A stretch of DNA of 64,000 bases from Henriciella mobilis (lineage in GTDB: Bacteria > Pseudomonadota > Alphaproteobacteria > Caulobacterales > Hyphomonadaceae). Each line of letters begins with the position of its first letter. Position 1 is the stretch's first letter. The stretch covers positions 310,001-374,000 of the forward strand of contig NZ_QWFZ01000020.1 of assembly GCF_003576315.1 (NCBI RefSeq), given 5' to 3'. The translations under genes and the position numbers were made by a program. The notes under the pieces were generated by a model. It saw only the letters and a list, made by a program, of their open reading frames with translations. It was not told where the DNA came from and ran no database searches. Positions 1 to 64,000 of this stretch are shown here, piece by piece.

Positions 1-639
1 TCGAACCTGAAGCTGGACCGCGGCACGCTCTATCTCGTCGACAGTGGCGGGCAATATCTCGACGGCACGACCGACGTGACCCGCACGGTCCCCATCGGCG
101 CGCCGTCGGCAGACATGAAGCGGCATTACACGCTTGTCCTGCAGGGTCATATCGCCCTTGCCACGGTGCGGTTTCCGGAAGGCACGACCGGCACCCATCT
201 CGACAGCCTGGCGCGCTACCCGCTCTGGCAGGCCGGCCTCGATTATGACCATGGCACGGGCCATGGCGTCGGGGTCTATCTCGGCGTGCATGAGGGCCCG
301 CAGCGCATTGCCAAGGCATGGAACAGCATCGCCCTGCGCCCCGGCATGATCGTGTCGAACGAGCCCGGCTTCTATCGCGAGGGCCAGTACGGCATTCGCA
401 TCGAGAACCTGCAATATGTTACGCCGCCCACGGACATTCCGGGCGGGGAGCGCAAGATGCTGGGCTTCAGGAACCTCACCTGGGCGCCGCTCGCACGCGG
501 GCTGATCGATCTGGATATTCTGTCTACGGACGAACGGGCCTGGGTCGACGCCTATCATGCCGAAGTGCTTGAGAAGATCGGACCGCTTGTTGAAGGCGAG
601 GTGGCCGACTGGCTTGTGGCCCAGTGCGCGCCGCTTTGA
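1..639 (+). CDS. Aminopeptidase P family metallopeptidase (M24), 5'-truncated by window edge
   Basis: The reading frame is open from base 1, so only the C-terminal catalytic part (212 residues) is present. It shows the pita-bread M24 ligand pattern: DSGGQYLDGTTDVTRT near the start (two Asp ligands), HGTGHGVG (His), NEPGFY (Glu) and GIRIENL (Glu). The family removes N-terminal residues preceding proline using two Mn/Zn ions in the cytoplasm. The tail after the last Glu, with LTWAPLARGLID, matches the long Xaa-Pro aminopeptidase form. It converges on ligA with 13 nt between the stop codons. Confidence 0.9.
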   Translation, partial: SNLKLDRGTLYLVDSGGQYLDGTTDVTRTVPIGAPSADMKRHYTLVLQGHIALATVRFPEGTTGTHLDSLARYPLWQAGLDYDHGTGHGVGVYLGVHEGPQRIAKAWNSIALRPGMIVSNEPGFYREGQYGIRIENLQYVTPPTDIPGGERKMLGFRNLTWAPLARGLIDLDILSTDERAWVDAYHAEVLEKIGPLVEGEVADWLVAQCAPL

Positions 640-652
640 TCGCGGCGTCGCG

Positions 653-4452
<3,800 letters not shown>

Positions 4453-4503
4453 GCGCCCTCATAACATCAGAACAAAACCGGAACAAGTCTGTTCTTCGCG
4501 ACC

Positions 4504-5310
4504 CTATTCGACCGAGGCGCTGACCCTGGGCGGCGCGACGTCCAGCAGGCCCTGCCGGTCGAGCAGCCTGTAGCCGTCCTCATACCATTCGCTGTCGGGA
4601 TAATTGTATCCGAGCACCGATGCAGCGGCGACAGCCTGGTCCATCACGCCCAGCGAGATGTAGCACTCGATCAGCCGGTAAAGCGCTTCGGGCGCGTGGC
4701 TGGTGGTCTCATACTCGTCGACCACGGTCTTGAACCGGTTCACCGCCGCCAGGTGCTGGTTGCGGCGCAGGTACCAGCGGCCGATTTCCATGTCCTTGCC
4801 GGCCAGCTGGTCGCGGACCATGTCGATCTTGACCTGCGCGTCGCGGGCATAGTCACTGCCCGGATAGCGGCGGACCACGTCGGTCAGCGCATCGCGGGCC
4901 AGTTCGGTTGTCTTCTGGTCGCGGCCGACGTCGACAATCTGCTGGAAGTAGCTCAGCGCGATCAGGTAGTGCGCATAGGGCGCGCCCTGCCCGGCCGGGT
5001 TGAGCGCCAGATAGCGCTGCGCCGTGGAGACGGCATCGTCATAGCGCCGCGAGCGGTAGGAGGCATAGGCCGACATCAGCGTCGAGCGGCGGGCCCATTC
5101 CGAATAGGGGTGCTGGCGCTCGACCTCGTTGAACAGCTCGATCGCGCTGACATAGTCGCGCGCATCCATTTCATCGGCAGCCGCATTGTAGAGCGCCTCC
5201 ACCGGCCGCTCGACATAGGCAAGGTCGCGTGCACGCCGATTTGAGCTGCACGAGGTGACCAGGAGCGCGCCACATACGAGGAAAAGACAGGTTCGAGAGG
5301 AAAGCACCAT
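4504..5310 (-). CDS. bamD: Outer-membrane assembly lipoprotein BamD
   Basis: The protein has a lipoprotein signal ending in LVTSC (Cys at 21) followed by TPR repeats such as AADEMDARDYVSAIELF and HPYSEWARRSTLM. BamD docks with BamA in the beta-barrel assembly machine on the periplasmic face of the outer membrane. The ATG at 5310 is chosen because GGAAGAAG lies just upstream and the signal peptide begins there; a GTG 39 nt upstream is open but adds a non-signal extension. The gene is divergent from the XRE regulator. Confidence 0.96.
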   Translation of the reverse strand: MVLSSRTCLFLVCGALLVTSCSSNRRARDLAYVERPVEALYNAAADEMDARDYVSAIELFNEVERQHPYSEWARRSTLMSAYASYRSRRYDDAVSTAQRYLALNPAGQGAPYAHYLIALSYFQQIVDVGRDQKTTELARDALTDVVRRYPGSDYARDAQVKIDMVRDQLAGKDMEIGRWYLRRNQHLAAVNRFKTVVDEYETTSHAPEALYRLIECYISLGVMDQAVAAASVLGYNYPDSEWYEDGYRLLDRQGLLDVAPPRVSASVE

Positions 5311-5499
5311 CAATCTACTTCTTCCGGCTGCTGGAGATTGCGCCTGCACTTTGACTTTCAGGGCCGCGATGTAAAGGGCACGATACAGGAACTTCCTGCT
5401 ACCTTGCTTGTTTTTAAGCAGCGATTATCTAGTTTAATTGACACACAACACGCCGATTCCGGGATCTACAGGCGCCCGGCCAGAAAGGCGAGGCGAGCA

Positions 5500-5967
5500 A
5501 TGGATGACGAGGAATCGGGCGGGTTTACCGCATCGGAAATTGACACGATTGTCGGCGAGCGCATCCGGCGCCGCCGCATTCTGACTGGCCAGACACAGGA
5601 CCAGCTCGGCGATGCGCTGGGCGTTTCCTACCAGCAGATCCAGAAATACGAGACAGGCGCCAATCGCGTCAGCGCCGGCCGCCTCTACCTGCTGGCGGAA
5701 AAGCTGGAAGTCGCTCCAGCCTGGTTTTTTGACGGCCTGGGCGAGACTGGCAAGGACGATGTCGAGGACGAAATGGTCTCCTCCTCGCGGCTGGCCATCG
5801 AATGTGTACGTAACCTCGCCCGGATCAAGGACGAGAAAGTGCGTGCCGCCATCGCGACAATGATCCGCACGCTGGCCGATTCGGATGGCGAAGGGGCCGG
5901 AGAGGCCATGCTGGCAACCCAGCTGACAAATGGCCATGCGGCGCAGGCAGGTCGCGAGAAGAGCTGA
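5500..5967 (+). CDS. XRE-family helix-turn-helix transcriptional regulator
   Basis: The 155-residue protein has an N-terminal HTH: IVGERIRRRRILTGQTQDQLGDALGVSYQQIQKYETGANRVSAGRLYLLAEKLEV. The LGDALGVSYQQIQKYE-GANR pattern belongs to a regulator group common in alphaproteobacteria. The C-terminal half is helical without a recognised domain. The ATG at 5500 is preferred (AAAGGCGAGG upstream) over an in-frame start at 5338. The 189-nt region shared with bamD contains a TTGACA (5438) and a GATTC methylation site (5455). Its target genes are unknown. Confidence 0.9.
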   Translation: MDDEESGGFTASEIDTIVGERIRRRRILTGQTQDQLGDALGVSYQQIQKYETGANRVSAGRLYLLAEKLEVAPAWFFDGLGETGKDDVEDEMVSSSRLAIECVRNLARIKDEKVRAAIATMIRTLADSDGEGAGEAMLATQLTNGHAAQAGREKS

Positions 5968-6025
5968 CCGATTTCAGGATTTGAAGGCGTTGCGCCGATG
6001 CGAAGCCTACACGGCGCCGTGCGCG

Positions 6026-6946
6026 CTACTGGCGGGCTGCGAGGCTGACCGGCTCCATGTCCGCAGCGACTTCATCGGTTTCCCAGCACCAGGCCGACGG
6101 CGTATCCAGCAAGGCGCGGACAAGCTTGTTGTTCAGCGCATGCCCCGGCTGGCGGGCTTCGTAAATACCGGCAATAGGGGCGCCAGCGAGCATAAGGTCG
6201 CCAACGGCATCGAGGATCTTGTGGCGCACAAACTCGTCGCTGGCGCGAAGGCCTTCCGGATTGACGACCGTGTCGCCGTCGAGAACCACCGCATTGTCGA
6301 GCGAGCCGCCGCGGGCCAGCCCCTTGGACTTCAGGAACTCCACCTCATGGGCAAAGCCGAAGGTCCGCGCGAAAGCGATATCGCGGGCGAACATGCCCGG
6401 TAGCAGCCGCAGTGACATCTGCTGCGTACCGATGGCCCGGCTCTCGAATTCGATCTTGGCGTGGATGGCGAGATAGTTGTCCGCCGAGGGCTTCAGGCGG
6501 GCGGTTTTCACCCCGTCTCCCACTTCCACCTCTTCAAGGATGCGGATCCGGCGGCGCAGCGCGCCCTGCTGGCGCAGGCCTGCCGAGAGCAGCAGCTCAC
6601 AATAGACAGCCGAGGAGCCATCCATGATCGGCACTTCAGGGCCGTCGATCTCGATCAGGAGATTGTCGACACCGATACCGGCGCAGGCGGCGAGCAGATG
6701 CTCGACCGTGGCGACCGTCACGCCGTCTGCATTCTGCAGCGTTGTTCCGAGCTGGACCTCGCTGACATGGTCGCCGCGCGCCATCAGCAGATTGTCCCGG
6801 TCCTTGATGTCCGTACGGCGGAAGCGAATGCCCGTCCCGACAGGTGCCGGTTTCATCACCATGCGCGCGCGGGCGCCCGAATGCACGCCGACACCGGCGC
6901 AAACCACGGGACAACTGACGGTCTGCTGCACCTGAACGCTACTCAT
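6026..6946 (-). CDS. lpxC: UDP-3-O-acyl-N-acetylglucosamine deacetylase LpxC
   Basis: It is 306 residues, typical of LpxC, the zinc enzyme for the committed step of lipid A synthesis. Zinc-ligand motifs are visible: TVEHLLAACAGIGVDN, EFVRHKILDAVGDLML, and GHALNNKLVRALL near the C-terminus. It lies downstream of ftsZ on the same strand, the arrangement seen in many proteobacteria, with an inverted repeat between them. Confidence 0.98.
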   Translation of the reverse strand: MSSVQVQQTVSCPVVCAGVGVHSGARARMVMKPAPVGTGIRFRRTDIKDRDNLLMARGDHVSEVQLGTTLQNADGVTVATVEHLLAACAGIGVDNLLIEIDGPEVPIMDGSSAVYCELLLSAGLRQQGALRRRIRILEEVEVGDGVKTARLKPSADNYLAIHAKIEFESRAIGTQQMSLRLLPGMFARDIAFARTFGFAHEVEFLKSKGLARGGSLDNAVVLDGDTVVNPEGLRASDEFVRHKILDAVGDLMLAGAPIAGIYEARQPGHALNNKLVRALLDTPSAWCWETDEVAADMEPVSLAARQ

Positions 6947-7030
6947 GAGGGACGCCCTTATTTCCTGACACTGCTAAGAAAAGGAGTCTCGCCCCTGGTT
7001 CAAAACAAGGAATGTTTCGCAATATGACAA

Positions 7031-7060
7031 ACAGGGCCCCGGCATACGCCAAAGCCCTGT
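7031..7060 (-). terminator. Candidate terminator hairpin between ftsZ and lpxC
   Basis: The perfect 7-bp inverted repeat ACAGGGC (7031-7037) and GCCCTGT (7054-7060) lies 38 nt after the ftsZ stop and before lpxC. The distal T-run is short on the minus strand (TTGT), so it may only attenuate. The loop contains a smaller GGC/GCC pairing. Confidence 0.45.
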
Positions 7061-7097
7061 TTTCAAATGGATAATCCTGTTACAAAACCGACTGCTG

Positions 7098-8513
7098 TCA
7101 GTGGTTTGCTGACCGCCTCAGGAAGGCCGGGATTTCGAGGTCCGCATCGTCGAACGGTGCGGCATCGGGATGGTCTTCCGGCGAGGAGACGATTTTCTCG
7201 TCGAAATCGACATCCTCCTGGTCATTGTCACCCTGGGCGGTGCCTTTGCGCCAGCCGAAGAGGTTGGCAAAGCCTGCGCCGCCATCATCCTCGCCCCGCT
7301 TGGACTTCTGCGCGGGTTGCGGCTGGGGTTGCGGGCGGTTGAAGACCTGATCGGCGGAAACCTGGTCGCCCCCTTCTGTGCCTTCCATGTGGGCGGCCGG
7401 CAGCGGACGGCCACGGAAGTCCGGGCGCGGATCGGTTTCGAACATGTCTTCCTGCTGCTGGTCGTGAACGACGACCTTGGGGCGTTCTTCAGCGGCGGGC
7501 GCCGGTTCATCGCGCTTTTCGGCAACGGCCTCGACCGTCTGCGCCGGCGTTTCCACGATGCCCATGCCGATGGCACTGTCGATACCGGCCGCGACAACCG
7601 AGACGCGCAGGCGCCCTTCAAGCTCGGGATCGAAGGTGGAGCCGAGAATGATATTGGCGTCCGGGTCGACTTCACGGCGGATTTCATTGGCCGCTTCGTC
7701 CAGCTCGAACAGGGTCATGTCGTAGCCGCCGGTGATATTGATCAGCACGCCCTTGGCGCCCGTCATCGACACATCGTCGAGCAGCGGGTTGTCGATCGCG
7801 GCGCGGGCAGCTTCAAGCGCGCGGCCTTCGCCCTCGCCCTCGCCCATGCCCATCATGGCAGAGCCCATGCCCTTCATGATCGTGCGGACGTCTGCAAAGT
7901 CGAGATTGATCAGGCCCGGCATCACCATCAGGTCGGTAATGCCGCGCACGCCGGAATAAAGCACGTCATCGGCCATGCGGAAGGCTTCGGCGAAGGTCGT
8001 GCGCTCATTGGCGACGCGGAAAAGGTTCTGGTTCGGGACGACAATCATCGTATCGACCGACGCCTTCATGCGCTCAAGGCCGCCTTCGGCAATCTTCATG
8101 CGGCGCGCGCCTTCGAAGCTGAACGGCTTGGTGACGACACCGACAGTCAGGATGCCCTTGTCGTGGGCCGCCTTTGCAATGATCGGCGCAGCACCCGTCC
8201 CCGTTCCGCCGCCAAGGCCAGCAGCGATGAAGACCATGTGGGCGCCTTCAAGGTATTCATTGATGTCTTCGATGGATTCTTCGGCCGCCGCAGCGCCGAC
8301 CTCAGGCCGCGCACCCGCGCCGAGACCGGATGTGGTCTCAAGGCCAAGCTGGATGCGGCTTTCGGTCTTCGAACGTTCAAGGGCCTGCGCGTCAGTATTG
8401 GCGACGACAAACTCCACGCCCTGCAGGTTGGCGTCGATCATGTTGTCGACGGCGTTTCCGCCGGCTCCACCAACACCGAATACGACGATCCTGGGCTTGA
8501 GTTCCTGAGTCAT
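7098..8513 (-). CDS. ftsZ: Cell division protein FtsZ
   Basis: This tubulin-like GTPase forms the Z ring. The tubulin signature [11 protein letters not shown], the N-terminal [15 protein letters not shown] and the conserved C-terminal peptide [10 protein letters not shown] are present. About 150 residues between the GTPase body and that peptide form the long Pro/Glu-rich linker typical of alphaproteobacterial FtsZ. The ATG at 8513 (AAAGGCGC upstream) is chosen over an in-frame TTG at 8531. The 92-nt gap from ftsA could hold a promoter. Confidence 0.98.
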
Positions 8514-8605
8514 TCTATGCGCCTTTGCCAATCTACCGAAGGGGGTGTCCGAGGAACACTCTGGCCGCCCTGAACTAAAAGACGGTTAAGTGGACGCTTC
8601 GCGGC

Positions 8606-9901
8606 TCAAAAATTTTCACTGAGCCAGCGAAACACCTTGTTCAGAAGTCCGTTCCCGCCTGGTCCTCCTGCGGCTTCAGACGTGCTGCCAGCCCGTGCCA
8701 CGTCTACAAATCCCCTGAATTCGTACGATAGCAGACCTGCAGCTGTGGAAAAGACCGGATTGGCATGAGATTCACCCAAAATGTCGGCCTCGATCGGTTT
8801 TCCGAGGCGTACTGGCTGCTGCAGGACGCGTGAGGCGATGTCGCGCACACCGGGGAGCTGGCTTGCGCCGCCTGTCAGTACGGTCCGTCTCGGCATGATT
8901 TTCTTCAGTTCGCTGCCGGCCAGCATCTTCGCGGCATATTCGAAGGTTTCCTCGATGCGCGGGGCGATGATGGCGGCGAGCTCGCCGCGCGCCATGCGGC
9001 TGGCATTGAGGCGGCCATCGTCGCCGAGGCGGGGAACCTCGATCCGTTCGGCAAGGCCCGGGCTGGCCGTATCGGCTGTACCGTGGACCGTCTTCATCCG
9101 CTCGGCTGCCGCAAAGGTCGTGCCGATGCCCTGCGCCAGGTCGCCCGTGACGTTCGAGCCGCCCGCCGGGACAAGGCCCAGCCAGGCCGGCGATCCGTTG
9201 ATGAAGGCGCAGGCCGCCGTCACGCCGGAGCCCATGTCGATGCATAGCGCGCCATTCTCGATCTCGTCATCGATCAGCGTGCCCGCGCCGCTTGCCACGG
9301 CCGACGGAATGATCCGGTCGACCTGCAGGTGAGCGCGGCCAACGCATTCGACGAGATTGCGCACCAGCGACCTCGGCGCGGTGATGACCGACAGGAGTAC
9401 GGACAGTTTGTCGCCGATCATGCCGGCGGCGTCCTTGATCCCTTCCTGGTCGTCGAGCTTGTAGAGGACCGGATGCGCGCTGAGGATCTCGCGCTGCTTG
9501 GGATTGACCTTGCCGAGCGCCATGGCGTGCAGCTTCTTCATGTCCTTGCGGGTCACCTCGCGCCCGCCAAGGTCCATCGCCGCGGCCACGAATTCGCACG
9601 TCACCTTCGGACCGGTAATGCCGAGCACGACCTGTTCGATCCGCTCGCCGGCCTCACGCTCGGCATCCTCAACCGCCAGGCGGATCGAGCGTTCGAGCGC
9701 TTCCATGTCCTTGATCGAGCCACCGGTGAAGCCGCGGCTCTGCTGGCGCCCGCCCCCGAGGAAGGAAAAACCCGCCCGCGAGGACGGATCGAACCGGCCG
9801 ATCAGGCAGGTGATCTTGGAGGACCCGATGTCGAGCGACGCTATGGCCTGCCCGATACGGGCGGCTTTTGCCGGTTTCAGTTTCGCGTCAGCTCTGGCCA
9901 T
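8606..9901 (-). CDS. ftsA: Cell division protein FtsA
   Basis: This actin-like ATPase tethers FtsZ to the membrane. It shows IASLDIGSSKITCLIG near the N-terminus (phosphate loop), IDMGSGVTAACAFINGS, VLTGGASQLPGV (adenosine motif), and an amphipathic C-terminus NGLLNKVFRWLSENF, the usual membrane anchor. The ATG at 9901 sits 8 nt after the ftsQ stop. An in-frame ATG at 9943 would overlap ftsQ by 35 nt and is less likely. Confidence 0.96.
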   Translation of the reverse strand: MARADAKLKPAKAARIGQAIASLDIGSSKITCLIGRFDPSSRAGFSFLGGGRQQSRGFTGGSIKDMEALERSIRLAVEDAEREAGERIEQVVLGITGPKVTCEFVAAAMDLGGREVTRKDMKKLHAMALGKVNPKQREILSAHPVLYKLDDQEGIKDAAGMIGDKLSVLLSVITAPRSLVRNLVECVGRAHLQVDRIIPSAVASGAGTLIDDEIENGALCIDMGSGVTAACAFINGSPAWLGLVPAGGSNVTGDLAQGIGTTFAAAERMKTVHGTADTASPGLAERIEVPRLGDDGRLNASRMARGELAAIIAPRIEETFEYAAKMLAGSELKKIMPRRTVLTGGASQLPGVRDIASRVLQQPVRLGKPIEADILGESHANPVFSTAAGLLSYEFRGFVDVARAGSTSEAAGGPGGNGLLNKVFRWLSENF

Positions 9902-9908
9902 GATGTGA

Positions 9909-10778
9909 TCAGCTTTCTGCGGGCGCGCTTCCCGGCCCGGCATTGCGTTTCGGTTTCAGGTAAGCACGCCCCGGCACACGCAGGTCGACGCGGGTAATCT
10001 CGCGGTCGGTCAGCTCCGCGCGGGCATCCAGGGCGGCAAGTTCAGCGGCGGCCCGGTCGATCTTCGCGTCGGCCGGCAGCTGGATGGTCAGCCCGCTGCG
10101 CAGCTTCACATCCCAGCGGCGCGCGGAGACGCGCTGGGCATAGGAAACCTCAGGGACAATGTCCTGGTTGCGCGACAGCGCCCGCAGCAGGGCCTGCACA
10201 CCATCCGGCGCCTCCGCCCCCGACAGGCGCAGCAGTGAAGGGTGATCCTTCGGGTCGAGCCCTTCGACCGTCCGGCCGAGACTGTCGACCACTTTCCAGG
10301 CCTCGCCATTGTGCCACAGCGCCACCGGTTCGGCGGGCGAGGCGTGGATCAGGATCTGGTTCGGCCACAGGCGATAGACCCGCGCATTGGTCACCTGGCC
10401 CGTCTCAACGACACGCCGGCGGATGGCATGGGGGTCGGCCCGGAACATGTTCTCGCCAGGCTCGATCTCCGACATGCGCTTGACCATGCCCTGCAGTGTC
10501 GGATGGCCTTCCAGCCCAACAACCTTCACGTCCTCAACGGCAAAGCCGGTCGCGCCCGCCATGCCGTCCAGCGCGGCATCGACGCGGTCCCCGACCTTGG
10601 CGAGCGACCCGCCGATCAGCGCGGCGCCGGCCACGATCACGGCCAGCACCATGACCAGGCCGAACACGACCGATGACGCATCTACGCGCTCATAGTCCGG
10701 CTCAGGCGGTGGCGGCGGCTGCTTGCGCCCGCGCGCGGCGGCCTTCTGCGGCTGTTTCCTGCCCTTTACCTGCGGCAT
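9909..10778 (-). CDS. ftsQ: Cell division protein FtsQ
   Basis: The 289-residue bitopic protein has a basic, Pro-rich cytoplasmic N-terminus, one membrane segment ([20 protein letters not shown], about 38-57), a POTRA domain starting at [20 protein letters not shown], and a beta domain. It recruits FtsB/FtsL at the divisome. Its start overlaps the end of ddl by 13 nt. Confidence 0.95.
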
Positions 10779-11674
10779 GAAGCATCCTCGATCATCCAGC
10801 TGACGAGATCCTCGAACGGCATGCCGGTATAGGCCGCCTGCTCCGGGACCAGGGAGGTCGGTGTCATGCCTGGCTGGGTATTTGTTTCCAGTATCACGAG
10901 CCGGTCCTTGTCTTCGTCAAATCGAAAATCGGACCGCGTCACGCCTCGGCACCCGAGCGCCTGATGCGCCTTCAGAGCTGCTTCCAGAGCCTTTTGCGTT
11001 ATGTGCTCAGGAACCTCCGCCGGCACGACATGGCGCGATCCACCTGCTGCGTATTTTGCATCAAAATCGTAAAACTCCCTTAACGTTGTGATCTCGGTGA
11101 CAGCCAGTGGCTTGTCGCCCAGAACCGCTACGGTGAGCTCGCGTCCGGGGATGTATTCCTCGGCCATGAGGTTGTCGCCGTACTTCCAATCGTCCGACAG
11201 CACGAATTGCGACGGGCCATTGTTCTGCTCGCGCACGAAGACCACGCCAAAGCTCGATCCTTCATTGACCGGCTTGATGACATAGGGCGGCTTCAGCGGG
11301 TGGGCGCGCGCAGCTTCTTCGCGGGTGACGGCCACGTCCTGCGCGACGTCCAGCCCGGCCTGCTGGTAGACCGCCTTGGACTTGCGCTTGTCCATCGCGA
11401 TGGCAGACGCGGTCACGCCGGAATGGCTGTAGGGTATGTCGAGGATCTCGAAGAGCCCCTGCACGCAGCCATCCTCGCCCCAGGGGCCGTGCAGGCCGTT
11501 CAGGATGACGTCCGGGGCGGCCTCGGCGATCTGTCGGGCAAGGTCGCGCGTGGCATCGATACCGACAGCGTCATAACCGGCAGCCTTCGCCGCCCGCAGC
11601 ATCTGGGTGCCCGAAGAGACGGACACCTCCCGCTCCGAAGACCAGCCCCCGTAAACCACTGCGACGCGCTTCAT
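10766..11674 (-). CDS. ddl: D-alanine--D-alanine ligase
   Basis: This ATP-grasp enzyme makes D-Ala-D-Ala for the peptidoglycan stem. Visible motifs are [51 protein letters not shown] and [19 protein letters not shown]. The ATG at 11674 has GGAGGA nearby; an upstream in-frame start at 11725 adds 17 Arg-rich residues and is rejected. It is the first gene of the ddl-ftsQ-ftsA-ftsZ run after the insertion that separates it from murB. Confidence 0.97.
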
Positions 11675-11815
11675 GCCATCCTCCGATTGTGTCAGCCGGG
11701 CCGGGCGGGCCCGGCGCCGAGACAATCATGGTGGCGGCGAGAAATTAAGGCAGTGCTACACTGCGTGCATCGGGCGCTGCGGAATTTTCCACGCGCCGGC
11801 CTGGGCCGACGGCGC

Positions 11816-12310
11816 CTATTCGGACTCTTCGGCGTCCCCTGAAAGCCGGTCGAACATGGTTTCCACGAGGTCGACATATATGCCGGTCAGCTCGTTGATG
11901 TTCTGCTGTGTCACACCGCCATTCAGGATGACGTAATAGTTGATCATCCAGTTCTCATCGTCGAAGGACGCTGTCTTGACCGCGGCAAACATCTCGTTCG
12001 TGCTGGCAAGGAAAGCGGCCTTGTCTGTGACGTTGCCAGGGTAATTCTGGATGGAAATGAGACGCAGGCCATGGCACTGCTGGTCCATCTCATCGCAGGC
12101 AACCCCCGACAGGTAGATGGTATAACCGTCAATCGTGCCGCCCCAGATCGGCTCCTCGCCGTCCGAGCTGAGCTTTTGCGCATCGCTCGAGCCGTTTTCG
12201 GTGAAGGCGGTCTGGACCACGTCATCGCTCAGATATTCAACGATGGTTTCCTGTGCGTGGGCTGACAGCGATAGCGCAAGCAGTCCAGCGGCGGTTAGAA
12301 GTGATTTCAT
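11816..12310 (-). CDS. Secreted YbjN-like protein
   Basis: It is 164 residues with a clear signal peptide (MKSLLTAAGLLALSLSAHAQ, cleavage after AHA). The mature part, with TIDGYTIYLSGVACDEMDQQC, NEMFAAVKTASFDDENWMINYYVILNGGVT and a helical C-terminus, resembles the YbjN/type III chaperone-like fold seen in many secreted alphaproteobacterial proteins. Start by GGAGG 9 nt upstream. Function is unknown. It sits inside the dcw cluster together with the divergent TonB-receptor-like gene. Confidence 0.75.
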   Translation of the reverse strand: MKSLLTAAGLLALSLSAHAQETIVEYLSDDVVQTAFTENGSSDAQKLSSDGEEPIWGGTIDGYTIYLSGVACDEMDQQCHGLRLISIQNYPGNVTDKAAFLASTNEMFAAVKTASFDDENWMINYYVILNGGVTQQNINELTGIYVDLVETMFDRLSGDAEESE

Positions 12311-12491
12311 GGGTCGGGCCTCCATTACCGATTCGCGAAGTCTAGAAGTGCAGGCGCCGAGCGTCCAGACGCCAGCCAGCAGCGGCGCCCGGCAGCATCC
12401 GCACCATCAGGCCTTGCGCGCGCAGGCTTGCCTTGAAATGGTCACACTACATTACGGTTTGGTAAGTTGAACCATCCGCCGGATTCTTGTC

Positions 12492-12505
12492 GTTACACTT
12501 GTAAC
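12492..12505. promoter_or_regulatory. GTTACA-N2-TGTAAC palindrome upstream of the TonB-receptor-like gene
   Basis: A perfect 6-bp inverted repeat with a 2-nt centre lies 46 nt upstream of the receptor-like gene start and in the region shared with the divergent YbjN-like gene. Its size and position suit a dimeric repressor operator; the binding protein is unknown. Confidence 0.4.
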
Positions 12506-12550
12506 GGGCCTCGGGTCACAGAAGAGGCTTCGCAAGAAGGAAACGTCGGA

Positions 12551-14608
12551 ATGTATATTAAAACCGCCCTCCTGGCGGGCACCCTTGCCTGCGCCCAGCA
12601 TTTCACCGCCCTGCCCGCCGCGCATGCCGATAGCGCGGAGCTGGACACGCATGTTTTTCGCCCCGGTGATTTCGACCAGTATTCACCGAGAACAGCGTTC
12701 GACATGGTCAGCCGGATCCCCGGCTTTTCGATCCGCGAGGACAATTCCGGAGACCGTGGGCTGGGTCAGGCCGAAGGCAATGTCCTGATCAATGGACGGC
12801 GGATCTCCGGCAAGTCCGTCACCACCCGCGAAGCCCTTGAGCGTATTCCTGCTACAAATGTAGAGCAAATTTCCGTCGTCGACGGCGCGACGCTGGACGT
12901 GCCGGGCCTCTCCGGCCAGGTCGCGAATGTCACCGCCCGGGTGAGCGGCGTGTCGGGCACCTGGGACTGGTCATTCCGCTTCCGCGAAAACCTGCCGCCC
13001 GCCTATGACAGGTTCACGGTCTCGGTGACCGGCCGGCAGGACGCCTTGACCTGGACGCTCGGCCTCACTGGCGACCCGATCCGCGGCGCAGCGAAGGGCA
13101 GCGAAAATGTCTTCGACGCCGATGGCGAGATCTTCGAATTCCGCAAGCTGGACGTCGCCAATCTTGGCCACCGGCCGGGCGTCTCCGGATCGCTGGAATG
13201 GACCCCGGCGAGCGGCCATGTCGCCAACCTCAATGCCGAGTACAATCTCTATGAATTCGACGGGCGCGAGTTTTCCCTTCGCTTTCCGCTGGATGGCCGG
13301 CCTGACAGCAAGCGCTTCTTCCGCAATTCGGAGGATGAGTGGAACTCGGAGATTGGCGGCGACTATGAGTTCCCGCTCGGCCCGGGAAAGCTGAAGACGA
13401 TCGCGCTCTGGCGCTTCGAGCACAGCCCCTATCTGAACAGCGTGCGTACCACGCAGGCGGGCGAAACGCTAAGCGAGCACACCATCTTCAAACAGACCAT
13501 CGATGAAGGCGAATCGATCCTGCGCGGCGAATATGGCTGGCAGCCCGCAGAAGGGCGCGACTGGCAGGTCTCGGCCGAAGGCGCGTTCAACTTCCTCGAA
13601 GCCGACGCCCTGCTCCGGCGCCTTGATGATGCCGGAGACCTTGTCGTCGTGCCGCTCGACAATGCCAGTGCGCGGGTCGAGGAGACGCGCGCCGAAATCA
13701 ACCTGACGCATGGCCGCCGGCTGTCCCCGGACATTTCGGTGCAGGCCTCGCTCGGCATGGAGTATTCCGAGCTCTCGCAGTCGGGCGATGCCGCCCAGAC
13801 GCGCGAATTCACGCGGCCGAAGGGGTTTGTATCGCTCGCCTGGGGCGCCACTGAGACGCTGACCGTCAACGCCCGGCTGGCGCGCGAAGTCGGCCAGCTC
13901 GATTTCGGCGACTTCATCTCCTCGGTGAACCTCAATGCGGGCAATGGCAGCCAGGGCAATCCCGACATCGTGCCGCAGCAGAGCTGGCTCGGCGAGATCG
14001 AACTGGAAAAGGATTATGGCGAAGCGGGCGCTCACACGCTGACCTTCGCTGTCGAGTCGATCGAGGACATCGTCGACCGGGTTCCCTTCGGCCCGGACAG
14101 CGAAGGCCCCGGCAATCTCGACAAGGCGACGCGCTATTCCGTTTCGGCGAACGGGACGTTCAAGCTGGACCCGGTCGGCTTTCGCGGCGCGCAGCTCGAT
14201 TACGATGTCGAGGCCGGCTATTCCGAAATCGACGATCCGCTGACGGGCGAGACGCGCCGCATCAGTGACGATGTCGTTATCGGCGGGCTGATCGAGTTTC
14301 GCCACGATATTCCGGGCACTGATCTCGCCTGGGGCTTTGGTACCGAACGCTATGACCGCGCCCCCTTTGTCCGGCTCGACCAGGAAAGCCTCTGGGAAGT
14401 GCGCCCCGCCTTTGCCTGGGCCTTCGTCCAGCACAAGGACATCTTCGGCATGACCGGCACGTTCACCTACGGCAACATGCTCGACACCGATGAGCAGTTT
14501 ACCCGGAAGGTCTATGATGGGCGGCGCACGAACGGGCTCTTGTTCCGCGAGGACCGGACCTGGAATCTCGGCCCGATCATCACGATTGGCCTGGAGGGCA
14601 GCTTCTAG
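12551..14608 (+). CDS. TonB-dependent receptor-like outer-membrane protein
   Basis: It is 685 residues with a signal peptide ending near PAAHA. The plug domain follows (RTAFDMVSRIPGFSIRED, NVLINGRRISGKS, ALERIPATNVEQISVVDG), then a long beta-barrel rich in alternating aromatic strands ending in Phe (ITIGLEGSF), the usual outer-membrane barrel signal. No ligand can be assigned; no TonB box is obvious. The ATG at 12551 is chosen from GAAGGAAAC upstream and the signal peptide; an earlier ATG at 12467 adds 28 residues. It converges on murB within the dcw cluster. Confidence 0.85.
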   Translation: MYIKTALLAGTLACAQHFTALPAAHADSAELDTHVFRPGDFDQYSPRTAFDMVSRIPGFSIREDNSGDRGLGQAEGNVLINGRRISGKSVTTREALERIPATNVEQISVVDGATLDVPGLSGQVANVTARVSGVSGTWDWSFRFRENLPPAYDRFTVSVTGRQDALTWTLGLTGDPIRGAAKGSENVFDADGEIFEFRKLDVANLGHRPGVSGSLEWTPASGHVANLNAEYNLYEFDGREFSLRFPLDGRPDSKRFFRNSEDEWNSEIGGDYEFPLGPGKLKTIALWRFEHSPYLNSVRTTQAGETLSEHTIFKQTIDEGESILRGEYGWQPAEGRDWQVSAEGAFNFLEADALLRRLDDAGDLVVVPLDNASARVEETRAEINLTHGRRLSPDISVQASLGMEYSELSQSGDAAQTREFTRPKGFVSLAWGATETLTVNARLAREVGQLDFGDFISSVNLNAGNGSQGNPDIVPQQSWLGEIELEKDYGEAGAHTLTFAVESIEDIVDRVPFGPDSEGPGNLDKATRYSVSANGTFKLDPVGFRGAQLDYDVEAGYSEIDDPLTGETRRISDDVVIGGLIEFRHDIPGTDLAWGFGTERYDRAPFVRLDQESLWEVRPAFAWAFVQHKDIFGMTGTFTYGNMLDTDEQFTRKVYDGRRTNGLLFREDRTWNLGPIITIGLEGSF

Positions 14609-14659
14609 ACTGCAATCAGACTGAATTTGTACCGGAAATGGACTGGAATCGTACGGAAA

Positions 14660-15622
14660 TTATACCGTCTGCAGACGGCCGATCCGGCGGATTTCCCAGC
14701 GCAGGTCGACCCCCGTCACATCCAGCACACGCGCCCGCACAAGCTCGCCCAGCGCCTCGATATCGGCGGCCGTCGCATCGCCTGCATTGATCAGGAAATT
14801 GCAATGTTTTTCGCTGACTAGCGCCCCACCGACCCGCAATCCGCGGCACCCTGCCTGGTCGATGAGCTTCCAGCTGGAGCGCTGGTCTGGCGTGCCGGGC
14901 GGGTCGGGATTGGCAAAGGTCGATCCCCCAGTGCGCTCCTTGATGGGCTGCGTCTCCGCCCGGCGTTTCTGGTGCTCTGCAATCTCTTTTTCCAACACCT
15001 CCGGGTCCCCCGCACCCGAGCCGGTCAGCAGGATTCCCGTGACGATGATATCGTCCGGGAAGTTGGTGTGGCGGTAGGAGAATTCGACTTTGGGATCGCC
15101 GTATTGTGCAATATCTGCTTCGAAACGCACGCGCTCGCCCGAGCGGGTAATGCCCTCGATCTGATTGGCGACATCCTTCAGCTCACGGCCATAGCAGCCG
15201 GCATTCGTACGGACCGCGCCGCCAATCGTTCCCGGAATTCCGGAGAAGAAAGACAGGCCCGCAAGTCCGGCTTTCGCCGCTGCCTTTGCGACTGAAAGAT
15301 CGAGCGCACCGGCCCTTGCAAACAGCGAATTCGGCCCGGCCGGCTCCACCTTCCCCCAGTACCCGCCCATGAGCCGGATGGTGACCCCCTCGATCCCGCC
15401 ATCGCGGACGATCATGTTCGAGCCGACCCCCATGAAGGTAACCGGTACCTCTTCCGGCAGGGCCTTCAGGAAGTCCGCCAGATCGTCTTCATCGGCCGGA
15501 ATGAACAGCACATCCGCCGGCCCGCCAACACGAAACCAGGTGTAGGGCGCAAGCGGCTGATCATGCAGCAGCTTGCCCCTCGCAGGCGGGAGATTGCCTC
15601 GCCAGTCGCCCAATTCAGCCAC
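14660..15622 (-). CDS. murB: UDP-N-acetylenolpyruvoylglucosamine reductase MurB
   Basis: This FAD/NADPH reductase completes UDP-MurNAc. Motifs include [47 protein letters not shown] and [11 protein letters not shown]; the C-terminus [12 protein letters not shown] is typical. The GTG at 15622 is chosen because it has GGGAAG upstream, overlaps the murC stop by 8 nt and gives the usual N-terminus; ATGs at 15643 and 15649 lack a ribosome site. The gene converges on the TonB-receptor-like gene. Confidence 0.95.
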
Positions 15623-17072
15623 CCAGCTTCCCGGCCAAAGCATTGGCATGATTGGTAATATCGCCCGCGCCAAGGCAGACGATCATGTCGCCGGGCTGCG
15701 CGATGTCGCGGATGATGTCGGGCAGCGTGTCCAGCGTCTCCAAGGCGCGCACATCCTTGTGGCCGTGGGCGCGGATACTGGAAACGAGCTCGGTATGCGA
15801 GGCCCCATCGATCGGGTCTTCACCGGCCGCATAGACAGGCGCAATGAGGGCGATATCCGCCTCGCGGAAGCAGGTCGAGAAGTCGGCAAAGAGGTCATGC
15901 AGCCGCGAATAACGGTGCGGCTGGGCCACGGCGATAACGCGGTTTGCACCCTGCATCGCCCGCGCCGCCTTGAGTACGGCGGATATCTCGACCGGGTGGT
16001 GGCCATAATCATCAATGATGCGGATGCGCCCATCTTCCCCGGCGCCCGCCGGTGTCCATTCCCCGGCGGGCGTAAACCGCCGCTTCACACCGCCAAAATT
16101 CGCAAAGCTCTGCTTGATCTGCGCCTCGCTGGCGCCAAGCTCCAGGGCGACCGTGATCGACGCCAGTGCGTTGGAAACATTGTGGTCGCCCGCCATCGGC
16201 AGGCGCACGCCTTCCATCACCATGTCCGGCCGTCCAAGCCGCCCGCGCACCATGACGTCGAAGGTCACCCCATCCGGATCCGAGGCAAGGTTGACCGCCC
16301 GCACATCGGCCTGACGGTTGAAGCCATAGGTGATGATCCGCCGGTCCGAGACCCGACTCACCATGGCGGCCACTTCCGGATGGTCGGTACAAAGCACGCC
16401 GAAACCATAGAAGGGAATGTTGCCGACATAGGTGTCGAAGGCTTTGCGCAGCGCCTCCATGGAGCCGTAATGCTCCATGTGTTCAGGGTCCATGTTCGTG
16501 ACGATGGCGATGGTGGCGCGCAGCTTTGTGAACGTGCCGTCGCTTTCATCGGCTTCGAGCACGATCCAGTCACCCGTGCCCGCCTTGGCGTTGGAGCCGT
16601 AGGCATTGATGATCCCACCATTGATCACGGTCGGGTCGATTCCCGCGCCATCCAGCAGCGCAGCAACCATCGTGGTCGTGGTCGTCTTGCCATGCGTGCC
16701 GGCGACGGCCACGGTCCACTTCATGCGGATGATTTCGGCCAGCATGTCAGCGCGTCGCACGACGGGGATGCCCTGCGCACGCGCCGCCTCGACCTCAGGG
16801 TTCCCGCCCTTGATGGCCGACGAGATGATGACCGCCCCGGCCCCGGCAACATTCTCAGCCGCGTGCCCGATATGCACTGTCGCGCCCTTCTCGCGAAGCC
16901 GCTCGACATTGGCCGAGTCCTTCACGTCGGAGCCTTGCACCTTGTAGCCGAGGTTCATCATGATCTCGGCAATGCCGGACATGCCGATGCCGCCGATCCC
17001 GACAAGGTGTGCCGGGCCGATATCGAAGGGAGAAGGTTTGAGCGTCATGGAAGCGGGCTCTTCAAAGGGCAT
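15615..17072 (-). CDS. murC: UDP-N-acetylmuramate--L-alanine ligase MurC
   Basis: This Mur ligase adds L-Ala to UDP-MurNAc. It shows [17 protein letters not shown] at the N-terminus, ATP-binding [27 protein letters not shown] and [11 protein letters not shown]. The ATG at 17072 has AAGGAAAC upstream; a second ATG at 17048 also has a possible site and gives the more typical N-terminus. It overlaps murB and is separated from murG by the opposite-strand DUF3291 gene. Confidence 0.97.
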
Positions 17073-17203
17073 GGGGAATGTTTCCTTGGCGTAGCGTGCG
17101 CTGGCACATCTAGGCAAGCACCCGGATGCGCAGCATGACGGCAGCGAGGCAATTTCAGGGCATTCGGGCTTGCGCAGGCCGCATTGCCGGGCAAACTGGT
17201 GCC

Positions 17204-17656
17204 ATGACGATGCACCTTGCCCAGATGAATGTCGGACGGCTCATAGCGCCGACCGGCGATCCGCGCGTCAAACCCTTCATGGATGCGCTCGAACTCATCA
17301 ACGGCATCGGAAGGCGGATGCCGGGCTTTGTCTGGATGCTGGACGGGCTGAATGATCCTGGCCACGACCCCAACGCGCCCGCTTTTCCAGACGACCCCCT
17401 GCTCGTACCGAACCTCTCGGTCTGGGAAGACGCCGCCAGCCTCGAACGCTTCGTCTGGGGCACGGTGCACAGGAAGTTCTGGGACCGCCGACATGAGTGG
17501 TTCGAAGTGCTCGACGAGATGTACCTCGTCATGTGGTGGGTAAACGAGGGGCACAAGCCGACGCTGGAAGAGGCCAAGGCGAAGCTGGCCAAGCTGCGGG
17601 CTGACGGGGATAGCGACGAGGCGTTTGGCTGGGACTGGCTAAAAGCTGCCGTTTAG
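17204..17656 (+). CDS. DUF3291-like protein
   Basis: This roughly 150-residue protein starts [10 protein letters not shown], then [51 protein letters not shown] and [29 protein letters not shown]. This is the DUF3291 layout, a dimeric alpha/beta-barrel-like family of unknown function. ATGs at 17204 and 17210 are both possible. It lies opposite to the dcw genes, splitting murG from murC, and overlaps the murG stop by 4 nt tail to tail. Confidence 0.85.
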
Positions 17657-18756
17657 CGCCGCGCGGCCTGCTCTGCGAGATCAGCCAGATCGCGCGCTGC
17701 TGTTACTGTTCCGGTCACACGGGCAAGGCTCGCCCGGTTCTTGAGGTCGATCTCATCCTGCAGGCGCACGGTGATCAGCTCGCCGAGGAGGTTGGGATAG
17801 AGATTGTCCTCGACAATCATGTCCGCTGCACCCGCGTCGACCAGGGCTTCGGCATTGGCTTCCTGGTGATTGTCCATGGCGATCTTCAGCGGGATCAGGA
17901 TGGACGGGCGGCCGACCGCTGCAATTTCGCTGACGGTACCGGCGCCGGACCGCGCGATAACCATATGCGCTGCCGCCAGCTGTTCCGGCATGTCAGAAAA
18001 GAAGGATTTGAGCTCATGGTCGAGGCCGGCCTTCTCATAGATGGCCCGAACCGCATCCATCTGCTCTTCACGCACCTGCTGAACGACCTTGAGACGGGCG
18101 CGCAGCGTCGCGGGTGTATGGTTCGCGATGGCCAGCGGGATGATGTCGCCAAGGATCTTCGCGCCCTGGCTGCCACCTGTGATGAAGACGGTCAGCTCAC
18201 CATCCATCGGCGGGAACGGCACCTCCCGTTTGGCCGCAATGGGGGCACGGACGGGATTGCCGACCGGATGGTGCACAGCGCCGCCCGGTAGCCGGTCGAG
18301 CCGTTCGAAACCGGACGCGACAATGGCCGCCTTGCCCGAGAATCGGCGATTGACCCGGCCGAGAACCGCGTTCTGCTCGTGGATCAGGATCGGGACTTTG
18401 AGCCGGCTGGCCGCGCTCAGGGCCGGAAAGGCCGGATAGCCACCAAAGCCCGCGACAAGCGCCGGCTTCAGGCGCTTCATCGTGCGCGCTGCTGAATTGA
18501 TGCCACCCCGGATTTTCAGTGCAGCGCCCGGCAGCGTCCAGGGCTTGCGCAGATTCGGGCTGGCCGCACGGACCTCCTCCTTCCAGTCTGCCGGGAAGGT
18601 TTCAGCATAGCGCAGGCCCCGCGCATCGCTCATCAGGCCGACGTGCCAGCCGCGCGACCGCATCTCTTCGGCAAAGGCCGCAGCCGGGAACATATGCCCG
18701 CCTGTCCCGCCAGCACCAATGATAACAAGGGGTTTGCCGCTATCGGTCTCAGCCAT
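17653..18756 (-). CDS. murG: Lipid II glycosyltransferase MurG
   Basis: This GT28 enzyme transfers GlcNAc to lipid I on the inner face of the membrane. Motifs are [57 protein letters not shown] and [24 protein letters not shown]. The ATG at 18756 has GGAG upstream and overlaps the ftsW end by 8 nt. Confidence 0.97.
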
Positions 18757-19903
18757 GCTCTCTCCAGGCAGCTGCACTCTGGCGGCGGATTAGCGCCAGA
18801 GCGAGGCCCAGAGTCAACGCGATTCCAAGCATTGATGAGCCTCCGTAGGAAATGAAGGGCAAGGTCATGCCCTTCGGTGGAATAAGGCTCACATTGACGG
18901 CGATATTGATGGCAGCCTGAAGGCCGAAAAGTGCAAAGAGTCCGGCAGCGGCCGCCCTTGGAAAGGGGTCGCGCACACGCGACGCCGCGCGCAGGCCGCG
19001 CCAGCAGATGAAAGTGATAAGACCGATCAGCGCGATCGCTGCGACATAGCCGAATTCCTCGCCGAGGACAGCGAATATGAAATCGGTGTGGGCGTCCGGG
19101 AGATGGGTTTTGACCGTCCCCTCGCCCGGACCGACACCCAGCAGACCGCCGCGCGCAATCGCCTCGGACGCCTTGTCGATCTGGTAGGTGTCATATTCGC
19201 TCGGATTGACGAAGCTGTTCACCCGGTAGCGCACATGCGGCAGCAGGGCATAAAGCGTCAGTGACAATGCAACCCCGCCACCAAAGAAGATAGATGCCCA
19301 CTTCCAGGGCAGGCCCGACACAAAGAAGGTCACAATAAACGCTGCTGTCAGCAGCGCAGACTGGCCGACGTCCGGCTGCAGCAGCAAAAGGCCCAGGGTA
19401 ACGACATAGAAGACCAGCGCGACCACGGCCCAGGGCCCGCCGGGAAAGAGCTGGCGCTGCGCCAGCAGCCAGCCGGACAGAACGATCAGGGCCGGCTTTG
19501 CAAATTCCGAAGGCTGCAGCGTGAAGCCGCCAATCTCGATCCACCGGTGCGCGCCCTTCGCTTCATGACCGATAATCAGGATCGCGGTCAGCATCACGAA
19601 AGAGCCGCAGAATACGACAGCCGAGATACGCCGCGCCCAGACCGCGTCGAGCATGCTGGCGGCAACCAGTCCGACAGCCGCGGCGACCGCGAAGACGCTG
19701 TGACGCTTGACGAAATAGAAGGCATCGTCGAGGCCAAGCCGCTCAGCTGCGGGCGGACCTGCAGCCAGCGACAGCATCAGCCCAAGCCCCAGCAGCGACA
19801 GGGCGGCAATCATGATCTGCCAATCGACGCTGCGGCGCCATTCAGTAAGATGAGACTCGTCGGAGCGCGGCAGGATCAGCGTATCGCCGAACTGGACGCT
19901 CAT
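18749..19903 (-). CDS. ftsW: Septal peptidoglycan polymerase FtsW
   Basis: This SEDS-family membrane protein is 384 residues with about ten membrane segments. Conserved stretches include [50 protein letters not shown] and [19 protein letters not shown]. It polymerises lipid II with FtsI at the septum. The ATG overlaps the murD stop as ATGA. Confidence 0.97.
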
Positions 19904-21324
19904 GCTGATTCCTTCACGCTGACGAGCGCATTGCCACCAAGGTCCTGAACGATATGGCGGAAGGCCTCGCCGCGCGCTTCGAAGTCCTTGAACTGGTCGA
20001 AACTCGAACAGGCTGGCGAGAGCAGGATGATCGGACTGTCCTCGCCGGATGCCTTGGCATCCTGATAGGCGTGCGACACCGCCTCATCGAGCGTACCAGA
20101 GATCTCATAGGCCGCCTTGCCCTGAAGCGTTCGCGAGAACGCGTCGGCAGCATCGCCGATAAGATAAGCCTTCGTAACCCGGTTGAAGAGCGGGGAAAGC
20201 GGGCCGATGCCTTCGGCTTTCGGCACACCGCCGGCAATCCAGTAAACCTTCGGATAGGCCCGTAGCGCCTGTTCGGCCGCCTGGGCGTTGGTCGCCTTGG
20301 AATCGTTGACGAAGCGCACGCCCTCAATTTCACCGACTTGCTCCATGCGATGAGCCAGTCCGGGGAACGAGCGGATGGCGTCGAAGATGCGGCCCGGTTC
20401 GAGACCAAGTGACCGGCAAGCGGCGTAGGCCGCCGCGGCGTTCTGGAAATTGTGCCGCCCCGGCAGGGTCGGCGCTTCGCTGAGGTCACCAACGCGAACG
20501 GCGTTGCCAAGCAGGCTGTCATAGAGCTTGCCATCGACCGCGCTAATACCGCGGCCAAGGGCAAACTCAGACGAAACCTGACTGACGCGAACCCCGCCGC
20601 GCGTGGCAAGGTCCATGGCAATGGTCTGGGTGATCGTGTCATCGACGGCAATCACGGCGGTATCGCCCGGCTGCTGGTTCAGGAAGATGCGGCGCTTGGC
20701 ATCGATATAGCCTTTCATACCGCCATGGCGGTCGAGATGGTCAGGCGAGATATTGAGCAGCACCGCCACATCGCAGTGCAGGCTCTTTACAAGGTCGAGC
20801 TGGTAGGAGGACAGCTCCAGCACATAGACGGCATTGGCGTGCAGCGGCGCCATGTCGAGCACGCCGGTCCCGATATTGCCACCGACGCGGGCATCCATCC
20901 CGCATTCCTTGAGGATGTGTCCGATGAGCGCCGTGGTGGTCGATTTGCCGTTGGTACCGGTGATCCCGACCACTTTCGGGCGGGCCCGTTCCGGCAGCGA
21001 TTGCACAGCACGGGCGAAGAGTTCCATGTCGCCCACGACCGGCACATTGGTCATCTGGGCCAGGCGAACCAGCCGGTGCGGCTGCGGGAAACGGTAGGGA
21101 ATGCCCGGCGACAGCACCAGGGCTGCGAAACTTTGCCAGTCCCGCTTGTTCAGGTCCGATAGCGGGATCCCGGCCGCCTCTGCCCGCGCACGGGTCTCTT
21201 CATTGTCATCCCAGGCATGCACACGTGCCTTGCCGGCTCTGAGCGCCTTGGCGGCGGCCAGACCGGTGCGGCCCAGTCCGAAGACTGCCACATCACGTCC
21301 TGCATACTCGGTAATCGGGATCAT
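19900..21324 (-). CDS. murD: UDP-N-acetylmuramoylalanine--D-glutamate ligase MurD
   Basis: This Mur ligase has the N-terminal VFGLGRTGLAAAKAL, ATP-binding GITGTNGKSTTTALIGHIL, LNISPDHLDRHGGMKGYIDAK and FVNDSKATNAQAAEQAL. It adds D-Glu to UDP-MurNAc-L-Ala. The stop is coupled to ftsW by a 4-nt overlap and it starts 10 nt after mraY. Confidence 0.97.
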   Translation of the reverse strand: MIPITEYAGRDVAVFGLGRTGLAAAKALRAGKARVHAWDDNEETRARAEAAGIPLSDLNKRDWQSFAALVLSPGIPYRFPQPHRLVRLAQMTNVPVVGDMELFARAVQSLPERARPKVVGITGTNGKSTTTALIGHILKECGMDARVGGNIGTGVLDMAPLHANAVYVLELSSYQLDLVKSLHCDVAVLLNISPDHLDRHGGMKGYIDAKRRIFLNQQPGDTAVIAVDDTITQTIAMDLATRGGVRVSQVSSEFALGRGISAVDGKLYDSLLGNAVRVGDLSEAPTLPGRHNFQNAAAAYAACRSLGLEPGRIFDAIRSFPGLAHRMEQVGEIEGVRFVNDSKATNAQAAEQALRAYPKVYWIAGGVPKAEGIGPLSPLFNRVTKAYLIGDAADAFSRTLQGKAAYEISGTLDEAVSHAYQDAKASGEDSPIILLSPACSSFDQFKDFEARGEAFRHIVQDLGGNALVSVKESA

Positions 21325-21334
21325 CTGGCCTGCC

Positions 21335-22528
21335 TCACCTCAGCTTCAGTGTTGCAAGGCCCGCGAGGGCGAACAGGACGGACAGGATCCAGAAGCGGAC
21401 AACCACACGGGTTTCCGGCCAGTTCTGCTTCTGGAAATGATGATGCAGCGGTGCCATCAGGAAGATACGCTTGCCAGTGCCGGTCAGCTTGCGAGTGATC
21501 TTGAACCAGGACACCTGCATCATCACCGAAAGCGCCTCAATGACGAAGAGGCCGCCAATGATGGCAAGGGCAAATTCGTGTTTCACCGCGACAGCGACCA
21601 CGCCAATGAGGCCGCCAAGACCAAGCGAGCCGGTGTCGCCCATGAAGACCTTTGCCGGATAGGCATTGTACCACAGGAACCCCATGCCAGCGCCGATCAT
21701 GGCGCCGAGCAGGACGCCCATTTCACCCGCGCCGGGCGTGAACTGGATGCCGAGATAGTCAGCGAAAACAAAGTTGCCGGTCAGGTAGGCGATCAGAGCG
21801 TAGGAGGCGGCGGCAAACATCATCGGCACGATGGCGAGCCCGTCGAGACCATCGGTAAAGTTCACGGCATTGGCTGCGCCGACAATCACGATCATTGCGA
21901 AGACAATGAACAGCCCGCCCAGCGGCACGAAATAATCGTTCACGAACGGCACGGCGACACCACCCGAAAAGCTCTGGTCGTTCGGCTCGACGGAGGTTTC
22001 CGGCGCCAGTGAGGCAATCGCCTGCGCCAGGTCGTTCAGCGGTCCCCACTCAGCATGGCCGAGCGGCGTATGAGCGCCGTGAATCCCCATGATGAAAGCG
22101 CCTGCGAGCGCCGCGACAAGGAACTCGATCAGCAGGCGCACCTTCGCCGACACCCCCGCATCCGTCTGCTTGGTGACTTTCGCATAATCGTCGAAAAACC
22201 CGAGAAACGCATAGGACAGACTGACGAAAAGGACCGTCCAGATATACGGATTACCGAGGTCGGCCCAGAGAAGCGTACCGACGAGAATGCCGATCCAGAT
22301 GAGGAAACCGCCCATGGTTGGCGTTCCGCGCTTGGACAGCTGGGCTTCCAGAGAGAGGTCACGAATCGGCTGGCCCTTGCCCTGGCGTGCGCGAAGCTGG
22401 TTGATGATCCAGTCGCCCGTCAGAACAGAAAAAAGAAACGCCGTGACGACCGCACCACCGGTCCGGAACGTCGTATAGTTGAACAGGCGGAAAAGCCCGT
22501 CATCGGCTGCTAGCAGCTCATACAGCAT
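21335..22528 (-). CDS. mraY: Phospho-N-acetylmuramoyl-pentapeptide transferase MraY
   Basis: This integral membrane transferase makes lipid I. Signature stretches are [64 protein letters not shown] and the C-terminal [15 protein letters not shown]. It carries the extra periplasmic loop seen in alphaproteobacterial MraY. The ATG at 22528 has AGGGGG upstream and overlaps murF by 11 nt; an ATG at 22561 is less likely. Confidence 0.97.
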
Positions 22529-24005
22529 TCGCACCCCCTGCGGCCCGTTCTGGGCCACCATCCATCACCTGCCCGCCTGCGGCGCTCCATTGGCGCAGTC
22601 TTTCAGCGAGCCGGCCCATCCCGGATGCATTCGAGCCTTTGATCAAGAGGAGATCGCCGTTCGTTAAGGAGATTTTAACAAGCGAATCCAGCTCATTTGC
22701 CTTGACCGCCCAATGGGTCTCGATTCTCCCTTCAAGCGAATCTGCAAGCGGCCTCATCCCCTCTCCCGCGAGAAACGCAACAGTGGCGCCGGAGGCGAGG
22801 ATCGGCTCGGCGAGCGAGCGATGCTCAGCTTCTGAAGTCGCGCCGACTTCGAGCATTTCCCCTAGCGCAACGACATGCCTTGCACCCTTGCGGGCTGCAA
22901 AGCTTGATAGCGCTGCGCGCATGGAGGCGGGGTTCGCATTGTACGCATCGTCCACGAGAATCACCTCGCCGCCGTCGGGCAGTGCAAGCGTCTCAGCTGT
23001 TCCGCGTCCGGGCGGCGGGGCATAGCCTGAAAGGTCGAGGGCGGCCTGATAGAGGTCGATCGAACTGTTGAGCCTAGCCGCGAGCAGCGCGCAGGCGACA
23101 TTGTCGGCCCAGTGCTCGCCTACCGCATGGATTTCTACGTCGAGCTTGCAGGTCAGCGTATCGAGCGCGATGTGGCTCATGCCGCCAGCGGTCGAATAGG
23201 CTTCCACCCAGGACCAGCCGTCGCGATTCTCTATCCAGTCCAGCTTCGCGCCATCTCCATCCTGGCCGAACACGGCGATGGCAGCGTCCGGCTTCAGCCC
23301 GCGGACGTGATCGACAAGACTGGGAAGCATCGCATCGCGCGCCGGCAGCACGACGACGCCATCCGGCTCAATGAGGCCTGCAGCGATATCAGACTTTTCG
23401 CGTGCCACCCCTTCAATGGAACCGACGCCCTCCAGATGAGCCGGCGCAATCTTCGTGATGACGGCCACGTGCGGCTTCACCATGTGCGAGCGAGGGGCGA
23501 TCTCACCCGGCGTGGACATGCCGATCTCGAACACAGCGAATTCCGTCTCGGCCGGCATGCGCGCCAGCGTCAGTGGGACACCCCAGTGATTGTTGAAACT
23601 CTTGACCGACCAGTGCGCCTTGCCCTGTCCGCGATGAATCCGAGCGATCATCTCCTTGACAGACGTCTTGCCAACGGAACCGGTGACGGCGATACGCACA
23701 GCGTTTTCGGCGCGCTCGCGTGCGAACACGCCCATGGCGACAAGCGCCGTCAGCACGTCATCGACAATGACCAGCGGGCCGTCGACGCCCTCGAGCGGGC
23801 GGCTGACAAGGGCTGCGCTTGCCCCCGCCTCGAATGCATTGGAAACGAAATCGTGGCCGTCGCGCACATCGGTCAGCGCGACGAACAGGTCACCCGGCTC
23901 GAGCGTGCGCGTATCGATAGAAACGCCTGTCACCTCAAACGGTGCGGTGACCTTGCCACCCGTTGCGGCAGCGATCTCATCGGAGGACCAGAGCGGGCGT
24001 GTCAT
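22518..24005 (-). CDS. murF: UDP-MurNAc-tripeptide--D-Ala-D-Ala ligase MurF
   Basis: It is 495 residues. The N-terminus has [21 protein letters not shown]-binding motif [17 protein letters not shown]; then [25 protein letters not shown] and [18 protein letters not shown]. It adds the D-Ala-D-Ala made by Ddl. The start overlaps the murE stop by 4 nt. Confidence 0.97.
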
Positions 24006-25435
24006 GCGTTGACGCCCTCCAGCGCGGCCTTTGCAGCCTCCTGATCGGAAAACGGAATGACGGTCGAGCCGATGATCTGCCCGGTCTCGTGGCCTTTGCC
24101 AGCGATCAGCAGCGTGTCGCCCTTGCTGAGTTCGGCGACAGCCTTGCGGATCGCTTGACCGCGATCGCCAATCTCGACACCGTTCGGAACCGCTTCCAGG
24201 ATCGCCTTGCGGATGGAAGCCGGGTCTTCAGAACGCGGATTGTCATCGGTGACGATCACGACATCTGCATGCTTTGCTGCAATCTCACCCATGAGCGGGC
24301 GCTTCTTGCGATCGCGGTCGCCGCCGCAGCCGAATATCACGACCAGCTTGCCGGCGGTGTGTGGGCGCGCCGCTCGGATCAGAACATCAAGGCCGTCCGG
24401 CGTGTGCGCATAGTCAACGAAGACACCCGCGCCATCCTTGGTCTCGCCAACAAACTCCAGGCGCCCCTTGACCGGCTCCAGTTGCGCCATGCCCTTGCAA
24501 ACGTCAGCCACAGACGCGCCAAGGGACAGCGCAAGGCCGGCTGCCGTCAGTGCGTTCAGCGCCTGGAACTCACCGATCAGCGGCAGCTCGACCTCGAAGG
24601 ATTCGCCGCGCCATTTCAGGAACAGCTTCTGCCCGGTCGCGCGCGGCATCAGTTCCTCGATCTTCAGGTCGTCACCGCGCCAGCCGACCGAGACCGGGCG
24701 CAACCCGGCCGCCTTTGCCGCCGCCTCGAAGGCGCCGCGCTCCGGGCTGTCGGCATTGACCACTGCCGGCGATCCGGGCGGTGTAAGCTCGGAGAAGAGC
24801 CGCAGCTTCGCCTCGCGGTACTCCTCCATCGTGTTGTGATAGTCGAGGTGGTCCTGCGTCAGGTTCGTGAAGGCGCAGGCCGCCAGCTTGACCGCGTCGA
24901 GACGGTACTGAACCAGGCCGTGGGAAGACGCCTCCATGGCGCAATGCGTTACCCCCTGATCGGCGAGCGTGGCGAGCGTTTCATGGATCGCGACAGGGTC
25001 CGGCGTCGTATGCCCAAGATCGATCCGGCCCGACGGACCGATCGCACCAAGCGTGCCCATTGAAGCTGAAGTGAGGCCCGACGCTGCCCAGATCTGGCGC
25101 AGGAAATCGACAGTCGAACTTTTCCCATTCGTTCCCGTCACAGCAACGACCGTTTCCGGCTGGCGTCCATAGAACGCGGCCGACGCTTCAGCCAGAGCCA
25201 GGCGCGGTTCGTCCACATCGATCGCGACGGCATCGCCCAGCGCCGGCAGATCCTTGCCAATCACGGCAATCGCACCATTCGCAATCGCTTGCGGAACATA
25301 GTCCCGCCCATCGGCGGCGACACCCTGCAAGGCGGCAAAGATGAAGCCGGGCTTTACCTTCCGGCTATCCGCAGACAGGCCGGTCACCTCGATGGCGGGC
25401 AGGTCGCGCCCAGGAAACAGATCAGTTAGATTCAT
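24002..25435 (-). CDS. murE: UDP-MurNAc-L-Ala-D-Glu--diaminopimelate ligase MurE
   Basis: It is 477 residues with GLSADSRKVKPGFIFAAL, ATP-binding VTGTNGKSSTVDFLRQIW, CAMEASSHGLVQYRLD, VFGCGGDRDRKKRPLMG and VTDDNPRSEDP. The DNPR motif marks meso-diaminopimelate rather than lysine specificity. 4-nt overlaps join it to ftsI and murF. Confidence 0.97.
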   Translation of the reverse strand: MNLTDLFPGRDLPAIEVTGLSADSRKVKPGFIFAALQGVAADGRDYVPQAIANGAIAVIGKDLPALGDAVAIDVDEPRLALAEASAAFYGRQPETVVAVTGTNGKSSTVDFLRQIWAASGLTSASMGTLGAIGPSGRIDLGHTTPDPVAIHETLATLADQGVTHCAMEASSHGLVQYRLDAVKLAACAFTNLTQDHLDYHNTMEEYREAKLRLFSELTPPGSPAVVNADSPERGAFEAAAKAAGLRPVSVGWRGDDLKIEELMPRATGQKLFLKWRGESFEVELPLIGEFQALNALTAAGLALSLGASVADVCKGMAQLEPVKGRLEFVGETKDGAGVFVDYAHTPDGLDVLIRAARPHTAGKLVVIFGCGGDRDRKKRPLMGEIAAKHADVVIVTDDNPRSEDPASIRKAILEAVPNGVEIGDRGQAIRKAVAELSKGDTLLIAGKGHETGQIIGSTVIPFSDQEAAKAALEGVNA

Positions 25436-27084
25436 AGCGAACTCCTTCTCTCAGAGACGGAGCGAACCATCGGGCCTTCGACCGGATCCAGCTGCTCGAA
25501 TTTAGGCTCGACACCCAGCATGGGCGCAATGCGTTCGATCACCCGGCCAGCCGTCGGCGCCGCATTCCATGCTGCTGTGCGTCCGCGACTCGCTCCTTCT
25601 TTGGGGTCATCGAGCACGATCAATACGACATAATCAGGGCTGTCTGCCGGAAAGATGGCAGCGAAGGAGGCCATGTTGGCCTCGTCGGAATAACCGCCCG
25701 CAACGGGCTTTTCCGCGGTGCCAGTCTTACCGGCCACCCGGTAGCCCGCCACTTCGGCATGTTCGCCCGTGCCGCTGAGGACAGCATCGCGCAGCATCGC
25801 GGTCACGAGAGCTGCTGTCGGCGCGGATATCACGCGGCGTGTGCGCCGGCGTTTGCCATCCATGATAATGGTCGGCTCGACCAGCTCCCCGCCATTCGCG
25901 AAGATCGAAAAGGCGCTGGCAAAAGCGATGGGCGACACGGCAATACCGTGGCCATAGCTGATGGTCGCAGCATGGATCTCATCGAATTGCTGCGGCAGGA
26001 TCGGCGCCGCACTGCCTGCCAGCTCGATCGGCGAGCGCTCGAAAAGACCGAGATTGGCGAGCATTTCCTGCTGTCGGCGCGCACCAAGCATCACGGCAAT
26101 CTTCACGGTGCCGATGTTCGAGCTTTCGGCCACGATCTTCGTTGGCGTCGCATGACCACCGATTGGGTGCGTGTCGTCGATCATGCGCCCGGCAATGACG
26201 AGCGGCTCACGAACATCGAACTGGTCGCTCGGCCGGATTGCGCCAGTATCGAGTCCGGCGGCGACTGTCAGCGGCTTGAAGACTGACCCGAGTTCAAACA
26301 CGGCGCCGGAGGCCCGGTTAAGCCGCGCCGGATCGTCCATGGAAAGCTCGTGTGCACGGTTCGGATCAATCGGCGGCCAGCTGGCCAGTGCAAGCACTTC
26401 ACCGTTGCGCGCATTGAGGACAACGCCTGCGCCGCCCTCAATATCATACTCCCCGGCAGCAGCCGAAAGCTCCGCCTCGAGCGCGAACTGGACGTTGGAG
26501 TCGATGGTCAGCTTGAGAGGGTCGCCACCATTGGCAAGATCGCCATCGCGCGCATATTCCACACCGGCCAGGCCCTGCCCGTCCGTGCCGGCATAGCCGA
26601 GAACATGCCCGGCAAGCGTCCCGCGCGGATAGGCCCGGCGGCTTTCCTCGCGGAAGCCGAGCCCCTCCAGACCAAGCTCATACACCGCCTGGCGCTGGCG
26701 CGGCGTCAGGCCGCGACGTACCCAGACGAAGGCCCGGTCCCGATTACCGAGATCAGCCGTCAGCTCATCGACATCGAGATCCGGAAAAACTTTGGCGAGG
26801 CCAGTGGCAACATCGGCCGGATCCCAGATCGCGCGAGGATCGGCGAACAGCGAATAGACCGCAACGGATGTCGCCAGAAGCTCCCCGTCCCGGTCGACAA
26901 TGTCTGCACGCTGGACGGGCTGCTCGAATGCACGGGCAACGCCCGCCTCGCCCTCCGGGCCGTTGATGGCAACCATGCCCGCCTTCACGGCTATAATTCC
27001 GAAGACAAGACACAGGGACATGGACACCAGCTTGGTGCGCAGTGAAGCCCCCTCAGCCGGACTGGAACGCACGACATCACTCAT
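25432..27084 (-). CDS. ftsI: Septal transpeptidase FtsI (penicillin-binding protein 3)
   Basis: This class B penicillin-binding protein has one N-terminal membrane segment, a dimerisation region and a transpeptidase domain with GSVFKPLTV (catalytic Ser in SxxK), ESSNIGT (SxN) and VAGKTGTAEK (KTG). It cross-links septal peptidoglycan with FtsW. The ATG at 27084 has GGGGAGG upstream and overlaps ftsL by 8 nt; an in-frame TTG at 27180 would run deep into ftsL. Confidence 0.97.
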   Translation of the reverse strand: MSDVVRSSPAEGASLRTKLVSMSLCLVFGIIAVKAGMVAINGPEGEAGVARAFEQPVQRADIVDRDGELLATSVAVYSLFADPRAIWDPADVATGLAKVFPDLDVDELTADLGNRDRAFVWVRRGLTPRQRQAVYELGLEGLGFREESRRAYPRGTLAGHVLGYAGTDGQGLAGVEYARDGDLANGGDPLKLTIDSNVQFALEAELSAAAGEYDIEGGAGVVLNARNGEVLALASWPPIDPNRAHELSMDDPARLNRASGAVFELGSVFKPLTVAAGLDTGAIRPSDQFDVREPLVIAGRMIDDTHPIGGHATPTKIVAESSNIGTVKIAVMLGARRQQEMLANLGLFERSPIELAGSAAPILPQQFDEIHAATISYGHGIAVSPIAFASAFSIFANGGELVEPTIIMDGKRRRTRRVISAPTAALVTAMLRDAVLSGTGEHAEVAGYRVAGKTGTAEKPVAGGYSDEANMASFAAIFPADSPDYVVLIVLDDPKEGASRGRTAAWNAAPTAGRVIERIAPMLGVEPKFEQLDPVEGPMVRSVSERRSSL

Positions 27085-27394
27085 CGCCCGCCTCCCCGTC
27101 CGTCTTTTCGGCGGGCCCGATGACTCGGTCGAGATCGTCAGCGCGCACGAACTGCTCTGCGCGGGCTGGGACCATGCCAAGCTCGTTGCGGGCGAATTCC
27201 TCGATCCACTCCTGGCGTGACAGGTGGCTCAGCTCACCGAGCAATACCTTGCGCTCCTCAATGGCGTCAGCGATTTCGGCTTCAACAGCCGCTATCTCTT
27301 CGGCGCTTTCGCGCGCGCCGTATTTTGCCCGGTACAGGCTGAAAATCAGCAACCCGATAACGGCCAGACCAATCAGGAATGCGCGCCGGCTCAT
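27077..27394 (-). CDS. ftsL: Cell division protein FtsL
   Basis: It is a short (105 residues) bitopic protein: membrane segment AFLIGLAVIGLLIFSLY at the N-terminus followed by a coiled coil (REIAAVEAEIADAIEERKVLLGELSHLS-like heptads). FtsL bridges FtsQ/FtsB and FtsWI. Assignment rests on topology plus position between rsmH and ftsI, to both of which it overlaps. Confidence 0.9.
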   Translation of the reverse strand: MSRRAFLIGLAVIGLLIFSLYRAKYGARESAEEIAAVEAEIADAIEERKVLLGELSHLSRQEWIEEFARNELGMVPARAEQFVRADDLDRVIGPAEKTDGEAGDE

Positions 27395-28383
27395 GAGGAA
27401 GCCTCCACCAGCTCAAGCGACGGCAAATCGACACCCGTGCTTACCGGCCTCGCCATGGCAGGCGCATCGGTCCGGACAGCGACCCTCAGCCTCGATGAGC
27501 GCGCCCGGGGATTGACCTCCAGCTCGGCGTCTGACGGCTCGATGGCCTTTTTCGACGGCATGTCGAAGCTTGGCTGCGCTGCGTCTTCCTTTTCAGGCAA
27601 ATGACGCGAGCCGCCGCCCTGAAGGCCGGAACGTTCGCGCATGAAGAGTTTCACCATCCTGTCCTCCAGCGAATGGAAGGTCACAATGACGAGCCGTCCG
27701 CCTTCGTTCAGAAGCAATTCCGACGCTTCAAGCGCCCGTGCGAGCTCGCCAAGTTCGTCATTCACGAACATCCTGATCGCTTGGAAGCTCCTTGTGGCCG
27801 GATGAGTGCGAGCCCCGCGCCGGCCGCCGAGAACCTCTTCGATCAGGTCGGCAAGATCGAGGGTTGTGGTGAAGGGAGCCTTAAGGCGGCGCTGCACAAT
27901 CGCACGCGCGATGCGCCGCGACTGCTTTTCCTCGCCCAGACGGAAGAAGATGGTTGCGAGATCATGCTCATCCATCTGGTTGACGACGTCAGCCGCGCTT
28001 GGTCCGGACCGGCCCATACGCATGTCGAGCGGCCCGTCGCGCATGAAGGAAAAGCCGCGATGCGCCTGGTCGAGCTGGAAGGAGGACACGCCAAGATCGA
28101 GCGTGATGGCATCAACGGTTTCGAACCCTGCTTCGTTGACCAGCGAGCGCATATCGCCGAACCGGCCAAGGACAGGAATGAGACGATCTTCCGCCTCAGC
28201 CGCGGCGGAGGCACGCTCAATGGCGTCGAGATCGCGGTCGATACCGATCACGCGGCACTTGGCGGCGGCCAGCAGCGCGCGAGCATATCCCCCGCCGCCA
28301 TAGGTCCCATCGACCAGCACTTCGCCAGCCTTGGGCGCCATGGCAGCGACAACTTCATCCAGAAGAACCGGCTTGTGCCCCAT
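27391..28383 (-). CDS. rsmH: 16S rRNA m4C1402 methyltransferase RsmH (MraW)
   Basis: This SAM-dependent methyltransferase has HKPVLLDEVVAAMAPK at the N-terminus, VDGTYGGGGYARALL (SAM loop), LDLGVSSFQLDQAHRGFSFM, GPLDMRM and the C-terminal VNPRARSSRLRVA. The ATG at 28383 overlaps the mraZ stop as TGATG; a GTG one codon earlier is also open. Confidence 0.97.
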   Translation of the reverse strand: MGHKPVLLDEVVAAMAPKAGEVLVDGTYGGGGYARALLAAAKCRVIGIDRDLDAIERASAAAEAEDRLIPVLGRFGDMRSLVNEAGFETVDAITLDLGVSSFQLDQAHRGFSFMRDGPLDMRMGRSGPSAADVVNQMDEHDLATIFFRLGEEKQSRRIARAIVQRRLKAPFTTTLDLADLIEEVLGGRRGARTHPATRSFQAIRMFVNDELGELARALEASELLLNEGGRLVIVTFHSLEDRMVKLFMRERSGLQGGGSRHLPEKEDAAQPSFDMPSKKAIEPSDAELEVNPRARSSRLRVAVRTDAPAMARPVSTGVDLPSLELVEASS

Positions 28384-28877
28384 CACTCGCCCCCTGCATT
28401 GCCGAGCCCGGGCAGCCCACCCGCAGCCATCGCCTGCTGGAACGGCTCAGCCATTGCGTCCTGATTGTCGCGCGCCGTTTCGGCCATCTGCGCGTCAAAT
28501 TCAGCGAAGCGGGACGGTTCCCAGATGTGAAAACGATCAAACGAACCGGCAAAGACCAGTTGCTTCTCTATACCGGCCGCCTTCAGCAGTGCCGGCGGGA
28601 TGGTGATACGGCCGGTATCATCCATTTTCAGATCCGCAGACCGGGTAAAGATGGTGTGCATGAAAGCGCGCCGGTTGGGATCGTTTGGTGCCATGCGCGC
28701 AAGGGTCTGGCGGTAGAGGGACATCAGCTCGTCACCGCCGCCCTCAAGACAGCCGGACCCGTCAATGGCAGGCCACAGGAACACGCGGTTTCCGCCCGAC
28801 AGGGCCGCGCGGAAGGGGGCGGGCACGGAAACCCGGCCCTTTGCATCGAGCGATGTTTCGTAGGTGGAAACAAACAC
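28383..28877 (-). CDS. mraZ: Transcriptional regulator MraZ
   Basis: The protein has the two AbrB-like SpoVT halves with the DxxxR signatures DAKGRV and DDTGRI. MraZ binds its own promoter and controls dcw transcription. A GTG at 28877 is chosen (AAGGGA 8 nt upstream); the adjacent TTG at 28880 is alternative. The C-terminus is extended by about 20 residues rich in Gln/Ala/Gly. It is the first gene of the dcw run. Confidence 0.96.
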   Translation of the reverse strand: MFVSTYETSLDAKGRVSVPAPFRAALSGGNRVFLWPAIDGSGCLEGGGDELMSLYRQTLARMAPNDPNRRAFMHTIFTRSADLKMDDTGRITIPPALLKAAGIEKQLVFAGSFDRFHIWEPSRFAEFDAQMAETARDNQDAMAEPFQQAMAAGGLPGLGNAGGE

Positions 28878-29238
28878 CAACCGATTCCCTTGTGCCCCAT
28901 TGCCCCACTTCTTGGGACAATCTCATCATGATTTGGGATAGCATGGGCTTACTTGGGAACCAATGGGCAAGCCTGACGATTCGCTTGCTCCACAAGAGAT
29001 CAGAAAAAGAACATATTGCGAAAATATCGGAACGCACGCCGCAAACATTGGCGACTTGGCGCGTTAACCTTCTGAAAACTCTTGATTTACAGAGTGTTAA
29101 GGAAGCGAAAGAAAAGCACAGATTTTTTTGCAGGCGAAACGATACGCTGCGTGGCCGCCCATCAGCTTGCCCAGGCAATTGGCAAGGATGAAGAAATTGA
29201 CGGCTTCTCAGGACTTTCAGTGGTAAGGGCTCGCCGAC
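28878..29238. other. 361-nt intergenic region between mraZ and trkH (divergent)
   Basis: It contains the TGGGN array listed separately and two GANTC sites (GATTC at 28883 and 28978). The part near 29000-29130 is visibly AT-richer than its surroundings, as expected of a promoter region. No convincing ORF was seen on either strand; a short rightward frame here is the extension of an antisense frame of mraZ. Confidence 0.7.
28934..28968 (+). promoter_or_regulatory. MraZ-box-like array: four TGGGN motifs at a 10-nt period
   Basis: TGGGA (28934), TGGGC (28944), TGGGA (28954) and TGGGC (28964) read on the plus strand with 5-nt spacers; a further TGGGA lies at 28913. In E. coli MraZ binds TGGGN repeats with 5-nt spacers at its own promoter. 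Here the array is 57-91 nt upstream of the mraZ start and reads on the strand opposite to mraZ. Confidence 0.75.
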
Positions 29239-30693
29239 ATGCAAGTTCGCGCCGTCATATTTGCCATCGGCCTGATGATTGCCCTGCTGGGCATTGCGAT
29301 GATTCCGTCCGCGCTGCTCGACATCGCTGACGGGTCGGAAGACTGGCACATCTTCCTGATATCGTCGGCCATCAGCATCCTTATCGGCTCTGGTCTGGCT
29401 GTCCTGTCCGGCGGGGCGCCGCCATCGACCACGACCCGAGAAGCTTTCCTGCTGACAACCCTCATCTGGATTGTCCTGCCCGTCATCGCGACCTTCCCGT
29501 TCATGAGTTATGGCATGTCCTTCACCGATGCGATGTTCGAAGCCGTGTCCGGTCTGACCACGACCGGGGCGACCGTGATGACGGGCCTCGACACGACCGC
29601 CCGTGGAATCCTGCTCTGGCGCGCCATCCTCCAGTGGATCGGCGGCATCGGCATTATCGTGACGGCCATTGCCATCCTGCCCATGCTCCGCGTCGGGGGC
29701 ATGCAGCTGTTCCAGATCGAAAGCTCCGACGTGTCCGGAAAGGTTCTGCCGCGCATCACGGAAATCACCGCGCAGACTGGCATTGTCTATGTGATCATTT
29801 CGATCGCCTGCGCGCTCAGCTACGCGGCATGTGGCATGTCCGCCTTCGACGCCATCGCGCATTCCATGACAACCATGTCCGCGGGTGGCTACTCCACCCA
29901 TGATGCGTCCTTCGCCCATTTCTCCGACACCCCGGCCGCTTATGCCGCAACAGTCTTCATGTTCATTGCCGGCCTGCCCTTCAGCTTGCTGACACTGCTG
30001 ATCCTGCATGGCCGGTGGCGCCCCATGCTGAGCGACCCCCAGCCCCGCCTCTATGCCTTCCTGGCCCTGAGCTTCGCGACGGCCATCGTCGTTTGGCATG
30101 AGGCAGTCGTCGATCCGCCGATCTTCGACCATATCTTCCACGGCTTTCGGCAAGCCCTTTTCAACATCATCTCGATCATGACCGGGACAGGTTATGCCTC
30201 GGCGCCCTACGACACCTGGGGAGAGCCGGCGGTCGTAGTCTTCCTGATCGCAACCTTTCTTGGCGGGTGCGCGGGCTCAGCAGCGTGCGGGATCAAGATG
30301 TTCCGGCTGGAAATCAGCTTCAAGGCTGTGCTCGCCTATGCCGCCCAGATCGTCCGCCCAAACCGGGTGGTCCGTATCCGCTATGCCGGGCGCACCATTC
30401 CGTCAGATACGCTGCAATCGGTGATGGTGTTCGTCTTTCTCTACATGGCGACCTTCGTTGTTGCCGCGATCCTGATCTCTATGACGGGCGAAGACCTTCT
30501 GACGTCGATCTCGGCATCGGCGACATCGGTGTCCAATGTCGGCCCAGGCCTCGGGCCCAAGATCGGCCCATCCGGCACGTTCCAGCCGCTTTCCGACATG
30601 GCAAAATGGGTCTGCCTGACCGCGATGCTGCTCGGCCGGCTTGAATTCGTCGCCGTTTTCACCCTGCTGACCGCGCGCTTCTGGCGCGGCTGA
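29239..30693 (+). CDS. trkH: TrkH-type potassium uptake membrane protein
   Basis: It is 484 residues with repeated membrane-pore-membrane units. Selectivity-loop-like stretches are EAVSGLTTTGATVM, HSMTTMSAGGYSTHD, ISIMTGTGYAS and TSVSNVGPGLG, each with the conserved filter glycine. It forms the K+ channel part of Trk, normally gated by TrkA, which is not in this window. AAGGGC lies upstream of the ATG. It is divergent from mraZ. Confidence 0.93.
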   Translation: MQVRAVIFAIGLMIALLGIAMIPSALLDIADGSEDWHIFLISSAISILIGSGLAVLSGGAPPSTTTREAFLLTTLIWIVLPVIATFPFMSYGMSFTDAMFEAVSGLTTTGATVMTGLDTTARGILLWRAILQWIGGIGIIVTAIAILPMLRVGGMQLFQIESSDVSGKVLPRITEITAQTGIVYVIISIACALSYAACGMSAFDAIAHSMTTMSAGGYSTHDASFAHFSDTPAAYAATVFMFIAGLPFSLLTLLILHGRWRPMLSDPQPRLYAFLALSFATAIVVWHEAVVDPPIFDHIFHGFRQALFNIISIMTGTGYASAPYDTWGEPAVVVFLIATFLGGCAGSAACGIKMFRLEISFKAVLAYAAQIVRPNRVVRIRYAGRTIPSDTLQSVMVFVFLYMATFVVAAILISMTGEDLLTSISASATSVSNVGPGLGPKIGPSGTFQPLSDMAKWVCLTAMLLGRLEFVAVFTLLTARFWRG

Positions 30694-30767
30694 ACAGAGT
30701 TGGCTGCAGAAAAGCTTGCGCAATCGTATAGTTGCGGCACCCGCAGCTTTGCGGCAAAACGCTGCCC

Positions 30768-32054
30768 ATGAGCCAGATTTCCCGTTCGCACGAGATGACA
30801 CTTGAAGAATCCATGCTCGACATGGGCCACCGGGCGCGTACCGCATCGACCCGGCTTGCGACCCTGTCTCCCGAGCAGCGCACCGAAGGGCTTGAAGCCA
30901 TGGCGAGCGCGCTCGAGGCGGCCGAGAGTCTGATCCTCGACGCAAACAAGCGGGATATGGCCGCTGCGCGGGAAAAGGGACTCACCCCCGCCATGCTGGA
31001 CCGGCTGGCGCTGGATTCAGGGCGCGTGAAGTCAATTGCCAAGGCCGTCCGCGAAGTCGCCGCCCTGCCGGACCCGGTCGGTGCGGAAATCGCCCGCTGG
31101 ACAGTCCCGTCCGGGCTGGACATCGCCCGCGTACGCACGCCGCTTGGAGTGATCGGCATCATCTATGAAGCCCGCCCGAACGTGACCGCTGACGCTGCCG
31201 CGCTCTGCTTGCGCTCTGGCAATGCCGCCATTCTCCGGGCCGGCAGTGAAAGCTTGCAGTCGGCCCTGGCCATCGCAACTGCCTTGCGCTCCGGCCTCAA
31301 GGGCGCTGGACTGCCGCAGGACGCAATCCAGCTGGTCAACACAACGGACCGCGATGCGGTCGGTTACATGCTGACGGGCCTGCAGGGACAGATCGACGTC
31401 ATCGTTCCACGCGGCGGCAAAGGCCTGGTCTCACGCGTCCAGCAGGATGCTCGCGTGCCGGTCATCGGGCACCTTGAAGGCCTGTGCCACGCCTATGTCG
31501 ACGCTGATGCCGATCCGGAAAAAACAGTCAATATCGTGCTCAATGCCAAAATGCGGCGAACCGGTGTGTGCGGCGCTCTTGAGACACTGCTGGTCAATCG
31601 CACTGTCGCCAAGACCCTCCTGCCCGCGATCGCTGCACCCTTGCGCGACGCAGGTTGCGAACTGCGCGGAGACGGTGCGGCTCGCGCGATCCTGCCGAAT
31701 ATGACACCGGCGACTGAAGAAGATTGGCGAACGGAATACCTCGCCCCTATCCTCTCGGTACGAATTGTCGATGACCTCGATGCCGCACTCGATCACATCG
31801 CCTATTACGGCACCGGCCACACCGAACTGATCATAACCGAAAACGCATCAACAGCTGAGCGTTTCCTCAACCAGGTCGATGCTGGCATCGTCATTCACAA
31901 CGCATCGACCCAGTTTGCCGATGGCGGTGAATTTGGCATGGGGGCCGAGATCGGGATCGCGACCGGCCGCATCCATGCGCGCGGCCCTGTCGGAGCCGAG
32001 CAGCTGACCATTTTCAAATACGTCGTTCGTGGCCATGGCGAGACACGTCCCTAG
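30768..32054 (+). CDS. proA: Gamma-glutamyl phosphate reductase ProA
   Basis: This NADPH-dependent aldehyde dehydrogenase family enzyme makes glutamate-5-semialdehyde for proline. Motifs include RVRTPLGVIGIIYEARPNVT, CLRSGNAAILRAGSE, DVIVPRGGKGLV, catalytic Cys in RRTGVCGALETLL, and HTELIITENASTAERF. The start is uncertain (ATG 30768 chosen; 30795 and 30813 are also in frame, none with a strong ribosome site). It heads a run with nadD, rsfS and rlmH. Confidence 0.95.
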   Translation: MSQISRSHEMTLEESMLDMGHRARTASTRLATLSPEQRTEGLEAMASALEAAESLILDANKRDMAAAREKGLTPAMLDRLALDSGRVKSIAKAVREVAALPDPVGAEIARWTVPSGLDIARVRTPLGVIGIIYEARPNVTADAAALCLRSGNAAILRAGSESLQSALAIATALRSGLKGAGLPQDAIQLVNTTDRDAVGYMLTGLQGQIDVIVPRGGKGLVSRVQQDARVPVIGHLEGLCHAYVDADADPEKTVNIVLNAKMRRTGVCGALETLLVNRTVAKTLLPAIAAPLRDAGCELRGDGAARAILPNMTPATEEDWRTEYLAPILSVRIVDDLDAALDHIAYYGTGHTELIITENASTAERFLNQVDAGIVIHNASTQFADGGEFGMGAEIGIATGRIHARGPVGAEQLTIFKYVVRGHGETRP

Positions 32055-32069
32055 TATGGCCCCTGTCTG

Positions 32070-32690
32070 TTGAGCTCAGCCTTTCTTCCACCCGTGCGGA
32101 CGTTGCCGCCCTCCGGCACACGCCAGCGGATTGGCCTGCTTGGCGGTAGTTTCGACCCACCCCATTCAGGGCACATGCACGTCGCACAGACTGCGCTGAA
32201 GCGTCTGAAGCTGGACTGGATTTACTGGCTCCCTGCGCGCGGCAACCCGCTGAAGCAGGCACCGGCCGATTTCTACGAACGTCTGCATGCCGTGCGCGAA
32301 CTGATCGGTCATCACCCGAACATGTTTGTCAGCGATTTTGAACACTGGGCCGGCGTACGCTACACGGCTGATGTGCTTGGTCACTTTATCCAACACTGTC
32401 CGCATGCGAATTTTGTCTGGCTGATGGGCGCAGACAGCCTGATGAACTTCCATGACTGGTACCGATGGCAACAGGTTGCCGAAACCCTGCCAATCTGCGT
32501 TGTATCGCGCCCCTCAGCTGGCCCACGCGCCTTGCGCTCGCCCTTCGCGCACCGTTATGCATCCTGCCGCCTGCGCGAACGGGATGCGGCTCTTTTGGCC
32601 GATTGCGAACCGCCTGCCTGGGTCTATCTGAAAGCCCCCTTCGACCGGACATCCTCGACAGAACTGCGGACTGCCGCCCAAAAACGCTAG
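32070..32690 (+). CDS. nadD: Nicotinate-nucleotide adenylyltransferase NadD
   Basis: Nucleotidyltransferase with GLLGGSFDPPHSGHMHVA (HxGH), WLPARGNPLK, VWLMGADSLMNFHDWYRW and the C-terminal SSTELR. It makes deamido-NAD+. No ATG exists between the proA stop and the GGSFDPP motif in this frame, so it starts at TTG 32070 or GTG 32094, neither with a good ribosome site; coupling to proA, 15 nt upstream, is likely. Confidence 0.95.
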   Translation: MSSAFLPPVRTLPPSGTRQRIGLLGGSFDPPHSGHMHVAQTALKRLKLDWIYWLPARGNPLKQAPADFYERLHAVRELIGHHPNMFVSDFEHWAGVRYTADVLGHFIQHCPHANFVWLMGADSLMNFHDWYRWQQVAETLPICVVSRPSAGPRALRSPFAHRYASCRLRERDAALLADCEPPAWVYLKAPFDRTSSTELRTAAQKR

Positions 32691-32729
32691 AGGGCAAGGG
32701 CAACGCGTGCTATAAATTGGTGACTCGAG

Positions 32730-33137
32730 ATGAAAGGAACCGAAACCCTGCCTGCTACCCACACGCAGCCACTCAAGGCCGCCACTGTCAGCGTTGACGA
32801 TATCCGCGCGCTTGCCGATACCGTCATAAGCTCGCTCGAGGATGACAAGGCTGAAGACATCACTGTCATCAATCTCGAAGGTAAATCTTCTCTAGCCGAT
32901 ATCATGATCATTGCGTCCGGACGTTCCGCCCGGCACGTGGCCGCTATTGCCGATCACTTGGCACAAACCGTCAAGGATGCCACCGGCCGTCCGATCAAGC
33001 TGGAAGGCCTTCCCAACGCAGATTGGGTCCTGCTGGATATCGGTGACATCATCGTTCACCTGTTCCGTCCGGAAGTTCGCGCCTTCTACAATCTTGAAAA
33101 GATCTGGTCTGACGACAGCGCCCACGGCCACGCCTGA
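32730..33137 (+). CDS. rsfS: Ribosomal silencing factor RsfS
   Basis: It is 135 residues with the family core DKAEDITVINLEGKSSLADIMIIASGRSARHVAAIADHL, GLPNADWVLLDIGDIIVHLF and VRAFYNLEKIW. RsfS binds uL14 and blocks subunit joining under nutrient limitation. Its position between nadD and rlmH is the standard order. Confidence 0.97.
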   Translation: MKGTETLPATHTQPLKAATVSVDDIRALADTVISSLEDDKAEDITVINLEGKSSLADIMIIASGRSARHVAAIADHLAQTVKDATGRPIKLEGLPNADWVLLDIGDIIVHLFRPEVRAFYNLEKIWSDDSAHGHA

Positions 33138-33160
33138 GCGCCGTCGGCTGAACGGGATCC

Positions 33161-33625
33161 GTGCGTATTACCATTCTTGCCGTCGGACGTTTGAAATCCG
33201 GCCCTGAAGCTGAGCTTTGCGACGACTATCTCGACCGCTTCCGCAAAGCAGGACGTGCGCTCGGGTTTCGCTCAATCGACCTGATTGAGGTCGACAGCGG
33301 CGGAGGCATGGAGGCAGAAGCCGAACGGCTTCTCGCGAAACTGCCACAAGGTGCCCACACCATCCGTCTCGACGAACATGGCCGCGAACATCGGTCCGAA
33401 GCCTTCTCGACATATATAGCCACCCTACGCGACCGCGGCGTGCCCGACCTTTGTTTCCTGATCGGTGGGGCGGAGGGCTATGGCAAGGCCATTCAGTCGG
33501 CCGTGCCGGAAACCATGGCCTTTGGGAAACAGACCTGGCCTCACCGGATGGTGCGCGCCATGCTGGCCGAGCAGCTGTACCGGGCCGTCAGCATCGAAGC
33601 CGGCCTGCCCTATCACAAGGCCTGA
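33161..33625 (+). CDS. rlmH: 23S rRNA m3-pseudouridine 1915 methyltransferase RlmH
   Basis: It is 154 residues, a SPOUT-fold methyltransferase. The N-terminus is ITILAVGRLKSGPEAELCDDYLDRF, the knot region has FLIGGAEGYG, and the C-terminus is HRMVRAMLAEQLYRAVSIEAGLPYHK. Translation begins at GTG 33161. It lies 23 nt after rsfS. Confidence 0.97.
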   Translation: MRITILAVGRLKSGPEAELCDDYLDRFRKAGRALGFRSIDLIEVDSGGGMEAEAERLLAKLPQGAHTIRLDEHGREHRSEAFSTYIATLRDRGVPDLCFLIGGAEGYGKAIQSAVPETMAFGKQTWPHRMVRAMLAEQLYRAVSIEAGLPYHKA

Positions 33626-33631
33626 TCCGCC

Positions 33632-34672
33632 ATGTCCGAAGCATCCGAAAAGATACTCGCCGCCATCCGGGCACAGGCCGACCTGCATCACCAATACCTG
33701 CTTGGCCTGGAACTGATGGTCGCCACACGCGAAGGCCCGAAGATTGTCGGTGACTGGATGTTCCGGTTGTTTCGCGCCCAGCATGAAGAGAAGTTTCTCT
33801 CCAGCTTCCAGAAACTCGGCCTGGACGGTCTTCCCGACGCAGTGGCCTGCGCACGCTACCATGTCCTGTCCAACAATATGGGCGGGGTCGGCGTCGAATA
33901 CATAGAAGAGAGCGAAACCAAGGCCTGGGTGCGGTTTCGCTATCCGCGCTGGATGTATGCCGGCCCCGCGATCTGCGGCGTACCGGTCGAGGCGAGCCGC
34001 GGCTTTCTGAAAGGCTGGTACGCCCAGAACGGCGTCAGCCTCAGGAATCCGAGGCTCGGCTTTGTATGCGTTTCCGAAGACATGACAGGGCAGTTCGGCC
34101 TATGCGGCTATTTCCAGGAATTCGACCAAGATCTCACGCCGGATGAGCGCCTGCAGTTCCGTCCTGACGAATCGCCGCCGCCCTACGACCCTGATGCCCA
34201 GCCAGCTCCGCCACCTGGCGAATGGAACGAGGATCGCCTCGCCAAGGCCAATCGTAATTACGCAATGGAGTACATCCGCAACGGTGTGCGGAAATTGTGC
34301 GCGGTGCTCGGGCGAGATCGTGCCCTGGAGCTTGGAAAGCTTTCAGCGCGGCTGACCGGCCTGCAGCAATACCACGCCATGGCCGCAAGCGTTGGCGCCG
34401 TCGATGGCGGTCCGGCCGAAGCGGCCGCGTTCCTGTCCGCCATGTTTGCCGGCATGGGCGACACCTGCCAGGTGATCCCGGACGGCGATCATGTCCGCAT
34501 CGAACAGTCCGGCCTGCGAATCGTCCGAGGGCTGGACGAAGAGGCCCGCGAGACGTTGCTGGCCTGCTGGATCGAACTCTGGCGAGGGGCCGTGCACTCG
34601 CACCGGGCCTTCATGGATATCGAAGCACAGCCAGGTGACAACGCTCTAACCTGGTCGATTCGGGCGCGCTAA
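33632..34672 (+). CDS. Conserved-looking protein of unknown function, downstream of rlmH
   Basis: I do not recognise this 346-residue protein. It is soluble, without signal or membrane segments. The N-terminal half contains ATREGPKIVGDWMFRLF and a Trp/aromatic-rich stretch VRFRYPRWMYAGPAICG; a Pro-rich linker (ESPPPYDPDAQPAPPPGEW) precedes a helical C-terminal half. The layout recalls hydrolase or ligand-binding families with a predicted alpha/beta core, but I cannot name one. It starts 6 nt after rlmH and may be cotranscribed. Confidence 0.75.
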   Translation: MSEASEKILAAIRAQADLHHQYLLGLELMVATREGPKIVGDWMFRLFRAQHEEKFLSSFQKLGLDGLPDAVACARYHVLSNNMGGVGVEYIEESETKAWVRFRYPRWMYAGPAICGVPVEASRGFLKGWYAQNGVSLRNPRLGFVCVSEDMTGQFGLCGYFQEFDQDLTPDERLQFRPDESPPPYDPDAQPAPPPGEWNEDRLAKANRNYAMEYIRNGVRKLCAVLGRDRALELGKLSARLTGLQQYHAMAASVGAVDGGPAEAAAFLSAMFAGMGDTCQVIPDGDHVRIEQSGLRIVRGLDEEARETLLACWIELWRGAVHSHRAFMDIEAQPGDNALTWSIRAR

Positions 34673-34746
34673 ACCGAGGTTCTGTTTGACGCCCGCCGCT
34701 GCTGGCGCCAAAGCAATTGAAAACACGGATAAAGGAGGACGCAGAC

Positions 34747-35559
34747 ATGGCTGAAAAGGATCTGGCAGGACGCAAGGCACTGGTGACGGGATCGGCGACA
34801 GGCCTAGGGCGGTCGATTGCCATCAAGCTCGCCGAACGCGGCGCCGACCTCATCATCAATTGCACCCGCAGCATCAGCGAGGCTGAAGAGACGGTTGCAG
34901 CGTGCAACGAGCTTGGTGCCCAGACACAGCTCGTTCCCGCAGACGTATCGACCGAGGAAGGCTGCCGCAAACTCGCCGATGCCGCCGCCGGATGGGGCCA
35001 GCTCGACATTCTGGTCAACAATGCCGGGATAACGCGGCACGCACGGGATCACTCTGACCTCGACGCTCTCACCCGGCAGGACTTCATGGACACTTATGCC
35101 ATCAATGTCGCCGGGCCGTTTCTGATGATGCAGGCCTGCAAGCCGCTGCTGGTCAAGGCGAGTGAAAATACGGGACGCGCCTCGGCTGTGCTCAATGTCT
35201 CATCAATTGCCGGCGTGACCGGAATCGGCTCTTCGGTCGCGTATGCTGCGACCAAGGGCGCACTTAACACCATGACACTGTCCCTGGCGCGCGCATTGGC
35301 GCCTCAGATACGGGTAAACGCTGTTTGCCCCGGCTTCATCGGAACGCGCTGGTTCAAGGATCGTCTTGATGAGGAACAGTACCAGCGCATGACCGAGGGA
35401 GTCGCCCGGACAACGCCGCTTGGCGTGGCGAGCGGACCCGATGACATCGCTGATTCTGCAGTGTTTTTTCTAACCGACAGCTCGCGCCACGTGACCGGCG
35501 AAACCTTGCTGGTCGATGCCGGAATGCACCTCGGATTCGCTCCCCTCAGCGCACGTTGA
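34747..35559 (+). CDS. SDR-family oxidoreductase
   Basis: It is 270 residues, a classical short-chain dehydrogenase/reductase: cofactor motif TGSATGLG, NNAG, catalytic Ser in LNVSSIAG, YAATK (Tyr/Lys pair) and PGFIGTRW. Substrate is not evident. The ATG at 34747 follows AAAGGAGGA at ideal spacing; an in-frame ATG at 34717 is rejected. The C-terminal GETLLVDAGMHL is typical of the family. Confidence 0.93.
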   Translation: MAEKDLAGRKALVTGSATGLGRSIAIKLAERGADLIINCTRSISEAEETVAACNELGAQTQLVPADVSTEEGCRKLADAAAGWGQLDILVNNAGITRHARDHSDLDALTRQDFMDTYAINVAGPFLMMQACKPLLVKASENTGRASAVLNVSSIAGVTGIGSSVAYAATKGALNTMTLSLARALAPQIRVNAVCPGFIGTRWFKDRLDEEQYQRMTEGVARTTPLGVASGPDDIADSAVFFLTDSSRHVTGETLLVDAGMHLGFAPLSAR

Positions 35560-35588
35560 AACCCGAAACAGCACTTTTTACAGGCGGA

Positions 35589-35628
35589 TTTTGCGCAGGC
35601 TGCCCGAATTTCGTGCTGCGGCGCAAAA
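35589..35628. repeat. Inverted repeat TTTTGCGC / GCGCAAAA
   Basis: An 8-bp perfect inverted repeat spans the gap between the SDR gene and the TorF-like gene. It could be a weak terminator or an operator for the following gene; the sequence does not decide. Confidence 0.35.
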
Positions 35629-35716
35629 ATTACCGTCTGTACGCTGTCAAACGTAGATAAAGGCCTGCTCTCACCTCCAAATTCGCACCGTGATGAGGAT
35701 GCAAAGGAGGTACTTT

Positions 35717-36397
35717 ATGAGCAAATCATTCACACGCCTTGCTGTTATGGCAATCGCTGCAACCGTTGCTGCTGGCCCTGCACTGGCTGAGGGCGAATGG
35801 AGCGCAAACGTTGCACTGACGAGCGACTACAAGTTCCGTGGTATTTCGCAAACCGACGGCGCACCCATGGTTTCCGGTGGCTTCGACTGGGCTTCCGACT
35901 CCTTCTATGTCGGCACCTGGGCTTCGGGCGTGGACTTCGGCGACGGCACGTCGACCGAAATCGACATCTATGCCGGCTTCACACCGACCGTTGGCGTTTT
36001 CGACCTCGACATCGGTGCGATCTACTACCTTTATCCGGATGCTCCGGATGAGCCGGAACAGAACTTCGTCGAGCTTTACGCTGGCGGCAGCACCACGGTC
36101 GGCGAATTCCTCGACATTGGTGCGTCCATCGCCTACTCGCCGGAATTCTACTACGAAACCGGCCAGGCCTTCTATTACGCTCTCAGCGCTGGCGTTCCGC
36201 TGGGTGAGAGCTTCGGCCTCGACGCGACCGTCGGTTATTCCGCCGGTGACGAGGATGAAGGCTTTGTCGACTATACCGACTACTCGGTCGGCCTGACCAC
36301 GTCTGCCGAAGGCTTCGATTTCGACCTTCGCTATGTCGGCACCGACCTCGACGACGATGATGGCTCCATCATCTTCACCATTGCTCGCGCAATGTAA
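35717..36397 (+). CDS. TorF-family putative porin
   Basis: It is 226 residues with a signal peptide (ending GPALA). The mature protein is an acidic, aromatic-rich predicted beta-barrel: WSANVALTSDYKFRGISQTDGAP, FYVGTWASGVDFGDGTSTEIDIYAGF. The SDYxFRGIS motif is diagnostic of the Gcw_chp/TorF group of alphaproteobacterial outer-membrane proteins. A textbook AAAGGAGG precedes ATG 35717 and a strong terminator follows, so it is probably a highly expressed single-gene transcript. Confidence 0.9.
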   Translation: MSKSFTRLAVMAIAATVAAGPALAEGEWSANVALTSDYKFRGISQTDGAPMVSGGFDWASDSFYVGTWASGVDFGDGTSTEIDIYAGFTPTVGVFDLDIGAIYYLYPDAPDEPEQNFVELYAGGSTTVGEFLDIGASIAYSPEFYYETGQAFYYALSAGVPLGESFGLDATVGYSAGDEDEGFVDYTDYSVGLTTSAEGFDFDLRYVGTDLDDDDGSIIFTIARAM

Positions 36398-36458
36398 GTC
36401 GACACCCATCTTCCCGACCGGCATTGCCCTCCTGTAATCGCCGGTCAGGAAAACAGGC

Positions 36459-36494
36459 CGCTGTCCGATCCGTCGGGCAGCGGTCTTTCTTTTG
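36459..36494 (+). terminator. Intrinsic terminator of the TorF-like gene
   Basis: The stem CCGCTGTCCGA / TCGGGCAGCGG (one T-G pair), with a 4-nt loop, is followed by TCTTTCTTTT. Confidence 0.85.
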
Positions 36495-36532
36495 CCCCCA
36501 AGCTGCTCCATATCGAGTAGCAGGAGACTGGA

Positions 36533-38284
36533 ATGGCTGATGCAGCAACAACCCCTGTAGACGCGCTGATCCCGGCGATGACGCTGCTGGCTGCCGGCGG
36601 CGCCGCTGCACTCGCGTCCAAAGCGCTGAAACTGTCTCCAATCGTTGGCTACCTCGCCGTCGGCATCCTGATCGGCCCGCACGCCTTCGGCCTGATCGAG
36701 GAAAGCGCGACAACGCACCTTCTCGCTGAACTCGGGGTTGTTTTCCTGCTGTTCGACATCGGCCTGCATGTGTCATTGCGCGAGATACGAGAGAGCGGCC
36801 GGGACCTTGTCGGTCTCGCACCTGCGCATCTCGTCTTTACCAGCGTGCCATTCACAATCGCGCTTGCCCTGTTCGGACTGGAATGGCCGGTCGCCCTGGC
36901 CCTTGGCCTGTCATTCGGCCTGTCCTCGACCGCCGTTGTCTCACGCGTGATGGCAGAACGCGGCCTCGGCTCCTGTCCGCTTGGCCGCTCGACAACGCAC
37001 GTCCTCATCTTCCAGGACATCGTCGCGATCTTCCTCCTGATATTCGCGAACTCCCTGGGACAGGGCACTGATGGCATGGCGCTCGCCCTGGATCTCGCCA
37101 TCGCAGCTGGCTACGCCGTCATTGCTTTCGTCATAGCCTTCGCAGCTGGCCGCTACCTGATGGGGCCGATCTTCAAGGGCCTCGCCCAGACACGCAACCA
37201 GGAAGCGTTCACCGCCGTCACCCTGCTGCTTGTGCTCGGTGCCGCTTCTGCAACAGCACAGATCGGGCTGTCCCTGACGCTTGGGGCATTCCTCGCCGGA
37301 CTCGCCGTGTCGGGAACAGCGTTTCGCCACCAGGTTCAGATGGAAACGGGACCGTTCCGCGGCCTCCTCCTGTCCTTCTTCTTCATGTCGGTCGGGCTTA
37401 GCGTCGATCTCGGCGTTCTCGCATCTCATTGGCCGCTCGTCCTGGCGGGCGCTGCCGCCATTCTTGCTGTGAAGACCCTGTTCGGCTTTGCCGCCGCCCG
37501 TCTCAACAAGTGGAGCAATCCAGGGAGCGTCCAGCTGACCTTCCTTCTCGCGCAGGGATCGGAGTTTACGCTTGTTGTCCTTTCCATCCTGACCGCAACC
37601 AGCGACGCCGTCCCGCCACTGGTCGCAACGATTGCCGTCAGCGCCATCGCTCTCTCCCTTGCGGTTGCGCCTGTCTGGGCCTCCGCCGGCATGCGCCTGT
37701 CCAGAAAGGTCGCGTCAATCTTCAAGGGGCAGACGCGTCCGGTGAACGAAATCACGCCCGTCGCGCCAGACCGCCCGGTGATCATATTCGGTATGTCGCC
37801 GGCTGGGCGCCTGGCAGCCGACGCCCTGTCGGACTTTTCCATTCCGCATGTCTGCCTCGACGCCGAGCCGGAACGGTTCGTCTCGGCCATCGCGGACGGC
37901 TACAAGGTCTCCTTCGGGAATGCAGCCAATCTCCGCCTGGTCGAGGCCGTTGCCGGACCAAATCCGCGTGCGGTTGTGATTGGTGCACCGCGCTATGAGA
38001 CGTCACGCGATCTCACACCTGCTGCACAGCGGGAGTTTCCCGATACGCCGCGCTTCGTTTCCGTCGACAATGAAGCCGACCGCCAGCGGTTCAGCCAGCT
38101 GGGCATGCGCGCCTGGTTGTCCATGGGCCTGCCGACCGGCATCGAGATGGCAACCGACGTGCTTCGGCAGCTCGGCGTCGACGAAGAAAAGGTCGTCGAA
38201 TGGATGTCACGCGAGGCAGACCGCTTCGATGTCGACGCACCCGGCGATCAGACGGCCAGCTCAGTGGAAACCGAAGCGGCCTAG
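36533..38284 (+). CDS. Kef/CPA2-type monovalent cation:proton antiporter with TrkA-N domain
   Basis: It is 583 residues. About twelve membrane segments (LSPIVGYLAVGILIGPHAFG, FGLSSTAVVSRVM, LIFQDIVAIFLLIF) form the CPA2 exchanger domain; residues from about 415 (VIIFGMSPAGRLAADAL) form a Rossmann-like TrkA-N regulatory domain. The arrangement matches KefB/KefC K+ efflux systems. The glutathione-adduct pocket cannot be confirmed by eye. Confidence 0.9.
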   Translation: MADAATTPVDALIPAMTLLAAGGAAALASKALKLSPIVGYLAVGILIGPHAFGLIEESATTHLLAELGVVFLLFDIGLHVSLREIRESGRDLVGLAPAHLVFTSVPFTIALALFGLEWPVALALGLSFGLSSTAVVSRVMAERGLGSCPLGRSTTHVLIFQDIVAIFLLIFANSLGQGTDGMALALDLAIAAGYAVIAFVIAFAAGRYLMGPIFKGLAQTRNQEAFTAVTLLLVLGAASATAQIGLSLTLGAFLAGLAVSGTAFRHQVQMETGPFRGLLLSFFFMSVGLSVDLGVLASHWPLVLAGAAAILAVKTLFGFAAARLNKWSNPGSVQLTFLLAQGSEFTLVVLSILTATSDAVPPLVATIAVSAIALSLAVAPVWASAGMRLSRKVASIFKGQTRPVNEITPVAPDRPVIIFGMSPAGRLAADALSDFSIPHVCLDAEPERFVSAIADGYKVSFGNAANLRLVEAVAGPNPRAVVIGAPRYETSRDLTPAAQREFPDTPRFVSVDNEADRQRFSQLGMRAWLSMGLPTGIEMATDVLRQLGVDEEKVVEWMSREADRFDVDAPGDQTASSVETEAA

Positions 38285-38322
38285 CAAAAACAAAGAAGCC
38301 AGCCCCTGGGGACTGGCTTCTT
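38285..38322 (-). terminator. Intrinsic terminator of gcrA
   Basis: The perfect 10-bp stem AAGAAGCCAG / CTGGCTTCTT with a 10-nt loop is followed on the minus strand by TTGTTTTTG. It lies 32 nt past the gcrA stop and directly after the antiporter stop on the other strand. Confidence 0.85.
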
Positions 38323-38353
38323 CACGAAAACACCTGGTGAAGTCTGCGCCGGC

Positions 38354-38878
38354 CTAGCCTGCGATGCGACGGGCGTAAGCTTCATCATCGTTGCGCTTGC
38401 GGTCACGCTTGCGTTGCGGCTGGAAGGCAACTTTCGCGTGCTCGGAACAGTACGGACCGCAATCCGACTTGCGTCCGCAGAAAGCGAATTTCGGATCGGC
38501 CGGATCGCCAATCGGCCATTTGCACATGGAGTCACGCAGCGTGAGAATGGTCGCCGCTTCCCCGTCAGCTACAGGAGCCGGCTGCAGTGCCGAGACAATC
38601 GCGTCCTGATCGGAACGGCGAATGCGGGTCTCATCGAGATTGGTCTCTGTTGCCGGCGAGACACCATCGGGCCGGATACGCGGCTTCGGACGCGCCAGGC
38701 GCGGCGGACGCTTGACCGGGCGGGATGGCGTTGCACGGCCAGACAGGCCGAGCCTGTGAACCTTGCCGATCACTGCATTGCGGGTCACCCCGCCAAGCTG
38801 CTTTGCAATCTGGCTGGCCGAGTGACCTTCTGCCCAGAGTTTCTTCAAAACCTCGACGCGTTCTTCCGTCCAAGACAT
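38354..38878 (-). CDS. gcrA: Cell cycle regulator GcrA
   Basis: It is 174 residues. The N-terminal SWTEERVEVLKKLWAEG and SASQIAKQLGGVTRNAVIGKVHRLGLSGR helix-turn-helix is nearly invariant in GcrA; the linker is basic and Pro-rich; the C-terminus with CKWPIGDPADPKFAFCGR and CGPYCSEHAKVAF is the sigma70-interacting part. GcrA activates sigma70 promoters carrying methylated GANTC in Caulobacter and relatives. AGGAGG precedes the ATG. Confidence 0.97.
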   Translation of the reverse strand: MSWTEERVEVLKKLWAEGHSASQIAKQLGGVTRNAVIGKVHRLGLSGRATPSRPVKRPPRLARPKPRIRPDGVSPATETNLDETRIRRSDQDAIVSALQPAPVADGEAATILTLRDSMCKWPIGDPADPKFAFCGRKSDCGPYCSEHAKVAFQPQRKRDRKRNDDEAYARRIAG

Positions 38879-38899
38879 GTACTTGCCTCCTGGCGCTTT

Positions 38900-39060
38900 G
38901 CACCCCTAGATGTTGTAGCAGCTGTTTTCAGCCACCCCCGTTAACACCTAGATATCGTATCAGCGGCGAAATGAAACACAATATCCTGATATCTCTTCTC
39001 CACAACCTTTCTATATCTAGTAGCAGTTTGTGGAAAGCTGAGAAAAATCATTCGATTCGC
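38900..39060. promoter_or_regulatory. AT-rich gcrA upstream region with repeats and DnaA-box-like sequences
   Basis: This covers most of the 229-nt gap to the divergent permease gene. It holds TTCTCCACA (38996), one base off the DnaA box TTATCCACA, a second weaker match CTTTCCACA on the minus strand (39030-39038), an imperfect 18-nt direct repeat beginning CCTAGAT at 38905 and 38947 (15/18 identical, offset 42 nt), a half CtrA-like TTAAC (38941), and a GATTC methylation site (39054). Caulobacter gcrA is DnaA-activated and CtrA-repressed; the same logic here is inference. Confidence 0.5.
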
Positions 39061-39107
39061 GTCACTTACCTATCGTCATTGTGCGATTGCGCCCCTAAAT
39101 AGCGGCG

Positions 39108-39947
39108 ATGACCGATGAGATTTCTGCAGCCGCCCGCCCACTTCCGAAGCCGCCAAGATCTTATGGCGCGATCAACTGGATCGGCCTCTGGACACTCTAC
39201 AAGCGCGAGGTGGGCCGTTTCCTGAAGGTCTGGATGCAGACGCTGTTTGCGCCCGTTATCACGACACTGCTCTTCATGACTGTCTTCAAGCTTGCCTTTG
39301 GCAATCGCGGTGAGCTGACAGGCGACTTTGCCGGCCTGGACTACAATTCTTTCCTCGCGCCCGGCTTGGTCATCATGTCGATGCTGCAGAACGCTTTCCA
39401 GAACACGTCTTCATCGCTGACCATCGCCAAGGTGCAGGGCAGCCAGGTCGACTTCCTCATGCCGCCGCTTTCACCGCTCGAGCTCACGCTCGGCTTTATT
39501 TTCGGCGCTGTCACAAGAGGACTTATGGTTGGCATCATCGGTGCGCTTGCCATTCATTTCTCGGGGCTGGCCAGTCTCGACATCGCGAACATCTGGCCGG
39601 TGATCTGGTTCAGCCTGATGGCGACCATCTTCCTGGCAGCCCTTGGGGCCGTTGGCGGCATCTGGGCTGAGAAGTTCGACCACCTCGCTGCTGTTACCAA
39701 TTTCGTCATCGTGCCGCTCACCTTCCTGTCCGGCACCTTCTACGACATCAAGGTGCTCGTCGAACCGTTCCAGTCAGCAGCCCATTTCGACCCGATTTTC
39801 TATCTGATCGACGGTTTCCGCGCCGGTTTCATTGGCGTGTCGAACTCAGACTTGATGGTGGGTGTGATCGCGTCCGGCGTGTTCACATTCCTCGCTGGTG
39901 TCTGGGTCTGGTGGCTGTTCCGCATCGGCTACAAGCTCAAGGCCTGA
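39108..39947 (+). CDS. ABC-2-type transporter permease
   Basis: It is 279 residues with six predicted membrane segments: LFAPVITTLLFMTVFKLAF at the N-terminus, then SFLAPGLVIMSMLQNAFQNT, typical of the YadH/NodJ ABC-2 permease family. Substrate is unknown. A dedicated ATPase is not adjacent: the next gene is an ABC-F factor, which lacks membrane partners by nature, so the true ATPase must be elsewhere. Confidence 0.88.
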   Translation: MTDEISAAARPLPKPPRSYGAINWIGLWTLYKREVGRFLKVWMQTLFAPVITTLLFMTVFKLAFGNRGELTGDFAGLDYNSFLAPGLVIMSMLQNAFQNTSSSLTIAKVQGSQVDFLMPPLSPLELTLGFIFGAVTRGLMVGIIGALAIHFSGLASLDIANIWPVIWFSLMATIFLAALGAVGGIWAEKFDHLAAVTNFVIVPLTFLSGTFYDIKVLVEPFQSAAHFDPIFYLIDGFRAGFIGVSNSDLMVGVIASGVFTFLAGVWVWWLFRIGYKLKA

Positions 39948-39994
39948 CAGGACCGGCTTGACGAGCCGCGCCAAGCGCGCGCACCACACACAAT

Positions 39995-41812
39995 ATGGCA
40001 GAACTTCCCATCCTCCGTCTGGCCGATGTCGAGCTGACCTTCGGCGGCACGCCAATCTTCACAGGTGTGACGTTTACCTTGGCGAAGGGCGAGCGCGCTG
40101 CACTTGTCGGACGCAACGGCGCGGGGAAGTCGACGCTGATGCGGCTCGTCACGGGCCGGCACGAGCCGGATGCCGGGGAGCTCTGGCTGCAGCCTGGTAC
40201 GGTGGTCGCCACTGTCGAACAGGAGCCTGATCTCTCGGCGTTCGACACGGTGCTCGACTATGCTAGCGAAGGCGCCGATGAAACCTGGATGGCCGAGGCA
40301 GAGCTTGGCCTGTTCGGCATCGATCCGACGGCAAGTCCGAAAACGCTTTCAGGCGGCCAGATCCGCCGGGCAGCCCTCGCCCGCGCCTTTGCGAAGGACC
40401 CCGACATCCTTTTGCTCGATGAGCCGACAAACCATCTCGATGTGCCGATGATCGAGACGCTGGAAGAACGCCTCAAATCCTTTCCTGGCGCGGTCTTGCT
40501 GGTCAGTCACGACCGGCGTTTCCTGGAAAACGTCACGACGACGACCCTCTGGCTGCGGCAGGGCAAGGTCTGGAAGTCGCCGCGCGGCTATGCCGACTTC
40601 GACGACTGGGCAGCCGGCATCGAGGCCGAAGAGGAAAAGCAGCTGCAGCGCATGAAGACGCAGCTGAAGGAGGAGCAGCACTGGCTCGCCCGCGGCGTGA
40701 CCGCACGGCGCAAGCGGAACATGGGCCGGCTGGCCCGGCTGCATGAGCTGCGGTCCCAGCACGCAAAACAGAAGTCGTTGCTAAACGAGAGCAAGTCCAC
40801 GGCCGGCCTCTCGGCCGAAAGCGGCGACAGCCAGAGCCGCAAGGTGCTGGAAGCCTTCGGCCTGTCAAAGGCGTTCGGCGACACAATCATCGTTGATGAC
40901 CTGTCACTGCGTATCCTGAAGGGCGACCGCATCGGCATTGTCGGACCCAATGGTGTCGGCAAGACGACGTTGCTCAAGCTCCTGCTAGGGGAAATCGCGC
41001 CGGACAAGGGCTCGGTAAAACTCTCCCAGGCCCTCACCGTGACCTATCTGGACCAGACGCGGGAAACCCTGAAACCAAGCGATACGCTGTGGGAGGCGCT
41101 CGCGCCTGCTGGCGGTGACGCGATCATGGTGCAAGGCAAGTCGAAGCATGTCGCCGCCTACGCCAAGGACTTCCTGTTCTCGCCTGAACAGCTGCGCCAG
41201 CCCGTCTCGGCCCTGTCCGGCGGTGAGCGCAACCGGCTGACCCTCGCCATCGCGCTTGCAAAACCCGCTGACGTTCTGGTCCTCGACGAACCGACCAATG
41301 ATCTGGACATGCAGACGCTCGACCTTCTGGAGGAGATGCTTAGCGAGTTTGACGGCACGCTGATCCTGGTCAGCCACGACCGCGCCTTCCTCGATGCGAT
41401 TGTCACCTCCTGCCTGGTGCCGATGGGCAAGGGAAAATGGGTCGAAACGGCAGGCGGGTGGAGCGATGCCGCGCAGCAGGTGCCATCGCTGACCTCCCGC
41501 AAGGCCGCCGCGCCACCGCCGCAGGACAAACCCAAGGCCCAGGCGCCCGCTCACACCCCCAAACGTGAAGCCAAACTCTCTTTCAAGGACCAGCACCGGC
41601 TAAAGGAAGTCGAAGCCGCTCTGCCTCGCCTGGAAGCGGAAATTGCAGACCTCGAGAAACAACTGGGCGATCCCGACTTGTTCAGCGCGGACCCGAAAAA
41701 GTTCGAGCAACTGACCGGGCGCCTGAATAAAGCGCGGGCAGACCTTGATAAGGCTGAGGAAGACTGGCTGGAGATCGAGGCGCTGAAAGAAGAGATCGCC
41801 GCCAAGGGCTGA
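39995..41812 (+). CDS. ABC-F family ATPase (Uup-like)
   Basis: It is 605 residues with two ABC cassettes: Walker A GRNGAGKST and GPNGVGKTT, signatures LSGGQIRRAALARAF and LSGGERNRLTLAIAL, and an Arg/Lys/Gln-rich linker between them (about 210-270). A basic C-terminal coiled coil (KEVEAALPRLEAEIADLEKQLGDP) follows a Pro-rich spacer, the Uup layout. ABC-F proteins act on the ribosome; Uup also binds DNA junctions. Confidence 0.93.
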   Translation: MAELPILRLADVELTFGGTPIFTGVTFTLAKGERAALVGRNGAGKSTLMRLVTGRHEPDAGELWLQPGTVVATVEQEPDLSAFDTVLDYASEGADETWMAEAELGLFGIDPTASPKTLSGGQIRRAALARAFAKDPDILLLDEPTNHLDVPMIETLEERLKSFPGAVLLVSHDRRFLENVTTTTLWLRQGKVWKSPRGYADFDDWAAGIEAEEEKQLQRMKTQLKEEQHWLARGVTARRKRNMGRLARLHELRSQHAKQKSLLNESKSTAGLSAESGDSQSRKVLEAFGLSKAFGDTIIVDDLSLRILKGDRIGIVGPNGVGKTTLLKLLLGEIAPDKGSVKLSQALTVTYLDQTRETLKPSDTLWEALAPAGGDAIMVQGKSKHVAAYAKDFLFSPEQLRQPVSALSGGERNRLTLAIALAKPADVLVLDEPTNDLDMQTLDLLEEMLSEFDGTLILVSHDRAFLDAIVTSCLVPMGKGKWVETAGGWSDAAQQVPSLTSRKAAAPPPQDKPKAQAPAHTPKREAKLSFKDQHRLKEVEAALPRLEAEIADLEKQLGDPDLFSADPKKFEQLTGRLNKARADLDKAEEDWLEIEALKEEIAAKG

Positions 41813-41880
41813 CGCCTAACCCATCCTTAAGGGCTGGACTGATAAATCGGGAGACCGGTTTGGTCTGAAAGCGCGCGTAA

Positions 41881-42597
41881 ATGTCCCTGAAGATCCGTAC
41901 CCTTGCATCCTTTTCGATGCTGGCCTTGGCAATCCTGCCAGCAGCAGCGGACGGTAACGGGCCGGCCCGTGAGAGAGATACATACCGCCCGGCTGGAACC
42001 TATGCGACCTTGCGAGGCTCGACGCCTGACGCCTGCGCGGCGACCTGCGAAAGTGATGCGCAATGCCGTGCCTGGTCACTGACGCCGCCGACCTTCCGGG
42101 CCGGGCCGAAGTGTGAACTGAAGTCGGTCGACGGCCCGCCTGTCGAACGCGTCGCCGCCATCTCAGGCATTGTGAAGCGATCGAGCGCCCCAGTCAGCGT
42201 GGCCTACACGCCCCCGCCCCCCTCACAGCCGCAAGCGGCCGAAGCCCGCCCGCCTGTCGCACAGCCTGCCGCGCCAAGACCCGCGCCGACGGGTAGTATC
42301 CAGCAGCAACGAATGGATGAACCGGATCGCCGGCCACTGCCCGCTCAGCCGGCTTCGATCGGTGATGCCGACCGGCCTTGGCCTGGCTTGCGCCGCAGCG
42401 AGGAGTCGGGAACCTACACGCTGCCGCCGGAAGGCACGCGGCCACTGCCAAGGCGCCGCCAGGACGGCATTCCGGTGTATTCGGTCCAGCACCTGGAAAC
42501 GCTTCCAGCCGACTACAAGGACAATGCGGGGCTGCAGGGCCGCCTGCCATCCGGTCAGCTTCCCGAAGAGGCCGAAACCGAAGATTCTGAAAATTGA
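41881..42597 (+). CDS. Secreted PAN/Apple-domain protein
   Basis: It is 238 residues with a signal peptide (cleavage near PAAADG). A short PAN-type domain follows: GSTPDACAATCESDAQCRAWSLT with a later CELK, four Cys that would pair as in PAN folds, which bind protein or sugar. The rest is Pro/Ala/Gln-rich and probably disordered, as in cell-envelope proteins of this class. It ends 3 nt before the convergent bolA stop. Confidence 0.8.
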   Translation: MSLKIRTLASFSMLALAILPAAADGNGPARERDTYRPAGTYATLRGSTPDACAATCESDAQCRAWSLTPPTFRAGPKCELKSVDGPPVERVAAISGIVKRSSAPVSVAYTPPPPSQPQAAEARPPVAQPAAPRPAPTGSIQQQRMDEPDRRPLPAQPASIGDADRPWPGLRRSEESGTYTLPPEGTRPLPRRRQDGIPVYSVQHLETLPADYKDNAGLQGRLPSGQLPEEAETEDSEN

Positions 42598-42600
42598 GGC

Positions 42601-42834
42601 CTAGGCGGGCGCGCTTGTCTTGAGAGCAAGGGCGTGCAGCTCGCCGCCCATCTTTCCCTTCAGCGCGGCATAGACCATCTGGTGCTGCTTGACGCGCGAG
42701 ACGCCTTTGAACTGCTCCGACACGATTTCCGCCTGCCAGTGATCATTGTCTCCAGCAAGGTCGGTGAGCGTGATCTCTGCGTCCGGGAACGCTTCCTTGA
42801 GATGCGTTTCAAGTGTTGCACGATCCATGGCCAT
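42601..42834 (-). CDS. BolA-family protein
   Basis: It is 77 residues: LETHLKEAFPDAEITLTDLAGDNDHWQAEIVSEQFKGVSRVKQHQMVYAAL, the class II KH-like BolA fold with the conserved RVKQHQMVY helix and invariant His. BolA proteins pair with monothiol glutaredoxins in iron-sulfur trafficking; no glutaredoxin gene is adjacent. AAGGAGA precedes the ATG. The IbaG-like short form fits best. Confidence 0.93.
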   Translation of the reverse strand: MAMDRATLETHLKEAFPDAEITLTDLAGDNDHWQAEIVSEQFKGVSRVKQHQMVYAALKGKMGGELHALALKTSAPA

Positions 42835-42908
42835 CGGCTGTCTCCTTCGGCTGGCACATGGCGTTCAATCTCTCTAGGGTCAAGCCAGTTCCTGTGGAGG
42901 CCTTCCCG

Positions 42909-43877
42909 ATGATCCGATCCCTCTTCGCTGCTATGCTCTTGCTGGCTGCCTGTTCGAATGCGCCAGCGGCAGAGCAGGCCCCTGCCGCGCCGGTCGAACC
43001 GGCCGGATACCAGGCGGCGTATCATGATGCCGGACGCGCCATCGCCAATCTCGAAACGCTCTCATCGGACGAATTCGAGGGACGCCGTACAGGCGAGCCC
43101 GGCAACCTGAAAGCGCAGGCCCTGATCGTGGAGCAATTGCAGGCACTGGGCGTCGACCCGTACTTCGATAATGGCTACCAGGCGCCCTTCGCCGCAGGCC
43201 GGTTCGACCAGCCGAACCTGGAAGTGCGCGGCACAAACCTGATCGCCTCTATTGAAGGCAACCTCGGCGCGGATGCGCCGGTCATTGTGATGTCCGCCCA
43301 CTACGATCATCTCGGCATGGATGGCGGCGAAATCTACAACGGCGCCGACGACAACGCGTCCGGCGTGGCCGCCCTGCTGGAGACGGCAGCCTGGTTCAAG
43401 GCCAATCCGCCCGAAAGCACAATTGTCTTCGTCTTTTTTGATGCCGAGGAGCGAGGCATTACCGGATCGGCCTATTTCGTCCAGGCCATGCCGGAAACGC
43501 TGAAGGACCGTCTGGCCCTGAACCTCAACCTCGACATGGTCGCGCGCGCCGACAAGGGCGAGCTTTATGCCGTGGGCGGCTATCACTATCCTGACCTCGT
43601 CCCGCTGATCGACAGTGTCGCGGAAGGCGCGCCAATCACGCTGAAGCGCGGCCATGACAGTCCGGAATGGGGCGAGCAGGACTGGTCGCTACAGTCCGAT
43701 CACGCCCCCTTTCTGCGCGCCGGTATCCCGATCATCTATCTCGGTGTCGAGGATCATCCCGACTATCACCAACCAAGCGACACTTTCGACAAGATCGACC
43801 CGGTCACGTTTGCGCGCTGTGTCGATACCGTGATCCTGATGGCCGAGGCCGCCGACCAGTGGGTGGCCGAGCAATAG
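42909..43877 (+). CDS. M28-family zinc peptidase lipoprotein
   Basis: It is 322 residues. The signal ends in a lipobox LLLAACS, so the protein is lipid-anchored. Metal-site motifs are SAHYDHLG, GADDNASG, FVFFDAEERGITGS, NLNLDMVAR and SDHAPF, the full di-zinc aminopeptidase set. The ATG at 42909 has GGAGG upstream. Its 5' end faces bolA across 74 nt. Confidence 0.93.
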   Translation: MIRSLFAAMLLLAACSNAPAAEQAPAAPVEPAGYQAAYHDAGRAIANLETLSSDEFEGRRTGEPGNLKAQALIVEQLQALGVDPYFDNGYQAPFAAGRFDQPNLEVRGTNLIASIEGNLGADAPVIVMSAHYDHLGMDGGEIYNGADDNASGVAALLETAAWFKANPPESTIVFVFFDAEERGITGSAYFVQAMPETLKDRLALNLNLDMVARADKGELYAVGGYHYPDLVPLIDSVAEGAPITLKRGHDSPEWGEQDWSLQSDHAPFLRAGIPIIYLGVEDHPDYHQPSDTFDKIDPVTFARCVDTVILMAEAADQWVAEQ

Positions 43878-44059
43878 GGACGAGGTGCGATAGAAGGAAA
43901 CCGGAAAGGTTTTCGTAACCTATCGGCGGATCATGCGCACACTGTTGAAGATGCTGCAGTTCATTCCGATTTTTTCCGTCACTCCACAGCCTCAAAAGCC
44001 GAGAACACTTGCAGAACATCCTATTGTTTGACGGAAAAATTTGTGCCCATATCCCGGCC

Positions 44060-44464
44060 ATGAAAAAGCTACTTCCCGCCCTGCTTCTTCTCGCCGCCTG
44101 CGCTCCGGAGTCGACTTCGTCCCTCTACTGGTCGGACGGTGACAGCGGGCGGCTCAACGGTCAGGACTTCCGGCTTCACGGGGTCGACGCGCCAGAAACG
44201 GGCGGTGTCGGTGCCTATGGCGGAGCCGAATGCGAGCATGAGCGAGAGCTGGGCTACGAGGCGAAGGAAGAGGTCGTCGAGTTCACGCGCGGCAAGTTTG
44301 CCTATTTCGGCAAGGAGTATGGCGAGGACCGATACGGACGCCTTGTCGTGGATCTCTTTGTCGATGGCCGAAACGTCGGCGACGAGATGGTCGGACGCGG
44401 CGTCCTGAGGCGCTGGGACTATGATGGCGGTGATCCGAAGCCGGCGTGGTGCAGTGGGCGATGA
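44060..44464 (+). CDS. Thermonuclease-like (SNase) lipoprotein
   Basis: It is 134 residues. The lipobox LLLAACA is followed by an OB-fold nuclease core: DGDSGRLNGQDFRLHGVDAPE (active-site Arg, Asp and Glu region) and YGEDRYGRLVVDLFVDGRNVGDEMV (second Arg). Compared with staphylococcal nuclease it is short at both ends. It is the last gene that looks host-derived before the prophage. Confidence 0.85.
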   Translation: MKKLLPALLLLAACAPESTSSLYWSDGDSGRLNGQDFRLHGVDAPETGGVGAYGGAECEHERELGYEAKEEVVEFTRGKFAYFGKEYGEDRYGRLVVDLFVDGRNVGDEMVGRGVLRRWDYDGGDPKPAWCSGR

Positions 44465-44569
44465 TGTGCCTTCCGCGCCGCGGGGCGTAAACCATTTGTT
44501 AATGCAACTGCAACGTTGCGCGCGCAACACTCCGAACCATCCCTCTTGCCGAGAAGAACAAATTCGGAA

Positions 44570-44690
44570 AGCTTGAGGGGTGAGCCCGCACCGATTTGCG
44601 TTGGAAGGCGATCAGTACGGGCTCTTGTATCAATCCCCGAGGGGGCTTGGCGACTAGCGCCTCCACCAGACTGGTGAAAGCCGCCAAGCC
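44570..44690. other. Structured, ORF-poor region at the prophage edge
   Basis: Consecutive inverted repeats occupy the 263-nt gap before the Cas2-like gene: GAGCCCG (44582) with CGGGCTC (44618), CCCCGAGGGG near 44635, and GGCTTGGCG (44644) with CGCCAAGCC (44682) enclosing CACC/GGTG. Together they suggest a folded 5' leader or noncoding RNA; no T-run follows, so a simple terminator is less likely. A minus-strand ORF across it was not accepted. Confidence 0.45.
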
Positions 44691-44727
44691 GGTCAAGTCC
44701 TCTCGGTCTGCGCCATGAGAGGAAAAA

Positions 44728-45012
44728 ATGGCAGAGCACAACCTTCACATTTCCTACGACCTGTACTCACCAGGGCAGAAATACGACGCTATCAAAAAGG
44801 TGCTGGAGAGGCTCGGCGTTCCCGCCAAGGTCCACTATTCATTCTGGTACCTCAAAAGCCCGTACACGCCAAAAGAAGTCGGAGAAGCTATCTGGAGCGT
44901 GATGGACCAGAATGACAGCCTCTACGTCGTCGATGCTGCGACGAACGTTGCCTACTGGTTCAACGTCAACGACTTCACCGAGCAGCGGATCCAGAGGAAC
45001 TGGAACCAATAA
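44728..45012 (+). CDS. Cas2/SinR-like ferredoxin-fold small protein
   Basis: It is 94 residues. The pattern HISYDLYSPGQKYDAIKKVLERLG, a basic stretch, SFWYLKSPYTPKEVGEAIW and MDQNDSLYVVDAATNVAYWF matches the short group often annotated SinR-like, whose alpha/beta ferredoxin fold resembles Cas2 and VapD. GAGAGGAAAAA precedes the ATG. There is no CRISPR array or cas1 nearby, so a role in adaptation is not implied; nuclease or toxin activity is only a possibility. Confidence 0.6.
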   Translation: MAEHNLHISYDLYSPGQKYDAIKKVLERLGVPAKVHYSFWYLKSPYTPKEVGEAIWSVMDQNDSLYVVDAATNVAYWFNVNDFTEQRIQRNWNQ

Positions 45013-45052
45013 GACGGTTGTGCATGTTTTGTTCTTGGTGTTTACACACGCC

Positions 45053-45265
45053 ATGAGCGACTTGCGCACCACTATTTATGTTGCAATCCGGTCCGCACCA
45101 AAGCGCGTGCGGGCCGGCCTTCGGGACCGGAATCCAACCATCGGCGATCGAGCGGCATCCGAGCTTGCGGAGATCGTGGAGAAGGCGGTTCAGCGTCACT
45201 TGGACTCTAAAACGCGCAAGGTTCAGCCTCCCGCCCCATCGGTTGGCGGCTGGGCCAACGACTAG
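45053..45265 (+). CDS. Small hypothetical protein (70 residues)
   Basis: The frame gives a 70-residue mixed-charge protein (SDLRTTIYVAIRSAPKRVRAGL, ASELAEIVEKAVQRHLDSKTRK) with a central amphipathic helix. It follows the Cas2-like gene by 40 nt. The upstream extension of the frame is antisense-like and is excluded. No family recognised. Confidence 0.5.
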   Translation: MSDLRTTIYVAIRSAPKRVRAGLRDRNPTIGDRAASELAEIVEKAVQRHLDSKTRKVQPPAPSVGGWAND

Positions 45266-45351
45266 CGGCGCGGCCGCCGGTGGATCGTCAGGACCAGCCA
45301 GACCAGGAAGACCACTGCCGCAGCCAACGCGCCGGCGAGCTGAGAGGTCAC
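45262..45351 (-). CDS. 29-residue single-pass membrane micro-protein
   Basis: A GTG at 45351 overlaps the stop of the T5orf172-like gene as GTGA, with GAGGAG at good spacing inside that gene. The product is a hydrophobic segment (LAGALAAAVVFLVWLVLTI) ending in a basic tail HRRPRR. The stop overlaps the convergent 70-residue gene by 4 nt. Too short for family assignment; hydrophobic toxins and phage membrane regulators have this form. Confidence 0.6.
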   Translation of the reverse strand: MTSQLAGALAAAVVFLVWLVLTIHRRPRR

Positions 45352-45800
45352 CCGTGCTCCTCTACCCATGCAAGGACGTCGGCCTTTGTGACCGGTGGCC
45401 GCTCGGCGTCGAGAGCATGTAGCCCCGCCATGAGTGCCCCCTTCAGGCTCCCATAGGTCTGCGCGTGCCGCTCCAGGAGGCGCAACTCATCATCGGAAAA
45501 CCGGAATACCGACGCTTTTGATTTCGGCGGGTCGCACTCCTCAAAACCCATCCGAGAGATCGTCTCATGGGCGTCTTCGACACTCAACTCGAACCATTCG
45601 GCGTTTCGCCGGAAGCCTGCGAGCTTTGCATGCACCGCCGCCTCTGCAGATGCCGGATCGTCCCCTAATCGATAGGTCCTTTTGAGGTTGAGCGGCACCT
45701 TCCATTGAGTCGCAACAGAGGCACGGCGATCAACTGGCGAGTGCGAATAGCCAATCTTGATCGCATCAGGTGCTTCCATGATGTAGAGGTAGCTGTTCAT
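45348..45800 (-). CDS. T5orf172/GIY-YIG-like protein with C-terminal ribbon-helix-helix-like domain
   Basis: It is 150 residues. The N-terminal domain (SYLYIMEAPDAIKIGYSHSPVDRRAS, later AEAAVHAKLAGFRRNAEWFEL) matches the T5orf172/MUG113 group of the GIY-YIG nuclease superfamily. The C-terminal 52 residues (FRFSDDELRLLERHAQTYGS, KADVLAWVEEHG) resemble the whole adjacent small protein. The ATG overlaps its stop as ATGA. Cleavage activity is not proven. Confidence 0.75.
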   Translation of the reverse strand: MNSYLYIMEAPDAIKIGYSHSPVDRRASVATQWKVPLNLKRTYRLGDDPASAEAAVHAKLAGFRRNAEWFELSVEDAHETISRMGFEECDPPKSKASVFRFSDDELRLLERHAQTYGSLKGALMAGLHALDAERPPVTKADVLAWVEEHG

Positions 45801-45982
45801 TTTTGCTGCTCCACCCACGCCATAACATCGGCTTTTGTGACTGGCTGTCTCTCCCCTTTGAGCGAGCGGAGCCCGGCCATCAGAGCGGCTTTGTAACTGC
45901 CATACTCTTCCTTCAGTTGATCCAGGAGTTCGGCCTCTTCAGGCGTGAACCTAAACGAACGGGGGACATAATCGGTGCTCAT
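45797..45982 (-). CDS. Small ribbon-helix-helix-like regulator
   Basis: It is 61 residues from ATG 45982: a short strand RSFRFT, helix PEEAELLDQLKEEYG, turn, helix YKAALMAGLRSLKG, then KADVMAWVEQQK. This is the RHH fold order used by small phage and plasmid repressors. No ribosome site precedes ATG 45982, but a predicted promoter puts the transcript start on it, so the message may be leaderless. In-frame starts at 46000 (ATG) and 46036 (GTG) are alternatives. Probably autoregulatory. Confidence 0.65.
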   Translation of the reverse strand: MSTDYVPRSFRFTPEEAELLDQLKEEYGSYKAALMAGLRSLKGERQPVTKADVMAWVEQQK

Positions 45983-45988
45983 GAAAAA

Positions 45989-46017
45989 TATGTAGTGCAT
46001 TGCAAACTTTTTTGCAA
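45989..46017 (-). promoter_or_regulatory. Predicted leftward promoter of the RHH operon
   Basis: On the minus strand TTGCAA (-35, 46017-46012) is separated by exactly 17 nt from TACATA (-10, 45994-45989). Initiation about 7 nt on falls at the A of the ATG at 45982. The -10 overlaps an 11-bp repeat copy. Confidence 0.5.
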
Positions 46018-46052
46018 TACCCCATTGACCATGCACTACGTATGCACTACAT
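45990..46052. repeat. Three copies of ATGCACTAC(A/G)T: operator-like iterons
   Basis: Copies on the plus strand at 46031-46041 and 46042-46052 are adjacent direct repeats (one base differs); a third, exact inverse copy of the second lies at 45990-46000. Two copies carry the -10 region of one of the two divergent promoters. Short spaced repeats are the usual operators of ribbon-helix-helix repressors. Confidence 0.8.
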
Positions 46053-46053
46053 T
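46025..46053 (+). promoter_or_regulatory. Predicted rightward promoter of the micro-protein genes
   Basis: TTGACC (-35, 46025-46030), a 17-nt spacer made of the iterons, and TACATT (-10, 46048-46053). The next gene begins at 46084 after a good ribosome site. Confidence 0.6.
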
Positions 46054-46083
46054 AACCCTATCAGAACAGGAAAGGACACTCTG

Positions 46084-46173
46084 ATGACAGCAACGACCAT
46101 CATGATTTCCCTGGTCGCCTTCACAATCGGGACCGCGTTTTTCGAGGCGCTTTTCGAGGAGAAGAAAAAGTAA
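46084..46173 (+). CDS. 29-residue single-pass membrane micro-protein
   Basis: ATG 46084 follows AGGAAAGGACACTCTG. The product has one hydrophobic segment (IMISLVAFTIGTAFFEALF) and an acidic/basic tail EEKKK. It is the first gene under the iteron-controlled rightward promoter. Function unknown; it could be a toxin-like or membrane-regulatory peptide. Confidence 0.6.
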   Translation: MTATTIMISLVAFTIGTAFFEALFEEKKK

Positions 46174-46180
46174 GTCCCGG

Positions 46181-46206
46181 CCCCACTTCGCGTCATGGCG
46201 GTGGGG
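46181..46206 (+). terminator. Hairpin after the first micro-protein gene
   Basis: CCCCAC (46181) pairs with GTGGGG (46201), with an inner CGC/GCG, followed by only TTTC. It may be an attenuator between the two micro-protein genes. Confidence 0.35.
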
Positions 46207-46247
46207 TTTCGGGGTGCCGGGTGACCGGCCAAACCGAAGGACCTGAA

Positions 46248-46328
46248 ATGACTGGAACACTTCTCTTCGGCGCTATCCTCGTCGTTCTCACCGTTGCCGG
46301 TGGTCTCGCAGGAATCAAGCGCCGCTAA
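46248..46328 (+). CDS. 26-residue membrane micro-protein
   Basis: ATG 46248 has GAAGGACC nearby. The product is a single hydrophobic segment (GTLLFGAILVVLTVAGGLAG) with the basic tail IKRR. It is followed directly by a terminator, so the two rightward micro-protein genes form one short transcript. Confidence 0.55.
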   Translation: MTGTLLFGAILVVLTVAGGLAGIKRR

Positions 46329-46334
46329 CCGCCT

Positions 46335-46357
46335 CGCCCGGACCCGCTTTCTAGCGG
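46335..46357 (+). terminator. Intrinsic terminator after the 26-residue gene
   Basis: GCCCGG-ACCCGCT pairs with AGCGGG-CCGGG around the loop TTCT, followed by TTTT. Confidence 0.75.
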
Positions 46358-46421
46358 GCCGGGTTTTGAGGTGAGAGGGGTCGCATCCCTCTCGGCTCTT
46401 TGACATTCAATGGAGTTTCGA

Positions 46422-47135
46422 ATGACGAAACAACCTACCAGCGCCGGGGTGGCCGGCGCAACACTGATCCTGATAGCAGGTGCCGTCCTGCTTGCGGTCA
46501 CCGCGGGATTTGCCTTCGTCTCCGGCCTTTACTGGCATGTGAGGCTGGCCGATCAGCCGGATGCGGTACGCTGGGGCCTGATTGGGCTTTCCGTCGCCGT
46601 GTCCTTCGCCGGCGCTTTCGGAGCGATCGCTGCGGGCATCAAGCGCAATGCTGCGATGTTCGTCGGGGCCTTCATCTTCATGGGGCTCGATTGCGTCCAG
46701 AACGCCTACGGGCTGCAAGAGCTGGATCGGCTGACGAATGGGGCGACAGAGGCCCAGGCTCGCTACGACGCGATGCTGGACAAGCTGGTCTCCCTGCCCA
46801 ATCCGAGCGCGACGGGGGAGATCCGAAACAAGGACACCTACCTGGACACGCAGGAAAAGCTTGGCGAGAATATCACCCTGCTGAAGACCGAACTCGAAGC
46901 ATCGGAAACGACCCGCTTCGAACTCTGGCAGGTCATGTCGGCCTTCGCGGCCGCTCAGTTCGCCCTGCTGATGCTTTTTGGCGGACTGGGACGCACACAC
47001 CGCCCCGAACCGCAGGAATCGCCCCAGCGCGTCCCTGTGCCCCAAGGCAAGAACGTCCATGTCTTCAAACCGAAGGTGATGGACGAACGGGATCAGAAAG
47101 CGTGGGCCAAGGTCAAAGCGAGGTCTCGCGCATAA
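46422..47135 (+). CDS. Multipass membrane protein of unknown function
   Basis: It is 237 residues. Three N-terminal membrane segments (GATLILIAGAVLLAVTAGFAF, WGLIGLSVAVSFAGAFGAIA, AMFVGAFIFMGLDCV) are followed by a helical soluble loop of about 85 residues, a fourth segment (FAAAQFALLMLFGGLG) and a basic tail. The start at 46422 has GGAG; TTGACA at 46400 may be its -35. No family recognised. Confidence 0.75.
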   Translation: MTKQPTSAGVAGATLILIAGAVLLAVTAGFAFVSGLYWHVRLADQPDAVRWGLIGLSVAVSFAGAFGAIAAGIKRNAAMFVGAFIFMGLDCVQNAYGLQELDRLTNGATEAQARYDAMLDKLVSLPNPSATGEIRNKDTYLDTQEKLGENITLLKTELEASETTRFELWQVMSAFAAAQFALLMLFGGLGRTHRPEPQESPQRVPVPQGKNVHVFKPKVMDERDQKAWAKVKARSRA

Positions 47136-47140
47136 AAAAG

Positions 47141-47166
47141 AGCCCCCAGCCGCAAGGCCGGGGGCT
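47141..47166. terminator. Bidirectional intrinsic terminator
   Basis: AGCCCCC (47141) pairs with GGGGGCT (47160) and T-runs flank it in both directions (TTTTT rightward, TTTTTT leftward). It ends both the 46422 gene and the leftward late operon. Confidence 0.9.
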
Positions 47167-47192
47167 TTTTCATGCCTGAAATGTCGGTGGCC

Positions 47193-47510
47193 TTACTGGT
47201 CTTCGCCGTCTCTCTTCCGGCGCTTTGCCGCGTTGAGAACGTCCTCCAGCGCTTCGCGCAACGTCTTTCCATGCAGCCAGAGCAAGGTTGTCGGCGCGGT
47301 GATGGCGGCCAGCAGGACAGCGACGGGCACGAGATCGGCCGGAAACCAGCTCACCCGCAGAAGAGCCCAGCCGACCGCTGGCGCAAACAGCACACCCGAA
47401 AAGGCCAGGCGCGGCTTTCTCTGCCATTCGCTCAGGACCAGGTACCCGGCCCCGACCGCGGCGCAGGCGAGGAAGAACATTTCGCCCAGCTGCTGTAGCA
47501 GGTGTTTCAT
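47193..47510 (-). CDS. Holin-like membrane protein
   Basis: It is 105 residues with three predicted membrane segments (EMFFLACAAVGAGYLVLS, LAFSGVLFAPAVGWALL, LVPVAVLLAAITAPTTLLWL) and a strongly basic C-terminus KRRKRDGED. Length, topology and location at the end of the lysis region fit a class I holin. Sequence family not recognised. Its ATG overlaps the preceding stop as ATGA. Confidence 0.6.
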   Translation of the reverse strand: MKHLLQQLGEMFFLACAAVGAGYLVLSEWQRKPRLAFSGVLFAPAVGWALLRVSWFPADLVPVAVLLAAITAPTTLLWLHGKTLREALEDVLNAAKRRKRDGEDQ

Positions 47511-47926
47511 TCTTGAGGCTCCGGCTTGTTGATTGCGCCTGATCTGAGGGCCGCGTGGAAACCGATGACCGCCATGCCGGCGGCGAAGTGGGCTGCCAGC
47601 CAGCGAAGCGAGGTCAGTGTCCCCAGCCGGTCGCCGGAACGGGCAATCAGGTATTCGATGTTGAGAGTCGCCATGGCGATGCCGCCCATGGTCGAGACCA
47701 CGGCAGCAAAGAACCAGACATGTTTGACGCCATTGTCAGCTGGCCATTCATACCGGCGCAGACAGAGCAGCGCGAGAAGGTAGCCGCCGAGGATCCTCGC
47801 CGCTTTTACAGCGCGGAACGGCGCACGGGCATGCAGCGCCGACAGGGCGTCGAGCCCGCTGAGGGCGACGAAAAGGTAGACGACTATGATGATGAACTGC
47901 GTAAGGTCGTGGACCATCGCGATCAT
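47507..47926 (-). CDS. Four-segment membrane protein in the lysis region
   Basis: It is 139 residues with four hydrophobic segments and short loops, ending INKPEPQE. GGAGGTGAAAA precedes the ATG. It is coupled to the holin-like gene and could be a second holin/antiholin or pinholin-type protein; no family recognised. Confidence 0.6.
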   Translation of the reverse strand: MIAMVHDLTQFIIIVVYLFVALSGLDALSALHARAPFRAVKAARILGGYLLALLCLRRYEWPADNGVKHVWFFAAVVSTMGGIAMATLNIEYLIARSGDRLGTLTSLRWLAAHFAAGMAVIGFHAALRSGAINKPEPQE

Positions 47927-47952
47927 TTTTCACCTCCGCTTGGAGAGAAACG

Positions 47953-47989
47953 CAGCCGGGCAGACAGCCCCCATGCCCCTGCCCGGCTG
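47953..47989 (-). terminator. Strong hairpin upstream of the four-segment membrane gene
   Basis: An 11-bp perfect stem CAGCCGGGCAG / CTGCCCGGCTG with a 15-nt loop lies between two late genes. No T-run, so it may act in RNA processing or stability. A second 8-bp hairpin, GACGCCTG/CAGGCGTC, is at 47996-48016. Confidence 0.5.
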
Positions 47990-48024
47990 CTCCCTGACGC
48001 CTGCCTATCAGGCGTCGGCGGGCG

Positions 48025-48339
48025 TCAAAGCTGGGCTTTGAGCTTTTCGGTGTTGACCGAGATCTCCGCAGAGTTGGCCTTCAGCCGCTCGAGCTGCGCA
48101 TCCAGCGCGGCCGCGTCGACCTGGCCCTTCTCGTCGATGATCTGCTGCAGGAGATCGGCCGCTTCCTGGACGGCGGCGGCCATGTCCTCGTCGAGCTGGA
48201 GCCCAAGCCGCGTGTAGCGGGTGGCGCTCTCGACGATTTCGAGGGCGGTGTCGATCACCTTGTTCTGGCCCTCGAAGATTCGAGCGACAGTAACCGCGCG
48301 ATCGATCATCGTCAGCCAGGCGGAAAGATTGATAGCCAT
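48025..48339 (-). CDS. Hypothetical phage protein (104 residues)
   Basis: A small, mainly helical protein (LQLDEDMAAAVQEAADLLQQIIDEKG, ALDAQLERLKANSAEISVNTEKL) with heptad-like spacing in its second half. The ribosome site AAAGGATATTCCC is of the common phage form. No family recognised; it sits between the lysis genes. Confidence 0.7.
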   Translation of the reverse strand: MAINLSAWLTMIDRAVTVARIFEGQNKVIDTALEIVESATRYTRLGLQLDEDMAAAVQEAADLLQQIIDEKGQVDAAALDAQLERLKANSAEISVNTEKLKAQL

Positions 48340-48414
48340 GGGAATATCCTTTCAGGATAGGAGGTTTTTTTGGTGGGTTGGCGTTGGCGGCGCGCAGCCG
48401 CCAGACCTTCGGGG

Positions 48415-48942
48415 CTAGATCTCGCCGAGCTGGTCGAAGATCGGCTTCGCGGCCGCCCATTTGTCGGTGAGCGTGCCATAGGCAGCCGCCGCTTCGATCA
48501 GCAGCGTCTGGGGTGGCGGCACACCTTCAGCCTCGTAGCGGACGACCTCACCGTGCAGGTAAACAAAGGCATCGATCGCCCGGTTGAGGGCCTGGGCGAC
48601 CGGCGCGGCCTTCGCCTCGATCTCGCCGGCCTTGATCGCGGCCTTGATAAGGGCCTCGTCGCCAGAGCCGTCAGCGGCTTCCTGCAGGCTGATCACGCTT
48701 TGCTGGGCCACTTCATAGCCGAGCAGGCCTGCAAAGGCCTCACAGGCCACGCGGTTGCCCGTGCGGGCGATTTCCGAGGCTTCCGCCGTCTCGGTTGGCA
48801 GGGTCTCGCACGCCGCCGAGATGTCGGCGACCGGCGGCAGGCCGACTTTCGAGCGTACATCGTTGAGCTGTGTACAGGCGACGCAGGACGCGAGGCCGAG
48901 CACGAGGATGCCAAACAGCATCGCATATTTGATAGGTGACAT
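48415..48942 (-). CDS. Putative phage lipoprotein
   Basis: It is 175 residues. The hydrophobic N-terminus ends LASCVACT, with a lipobox candidate LASC. The rest is helical and Ala/Glu-rich. Position two genes from the endolysin allows a lysis-accessory or superinfection role, but there is no spanin-like pattern. AAAGGAAAC precedes the ATG. Confidence 0.65.
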   Translation of the reverse strand: MSPIKYAMLFGILVLGLASCVACTQLNDVRSKVGLPPVADISAACETLPTETAEASEIARTGNRVACEAFAGLLGYEVAQQSVISLQEAADGSGDEALIKAAIKAGEIEAKAAPVAQALNRAIDAFVYLHGEVVRYEAEGVPPPQTLLIEAAAAYGTLTDKWAAAKPIFDQLGEI

Positions 48943-48971
48943 GGGGAGTTTCCTTTCGGGGTTTCAGTCAC

Positions 48972-49002
48972 AAAAAAGCCCGCCTGCCTGATGGCGGACG
49001 GG
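48972..49002 (-). terminator. Intrinsic terminator downstream of the endolysin
   Basis: On the minus strand CCGCC-N8-GGCGG, extended by CCCG/CGGG, is followed by six T. It lies between the endolysin stop and the lipoprotein gene. Confidence 0.7.
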
Positions 49003-49044
49003 GTCGGCAGACCGGCCGATGCAGGGCCGGGCATTCGGGGTGGG

Positions 49045-49533
49045 TCAGGGATGAATCTCGAAGTGGGGGCCGTCGATAAATGCAGACCGTCCAAGCGAGC
49101 GGCGATGATCGACATAGGCGTTGACGCGAGCTTCCAACTCGGCAGCAGTCGGCGGGAGGTCTTCGCCTTCGTCGACCAGCCAAAGCCAGTCCCCGCCCCA
49201 GCGAATGCGCACGCCCAGAGAGTGCGCCGCGTAGGCCATGGCGGCGGCGACCGGGTGAATAAGCGGCCACTCCCAGCGCAGCTTGCCGTTGACATACGGC
49301 ACGAGGTCCACGGCATGGCCGTAGCCGTCCGGCTGGGTCAGGTGCTTCGAGTTCAACGTCTTTGAAGCACCGCGCGCGACCATCTCACGCTGTTCTGCGG
49401 GAGACCGGATTCCATCATGGACACTGAAGTCCTGTGTCGTTACCGCAATAGCTTTCTCAACGCATTTGACGAGCTCCGGGTGCACACCGGTAAGCTCAGA
49501 GCGCGAACGCGATCCGAGTTTGAAGCCTGACAT
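49045..49533 (-). CDS. Phage endolysin, M15 D-Ala-D-Ala carboxypeptidase/L-Ala-D-Glu peptidase type
   Basis: It is 162 residues. The start SGFKLGSRSRSELTGVHPELVKCV and motifs VHDGIRSPAEQ, SKHLTQPDGYGHAVDLVPYVNGKL (zinc His/Asp) and HFEIHP match the T5-type M15 endolysins. ATG 49533 is chosen: a strong terminator lies just upstream at 49566-49587, inside the alternative 29-residue N-terminal extension from ATG 49620. The enzyme cuts peptidoglycan stem peptides. Confidence 0.88.
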   Translation of the reverse strand: MSGFKLGSRSRSELTGVHPELVKCVEKAIAVTTQDFSVHDGIRSPAEQREMVARGASKTLNSKHLTQPDGYGHAVDLVPYVNGKLRWEWPLIHPVAAAMAYAAHSLGVRIRWGGDWLWLVDEGEDLPPTAAELEARVNAYVDHRRSLGRSAFIDGPHFEIHP

Positions 49534-49565
49534 TTGGGGCTGGTCCTGTTCTGGTTTCCGGGCAG

Positions 49566-49587
49566 AAAAAAGCCGCCCGAAGGCGGC
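49566..49587 (-). terminator. Perfect GCCGCC-TTCG-GGCGGC terminator
   Basis: A 6-bp GC stem with the extra-stable TTCG tetraloop, followed by six T on the minus strand. Confidence 0.85.
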
Positions 49588-49622
49588 GAGCGGAAACAGG
49601 ATGGGGGCTAAGAGGCGCATGG

Positions 49623-49973
49623 CTATTCTGCCGGTGTATCTTCTTCGACCGGGTCAGCGGCTGGCAGGGTCGCAATCACCGCTGCCAGCGTTCCCGGGTA
49701 ATCGATCCCGCCGCGTGCTGCCCATGCATTTTCATTGCAAAGCCGGATTGATCCTGCAAGCAGTTCGCGGGCGCTTTGATCCATGCTGGCGCCATCTGCA
49801 TCAAAGACCGGATGCAGCGCCGCGATGGCCTTGTGGCAGCGCTCTACCACGGACGGATGAGCCGCCGCCGCAATGAGCGCCTGCTGCGTTTCGGTCGACA
49901 GCGATGAGCTGGCCGCATAGGCGACTGCGTTCAGCTTGTCGGTGACCGCCTGAATTGTCTGCGGATATGTCAT
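49623..49973 (-). CDS. Hypothetical phage protein (116 residues)
   Basis: An Ala-rich helical protein (LSTETQQALIAAAAHPSVVERC, ASMDQSARELLAGSIRLCNENAW) with an acidic C-terminus. Cotranscribed with the preceding gene, which it overlaps by 4 nt. No family recognised. Confidence 0.7.
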   Translation of the reverse strand: MTYPQTIQAVTDKLNAVAYAASSSLSTETQQALIAAAAHPSVVERCHKAIAALHPVFDADGASMDQSARELLAGSIRLCNENAWAARGGIDYPGTLAAVIATLPAADPVEEDTPAE

Positions 49974-50275
49974 TGTGCGGCCTCGTGGATGGCGGTGAGG
50001 CGGGGGTCATTCACGCTTTCCACGCCGCTTTCGATGGCCTCGGCCACACAGCGCTTGGTGTCCGCCTTGCGGTGACGGTAGGTGTAGGCGTGGTCGGTAT
50101 GCTCGCAGGCGCGCTCGGCAGCGATGCGCAGCGTGTCGTAGGCCTTCTGTGCCGTCTCGGCGTTGTAGACCTCCGGAACGATCACGGACTGGCTTACAGT
50201 CTCACGGTCGCGGATATCGGCGGACGCGCACGCACAGGTGAGCGCCGCCGCCAGGATAAGGGCAGGCGTTTTCAT
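49970..50275 (-). CDS. Secreted small phage protein, UrcA-like
   Basis: It is 101 residues with a signal peptide (ALILAAALTCACASA). The mature part, AYDTLRIAAERACEHTDHAYTYRHRKADTKRCVAEAIE, has the two-Cys helical spacing seen in UrcA-family proteins. AAAGGAAACCCG precedes the ATG. Function unknown. Confidence 0.6.
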   Translation of the reverse strand: MKTPALILAAALTCACASADIRDRETVSQSVIVPEVYNAETAQKAYDTLRIAAERACEHTDHAYTYRHRKADTKRCVAEAIESGVESVNDPRLTAIHEAAQ

Positions 50276-50295
50276 CGGGTTTCCTTTCGGGTTTG

Positions 50296-53200
50296 TTAGG
50301 AGGAGAAGCTGTAGGAGCCGCGCAGGAGGCGGACTCGGCCATCACCGTCCGTGATGGTGGTTTCGAAGCGCCCGGTCTCGGTCTGGCCACCACCAGTGAA
50401 CGTGGCGGTCAGCTGCACAGTGCTGTCTGATGTTACCGAGCTTGTGATGGCGGTCTTCGGTGTCAGGGAGTCGGGATAGAGCTCGGTGCGCGCTTCATAG
50501 GATCCAGCGCCGCCGGAAATGTTGATGTTCGTACTCGCCACCACCGTGCCGGCGCCGCTGCGCGATCCGGTGAGGCTGCTATCGACATAACTGGCAGCGA
50601 AGTTGTTGTCGGCCGGCAGAGACGCGACATCTACCCAGCCGGATCCCGGCACGTCCCACTGCACAGTGTTCGTTTCGGTGTTCGCGTAGCCTGCCCAGCT
50701 TCCCGTGCTGGCCGGGCGGGCGGCTGTATTGCCTCGCCCATTGCTTGCCGTGGCCTGGTTGCCCTGCCCAGTGATCGAGGCCGCCACGCCCAGCGTCGTG
50801 ATGACAAGGCTTTCGGTGAGCGTCGTCGTGCCGTCGGCGCGCTTGATGTAGGCGCTTTCGAGACTGATCTGGGTGAGTGTGGCGAGGACGTTGAAGCCGG
50901 TGAGTTCCGAGTCGCCATAGGCGAGGCTGGACAGGGTTGCGAGCGCGCCTTGGCCGGAGATTGCTGCGGCTGTGTTCCCGCTGGTGACATCGGCACCCGC
51001 TTCGGCGGGTCTCAGGCTTTCGAAGAGCGACACCTCGTCGATTTGGACCCAGACAACTTCGCCGGTTGCGCTTGCGCCAGCGTTCCGGATGCCGCCGCTG
51101 AAACGGACCCTTGCAGCACCCGCCGGGAGCGCGGCACTATTCGCTGGCAACCCGGTCGTGGACTCTGCGTAGTAGCATTCAACCTCGACAATGTCGGTCC
51201 CGGAGCCTGTCTCCGCACCGCCAAGGTAAACAGTGAAATTCGGCGAAAGCGCCACGCCGTCTTCATCATAACTGCGCGCAATGATCTGCGGATTCCAGCT
51301 CCCTTCGTTCGTCAGGGACCGGACGCCTGCGCGCACGCGGTAGACCTTCCCGCTGACCGGGAAATCGGCTTTCGGGCCGCCTTCACTGTTATTGCCATTG
51401 GCCGATAGCGCACCCGATGCGTTGATCGGGGCATCTGGCAGGGAGTCGAGCGCTCCGACTGTGCTTTTCGTCCAGGTGCGCGCGGTCGGGCCGGACGTCA
51501 GGCTGCCGATTACCGCCGCAGCATCGTCTGCATTCAAGTCAGCGAGAGTGTCAGCCGTCGCGCCCGAACCCTGCCCATCAATCGCAGCAGCCGTGCCAAG
51601 CGAGGTAACGACAAGACTATCCGTAAGGCTGGTCGTGCCGTCTTCGCGCTTCAGGTAAGCCGAGCCAAGCGCTATCTGTGAAAGCGCGGCGATGGAGCCA
51701 AACCCTGTAAGTTCTGCATCGCCGTACGCAAGACTACTCAGCGTGGCCAGCGCACCTTGGCCGATAAACGCCGCCGCTGTTCCTAGCGACGTGCGCAAGA
51801 GCGCATCCGTCGCGCTTGTGCTGCCGTCTTCAAGGCGGACATTCGAGCCGAGTGTCGTGAAGGCGAGCGCGGCAAGTGAACCGAAGCCCGTCAGATAGCC
51901 GGAGCCGTAAGCAACGCTATCTTTCGTCGCAAAGGCCCCTTGGCCAGCTATCGCGGCTGCGGTGTTGCCTGAAGTTACATCTGCGCCCGCCTCTGCGGGT
52001 CGCAAGGACTCGAATATTGAAACCTCTTCAACAGTAAGCCACAAAGTCTCTGCCGACGCCGAAACGCCGCCATTTCTAATGCCAGCCGTAAAACGAACGC
52101 GAGACGCCCCCGCTCTTAATGAGGTCGCCGTTTCATCTATTGAAACGGTGCTATCTTTGAAAAGCCATTCAACTTCAACAATTTCGCCGGTTGACGTCTC
52201 TTCGGCAAACTGAACGACGCTGAAGTGACTCACGTCACTCGGGTATTTGTCGCCCGCCTCATCGAAATTCCATGCAATAATATGCGGATTCCATGTGCCA
52301 TCTGACGCTGTTGCCATAATGGCCGCACGCACTCGATAAACCTTGCCAGCGACAGGAAAATCAGCCTTAGGGCCTGCCGTTCCGGTGTTGCCGGTGCTGA
52401 CTGCGCCGCCACTCGGCCCTATGCTCGCGTCAACAGCGCCACCCGGAATACTAAAGGACGATGCGGACCAGGTTCGCGCGCTCGGCCTAAAGGCATATGA
52501 AGCAACCACAGCAGCAGCATCGCTAGCATTCAGGTCTTCAAGGGAGTTCGCGGTTGCGCCGCTGCCCTGCCCAGCAATTGCCGCCGCCGTGTTGTCGCCC
52601 GTCACATCGGCATTATCGTCAGGCTTGCCGCCATCATTCGTGACGCCGGACCAAGGGACAGCGGCCGCACTACCTGAGCTGGTTGCGGTCGCGTTCGCGG
52701 TGGTGGTCACTTCCTGGAAGTCGGACCACTCCCCATAGCGCTTGCCGTCATCGCCACGGTTCTCCACGCCGCGAAAGCGGAAGACATAGTCCCGCGAGGG
52801 CTGGAATCCCGCGTAGACCAGTGTCGAGCGGCGCGGGTCGAAGTCGAGGACAAAGGACTCCCCCGAGATGCCCGGAGAACTGGCCCCGTCCGAGAAGCCG
52901 TACTCCATTTCGGTGCGGTCAGCGATGATGTCGTCGAGATCGGCCGGCAGCGTGACAGCAAGCTGGATTCCCGGTGTCAGGTTTCCACCGCTCCCCAGCT
53001 CGACCGCTGTCGCCGTGACGCTCGGCGGATCAATGTCCGGCAGGGTGAGCGGATCGAAACTCGGCGGGGCCGACAGGTCGACCGCCGTCCCCTCATCCCA
53101 GACCAGCTGGGCCGGATCGATTTCTGTTGCGACAACTTCGATGCTGCCATCGAGGAAGCGGGTGACTTCATCGGCAACAAAGGTCTTGCCGGATGGAAAG

Positions 53201-54945
53201 CCGCGGATCGCGCTCTCACGCACGAACCATTCACCCGGCTCGATGACGCGCGCCTTCACGGTGTAGGTCTCGGTCAGCTGGAAGATGCGGCGGCTGTCCT
53301 CGATCTTCAGCTTGGCAATCCGCTGAGACCGCTCCCCGCTGATTTCGAGGTCGAGGTCGAGCGTGTCGCTGATCTCGCCATTGTCGTCATCGACATAAGA
53401 GCTGATCGAGACTTCCGGGTAATCGTCCTTCTTGTAGTCGTTATCGGGATTGATGAACCGGCCCGAGAGCGTGTTGACCATGTCATCGATCAGCCCGCCC
53501 GGGTCGGCAACGCTTTCTGTCCCGCGCTTCAGGTCACCATCGGTGAGCGTGATAACAGGCGTGCGCTCGATCGGGGGCCGGAAGGCGATGCGCCCGCCCT
53601 GGTCGATGGCCCTTGCCGCCATCTGGCGCGCGATCTTCTCGAGGTTCTTGGCATGATCGTCGGCGGCCGAGAGGACGCCGTTGACCTCGTAGCGCTTCTG
53701 CGTGCCGCCAGCCTTGAGAGCGACGTTCTCGTCGCTGTGGTCAGCCAGCGCTGCAAATTCCGCATAAGGCACCGCGTCGACGGCCTCTCCCACGCCGAAC
53801 CACATGGCTGACGAACCGGACATGATACGGATGCCGGAACGGTAGTGGTCTGCGGCAACCATCGCGTTCGTGGTGTAGGTCCATGTCGAAGGATCATCCC
53901 AGCGCTGCGAGCCGGAGCCGCCAGCGGTGGTGTCGAGCCGCCGGTCATAGAGCCGCGCGCCCTCGCCGCCGAAGCGGTAGTCGTAGGCGTTGGCGAGGTC
54001 GCTGTCCCAGCGGTGATCAATGATCACATAGGCAACACCGCGAAGCCTGTGCGCACTCGTCCATGTCGGTTCGACGGACTGAAGGAAGCTGTCGGCGGTC
54101 TGGTCCGGGCGGCCATCATAGAAGGTGATCCACGCGCGCGGGCCACCGGAGCGCAGAGCCGTGATCTCGGTGCGCACACCATGCGAGAGCGCACCGTCGA
54201 TCAGGAGGTCGCCATTGATCCAGACCTTGTCGAGCTTGTTGATGCGGTGGTCGGCAATCGCGTAGATGCGCGTGAGAGACTTGTTCTGCTGCTGATGCGT
54301 CCATGCAGCGACGAAGCTGCCTGTCTTCGCGAAGCGGCCGAGCACGAGTTCGCGCGGCGCGGGTTCATACTCTTCCTGCAGCTCATACTGAACTGTGCCG
54401 GCCTTCTTGTGCTTCGTGCGCCAGGCAAGCGTCTTGCCTTCGAGCTTCGCAATGAGGTCGAAGCCCTTGTCGCCCGCGAACACGCGCTGCTGACCGGCGG
54501 GAGACCGGGTCTCCATGCGCCGTTCGAGATAGGCCAGCGCCCCGCTCTCGATCTCCATGGAGACAATTGCCGGGCTTCCAGCCTGCAGCGTGTCGGAGAG
54601 ATTGCGGATGCGGCCGCGCTCGTCTTCGAGCACGTCACCATCATCCGGCCCGTCGCCTGCGTCCCATGCCAGTCTGCGAAGCCTGATCGCCCGGTTGCGC
54701 CACTTCTCATCGAGAAGCCCGCCGATGGGGTCGGAATTGTCGCTCTGCCGGGAGCTGTCGAACTCCAGATCGATCTTCTCGGATTTGAGCGAGGATTTGC
54801 GCTTCAGGCTGTCCGGCGGCGTCCAGCGGTCGCCTAGCCCGGTATAGGTGTTGCTCTCGAAGGTGATGGTCCCGGTACCCGACCACCAGTGCAGCGTCTC
54901 TGCGTCCAGCGTGATGTCGAGGAACCAGCGCGAAATCCGGGCCAT
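50296..54945 (-). CDS. Tail tip/fibre protein with internal duplications
   Basis: It is 1549 residues. The N-terminal about 640 residues (WFLDITLDAETLHWWSGTGT, YDGRPDQTADSFLQSVEP, VNTLSGRFINPDNDY) look like a tail-tip hub/baseplate protein of the DUF2163-containing type. An FN3-like segment (about 650-760, DYVFRFRGVENRGDDGKRYG) follows. The distal half is built from two ~207-residue modules and three ~62-residue modules (listed separately), ending in a beta-rich C-terminus. It probably contacts the host surface. The start overlaps the preceding gene by 1 nt. Confidence 0.85.
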   Translation of the reverse strand: MARISRWFLDITLDAETLHWWSGTGTITFESNTYTGLGDRWTPPDSLKRKSSLKSEKIDLEFDSSRQSDNSDPIGGLLDEKWRNRAIRLRRLAWDAGDGPDDGDVLEDERGRIRNLSDTLQAGSPAIVSMEIESGALAYLERRMETRSPAGQQRVFAGDKGFDLIAKLEGKTLAWRTKHKKAGTVQYELQEEYEPAPRELVLGRFAKTGSFVAAWTHQQQNKSLTRIYAIADHRINKLDKVWINGDLLIDGALSHGVRTEITALRSGGPRAWITFYDGRPDQTADSFLQSVEPTWTSAHRLRGVAYVIIDHRWDSDLANAYDYRFGGEGARLYDRRLDTTAGGSGSQRWDDPSTWTYTTNAMVAADHYRSGIRIMSGSSAMWFGVGEAVDAVPYAEFAALADHSDENVALKAGGTQKRYEVNGVLSAADDHAKNLEKIARQMAARAIDQGGRIAFRPPIERTPVITLTDGDLKRGTESVADPGGLIDDMVNTLSGRFINPDNDYKKDDYPEVSISSYVDDDNGEISDTLDLDLEISGERSQRIAKLKIEDSRRIFQLTETYTVKARVIEPGEWFVRESAIRGFPSGKTFVADEVTRFLDGSIEVVATEIDPAQLVWDEGTAVDLSAPPSFDPLTLPDIDPPSVTATAVELGSGGNLTPGIQLAVTLPADLDDIIADRTEMEYGFSDGASSPGISGESFVLDFDPRRSTLVYAGFQPSRDYVFRFRGVENRGDDGKRYGEWSDFQEVTTTANATATSSGSAAAVPWSGVTNDGGKPDDNADVTGDNTAAAIAGQGSGATANSLEDLNASDAAAVVASYAFRPSARTWSASSFSIPGGAVDASIGPSGGAVSTGNTGTAGPKADFPVAGKVYRVRAAIMATASDGTWNPHIIAWNFDEAGDKYPSDVSHFSVVQFAEETSTGEIVEVEWLFKDSTVSIDETATSLRAGASRVRFTAGIRNGGVSASAETLWLTVEEVSIFESLRPAEAGADVTSGNTAAAIAGQGAFATKDSVAYGSGYLTGFGSLAALAFTTLGSNVRLEDGSTSATDALLRTSLGTAAAFIGQGALATLSSLAYGDAELTGFGSIAALSQIALGSAYLKREDGTTSLTDSLVVTSLGTAAAIDGQGSGATADTLADLNADDAAAVIGSLTSGPTARTWTKSTVGALDSLPDAPINASGALSANGNNSEGGPKADFPVSGKVYRVRAGVRSLTNEGSWNPQIIARSYDEDGVALSPNFTVYLGGAETGSGTDIVEVECYYAESTTGLPANSAALPAGAARVRFSGGIRNAGASATGEVVWVQIDEVSLFESLRPAEAGADVTSGNTAAAISGQGALATLSSLAYGDSELTGFNVLATLTQISLESAYIKRADGTTTLTESLVITTLGVAASITGQGNQATASNGRGNTAARPASTGSWAGYANTETNTVQWDVPGSGWVDVASLPADNNFAASYVDSSLTGSRSGAGTVVASTNINISGGAGSYEARTELYPDSLTPKTAITSSVTSDSTVQLTATFTGGGQTETGRFETTITDGDGRVRLLRGSYSFSS
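50773..50958 (-). repeat. Tail fibre short module, copy 3
   Basis: 62 residues with TGFNVLATLTQISLESAYIKRADGTT and a GQG boundary, closely matching copies 1 and 2. Confidence 0.85.
50959..51576 (-). repeat. Tail fibre long module, copy B
   Basis: 206 residues beginning GQGSGATADTLADLNADDAAAV and ending SLRPAEAGADVTSGNTAAAI; aligned with copy A over the whole length. Its interior is GC-richer than copy A. Confidence 0.9.
51580..51765 (-). repeat. Tail fibre short module, copy 2
   Basis: 62 residues with LSSLAYGDAELTGFGSIAAL and KREDGTTSLTDSLVVTSLG. Directly precedes long module B. Confidence 0.85.
51766..51948 (-). repeat. Tail fibre short module, copy 1
   Basis: 61 residues with KDSVAYGSGYLTGFGSLAAL and LEDGSTSATDALLRTSLG. 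Adjacent to long module A. Confidence 0.85.
51949..52572 (-). repeat. Tail fibre long module, copy A (lower GC)
   Basis: 208 residues, starting GQGSGATANSLEDLNASDAAAV and ending SLRPAEAGADVTSGNTAAAI. The ends are nearly identical to copy B, the middle has diverged, and bases 52141-52200 are only 43% GC (26 of 60 counted), well below the surroundings. Confidence 0.9.
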
Positions 54946-55553
54946 CAGCGCAGCACCTGCCGGGCTTCAAAATCGATCGACCAGTTCTTGTGGCCTTCAC
55001 GGATACGCGGCTTGTCAGACAGGCGGAACTCGCCCAGCGCCTGGATGCGGCGAACCGCAGGCGTTGCGTGCGCCGTCACAGGGCGAGGCCAGACCGGGAT
55101 GGTGATGACACCCGACCCATCAGCCGTCGCCTCAGCGGTCGCCTGCCCGATCCAGTAGCCGCCGCCTGCGGTGATGTAGGAGATCATGTCGCCCGGATGG
55201 GCTTTCTTGCCCGCGCCATAGCCCGACAGCGTGATCGTGCTGTTGGCCACGCTGATGGAGGAGACGCCGAGACCAGCATCGGATGTGATCGACGTGTCGC
55301 GCGGGCGCGGCTTGAACGTCCGCCACATGGTGAAGGTGAGATCGTGCAGACGCCGGCGCGCGAGAAAGCTGTCCCATGTCTCGAAGTGCGCCCGGTCCTT
55401 GATGTTGACCTTCACATCGATCGACCAGAACGGTTCCCCAATCTCGATCGTGTCCGCCTCGCCTGAGTTGGAGACAGTCTCGGTCTGGACTTCATTGCGC
55501 TGCCATACCGCCTCGATAATGCCGAGACAGGGCGCCTGCTCGCCTGCGCTCAT
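54945..55553 (-). CDS. Phage tail protein upstream of the fibre
   Basis: It is 202 residues: GEPFWSIDVKVNIKDRAHFETWDSFLARRR at the N-terminus, a Gly/Thr-rich beta centre with HPGDMISYI, and a C-terminal ALGEFRLSDKPRIREGHKNWSIDFEARQV. It is likely a distal tail or tail-tip component, from position and fold type. ATG 55553 is chosen (AAAGG upstream). Confidence 0.75.
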   Translation of the reverse strand: MSAGEQAPCLGIIEAVWQRNEVQTETVSNSGEADTIEIGEPFWSIDVKVNIKDRAHFETWDSFLARRRLHDLTFTMWRTFKPRPRDTSITSDAGLGVSSISVANSTITLSGYGAGKKAHPGDMISYITAGGGYWIGQATAEATADGSGVITIPVWPRPVTAHATPAVRRIQALGEFRLSDKPRIREGHKNWSIDFEARQVLR

Positions 55554-55572
55554 GGGAGACCTTTCGGGCAAA

Positions 55573-55597
55573 GAAAAAGCCCCGCTTTCGCGAGGCT
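55573..55597 (-). terminator. GNRA-loop terminator before the tail gene
   Basis: On the minus strand AGCCTCGC-GAAA-GCGGGGCT (one T-G pair) is followed by TTTT. Confidence 0.8.
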
Positions 55598-55665
55598 CTA
55601 TTCGGGACTGGTTGACTCTCCGGCGCGGGCCGGGAGGATGCGGCCCTCAATCAGGAGGGGAGCTC

Positions 55666-55959
55666 ATGTCAGAGAAACAAGGCATCTACGGACGGTTCAT
55701 CGTTGATGTGAACGACCGCAAGGCAATGCACAATCAGCACGCCGATCATATAAACGGCTTCCGAGTAGCACTCGGCGATGGGAAGCCCGTAGGCGTCCAG
55801 ATTCAATACGAACACAAAGGCGCTCTTCAGAACCTGACGATGGATCTGGATAATGCCAATTTTCTGATGTGCGCCCTGATGGCATTTCATCTGGATTACG
55901 ATGTGAAATTTCCAGACGACCCCCGCGATCCGAACACGAAATTTCGAGGCAAATCATAG
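55666..55959 (+). CDS. Small opposite-strand phage protein (moron candidate)
   Basis: It is 97 residues: IYGRFIVDVNDRKAMHNQHADHINGFRVALGD, IQYEHKGALQNLTMDLDNANFLMCALMAF. A GGAGGGG site is at good spacing. It is the only rightward gene in this part of the leftward late operon and is flanked by leftward terminators on both sides, the usual form of an independently transcribed moron. TTGACT at 55612 may be its -35. Family unknown. Confidence 0.75.
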   Translation: MSEKQGIYGRFIVDVNDRKAMHNQHADHINGFRVALGDGKPVGVQIQYEHKGALQNLTMDLDNANFLMCALMAFHLDYDVKFPDDPRDPNTKFRGKS

Positions 55960-55973
55960 TGATCTCCTGATAT

Positions 55974-55997
55974 GAAAAGCCCCGCCGGAGCGGGGCT
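55974..55997 (-). terminator. Terminator after the antirepressor gene
   Basis: The perfect 8-bp stem AGCCCCGC / GCGGGGCT with a 4-nt loop is followed on the minus strand by TTTT. Confidence 0.9.
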
Positions 55998-56018
55998 GAT
56001 GGATAAGGACGGGAAGCT

Positions 56019-56732
56019 CTAAGCGGCTTCCTTCACCTTTTCGGCGAGGCGGGCGAGACCTTTCGGCGTCACCCTCACCTGCTCGTGTATGTCGGCGCGG
56101 CCATCTGAACGGGTGATCTCCGTCACCTTGTGTTCCAGCAGACCCTGCTGGATCTTGTCCTGATAGCCGATCCAGTGGGCGACACCGGCACGGCGGTAGA
56201 CCCACTTGTGCCGCTGAAGCCATGCAAACAGGTCTTTCGGGCGCATCTGCAGCGTTTTCGCTGCGTCTGTGATGCACATGGACTTGTCCGCAAGGGCGAT
56301 CCGCTCAAGCGCTTCCACTTTGGGCCGGGCCTCGGAGAGGTCGGCTTCCAGCGAAAGCACCCGCTCGGAATAGTCGAGAAGCAGGCCGCGAAGTTGGGCC
56401 GGATTGTTGAGGTCCGGTTGCTGCCCACGAAGGCGGGCCTCCATTTCATTGAAGGCCGCGATATACTTCTCTTTCCACTCCGCCGCCTTCGCGCCCGTGA
56501 AGCCCATGACGAGGAAGGTGAAGCCGTCCCGCGTCATCTGGCACAAGGGATAGTCTCGCTTCCCGTTCTCGGGGCGATATGTAGAAAAGCCAAAATTGGC
56601 TTCTCTAAATTCATCGGAACACTCAAGAGCCTTGATGTCCCGAAGCACTTTGCCGTGATCTTTGCCGAAAACGTCAGCCACCGTGAGGCTGTCGGCCTTG
56701 GGTTCGCCGTCGATGATATGAACCAGTTCCAT
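56019..56732 (-). CDS. Rha/KilAC-type phage antirepressor
   Basis: It is 237 residues. The N-terminal Rha domain is visible (SLTVADVFGKDHGKVLRDIKAL, NGKRDYPLCQMTRDGFTFL, FTGAKAAEWKEKYIAAFNEME), then a coiled coil (GLLLDYSERVLSLEADLSEARP) and a C-terminal KilAC/ANT domain (ITDAAKTLQMRPKDLFAWLQ, HKWVYRR, VTPKGLARLAEKV). Such proteins relieve repressor control in lambdoid phages. Located unusually between tape measure and tail tip. Confidence 0.92.
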   Translation of the reverse strand: MELVHIIDGEPKADSLTVADVFGKDHGKVLRDIKALECSDEFREANFGFSTYRPENGKRDYPLCQMTRDGFTFLVMGFTGAKAAEWKEKYIAAFNEMEARLRGQQPDLNNPAQLRGLLLDYSERVLSLEADLSEARPKVEALERIALADKSMCITDAAKTLQMRPKDLFAWLQRHKWVYRRAGVAHWIGYQDKIQQGLLEHKVTEITRSDGRADIHEQVRVTPKGLARLAEKVKEAA

Positions 56733-56741
56733 GCTCGCCTC

Positions 56742-56984
56742 CTATGCGTCTGACTGCTGTTGCAGGGTCTTCACCTGCGAACGCATAGAGATGAGCGCGA
56801 CAGTGAGCGCCTCGTTGAAGGTGTTGCAGTGCCCGGACAGGCCGCGCATCTGAAGCACCTGCCAAAGCTCATCCTGCATGGCCTCGGCCAGGGTGATGAA
56901 CCCGTCGATCATGCTTGCGGCTTCGTGAACTTCATCCTTCAGGTGATTTACGTCCTTGGGATGTGCTAGGGCAATTGTAGCCAT
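56742..56984 (-). CDS. Small hypothetical protein upstream of the antirepressor
   Basis: It is 80 residues, mainly helical (AASMIDGFITLAEAMQDELWQVL, NEALTVALISMRSQVKTLQQQ). The ATG at 56984 has GGAG at good spacing; an upstream in-frame TTG is rejected. Probably cotranscribed with the antirepressor 9 nt downstream. Confidence 0.7.
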   Translation of the reverse strand: MATIALAHPKDVNHLKDEVHEAASMIDGFITLAEAMQDELWQVLQMRGLSGHCNTFNEALTVALISMRSQVKTLQQQSDA

Positions 56985-57057
56985 GAGAGTCTCCAAGACA
57001 GACTTGAGTGGTTAGGCCCTCTTCGGTGCGGTAACACCGTGGGGGGCCGCTGTTGCA

Positions 57058-57115
57058 TTTGTGTGCAACTGAGTGCATATTGCCTTCTTCGTTTTGAATG
57101 TCAACTGCACACAAA
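57058..57115. promoter_or_regulatory. Inverted repeat TTTGTGTGCA / TGCACACAAA
   Basis: A perfect 10-bp inverted pair (57058-57067 and 57106-57115) lies between the divergent antirepressor operon and the RHH gene. It is likely an operator controlling both directions. Confidence 0.6.
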
Positions 57116-57123
57116 GTAATTCA

Positions 57124-57279
57124 ATGGCAAAAACCTCTGCAATATCCGTTCGCGTTCCAGATGCAACAAAGGCCGCTGCAGAGGCAGCGGCCCAGGATGA
57201 AAGGCGTTCGGTCGCCTCGCTAGTCGAGCTGATCCTTACGGACTGGCTGAAGGATAAGGGCTATCTGCCGAAGGATTAG
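57124..57279 (+). CDS. Small ribbon-helix-helix protein
   Basis: It is 51 residues: strand SAISVRVPDATK, helix KAAAEAAAQDERRS, helix VASLVELILTDWLKDKGYL, an Arc/CopG-like RHH. The start at 57124 is preferred to 57073, which would run through the inverted repeat. Divergent from the antirepressor, it may control it. Its stop overlaps the next gene's stop by 4 nt tail to tail. Confidence 0.7.
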   Translation: MAKTSAISVRVPDATKAAAEAAAQDERRSVASLVELILTDWLKDKGYLPKD

Positions 57280-57893
57280 CGGGGTCGGTGCTTCTTTTTG
57301 TTCAGCCGCTCAACGCGTTTTTGCCAATCTCCATTCCAGCCGCTGCTGATTGCCGCCTCACACAGATCAATCGCCCGGTCGAAATCGCCCCGTTTCTCTT
57401 CGATGATGGCGAGTTGCTTGAAGCAGTGGTGGGCGGGTACCGGATCGCCATATTGCTGTTTCCATTCTTGCGCAGCCCGCTCATTAATCTCGATACTACG
57501 CTCGCAAGCTGCGATAGCCCTTGAGAGAGCGGCTTCGTCCTCATCCCGCCAGCGATAAAATACCTGGCAGTGGTTCATGTATGCAAAGTGCAGGTCGAGC
57601 ACATTCACATCATCGACCGGCGACTCGTAGGCTTTGTCGATGAACGCATAAGCGCAGTGGCGATAGCCTTCTTTGTTGAACCAAACTGCTGCATTCGAAA
57701 GGTATACAAACGGATGCGGCCGGGGCGTGTACGGCCTGCCTTCGATTAGCGGTCGCGCCGTTGCCCCCATCGGGGCGTAGGTGTCCGCCATCCATTGGCG
57801 ATCCTCTTCGGTGAATGTCTCAAACCACCAGTGCTCAAGCCCAAGCAGCGCGATGTCACCTCGCACTCGCTTTTTTTTGAATATCCCAAGCAT
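57276..57893 (-). CDS. TPR-like protein of unknown function
   Basis: It is 205 residues: basic N-terminus FKKKRVRGD, then helix-turn-helix repeats of TPR spacing (VWFNKEGYRHCAYAFIDKAY, AIAACERSIEINERAAQEWKQQ, AIIEEKRGDFDRAIDLCEAA). Probably a protein-interaction adaptor. It lies in the accessory block between tape measure and tail tip. Confidence 0.7.
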   Translation of the reverse strand: MLGIFKKKRVRGDIALLGLEHWWFETFTEEDRQWMADTYAPMGATARPLIEGRPYTPRPHPFVYLSNAAVWFNKEGYRHCAYAFIDKAYESPVDDVNVLDLHFAYMNHCQVFYRWRDEDEAALSRAIAACERSIEINERAAQEWKQQYGDPVPAHHCFKQLAIIEEKRGDFDRAIDLCEAAISSGWNGDWQKRVERLNKKKHRPR

Positions 57894-57899
57894 GCCACC

Positions 57900-58418
57900 T
57901 CAGCCGCCTGCAGCAGATATTTCAGCCGAAAATCGTCTCAGGGCGTGATACGCTTTGCTGTCCTTGCCACCGTCGATGACGGCATCTTCGAGATTTCCAT
58001 CGCTGGTCGTGACGCGCATCCAAACCCGATCCGCCGTAAGTATACGGTCAATCAAGCTGATCGGAGCAACAAAGTCCTTTTCAGAGCCTTCGACGGTATC
58101 GAGCACGCGCTCAAAGTCGGTGAATCCGCCAGCAGGTTCCAGTTCGACCACCTCACCGTCGATATTGAACGAAGCGCCGAGGATGGCCGTTGTCTCATTG
58201 AAGACTGCCGCCCTGAGCAGAAACATGTCGGGCTTGGCCTCCTGCCATTGTCCGCCGAAACCCGTACAGATGAACTGCGTGCAGGCGTTGCCATGCGGAT
58301 TGATGTGAACGACGGCAGAGTCGTCAAATCCACTATACGTGGTCTTGGCCGCCATTCCGGTCGTGGTCCCGCAGGCTGCCAATGCGAGCGCTGCCGCCAA
58401 TGCTGTGAATCCCCTCAA
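57900..58418 (-). CDS. Putative prophage lipoprotein
   Basis: It is 172 residues. Signal ending LALAACGT, a clear lipobox. The mature part shows DSAVVHINPHGNACTQFICTGFGGQW with Cys pairs and an acidic C-terminus. It may be expressed in the lysogen as a surface or superinfection-related protein, but no family is recognised. Transcribed with the TPR-like gene. Confidence 0.7.
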   Translation of the reverse strand: MRGFTALAAALALAACGTTTGMAAKTTYSGFDDSAVVHINPHGNACTQFICTGFGGQWQEAKPDMFLLRAAVFNETTAILGASFNIDGEVVELEPAGGFTDFERVLDTVEGSEKDFVAPISLIDRILTADRVWMRVTTSDGNLEDAVIDGGKDSKAYHALRRFSAEISAAGG

Positions 58419-58462
58419 ACTGTTGTCCTCCTGTGCTTGGGAGAAGGCAACGTAAGGCAGAT

Positions 58463-61400
58463 TTACCCGTTAAGGAACCTCTCCCTTTGGTGGCGCGGCG
58501 TAGACCGTTTCTTTTCCCGGCTGATTTCGCGGCGAACGTTTTCAAGCATTCGACGGTCACGCGCCTCCAGTTCGCGCATCATGTCCGGCAACGTGTCCTG
58601 ATTGACAGGGCCGTAGAAGTTGACCGGACTTCCCGTCACGCTCACCCGCTGTCCGCCACCTGAGACGTAGGTCGGATTTACAGGCTGGCTGATGCGGGCG
58701 AGCTGGGCTTCCATGTTCGGCGCGGTCACCGCTGGCTGGACCTGCCCGTATCCGCCAGACATCAGGTAGTATTTGCCGCCGCGCTCCAGCAGCTCCGGCT
58801 TTCCCTTCTCGTTGACTTCGTAGAACTCGTCGGGGCGAACCGGACCACCGCGCTCGCGCCCGCCGCCGAAATTGGCGGCAACGCCCTGGATCGTGGAAAC
58901 GACCTGGGCGCCCTGCGCTGCCACCGTCGCGGCCGCCGCAAGGTTTGACGGGAAGGGCAGGCTCAGCGCCTTTGCCACGCCGCTCTGGATCTGGACAATG
59001 GAAGACGCGATCGCAAACGCCTTCTCGACGGCGAAGAGCGCCTTGTAGATGCCGGACTGCTCGCCCGCGAATGTCTTGGCGAGCCCGGCAAGCCCGTCAA
59101 ACAGCTGCTGACCGGCCTCAAGTTGCTGGATGGCGGATTGAGCCCGAATTTCGGCGATCTTCTCTTCGCTTTCAGCGATGATCTCCTGCCGGCGAAGCTC
59201 ATACTCCTCCTCAAGAATTTGCTTTTTTTCCAGAAGCTCCTTCAGGTCTTTTATTTCGGTATCTCTCTGCGCTTCGATCTGATCGGCCGGGTCAGACGAA
59301 TACTCGCCCTCGCCCATGACCTTTTTGCGATATTCCTCTTCGGCCAGCGCGCGTTCTTCCGCCAGCGCGGCAAGCGCTTCGTTCCTGCGGCCCTCATGCT
59401 CGATCTCGTCTTCAATGGCCTTGGCCCGGCGGTCATATTCTCGTTCGATCAGCGCGAAGCCGCGCCCGGCAAGGCGGTCTCGCGCAGCGGCGATCTGGTC
59501 GATGATGTCGAGTTCGCGATCAAGCTTATCCTTATCGGCCTTCTCTTCCGCGTCATTGATGCGGTTGACCTCTGCAAGGTATGCTTCGAGCGCATGGCCA
59601 CGCTTCAAAGTGGCTTCCTCGCCTTTCAGGCCGAGCGTTTCTATCGCCTTGATTTGCTCGTCATAGGCGGCTTTGGCCTCGTCGCGCTCGATCTGATAGG
59701 TCGTTTTGAAAGCGTCTTCGAGTTCCTTTAAGGCGTCCTTGGCGGCGTCGATGTCGGCGGTCGATGTCGGGCCACCGGACGTGCGTTCGCCCTGCACCGT
59801 TTCGCGCGCCAGGTCGCGGGCTGTGACTTCATCCAGACCGGCTTCGAGAAGTCGGATGGTTTCTTCGGCAATTTCGATCTGCTGCTGAAAGCGCTCGACC
59901 GCAGCGTCCGTTCCGGCAGCGCGCGCCTGCTCAAGCGAGTCCTTCAGCTTATCGATCTGCTCTAGCTCTGCCTCGATGAGGCCGACATTGCGAAGCTCTG
60001 TCGATCGTCTGTCGAGCGCCTTCCTCAGTCCCTCGACACCGCCATCGGCCAAGGCCTCGCCAATATTGACGCCGCCTTCACCAAAGGCACCCTCCAGTAT
60101 GCCGGAAGCCTGTCCGCGCAGAACAGCAAGCTTCTGCTCAACTTCCAGGATGCTGTCTTCGAATCCCGTTTCCTTGTAAACGGAGCCGCGCTGGATGCGC
60201 TGGATTTTTTCGGCGTCGGCCTGCTTGTCGCGAAGGTCTTCCAGTTTGGCTTCGGCCTTCGCAATCTCGCCCGTTACGAGAGAGAATTGCTGGACGATGG
60301 TTGCTGACGTTACCTCGTTTAAGGCTTCGCTGATCTCACGCACCGCATCACGCATACGGTTAAGCGCTGGGATGGAACCGTCGGCGCCGTTCCGCACCTC
60401 ATTGAAAGCGTCAAACTCTGACGTGTTCTCCAAAGCAGCGTTCATGCTTTCGATGGAGGCCCTTGCCTCCTCGATGGCACGCTCTCCCGCGCGGGCATCC
60501 CTGCCGAGTACGACAAAGGCTGTCGCCGCTGCCGCGATGGCGAGCGTCAGCGGCCCGCCCATCAGGAGACCCAGCCGGCCAGCCACGGCGCTGACTGCGC
60601 CAAGACGGGTGACGCTTGTACCTGCGATGGCGTTTGCCACGGTGAGCTGCGCGTTTAGCGCTGCGATCCCGCCAGCCGCTGCGGGCAATGCCTTGGCGGC
60701 AAGCGGCAGCAGCGCCCGCACAGACAGCGCGATGATCGCGACGCCAAGAATGTCTGCGTTCTCCGCGGCGACGATGAGGAGCTTTTGCAGGTTTTCCAGC
60801 GCGATGATAAGACCGTCTTCCGCTCCGGCTTCACCAAGCGCCAGAACTAGTTCTTCCAAACGAGACCGAGTCTGAAGCAGCGCGCCATTGAGGTTGTCGT
60901 CCATGATCTTGGAAACGCGCTCTGCCGTACCGCCTGCCTCGTCGTAGGCTTTGGACAGCTCACGCACCTTCGGGATTGACGACTGCAGCACTTCAAAGGC
61001 TGGACCGCCACGAAGGCCGAACAGCGTCATGGCGTCAGCCGTGGCGATCCCAGCATCGGAAAGGCGGTTGAGACTGTCTGCAAGCGATCCCGTCGATGAA
61101 AGCGCGATGTCTTCCATCTTGAGGCCGTACTTCGCGAGCACCTTCTCGCCCTGGCTCGACTGTTTCTCGAGACCGATCATGACGCGGCGGAGGCCCGTGC
61201 CGGCCATTTCCGCCTGAATGCCTGCGTCCGATAGCGCCGAGACCGCAGCTGCCGTGTCCTCGATGCCCACATTCAGGCCCGCCGCCACCGGCGAGACGTA
61301 CTTCATGGCCTCGCCGAGCTGGTTCACGTCGGTGTTCGATGAGTTCGCAGCCTTGGCCAGCACATCGACGACACGCGCGGTTTCGGACACTTCCAGGCGG

Positions 61401-61930
61401 AAGCCCTGCAAAACGTTCGACGCGATATCCGCAGCCCGGCCGAGATCAAGATTACCGGCCTGGGCGAGCTGTAGCGTACCCTCGATCGAGCCAAGCACCT
61501 GTTCGGTGTCGAAGCCCGCACGAGCGAGGAAGAGCATGCCCTCTGCGGCCTGCGTTGCGCTGAAGCGGGTTGTGGCGCCAAGCTCGCGCGCCCTGTCCGT
61601 CAGGGATGCGATCTGCGCTTCCGTGGCCTGAGTGACCGCCTGAACCGTCGACATGGCCTGCGAGAAGCCCGCAAGCACACGAATACCGGCGGCCGCGCCA
61701 GCGGCAAGCGCCAAGGCGGAAGCAGCGCCCGCGAGCGTGCGACCCATATTATTCGCCGATGTACTGATGTTGTTGAATGCCTGGACATTCCGGCGCTCAG
61801 TCAGACCGGCCTGCCGACGCATGGAATCCATGTGCTTGTCGAACTTGCGGTCTGCGCCCGCGATCTTGCGCTCGTACTCGGCGACACGAGCTTCAAGTTC
61901 GACGATGACCGAATCTGCACGGACGGCCAT
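58463..61930 (-). CDS. Tail tape measure protein
   Basis: It is 1155 residues. After a short coiled N-terminus (ELEARVAEYERKIAGADRKF), a PhageMin-tail type domain begins near 85 (TVQAVTQATEAQIASLTDRA, TTRFSATQAAEGMLFLARAGFD, ISDAGIQAEMAGTGLRR-like), then hydrophobic segments (about 365-430), long helical Glu/Lys/Ala coiled coil and a basic C-terminal end. Tail length should be about 0.15 nm per residue, some 170 nm, if it follows the usual rule. Its ATG overlaps the preceding stop as TAATG. Confidence 0.95.
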   Translation of the reverse strand: MAVRADSVIVELEARVAEYERKIAGADRKFDKHMDSMRRQAGLTERRNVQAFNNISTSANNMGRTLAGAASALALAAGAAAGIRVLAGFSQAMSTVQAVTQATEAQIASLTDRARELGATTRFSATQAAEGMLFLARAGFDTEQVLGSIEGTLQLAQAGNLDLGRAADIASNVLQGFRLEVSETARVVDVLAKAANSSNTDVNQLGEAMKYVSPVAAGLNVGIEDTAAAVSALSDAGIQAEMAGTGLRRVMIGLEKQSSQGEKVLAKYGLKMEDIALSSTGSLADSLNRLSDAGIATADAMTLFGLRGGPAFEVLQSSIPKVRELSKAYDEAGGTAERVSKIMDDNLNGALLQTRSRLEELVLALGEAGAEDGLIIALENLQKLLIVAAENADILGVAIIALSVRALLPLAAKALPAAAGGIAALNAQLTVANAIAGTSVTRLGAVSAVAGRLGLLMGGPLTLAIAAAATAFVVLGRDARAGERAIEEARASIESMNAALENTSEFDAFNEVRNGADGSIPALNRMRDAVREISEALNEVTSATIVQQFSLVTGEIAKAEAKLEDLRDKQADAEKIQRIQRGSVYKETGFEDSILEVEQKLAVLRGQASGILEGAFGEGGVNIGEALADGGVEGLRKALDRRSTELRNVGLIEAELEQIDKLKDSLEQARAAGTDAAVERFQQQIEIAEETIRLLEAGLDEVTARDLARETVQGERTSGGPTSTADIDAAKDALKELEDAFKTTYQIERDEAKAAYDEQIKAIETLGLKGEEATLKRGHALEAYLAEVNRINDAEEKADKDKLDRELDIIDQIAAARDRLAGRGFALIEREYDRRAKAIEDEIEHEGRRNEALAALAEERALAEEEYRKKVMGEGEYSSDPADQIEAQRDTEIKDLKELLEKKQILEEEYELRRQEIIAESEEKIAEIRAQSAIQQLEAGQQLFDGLAGLAKTFAGEQSGIYKALFAVEKAFAIASSIVQIQSGVAKALSLPFPSNLAAAATVAAQGAQVVSTIQGVAANFGGGRERGGPVRPDEFYEVNEKGKPELLERGGKYYLMSGGYGQVQPAVTAPNMEAQLARISQPVNPTYVSGGGQRVSVTGSPVNFYGPVNQDTLPDMMRELEARDRRMLENVRREISREKKRSTPRHQRERFLNG

Positions 61931-62067
61931 TATTCACCGCCCTTCTTCGACTGCCGCTTCTCGCGCATCTTCTGGTCGAACCGCTTTTCGGCATGCTTGA
62001 GCGCCTCCTGATACGGAGCAATTCTCTGCTCAAGCTCGCGCAGTATGACTTCCGCTCTGACGGCCAT
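61930..62067 (-). CDS. 45-residue protein resembling the tape measure N-terminus
   Basis: ATG 62067 with AAGGA upstream gives AVRAEVILRELEQRIAPYQEAL, KHAEKRFDQKMREKR and a basic tail. The pattern MAVRA-x-ELE-R-A-Y-x-A-KF/RFD matches the first 35 residues of the tape measure gene that starts at its stop. Could be a chaperone or decoy, or a duplication remnant that stayed open. An ATG 9 nt further upstream is also in frame. Confidence 0.65.
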   Translation of the reverse strand: MAVRAEVILRELEQRIAPYQEALKHAEKRFDQKMREKRQSKKGGE

Positions 62068-62085
62068 GCGGGGCATCCTTCAGGA

Positions 62086-62113
62086 AAAGAAAAAGCCGCC
62101 CCGGAGGACGGCT
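62086..62113 (-). terminator. Intrinsic terminator after the chaperone genes
   Basis: AGCCGTCC-TCCG-GGGCGGCT (one T-G pair) is followed on the minus strand by TTTTTC. It lies between the frameshift product stop and the 45-residue gene. Confidence 0.75.
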
Positions 62114-62126
62114 GTTATGGAGGTGG

Positions 62127-62719
62127 TCAGACCCTCACATCGGGCAGGTTCATGGCCCGGATGCGGTCTTTCATGGCATCGAACTCCTCATCAGATGGGG
62201 GCTCGGCCTTGTCGCTTTTCATGAGCTTGTTGTGCTCGGCGATCATGCCTTGCCACTGCCAGAGCGTGAGGTCGTCGATGTCTTTCGGCGGGATGCCTTT
62301 TTCGAGGCCGACCGCGTAGCAGGCGGCGAGGGGGAAGTATCCGTCCCCGCCGCCTTCTGCTTTTTTGGCGCGCCCGCCTCCGGCTTCTTCTCGGCGACCT
62401 CATAGCCCTCGACACAGGCGCCGAGGATCGCGAGGGCATGCTTGTGCCACTCCTGGAGCGGCCACTGATCGCAGTAACGCTCGATCAGCTTGCGGGCATC
62501 CTGGGCATCCATGCCGCCGCCGATGAGACCGAGCCTGACGGTCTCGATGAGGTCGTTCGCCTTGTAGTCGCCAGTGAGGCAGACACGCTTCCAGATCGTA
62601 CCGATGGGGGCGCCGCATTTCTCTTCCAGCTCCGCGATACGTTTGAGCGGGAGCCGGAAGAGATAGTCTGCGTCTGCGAACTCCAGCGTGACTTCGCAGC
62701 TTCGATACGGTCCGGGCAT
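62127..62719 (-). CDS. Tail assembly chaperone, -1 frameshift fusion (gpGT-like)
   Basis: Joining frame 0 (120 codons to AAG at 62362-62360) to frame -1 adds 77 residues, giving 197: GYFPLAACYAVGLEKGIPPK, DIDDLTLWQWQGMIAEHN, PPSDEEFDAMKDRIRAMNLP, ending at TGA 62127. This frame has coding-like composition but no start codon of its own near its beginning. In lambda the equivalent G-T fusion assembles the tail around the tape measure. Confidence 0.75.
62243..62719 (-). CDS. Tail assembly chaperone, frame-0 product (gpG-like)
   Basis: It is 158 residues. The structured part (EVTLEFADADYLFRLPLKRIAELEEKCGAPIGTIWKRV, ALIGGGMDAQDARKLIERYC) matches the gene transfer agent gp10/DUF3356-like tail chaperone. 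Beyond residue 105 it is a Lys/Ser/Thr/Arg-rich tail that looks like frame-0 read-through of the frameshift window. It overlaps the tail tube stop as ATGA. Confidence 0.85.
   Translation of the reverse strand: MPGPYRSCEVTLEFADADYLFRLPLKRIAELEEKCGAPIGTIWKRVCLTGDYKANDLIETVRLGLIGGGMDAQDARKLIERYCDQWPLQEWHKHALAILGACVEGYEVAEKKPEAGAPKKQKAAGTDTSPSPPATRSASKKASRRKTSTTSRSGSGKA
62360..62366 (-). other. Slippery heptamer A-AAA-AAG for -1 frameshifting
   Basis: On the minus strand the heptamer sits in the correct phase (codons CCA AAA AAG). A_AAA_AAG is the most efficient bacterial -1 slippery sequence known. A GC-rich stretch just 3' could fold into a stimulator. Confidence 0.75.
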
Positions 62720-63171
62720 CAGGCGTTGCCCGGCACGAAGGTCGGCTTGCCGTTGAGAGCGATGCCGACGCTGACGTTCCAGCGCTGGCCGCGAGAGCCG
62801 GTTTCCTCATAGGAGGTGATGATCGCCGGCGCCTCGAAATAGCCGCCACCTTCAGCCGAGCTGAGGTCGCGGAACCAGCGGACATTCTTCTCGGCCGTAT
62901 CGCCGAACCACCAGTCCTGCCAGGTCTGCAGGGCGTCCGTGTCGAGCACGCCGGAACCGGAGAGCGTCATCTGCTTGGAAACGACATCCGAGACCAGCCA
63001 GGACGGGAAATCCGGGTCCGAGCAGTCTGGAATGTTGGTGGTGTTGCTCTCGATATTCACCGTCATGGTCAGCTCGGTGAAGCCGCACGGAGCAGCGAAT
63101 GCCTCAGACGAGGCTCCGTCGCCCAGCATGATCATCGCCTTGCCGAACGTCATGGTCTTTGCTTGTGCCAT
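62719..63171 (-). CDS. Phage tail tube (major tail) protein
   Basis: It is 150 residues: KTMTFGKAMIMLGDGASSEAF, PCGFTELTMTVNIESNTTNI, SGSGVLDTDALQTWQDWWF, FEAPAIITSYEETGSRGQRW, the tail tube layout of GTA gp9-type proteins. ATG 63171 is chosen (GAAGGA upstream), removing 12 residues from an earlier in-frame start. Confidence 0.85.
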   Translation of the reverse strand: MAQAKTMTFGKAMIMLGDGASSEAFAAPCGFTELTMTVNIESNTTNIPDCSDPDFPSWLVSDVVSKQMTLSGSGVLDTDALQTWQDWWFGDTAEKNVRWFRDLSSAEGGGYFEAPAIITSYEETGSRGQRWNVSVGIALNGKPTFVPGNA

Positions 63172-63275
63172 AGATGGGCATCCTTCTATTGGGCCGCGCC
63201 GCTTCACAGCGGTGCATCACGGGGCTGCCCACACCCCATGTCGTTGATTCCTCCGCCTGGGCCGGGCGGGGTCTT

Positions 63276-63695
63276 CTATCCGGTGGTGACCACCGAAAAT
63301 TCGATGATTGCGTGATAGTCCGTGCTCTCGTCGCCATCCTCGAGGACCTGCGTGCGCTGCCAGTCGAGGGAGACGAGGCCGAGACCGCTCTCAAGCGGCA
63401 GCTGGTCGGCAGAGAGGGCTTCGACGATCGCGGCCGCAAGGGTTGCGCATGCACCTTCGTCGGGACCGCGCGCGAAAGCGTGAACCGTGATGGCGCTGTC
63501 GCTGCCGCCCTGCCCGGTCGCCTCATAGGGCCGCGTGTCGGGGACGCCATAGCGAATGAATGGCCATGTCGGATTGTCCGGCACACGCCGACCATAAATC
63601 CGGTTGGCGGCAACGATAGCCGTGACGGCGGGAACGCTGCGCAGGTGCGCAACCACCGCCTGCCTCAGCTGGAGAGAATGATCAGCCGGGTTCAC
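63276..63695 (-). CDS. DUF3168-like tail completion protein
   Basis: It is 139 residues: LRQAVVAHLRSVPAVTAIV at the N-terminus, then RIYGRRVPDNPTWPFIRYGV and TVHAFARGPDEGACATLAAAIVEAL. This is the DUF3168 (GTA gp8-like) pattern, which joins tail and head connector. It overlaps the preceding gene by 14 nt. Confidence 0.88.
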   Translation of the reverse strand: MNPADHSLQLRQAVVAHLRSVPAVTAIVAANRIYGRRVPDNPTWPFIRYGVPDTRPYEATGQGGSDSAITVHAFARGPDEGACATLAAAIVEALSADQLPLESGLGLVSLDWQRTQVLEDGDESTDYHAIIEFSVVTTG

Positions 63696-63978
63696 GGTCT
63701 GCCGTTCCTGTCAGCTTGCCGATCAGCGATTGTCTCTTCGGTGTCTCGTCTTCATCGATCTCCTGGGTCTCGGTGAGGACGACGTCGGGTGTCTCGGTTT
63801 GCGAGGTCGTATCATCTGCGGCATCGGCCTCCTTGGAGGAGCGCTTGCCCTTTCCGGCCGCTTCTGCCGCCTCGGCGCAGGCCAAAGGCACATTGACCTT
63901 CTGGCCCTTGCGGAACTGCCGCATGCCGCGCTTCGAGGAGCGCCAGTTGAAGTCCTGGTTAAAAGTCACCCATGGCAT
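63682..63978 (-). CDS. Small phage head-tail region protein
   Basis: It is 98 residues. N-terminus MPWVTFNQDFNWRSSKRGM with basic RQFRKGQKVNVP, then an acidic, low-complexity second half (EADAADDTTSQTETPDVV). Position suggests a head-tail connector or accessory protein. AAAGGATAGCCCG precedes the ATG. No family recognised. Confidence 0.65.
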   Translation of the reverse strand: MPWVTFNQDFNWRSSKRGMRQFRKGQKVNVPLACAEAAEAAGKGKRSSKEADAADDTTSQTETPDVVLTETQEIDEDETPKRQSLIGKLTGTADREPG

Positions 63979-64000
63979 CGGGCTATCCTTTCCTGATAAT

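Follow-up and report, generated by a model that had tools for sequence, protein, structure and literature searches.

Background

The Odn protein (Gp88) of the Vibrio phage ICP1 is a T5orf172 nuclease whose DNA-binding domain is homologous to the iteron-binding protein of its target, and both the iterons and a glutamate are needed for its action (PMC8263062). I-TevI, also a nuclease, acts as a repressor where it has no cleavage site within range (PMC10448857). Phage P22 has a variable second immunity region, immI, with small repressors and sieA (PMC8022706), and the SieA protein acts at the inner membrane, where it blocks the injection of DNA (PMC10883804). In a different setting, the BoxA element of rRNA is bound by NusB and NusE (PMC4807359).

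The locus described below lies in a stretch of 64,000 nucleotides of the Henriciella mobilis genome (contig NZ_QWFZ01000020.1, positions 310,001 to 374,000), called the window throughout. It is tentatively read, with a probability of about 0.4, as a swappable second-immunity cassette resembling immI of P22, combined with an operator-directed nuclease resembling Odn of ICP1. The reading draws on sequence features, namely a shared domain, the conserved layout of an operator, conserved T5orf172 residues, recurrence and cassette exchange. In a literature search that covered mainly papers outside subscription journals, none of the 22 papers containing T5orf172 also contained ribbon-helix-helix (RHH), and the text of a T5orf172 survey does not mention ribbon-helix-helix (PMC10448857).

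Position of the cassette in the prophage

The window is part of contig 13 of the genome G000. A segment of 51,996 bp, starting at window position 43905, matches the end of contig 36 identically and has a 17-bp direct repeat at both borders. Because it is identical at two contig ends and bounded by this repeat, the segment is taken to be a prophage. Its att core, AAAGGTTTTCGTAACCT, occupies positions 43905..43921 at the left end, with a second copy at the far end. Both contigs, C13 and C36, end at the att core with one of the two identical prophage copies; this points to phage DNA that was circular, tandem or duplicated in the culture that was sequenced. A gene at 44009-44464, immediately within the prophage end, encodes a protein resembling staphylococcal nuclease whose start is lipoprotein-like (PF00565, 1.4e-7), and is a possible lysogenic conversion gene. 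A 195-bp repeat (68%) occurs within the gene of a 1549-aa tail protein, at 50762-50956 and 51569-51763.

The tail genes point leftward, toward the RHH/T5orf172 module. The opposite end of the prophage encodes an S24/LexA-like regulator (NCBIfam 2.7e-11, under that model's cut-off) and a weakly tyrosine-recombinase-like protein; the latter label is tentative because the protein was not among the matches listed for the Pfam integrase model in the search of the genome itself. Given its att-proximal position and the S24-type regulator at the other end, the module is an accessory cassette at the end of the prophage. Like immI, the cassette is located in the late half of the phage and apart from its main repressor, but as there is no antirepressor gene (ant) among its open reading frames it is not classed as immI. 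The preliminary description of the unit holds for its main genes; the location at the prophage end, the distal membrane gene and a boxA-like leader are additions to it.

The putative repressor and the shared operator

The five open reading frames described previously were found at their positions and with their overlaps, three on the minus strand (45982-45797, 45800-45348 and 45351-45262) and two on the plus strand (46084-46173 and 46248-46328). The first leftward gene (45797..45982, minus strand) encodes a putative 61-aa RHH-like repressor. The small repressors Arc and Mnt of P22 are ribbon-helix-helix proteins. The RHH label, given to the 61-aa protein earlier, is supported by a sequence pattern and weak fold matches, but none of the Pfam, NCBIfam and PDB sequence models confirms it. 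A Foldseek comparison with the PDB gave no match at E <= 0.001, and Rfam found nothing in the module at its gathering score, the four sub-threshold rows being taken as chance. The queries P0001 and P0006 had no matches among phages.

The leftward promoter (45989..46017, minus strand) has a -35 element TTGCAA (46017-46012), a 17-nt spacer and a -10 element TACATA (45994-45989) that ends 6 nt before the ATG. An alternative with a gap of 4 and a spacer of 19 scores higher (9.0 vs 8.0). In four of the seven loci scored (G099, L032, L031 and L037) this 6-nt gap gives the best score, whereas in G075, L034 and the window it does not; judged from these promoter sequences, the repressor message is possibly leaderless. 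The rightward promoter, TTGACC-17-TACATT by its motif, lies at 46025..46053 on the plus strand.

Four half-sites are arranged across the two promoters, forming a predicted operator that overlaps both. A box ATGCACTACAT (45990..46000, minus strand) covers the leftward -10 element and the half-site GTATTGCAA (46012..46020, minus strand) covers the leftward -35 element. The box ATGCACTACGT (46031..46041, plus strand) lies inside the spacer of the rightward promoter, and a further ATGCACTACAT (46042..46052, plus strand) covers its -10 element. The three exact boxes correspond to the three 11-bp elements that had been ascribed to both promoters, and the fourth half-site corrects that count. When the 101-bp intergene (45983-46083) was shuffled, 3 of 20,000 shuffles contained some 9-mer three times. 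A 64-kb scan with one mismatch permitted gave at least 3 matches in 16 of 100 shuffles, and is the weaker test, its matches needing neither exactness nor clustering. The pattern GTA[GT]TGCA, drawn up after the sites had been seen, occurs exactly four times in the 52-kb prophage, always within 45992-46050. In the related loci a half-site is found at -37/-38 from the repressor start (five of seven) and at -16 (three of seven); G099 and L032 have four half-sites each, at 21-22 bp steps. A link between strand residue 13 (Q vs S/T) and the box sequence was considered and dropped, there being two related Q members only (65% identical).

Divergent promoters, a shared operator and a possibly leaderless repressor message could also belong to the main lysogeny switch of the phage, a role that had been among those suggested at first. 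The S24/LexA-like regulator at the far end of the prophage and the confinement of the half-sites to this one intergene make that role very improbable.

The T5orf172-RHH fusion

The second leftward gene (45348..45800, minus strand) encodes a fusion of 150 residues. According to Pfam its N-terminal half is a T5orf172/MUG113 domain of the GIY-YIG type (MUG113, 2.8e-10, 41.1 bits with a cut-off of 22.3; T5orf172, 6.8e-9, 36.6 bits with a cut-off of 20), and an RHH-like domain lies at the C-terminus, from about residue 97. The corresponding scores of the fusion in a second locus, G789, are 33.4 and 20.3. By its fold the fusion belongs with the GIY-YIG proteins. Residues Y6, K15, G17, R25, E53, H57 and E68-W69-F70 are invariant across seven aligned sequences, and E53 aligns with the conserved glutamate of the T5orf172 domain. 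The second tyrosine of GIY-YIG enzymes is a lysine in the T5orf172 and MUG113 alignments. The C-terminus is 60% identical to the 61-aa protein over 50 residues, in agreement with the original proposal that the fusion and the repressor have a DNA-binding domain in common.

Searches with the fusion of the window (P0002) gave no matches in viral contigs and three Streptomyces matches in plasmids, all to the N-domain. Its matches in the phage set were confined to two records, both of one ssRNA phage (30% over a polymerase gene), and were taken as chance. The G789 fusion had three Vibrio matches in phages, also to the N-domain, and as a single query in viral contigs it found only itself.

The membrane operon

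The rightward operon starts with a 29-aa membrane micro-protein (46084..46173, plus strand; Shine-Dalgarno sequence AAGGA, 7 nt), followed by a hairpin, CCCCACTTCGCGTCATGGCGGTGGGG (46181..46206, plus strand), and by a 26-aa membrane micro-protein (46248..46328, plus strand; AAGGA, 6 nt). The hairpin recurs exactly in L049 and L050 and on the contig of G789. In L050, an otherwise different viral contig, this 26-nt element stands after a gene near the end, as if it were mobile. Beyond the second micro-protein lies a terminator-like hairpin with a U-rich tail (46331..46372, plus strand). The folding energy of the region is -51.2 kcal/mol with a z-score of -5.5, and no shuffle folded equally well. 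Folding places a second hairpin, in a boxB-like position, at 46373..46393 (plus strand). It is followed by a boxA-like site, CTCTTTGACA (46396..46405, plus strand), and by the gene of a 237-aa membrane protein with three strong hydrophobic segments (46422..47135, plus strand; 241 aa if the ATG at 46410 is used). The terminator described earlier after the micro-proteins is thus present as a hairpin, but the unit does not stop there and runs on to the membrane protein. A terminator at 47141..47166, found on the minus strand, separates the operon from the converging late/lysis genes.

The counterpart of the boxA-like site in the host 16S leader, AGCTGTTTGACA, is preceded by a short inverted repeat. 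Across seven cassettes (five RHH loci with a readable upstream side, L049 and G019) a boxA-like T[CGT]TTTGACA stands directly 3' of the leader hairpin in all but L032. Hairpin and boxA-like element are found together in the window and also in L009, L046, L034, L049 and L061. The pattern was derived from the very sequences it describes; in controls it had no match in the 43.9 kb of host DNA of the window and one in the 52-kb prophage, in addition to that in the host 16S leader. By analogy with rRNA leaders, we infer that the site could act in antitermination of the NusB/NusE type.

The rightward peptides are variable. In place of the two membrane peptides of the window, G075, G789 and L049 encode a soluble 28-aa peptide, G789 and L032 a 52-aa protein, L049 a 36-aa membrane peptide, and in G099 no peptide with a clear ribosome site was found. 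The best matches of the 29-aa and 26-aa peptides outside their own genome among 105 family genomes had E values of 0.47 and 0.128, and there was none at E <= 1 in 50,697 phage records. The preliminary description had made three membrane micro-proteins parts of the module and had named conservation of their frames as a test. The rightward frames failed it in these family genomes and phage records, and the three do not form a conserved set, the rightward peptides of the other fusion-bearing cassette being soluble.

The leftward micro-protein fared better. It has 29 residues with one hydrophobic segment (45262..45351, minus strand), and its GTG start overlaps the stop of the fusion (GTGA). Nothing resembling it was found in G789. 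A 27-aa open reading frame occupies the same slot in G019 (E 1.0e-4, 60% over 25 aa), whose phage is a sibling of the window phage (80.7% over 1,898 bp of neighbouring genes). There it comes after a regulator resembling helix-turn-helix proteins (Pfam HTH_3, E 0.0052, under the cut-off). The start of the 27-aa frame overlaps a short frame that terminates in ADVIAWIDRNT, a sequence resembling the end of an RHH tail, for instance ADVLAWVEEHG of the window fusion. It appears from the sequence that the RHH repressor was replaced by one of the helix-turn-helix type and that a remnant of its tail was left behind. The homologue and the remnant support cassette exchange and show the leftward peptide to be the product of a genuine gene.

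A membrane protein is encoded in all five readable RHH cassettes. In BLASTP comparisons, with G099 left out, only the pair G075-L034 was significant (29%, 5.6e-29); the DNA of G075 and G099 is 68% identical over 931 bp of this region. No homology to a known exclusion protein was detected, and P0006 found only its own genome among 150 relatives. The membrane protein of L049 (3660-4475) has a peptidoglycan-binding-like stretch (PF01471 E 0.0014, under the cut-off). Superinfection exclusion is a fair guess for the membrane part.

Recurrence and exchange of cassettes

Searches with the repressor gave seven distinct RHH loci: the window, G099, G075, L031, L032, L034 (record G789) and L037. L033 and G099 were counted as one locus, their cassette DNA being identical, and contig names assigned L032/L035 to one locus and L034/L038/L039/L051/L059/G789 to another. 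L031 and L037 were left out of the count of membrane operons because their contigs stop about 200 bases upstream. In all five remaining loci the repressor is accompanied by the operator and a divergent operon whose last gene encodes the membrane protein and converges on phage late/lysis genes. The repressor, the shared operator and the divergent membrane operon therefore form one recurring unit, as had been supposed. Two further cassettes have the same plan with other repressors, L049 (found via the hairpin) and G019 (via the leftward micro-protein). Alignment A1 matched three of 398 genomes of the order, the own genome included. Alignment A2 found only these three among 105 genomes of the family, and only the own genome among 385 of the class. 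Alignment A4 found one locus in genome contigs, on the G075 contig, and the G075 repressor as a single query had no matches in viral contigs.

Repressor and fusion occur together in two of the seven RHH loci. A fusion lying apart from an RHH partner, which would have spoken against the module, was not encountered: the partner is beside the fusion in both. The repressor is without the fusion in the other five. The RHH-like repressor overlaps the genes downstream of it, the hydrophobic peptides have 26-29 aa, and chains of ParD2, MazE and TacA2 appear among the weak fold rows. These features could suggest a toxin-antitoxin pair in which the RHH-like protein is the antitoxin and either the nuclease or a membrane peptide is the toxin. 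This reading was rejected as highly unlikely, the repressor being mostly without the fusion and the rightward peptides being replaced by soluble ones elsewhere. Furthermore, for the fusion PADLOC offers only a candidate-defence T5orf172 model (PDC-S57, 4.3e-7), and its match for the repressor is AbiEi, at E 0.02.

The prophages of G789 and G075 are 99.55% identical over 16,398 columns, with further blocks at 92-96%, and their cassettes differ from 19.1 kb onward in G789. G075 has a repressor and no fusion. In the G789 cassette a different repressor is followed by the fusion and next by another, third RHH copy lacking its own start, located between the fusion and a tRNA (L034:5979-6137, or G789:C1:21841-21999). 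It looks as if cassettes accumulate at the attachment site. The fused domain of G789 is closer to the G075 repressor (72% over 59 residues, score 212) than to its own partner (59% over 49 residues, score 113). The divergence (dS 1.49, dN 0.255) is old and under purifying selection. The opposite is found in the window, where the fused domain is nearest to its own partner, and this is the main result against a simple model in which the fusion attacks the sibling.

The same result favours a fusion that is mainly a co-repressor or autorepressor, binding the operator by its RHH-like part, either unaided or together with the 61-aa protein of its own operon, and cutting rarely or not at all. I-TevI, a GIY-YIG protein that represses its own gene, provides a precedent and the basis of this main rival, and the lysine at the second-tyrosine position is in keeping with it. 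Nevertheless, both fusions keep the arginine, the glutamate and the EWF motif, which is more than DNA binding alone would need, and we regard the explanation as somewhat unlikely.

Near-identical phages with and without the fusion, sharp cassette edges and conserved blocks on either side could also mark a homing-type selfish gene. Its product would cut the operator of fusion-free cassettes, and repair would copy the whole cassette, swapping the immunity type between sibling phages. The RHH remnant without its own start beside the G789 cassette, the RHH tail remnant beside the new repressor in G019, and the T5orf172 homing genes described at exchange boundaries (PMC10448857) fit such a process. 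However, alleles with and without the gene come from a single natural pair, the G019, G099 and L049 cassettes, which contain no fusion, were exchanged without a nuclease, and no target site was found in both an intact and an interrupted version. Homing of this kind is quite unlikely.

Proposed working

For the preferred reading, a second-immunity cassette with an operator-directed nuclease, the steps of binding, cutting, target choice, exclusion and antitermination, which we infer, would be as follows. The 61-aa repressor would bind half-sites of the GTAGTGCAT type and repress its own gene together with the divergent membrane operon. Since the fusion has the same kind of operator-binding domain, its T5orf172 nuclease would be steered to operators of the GTAGTGCAT type, and would cut them on the DNA of a related phage or a rival cassette. 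Its own operator would be spared by repressor occupancy or by absence of a cleavage site, and the fusion might there strengthen repression; the repression by I-TevI without a cleavage site in range shows how self-cutting can be avoided. The membrane operon, once expressed, would probably stop DNA entry by related phages, the boxA-like leader allowing transcription through its hairpins. Judged from its domains, the fusion may thus cut or silence DNA switches of related viruses.

A bolder form of this working is an immunity cassette with a weapon of its own. The nuclease would be aimed at the operators of rival cassettes, would destroy or convert sibling phages and would drive the exchange of immunity types, and the membrane operon would be read by way of the hairpin and boxA through antitermination of the rRNA type. 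In this complete form the proposal is unlikely. If the preferred reading is true, the logic of a borrowed DNA-binding domain, known in Odn from one war between a phage and a satellite, would also operate between temperate phages. The target would be a repressor operator, so that a phage would attack its siblings by immunity type, and this would explain why prophages that are nearly the same elsewhere have swapped their cassettes. In the G789/G075 pair a natural experiment already exists. The hairpin and boxA leader that recurs across the cassettes would add a prophage accessory gene that uses host rRNA-style antitermination.

Comparison with known systems

The T5orf172 homing endonucleases resemble the fusion in joining T5orf172 to a separate DNA-binding domain and in their occurrence at exchange boundaries, but 200 of 229 have zinc fingers of the CapR, DUF723 or DUF4397 types (PMC10448857). 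I-TevI of phage T4 likewise is a GIY-YIG nuclease with a C-terminal DNA-binding domain and possible repression; it differs in its zinc-finger linker, its helix-turn-helix domain and its homing into an intron site (PMC10448857).

The immI/SieA region of P22 confers a second immunity, lies in the late genome half, has small repressors and is highly variable between phages (PMC8022706, PMC10883804), and the cassette would resemble it in these respects. In P22 the exclusion protein of the inner membrane is SieA (PMC8022706, PMC10883804); the membrane protein of the window has no detected homology to SieA. Furthermore, unlike in immI, the second DNA-binding protein of the window bears a nuclease domain.

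Odn (PMC8263062) shares with the window fusion a T5orf172 domain with its catalytic arginine and glutamate kept, joined to a DNA-binding domain whose homologue in a related element binds repeats, and, as predicted for the fusion, a target composed of repeats. The DNA-binding domain of Odn is of the RepA_N type and the enzyme cuts the replication origin of a satellite (PMC8263062), whereas the fusion has an RHH-like domain and is a putative nuclease. Unlike the iterons, the repeats of the window constitute a transcription operator; the cognate repressor comes from the adjacent gene, and the phage is a temperate one. The cassette would thus join two known kinds of system, a second-immunity cassette and a chimeric T5orf172 nuclease.
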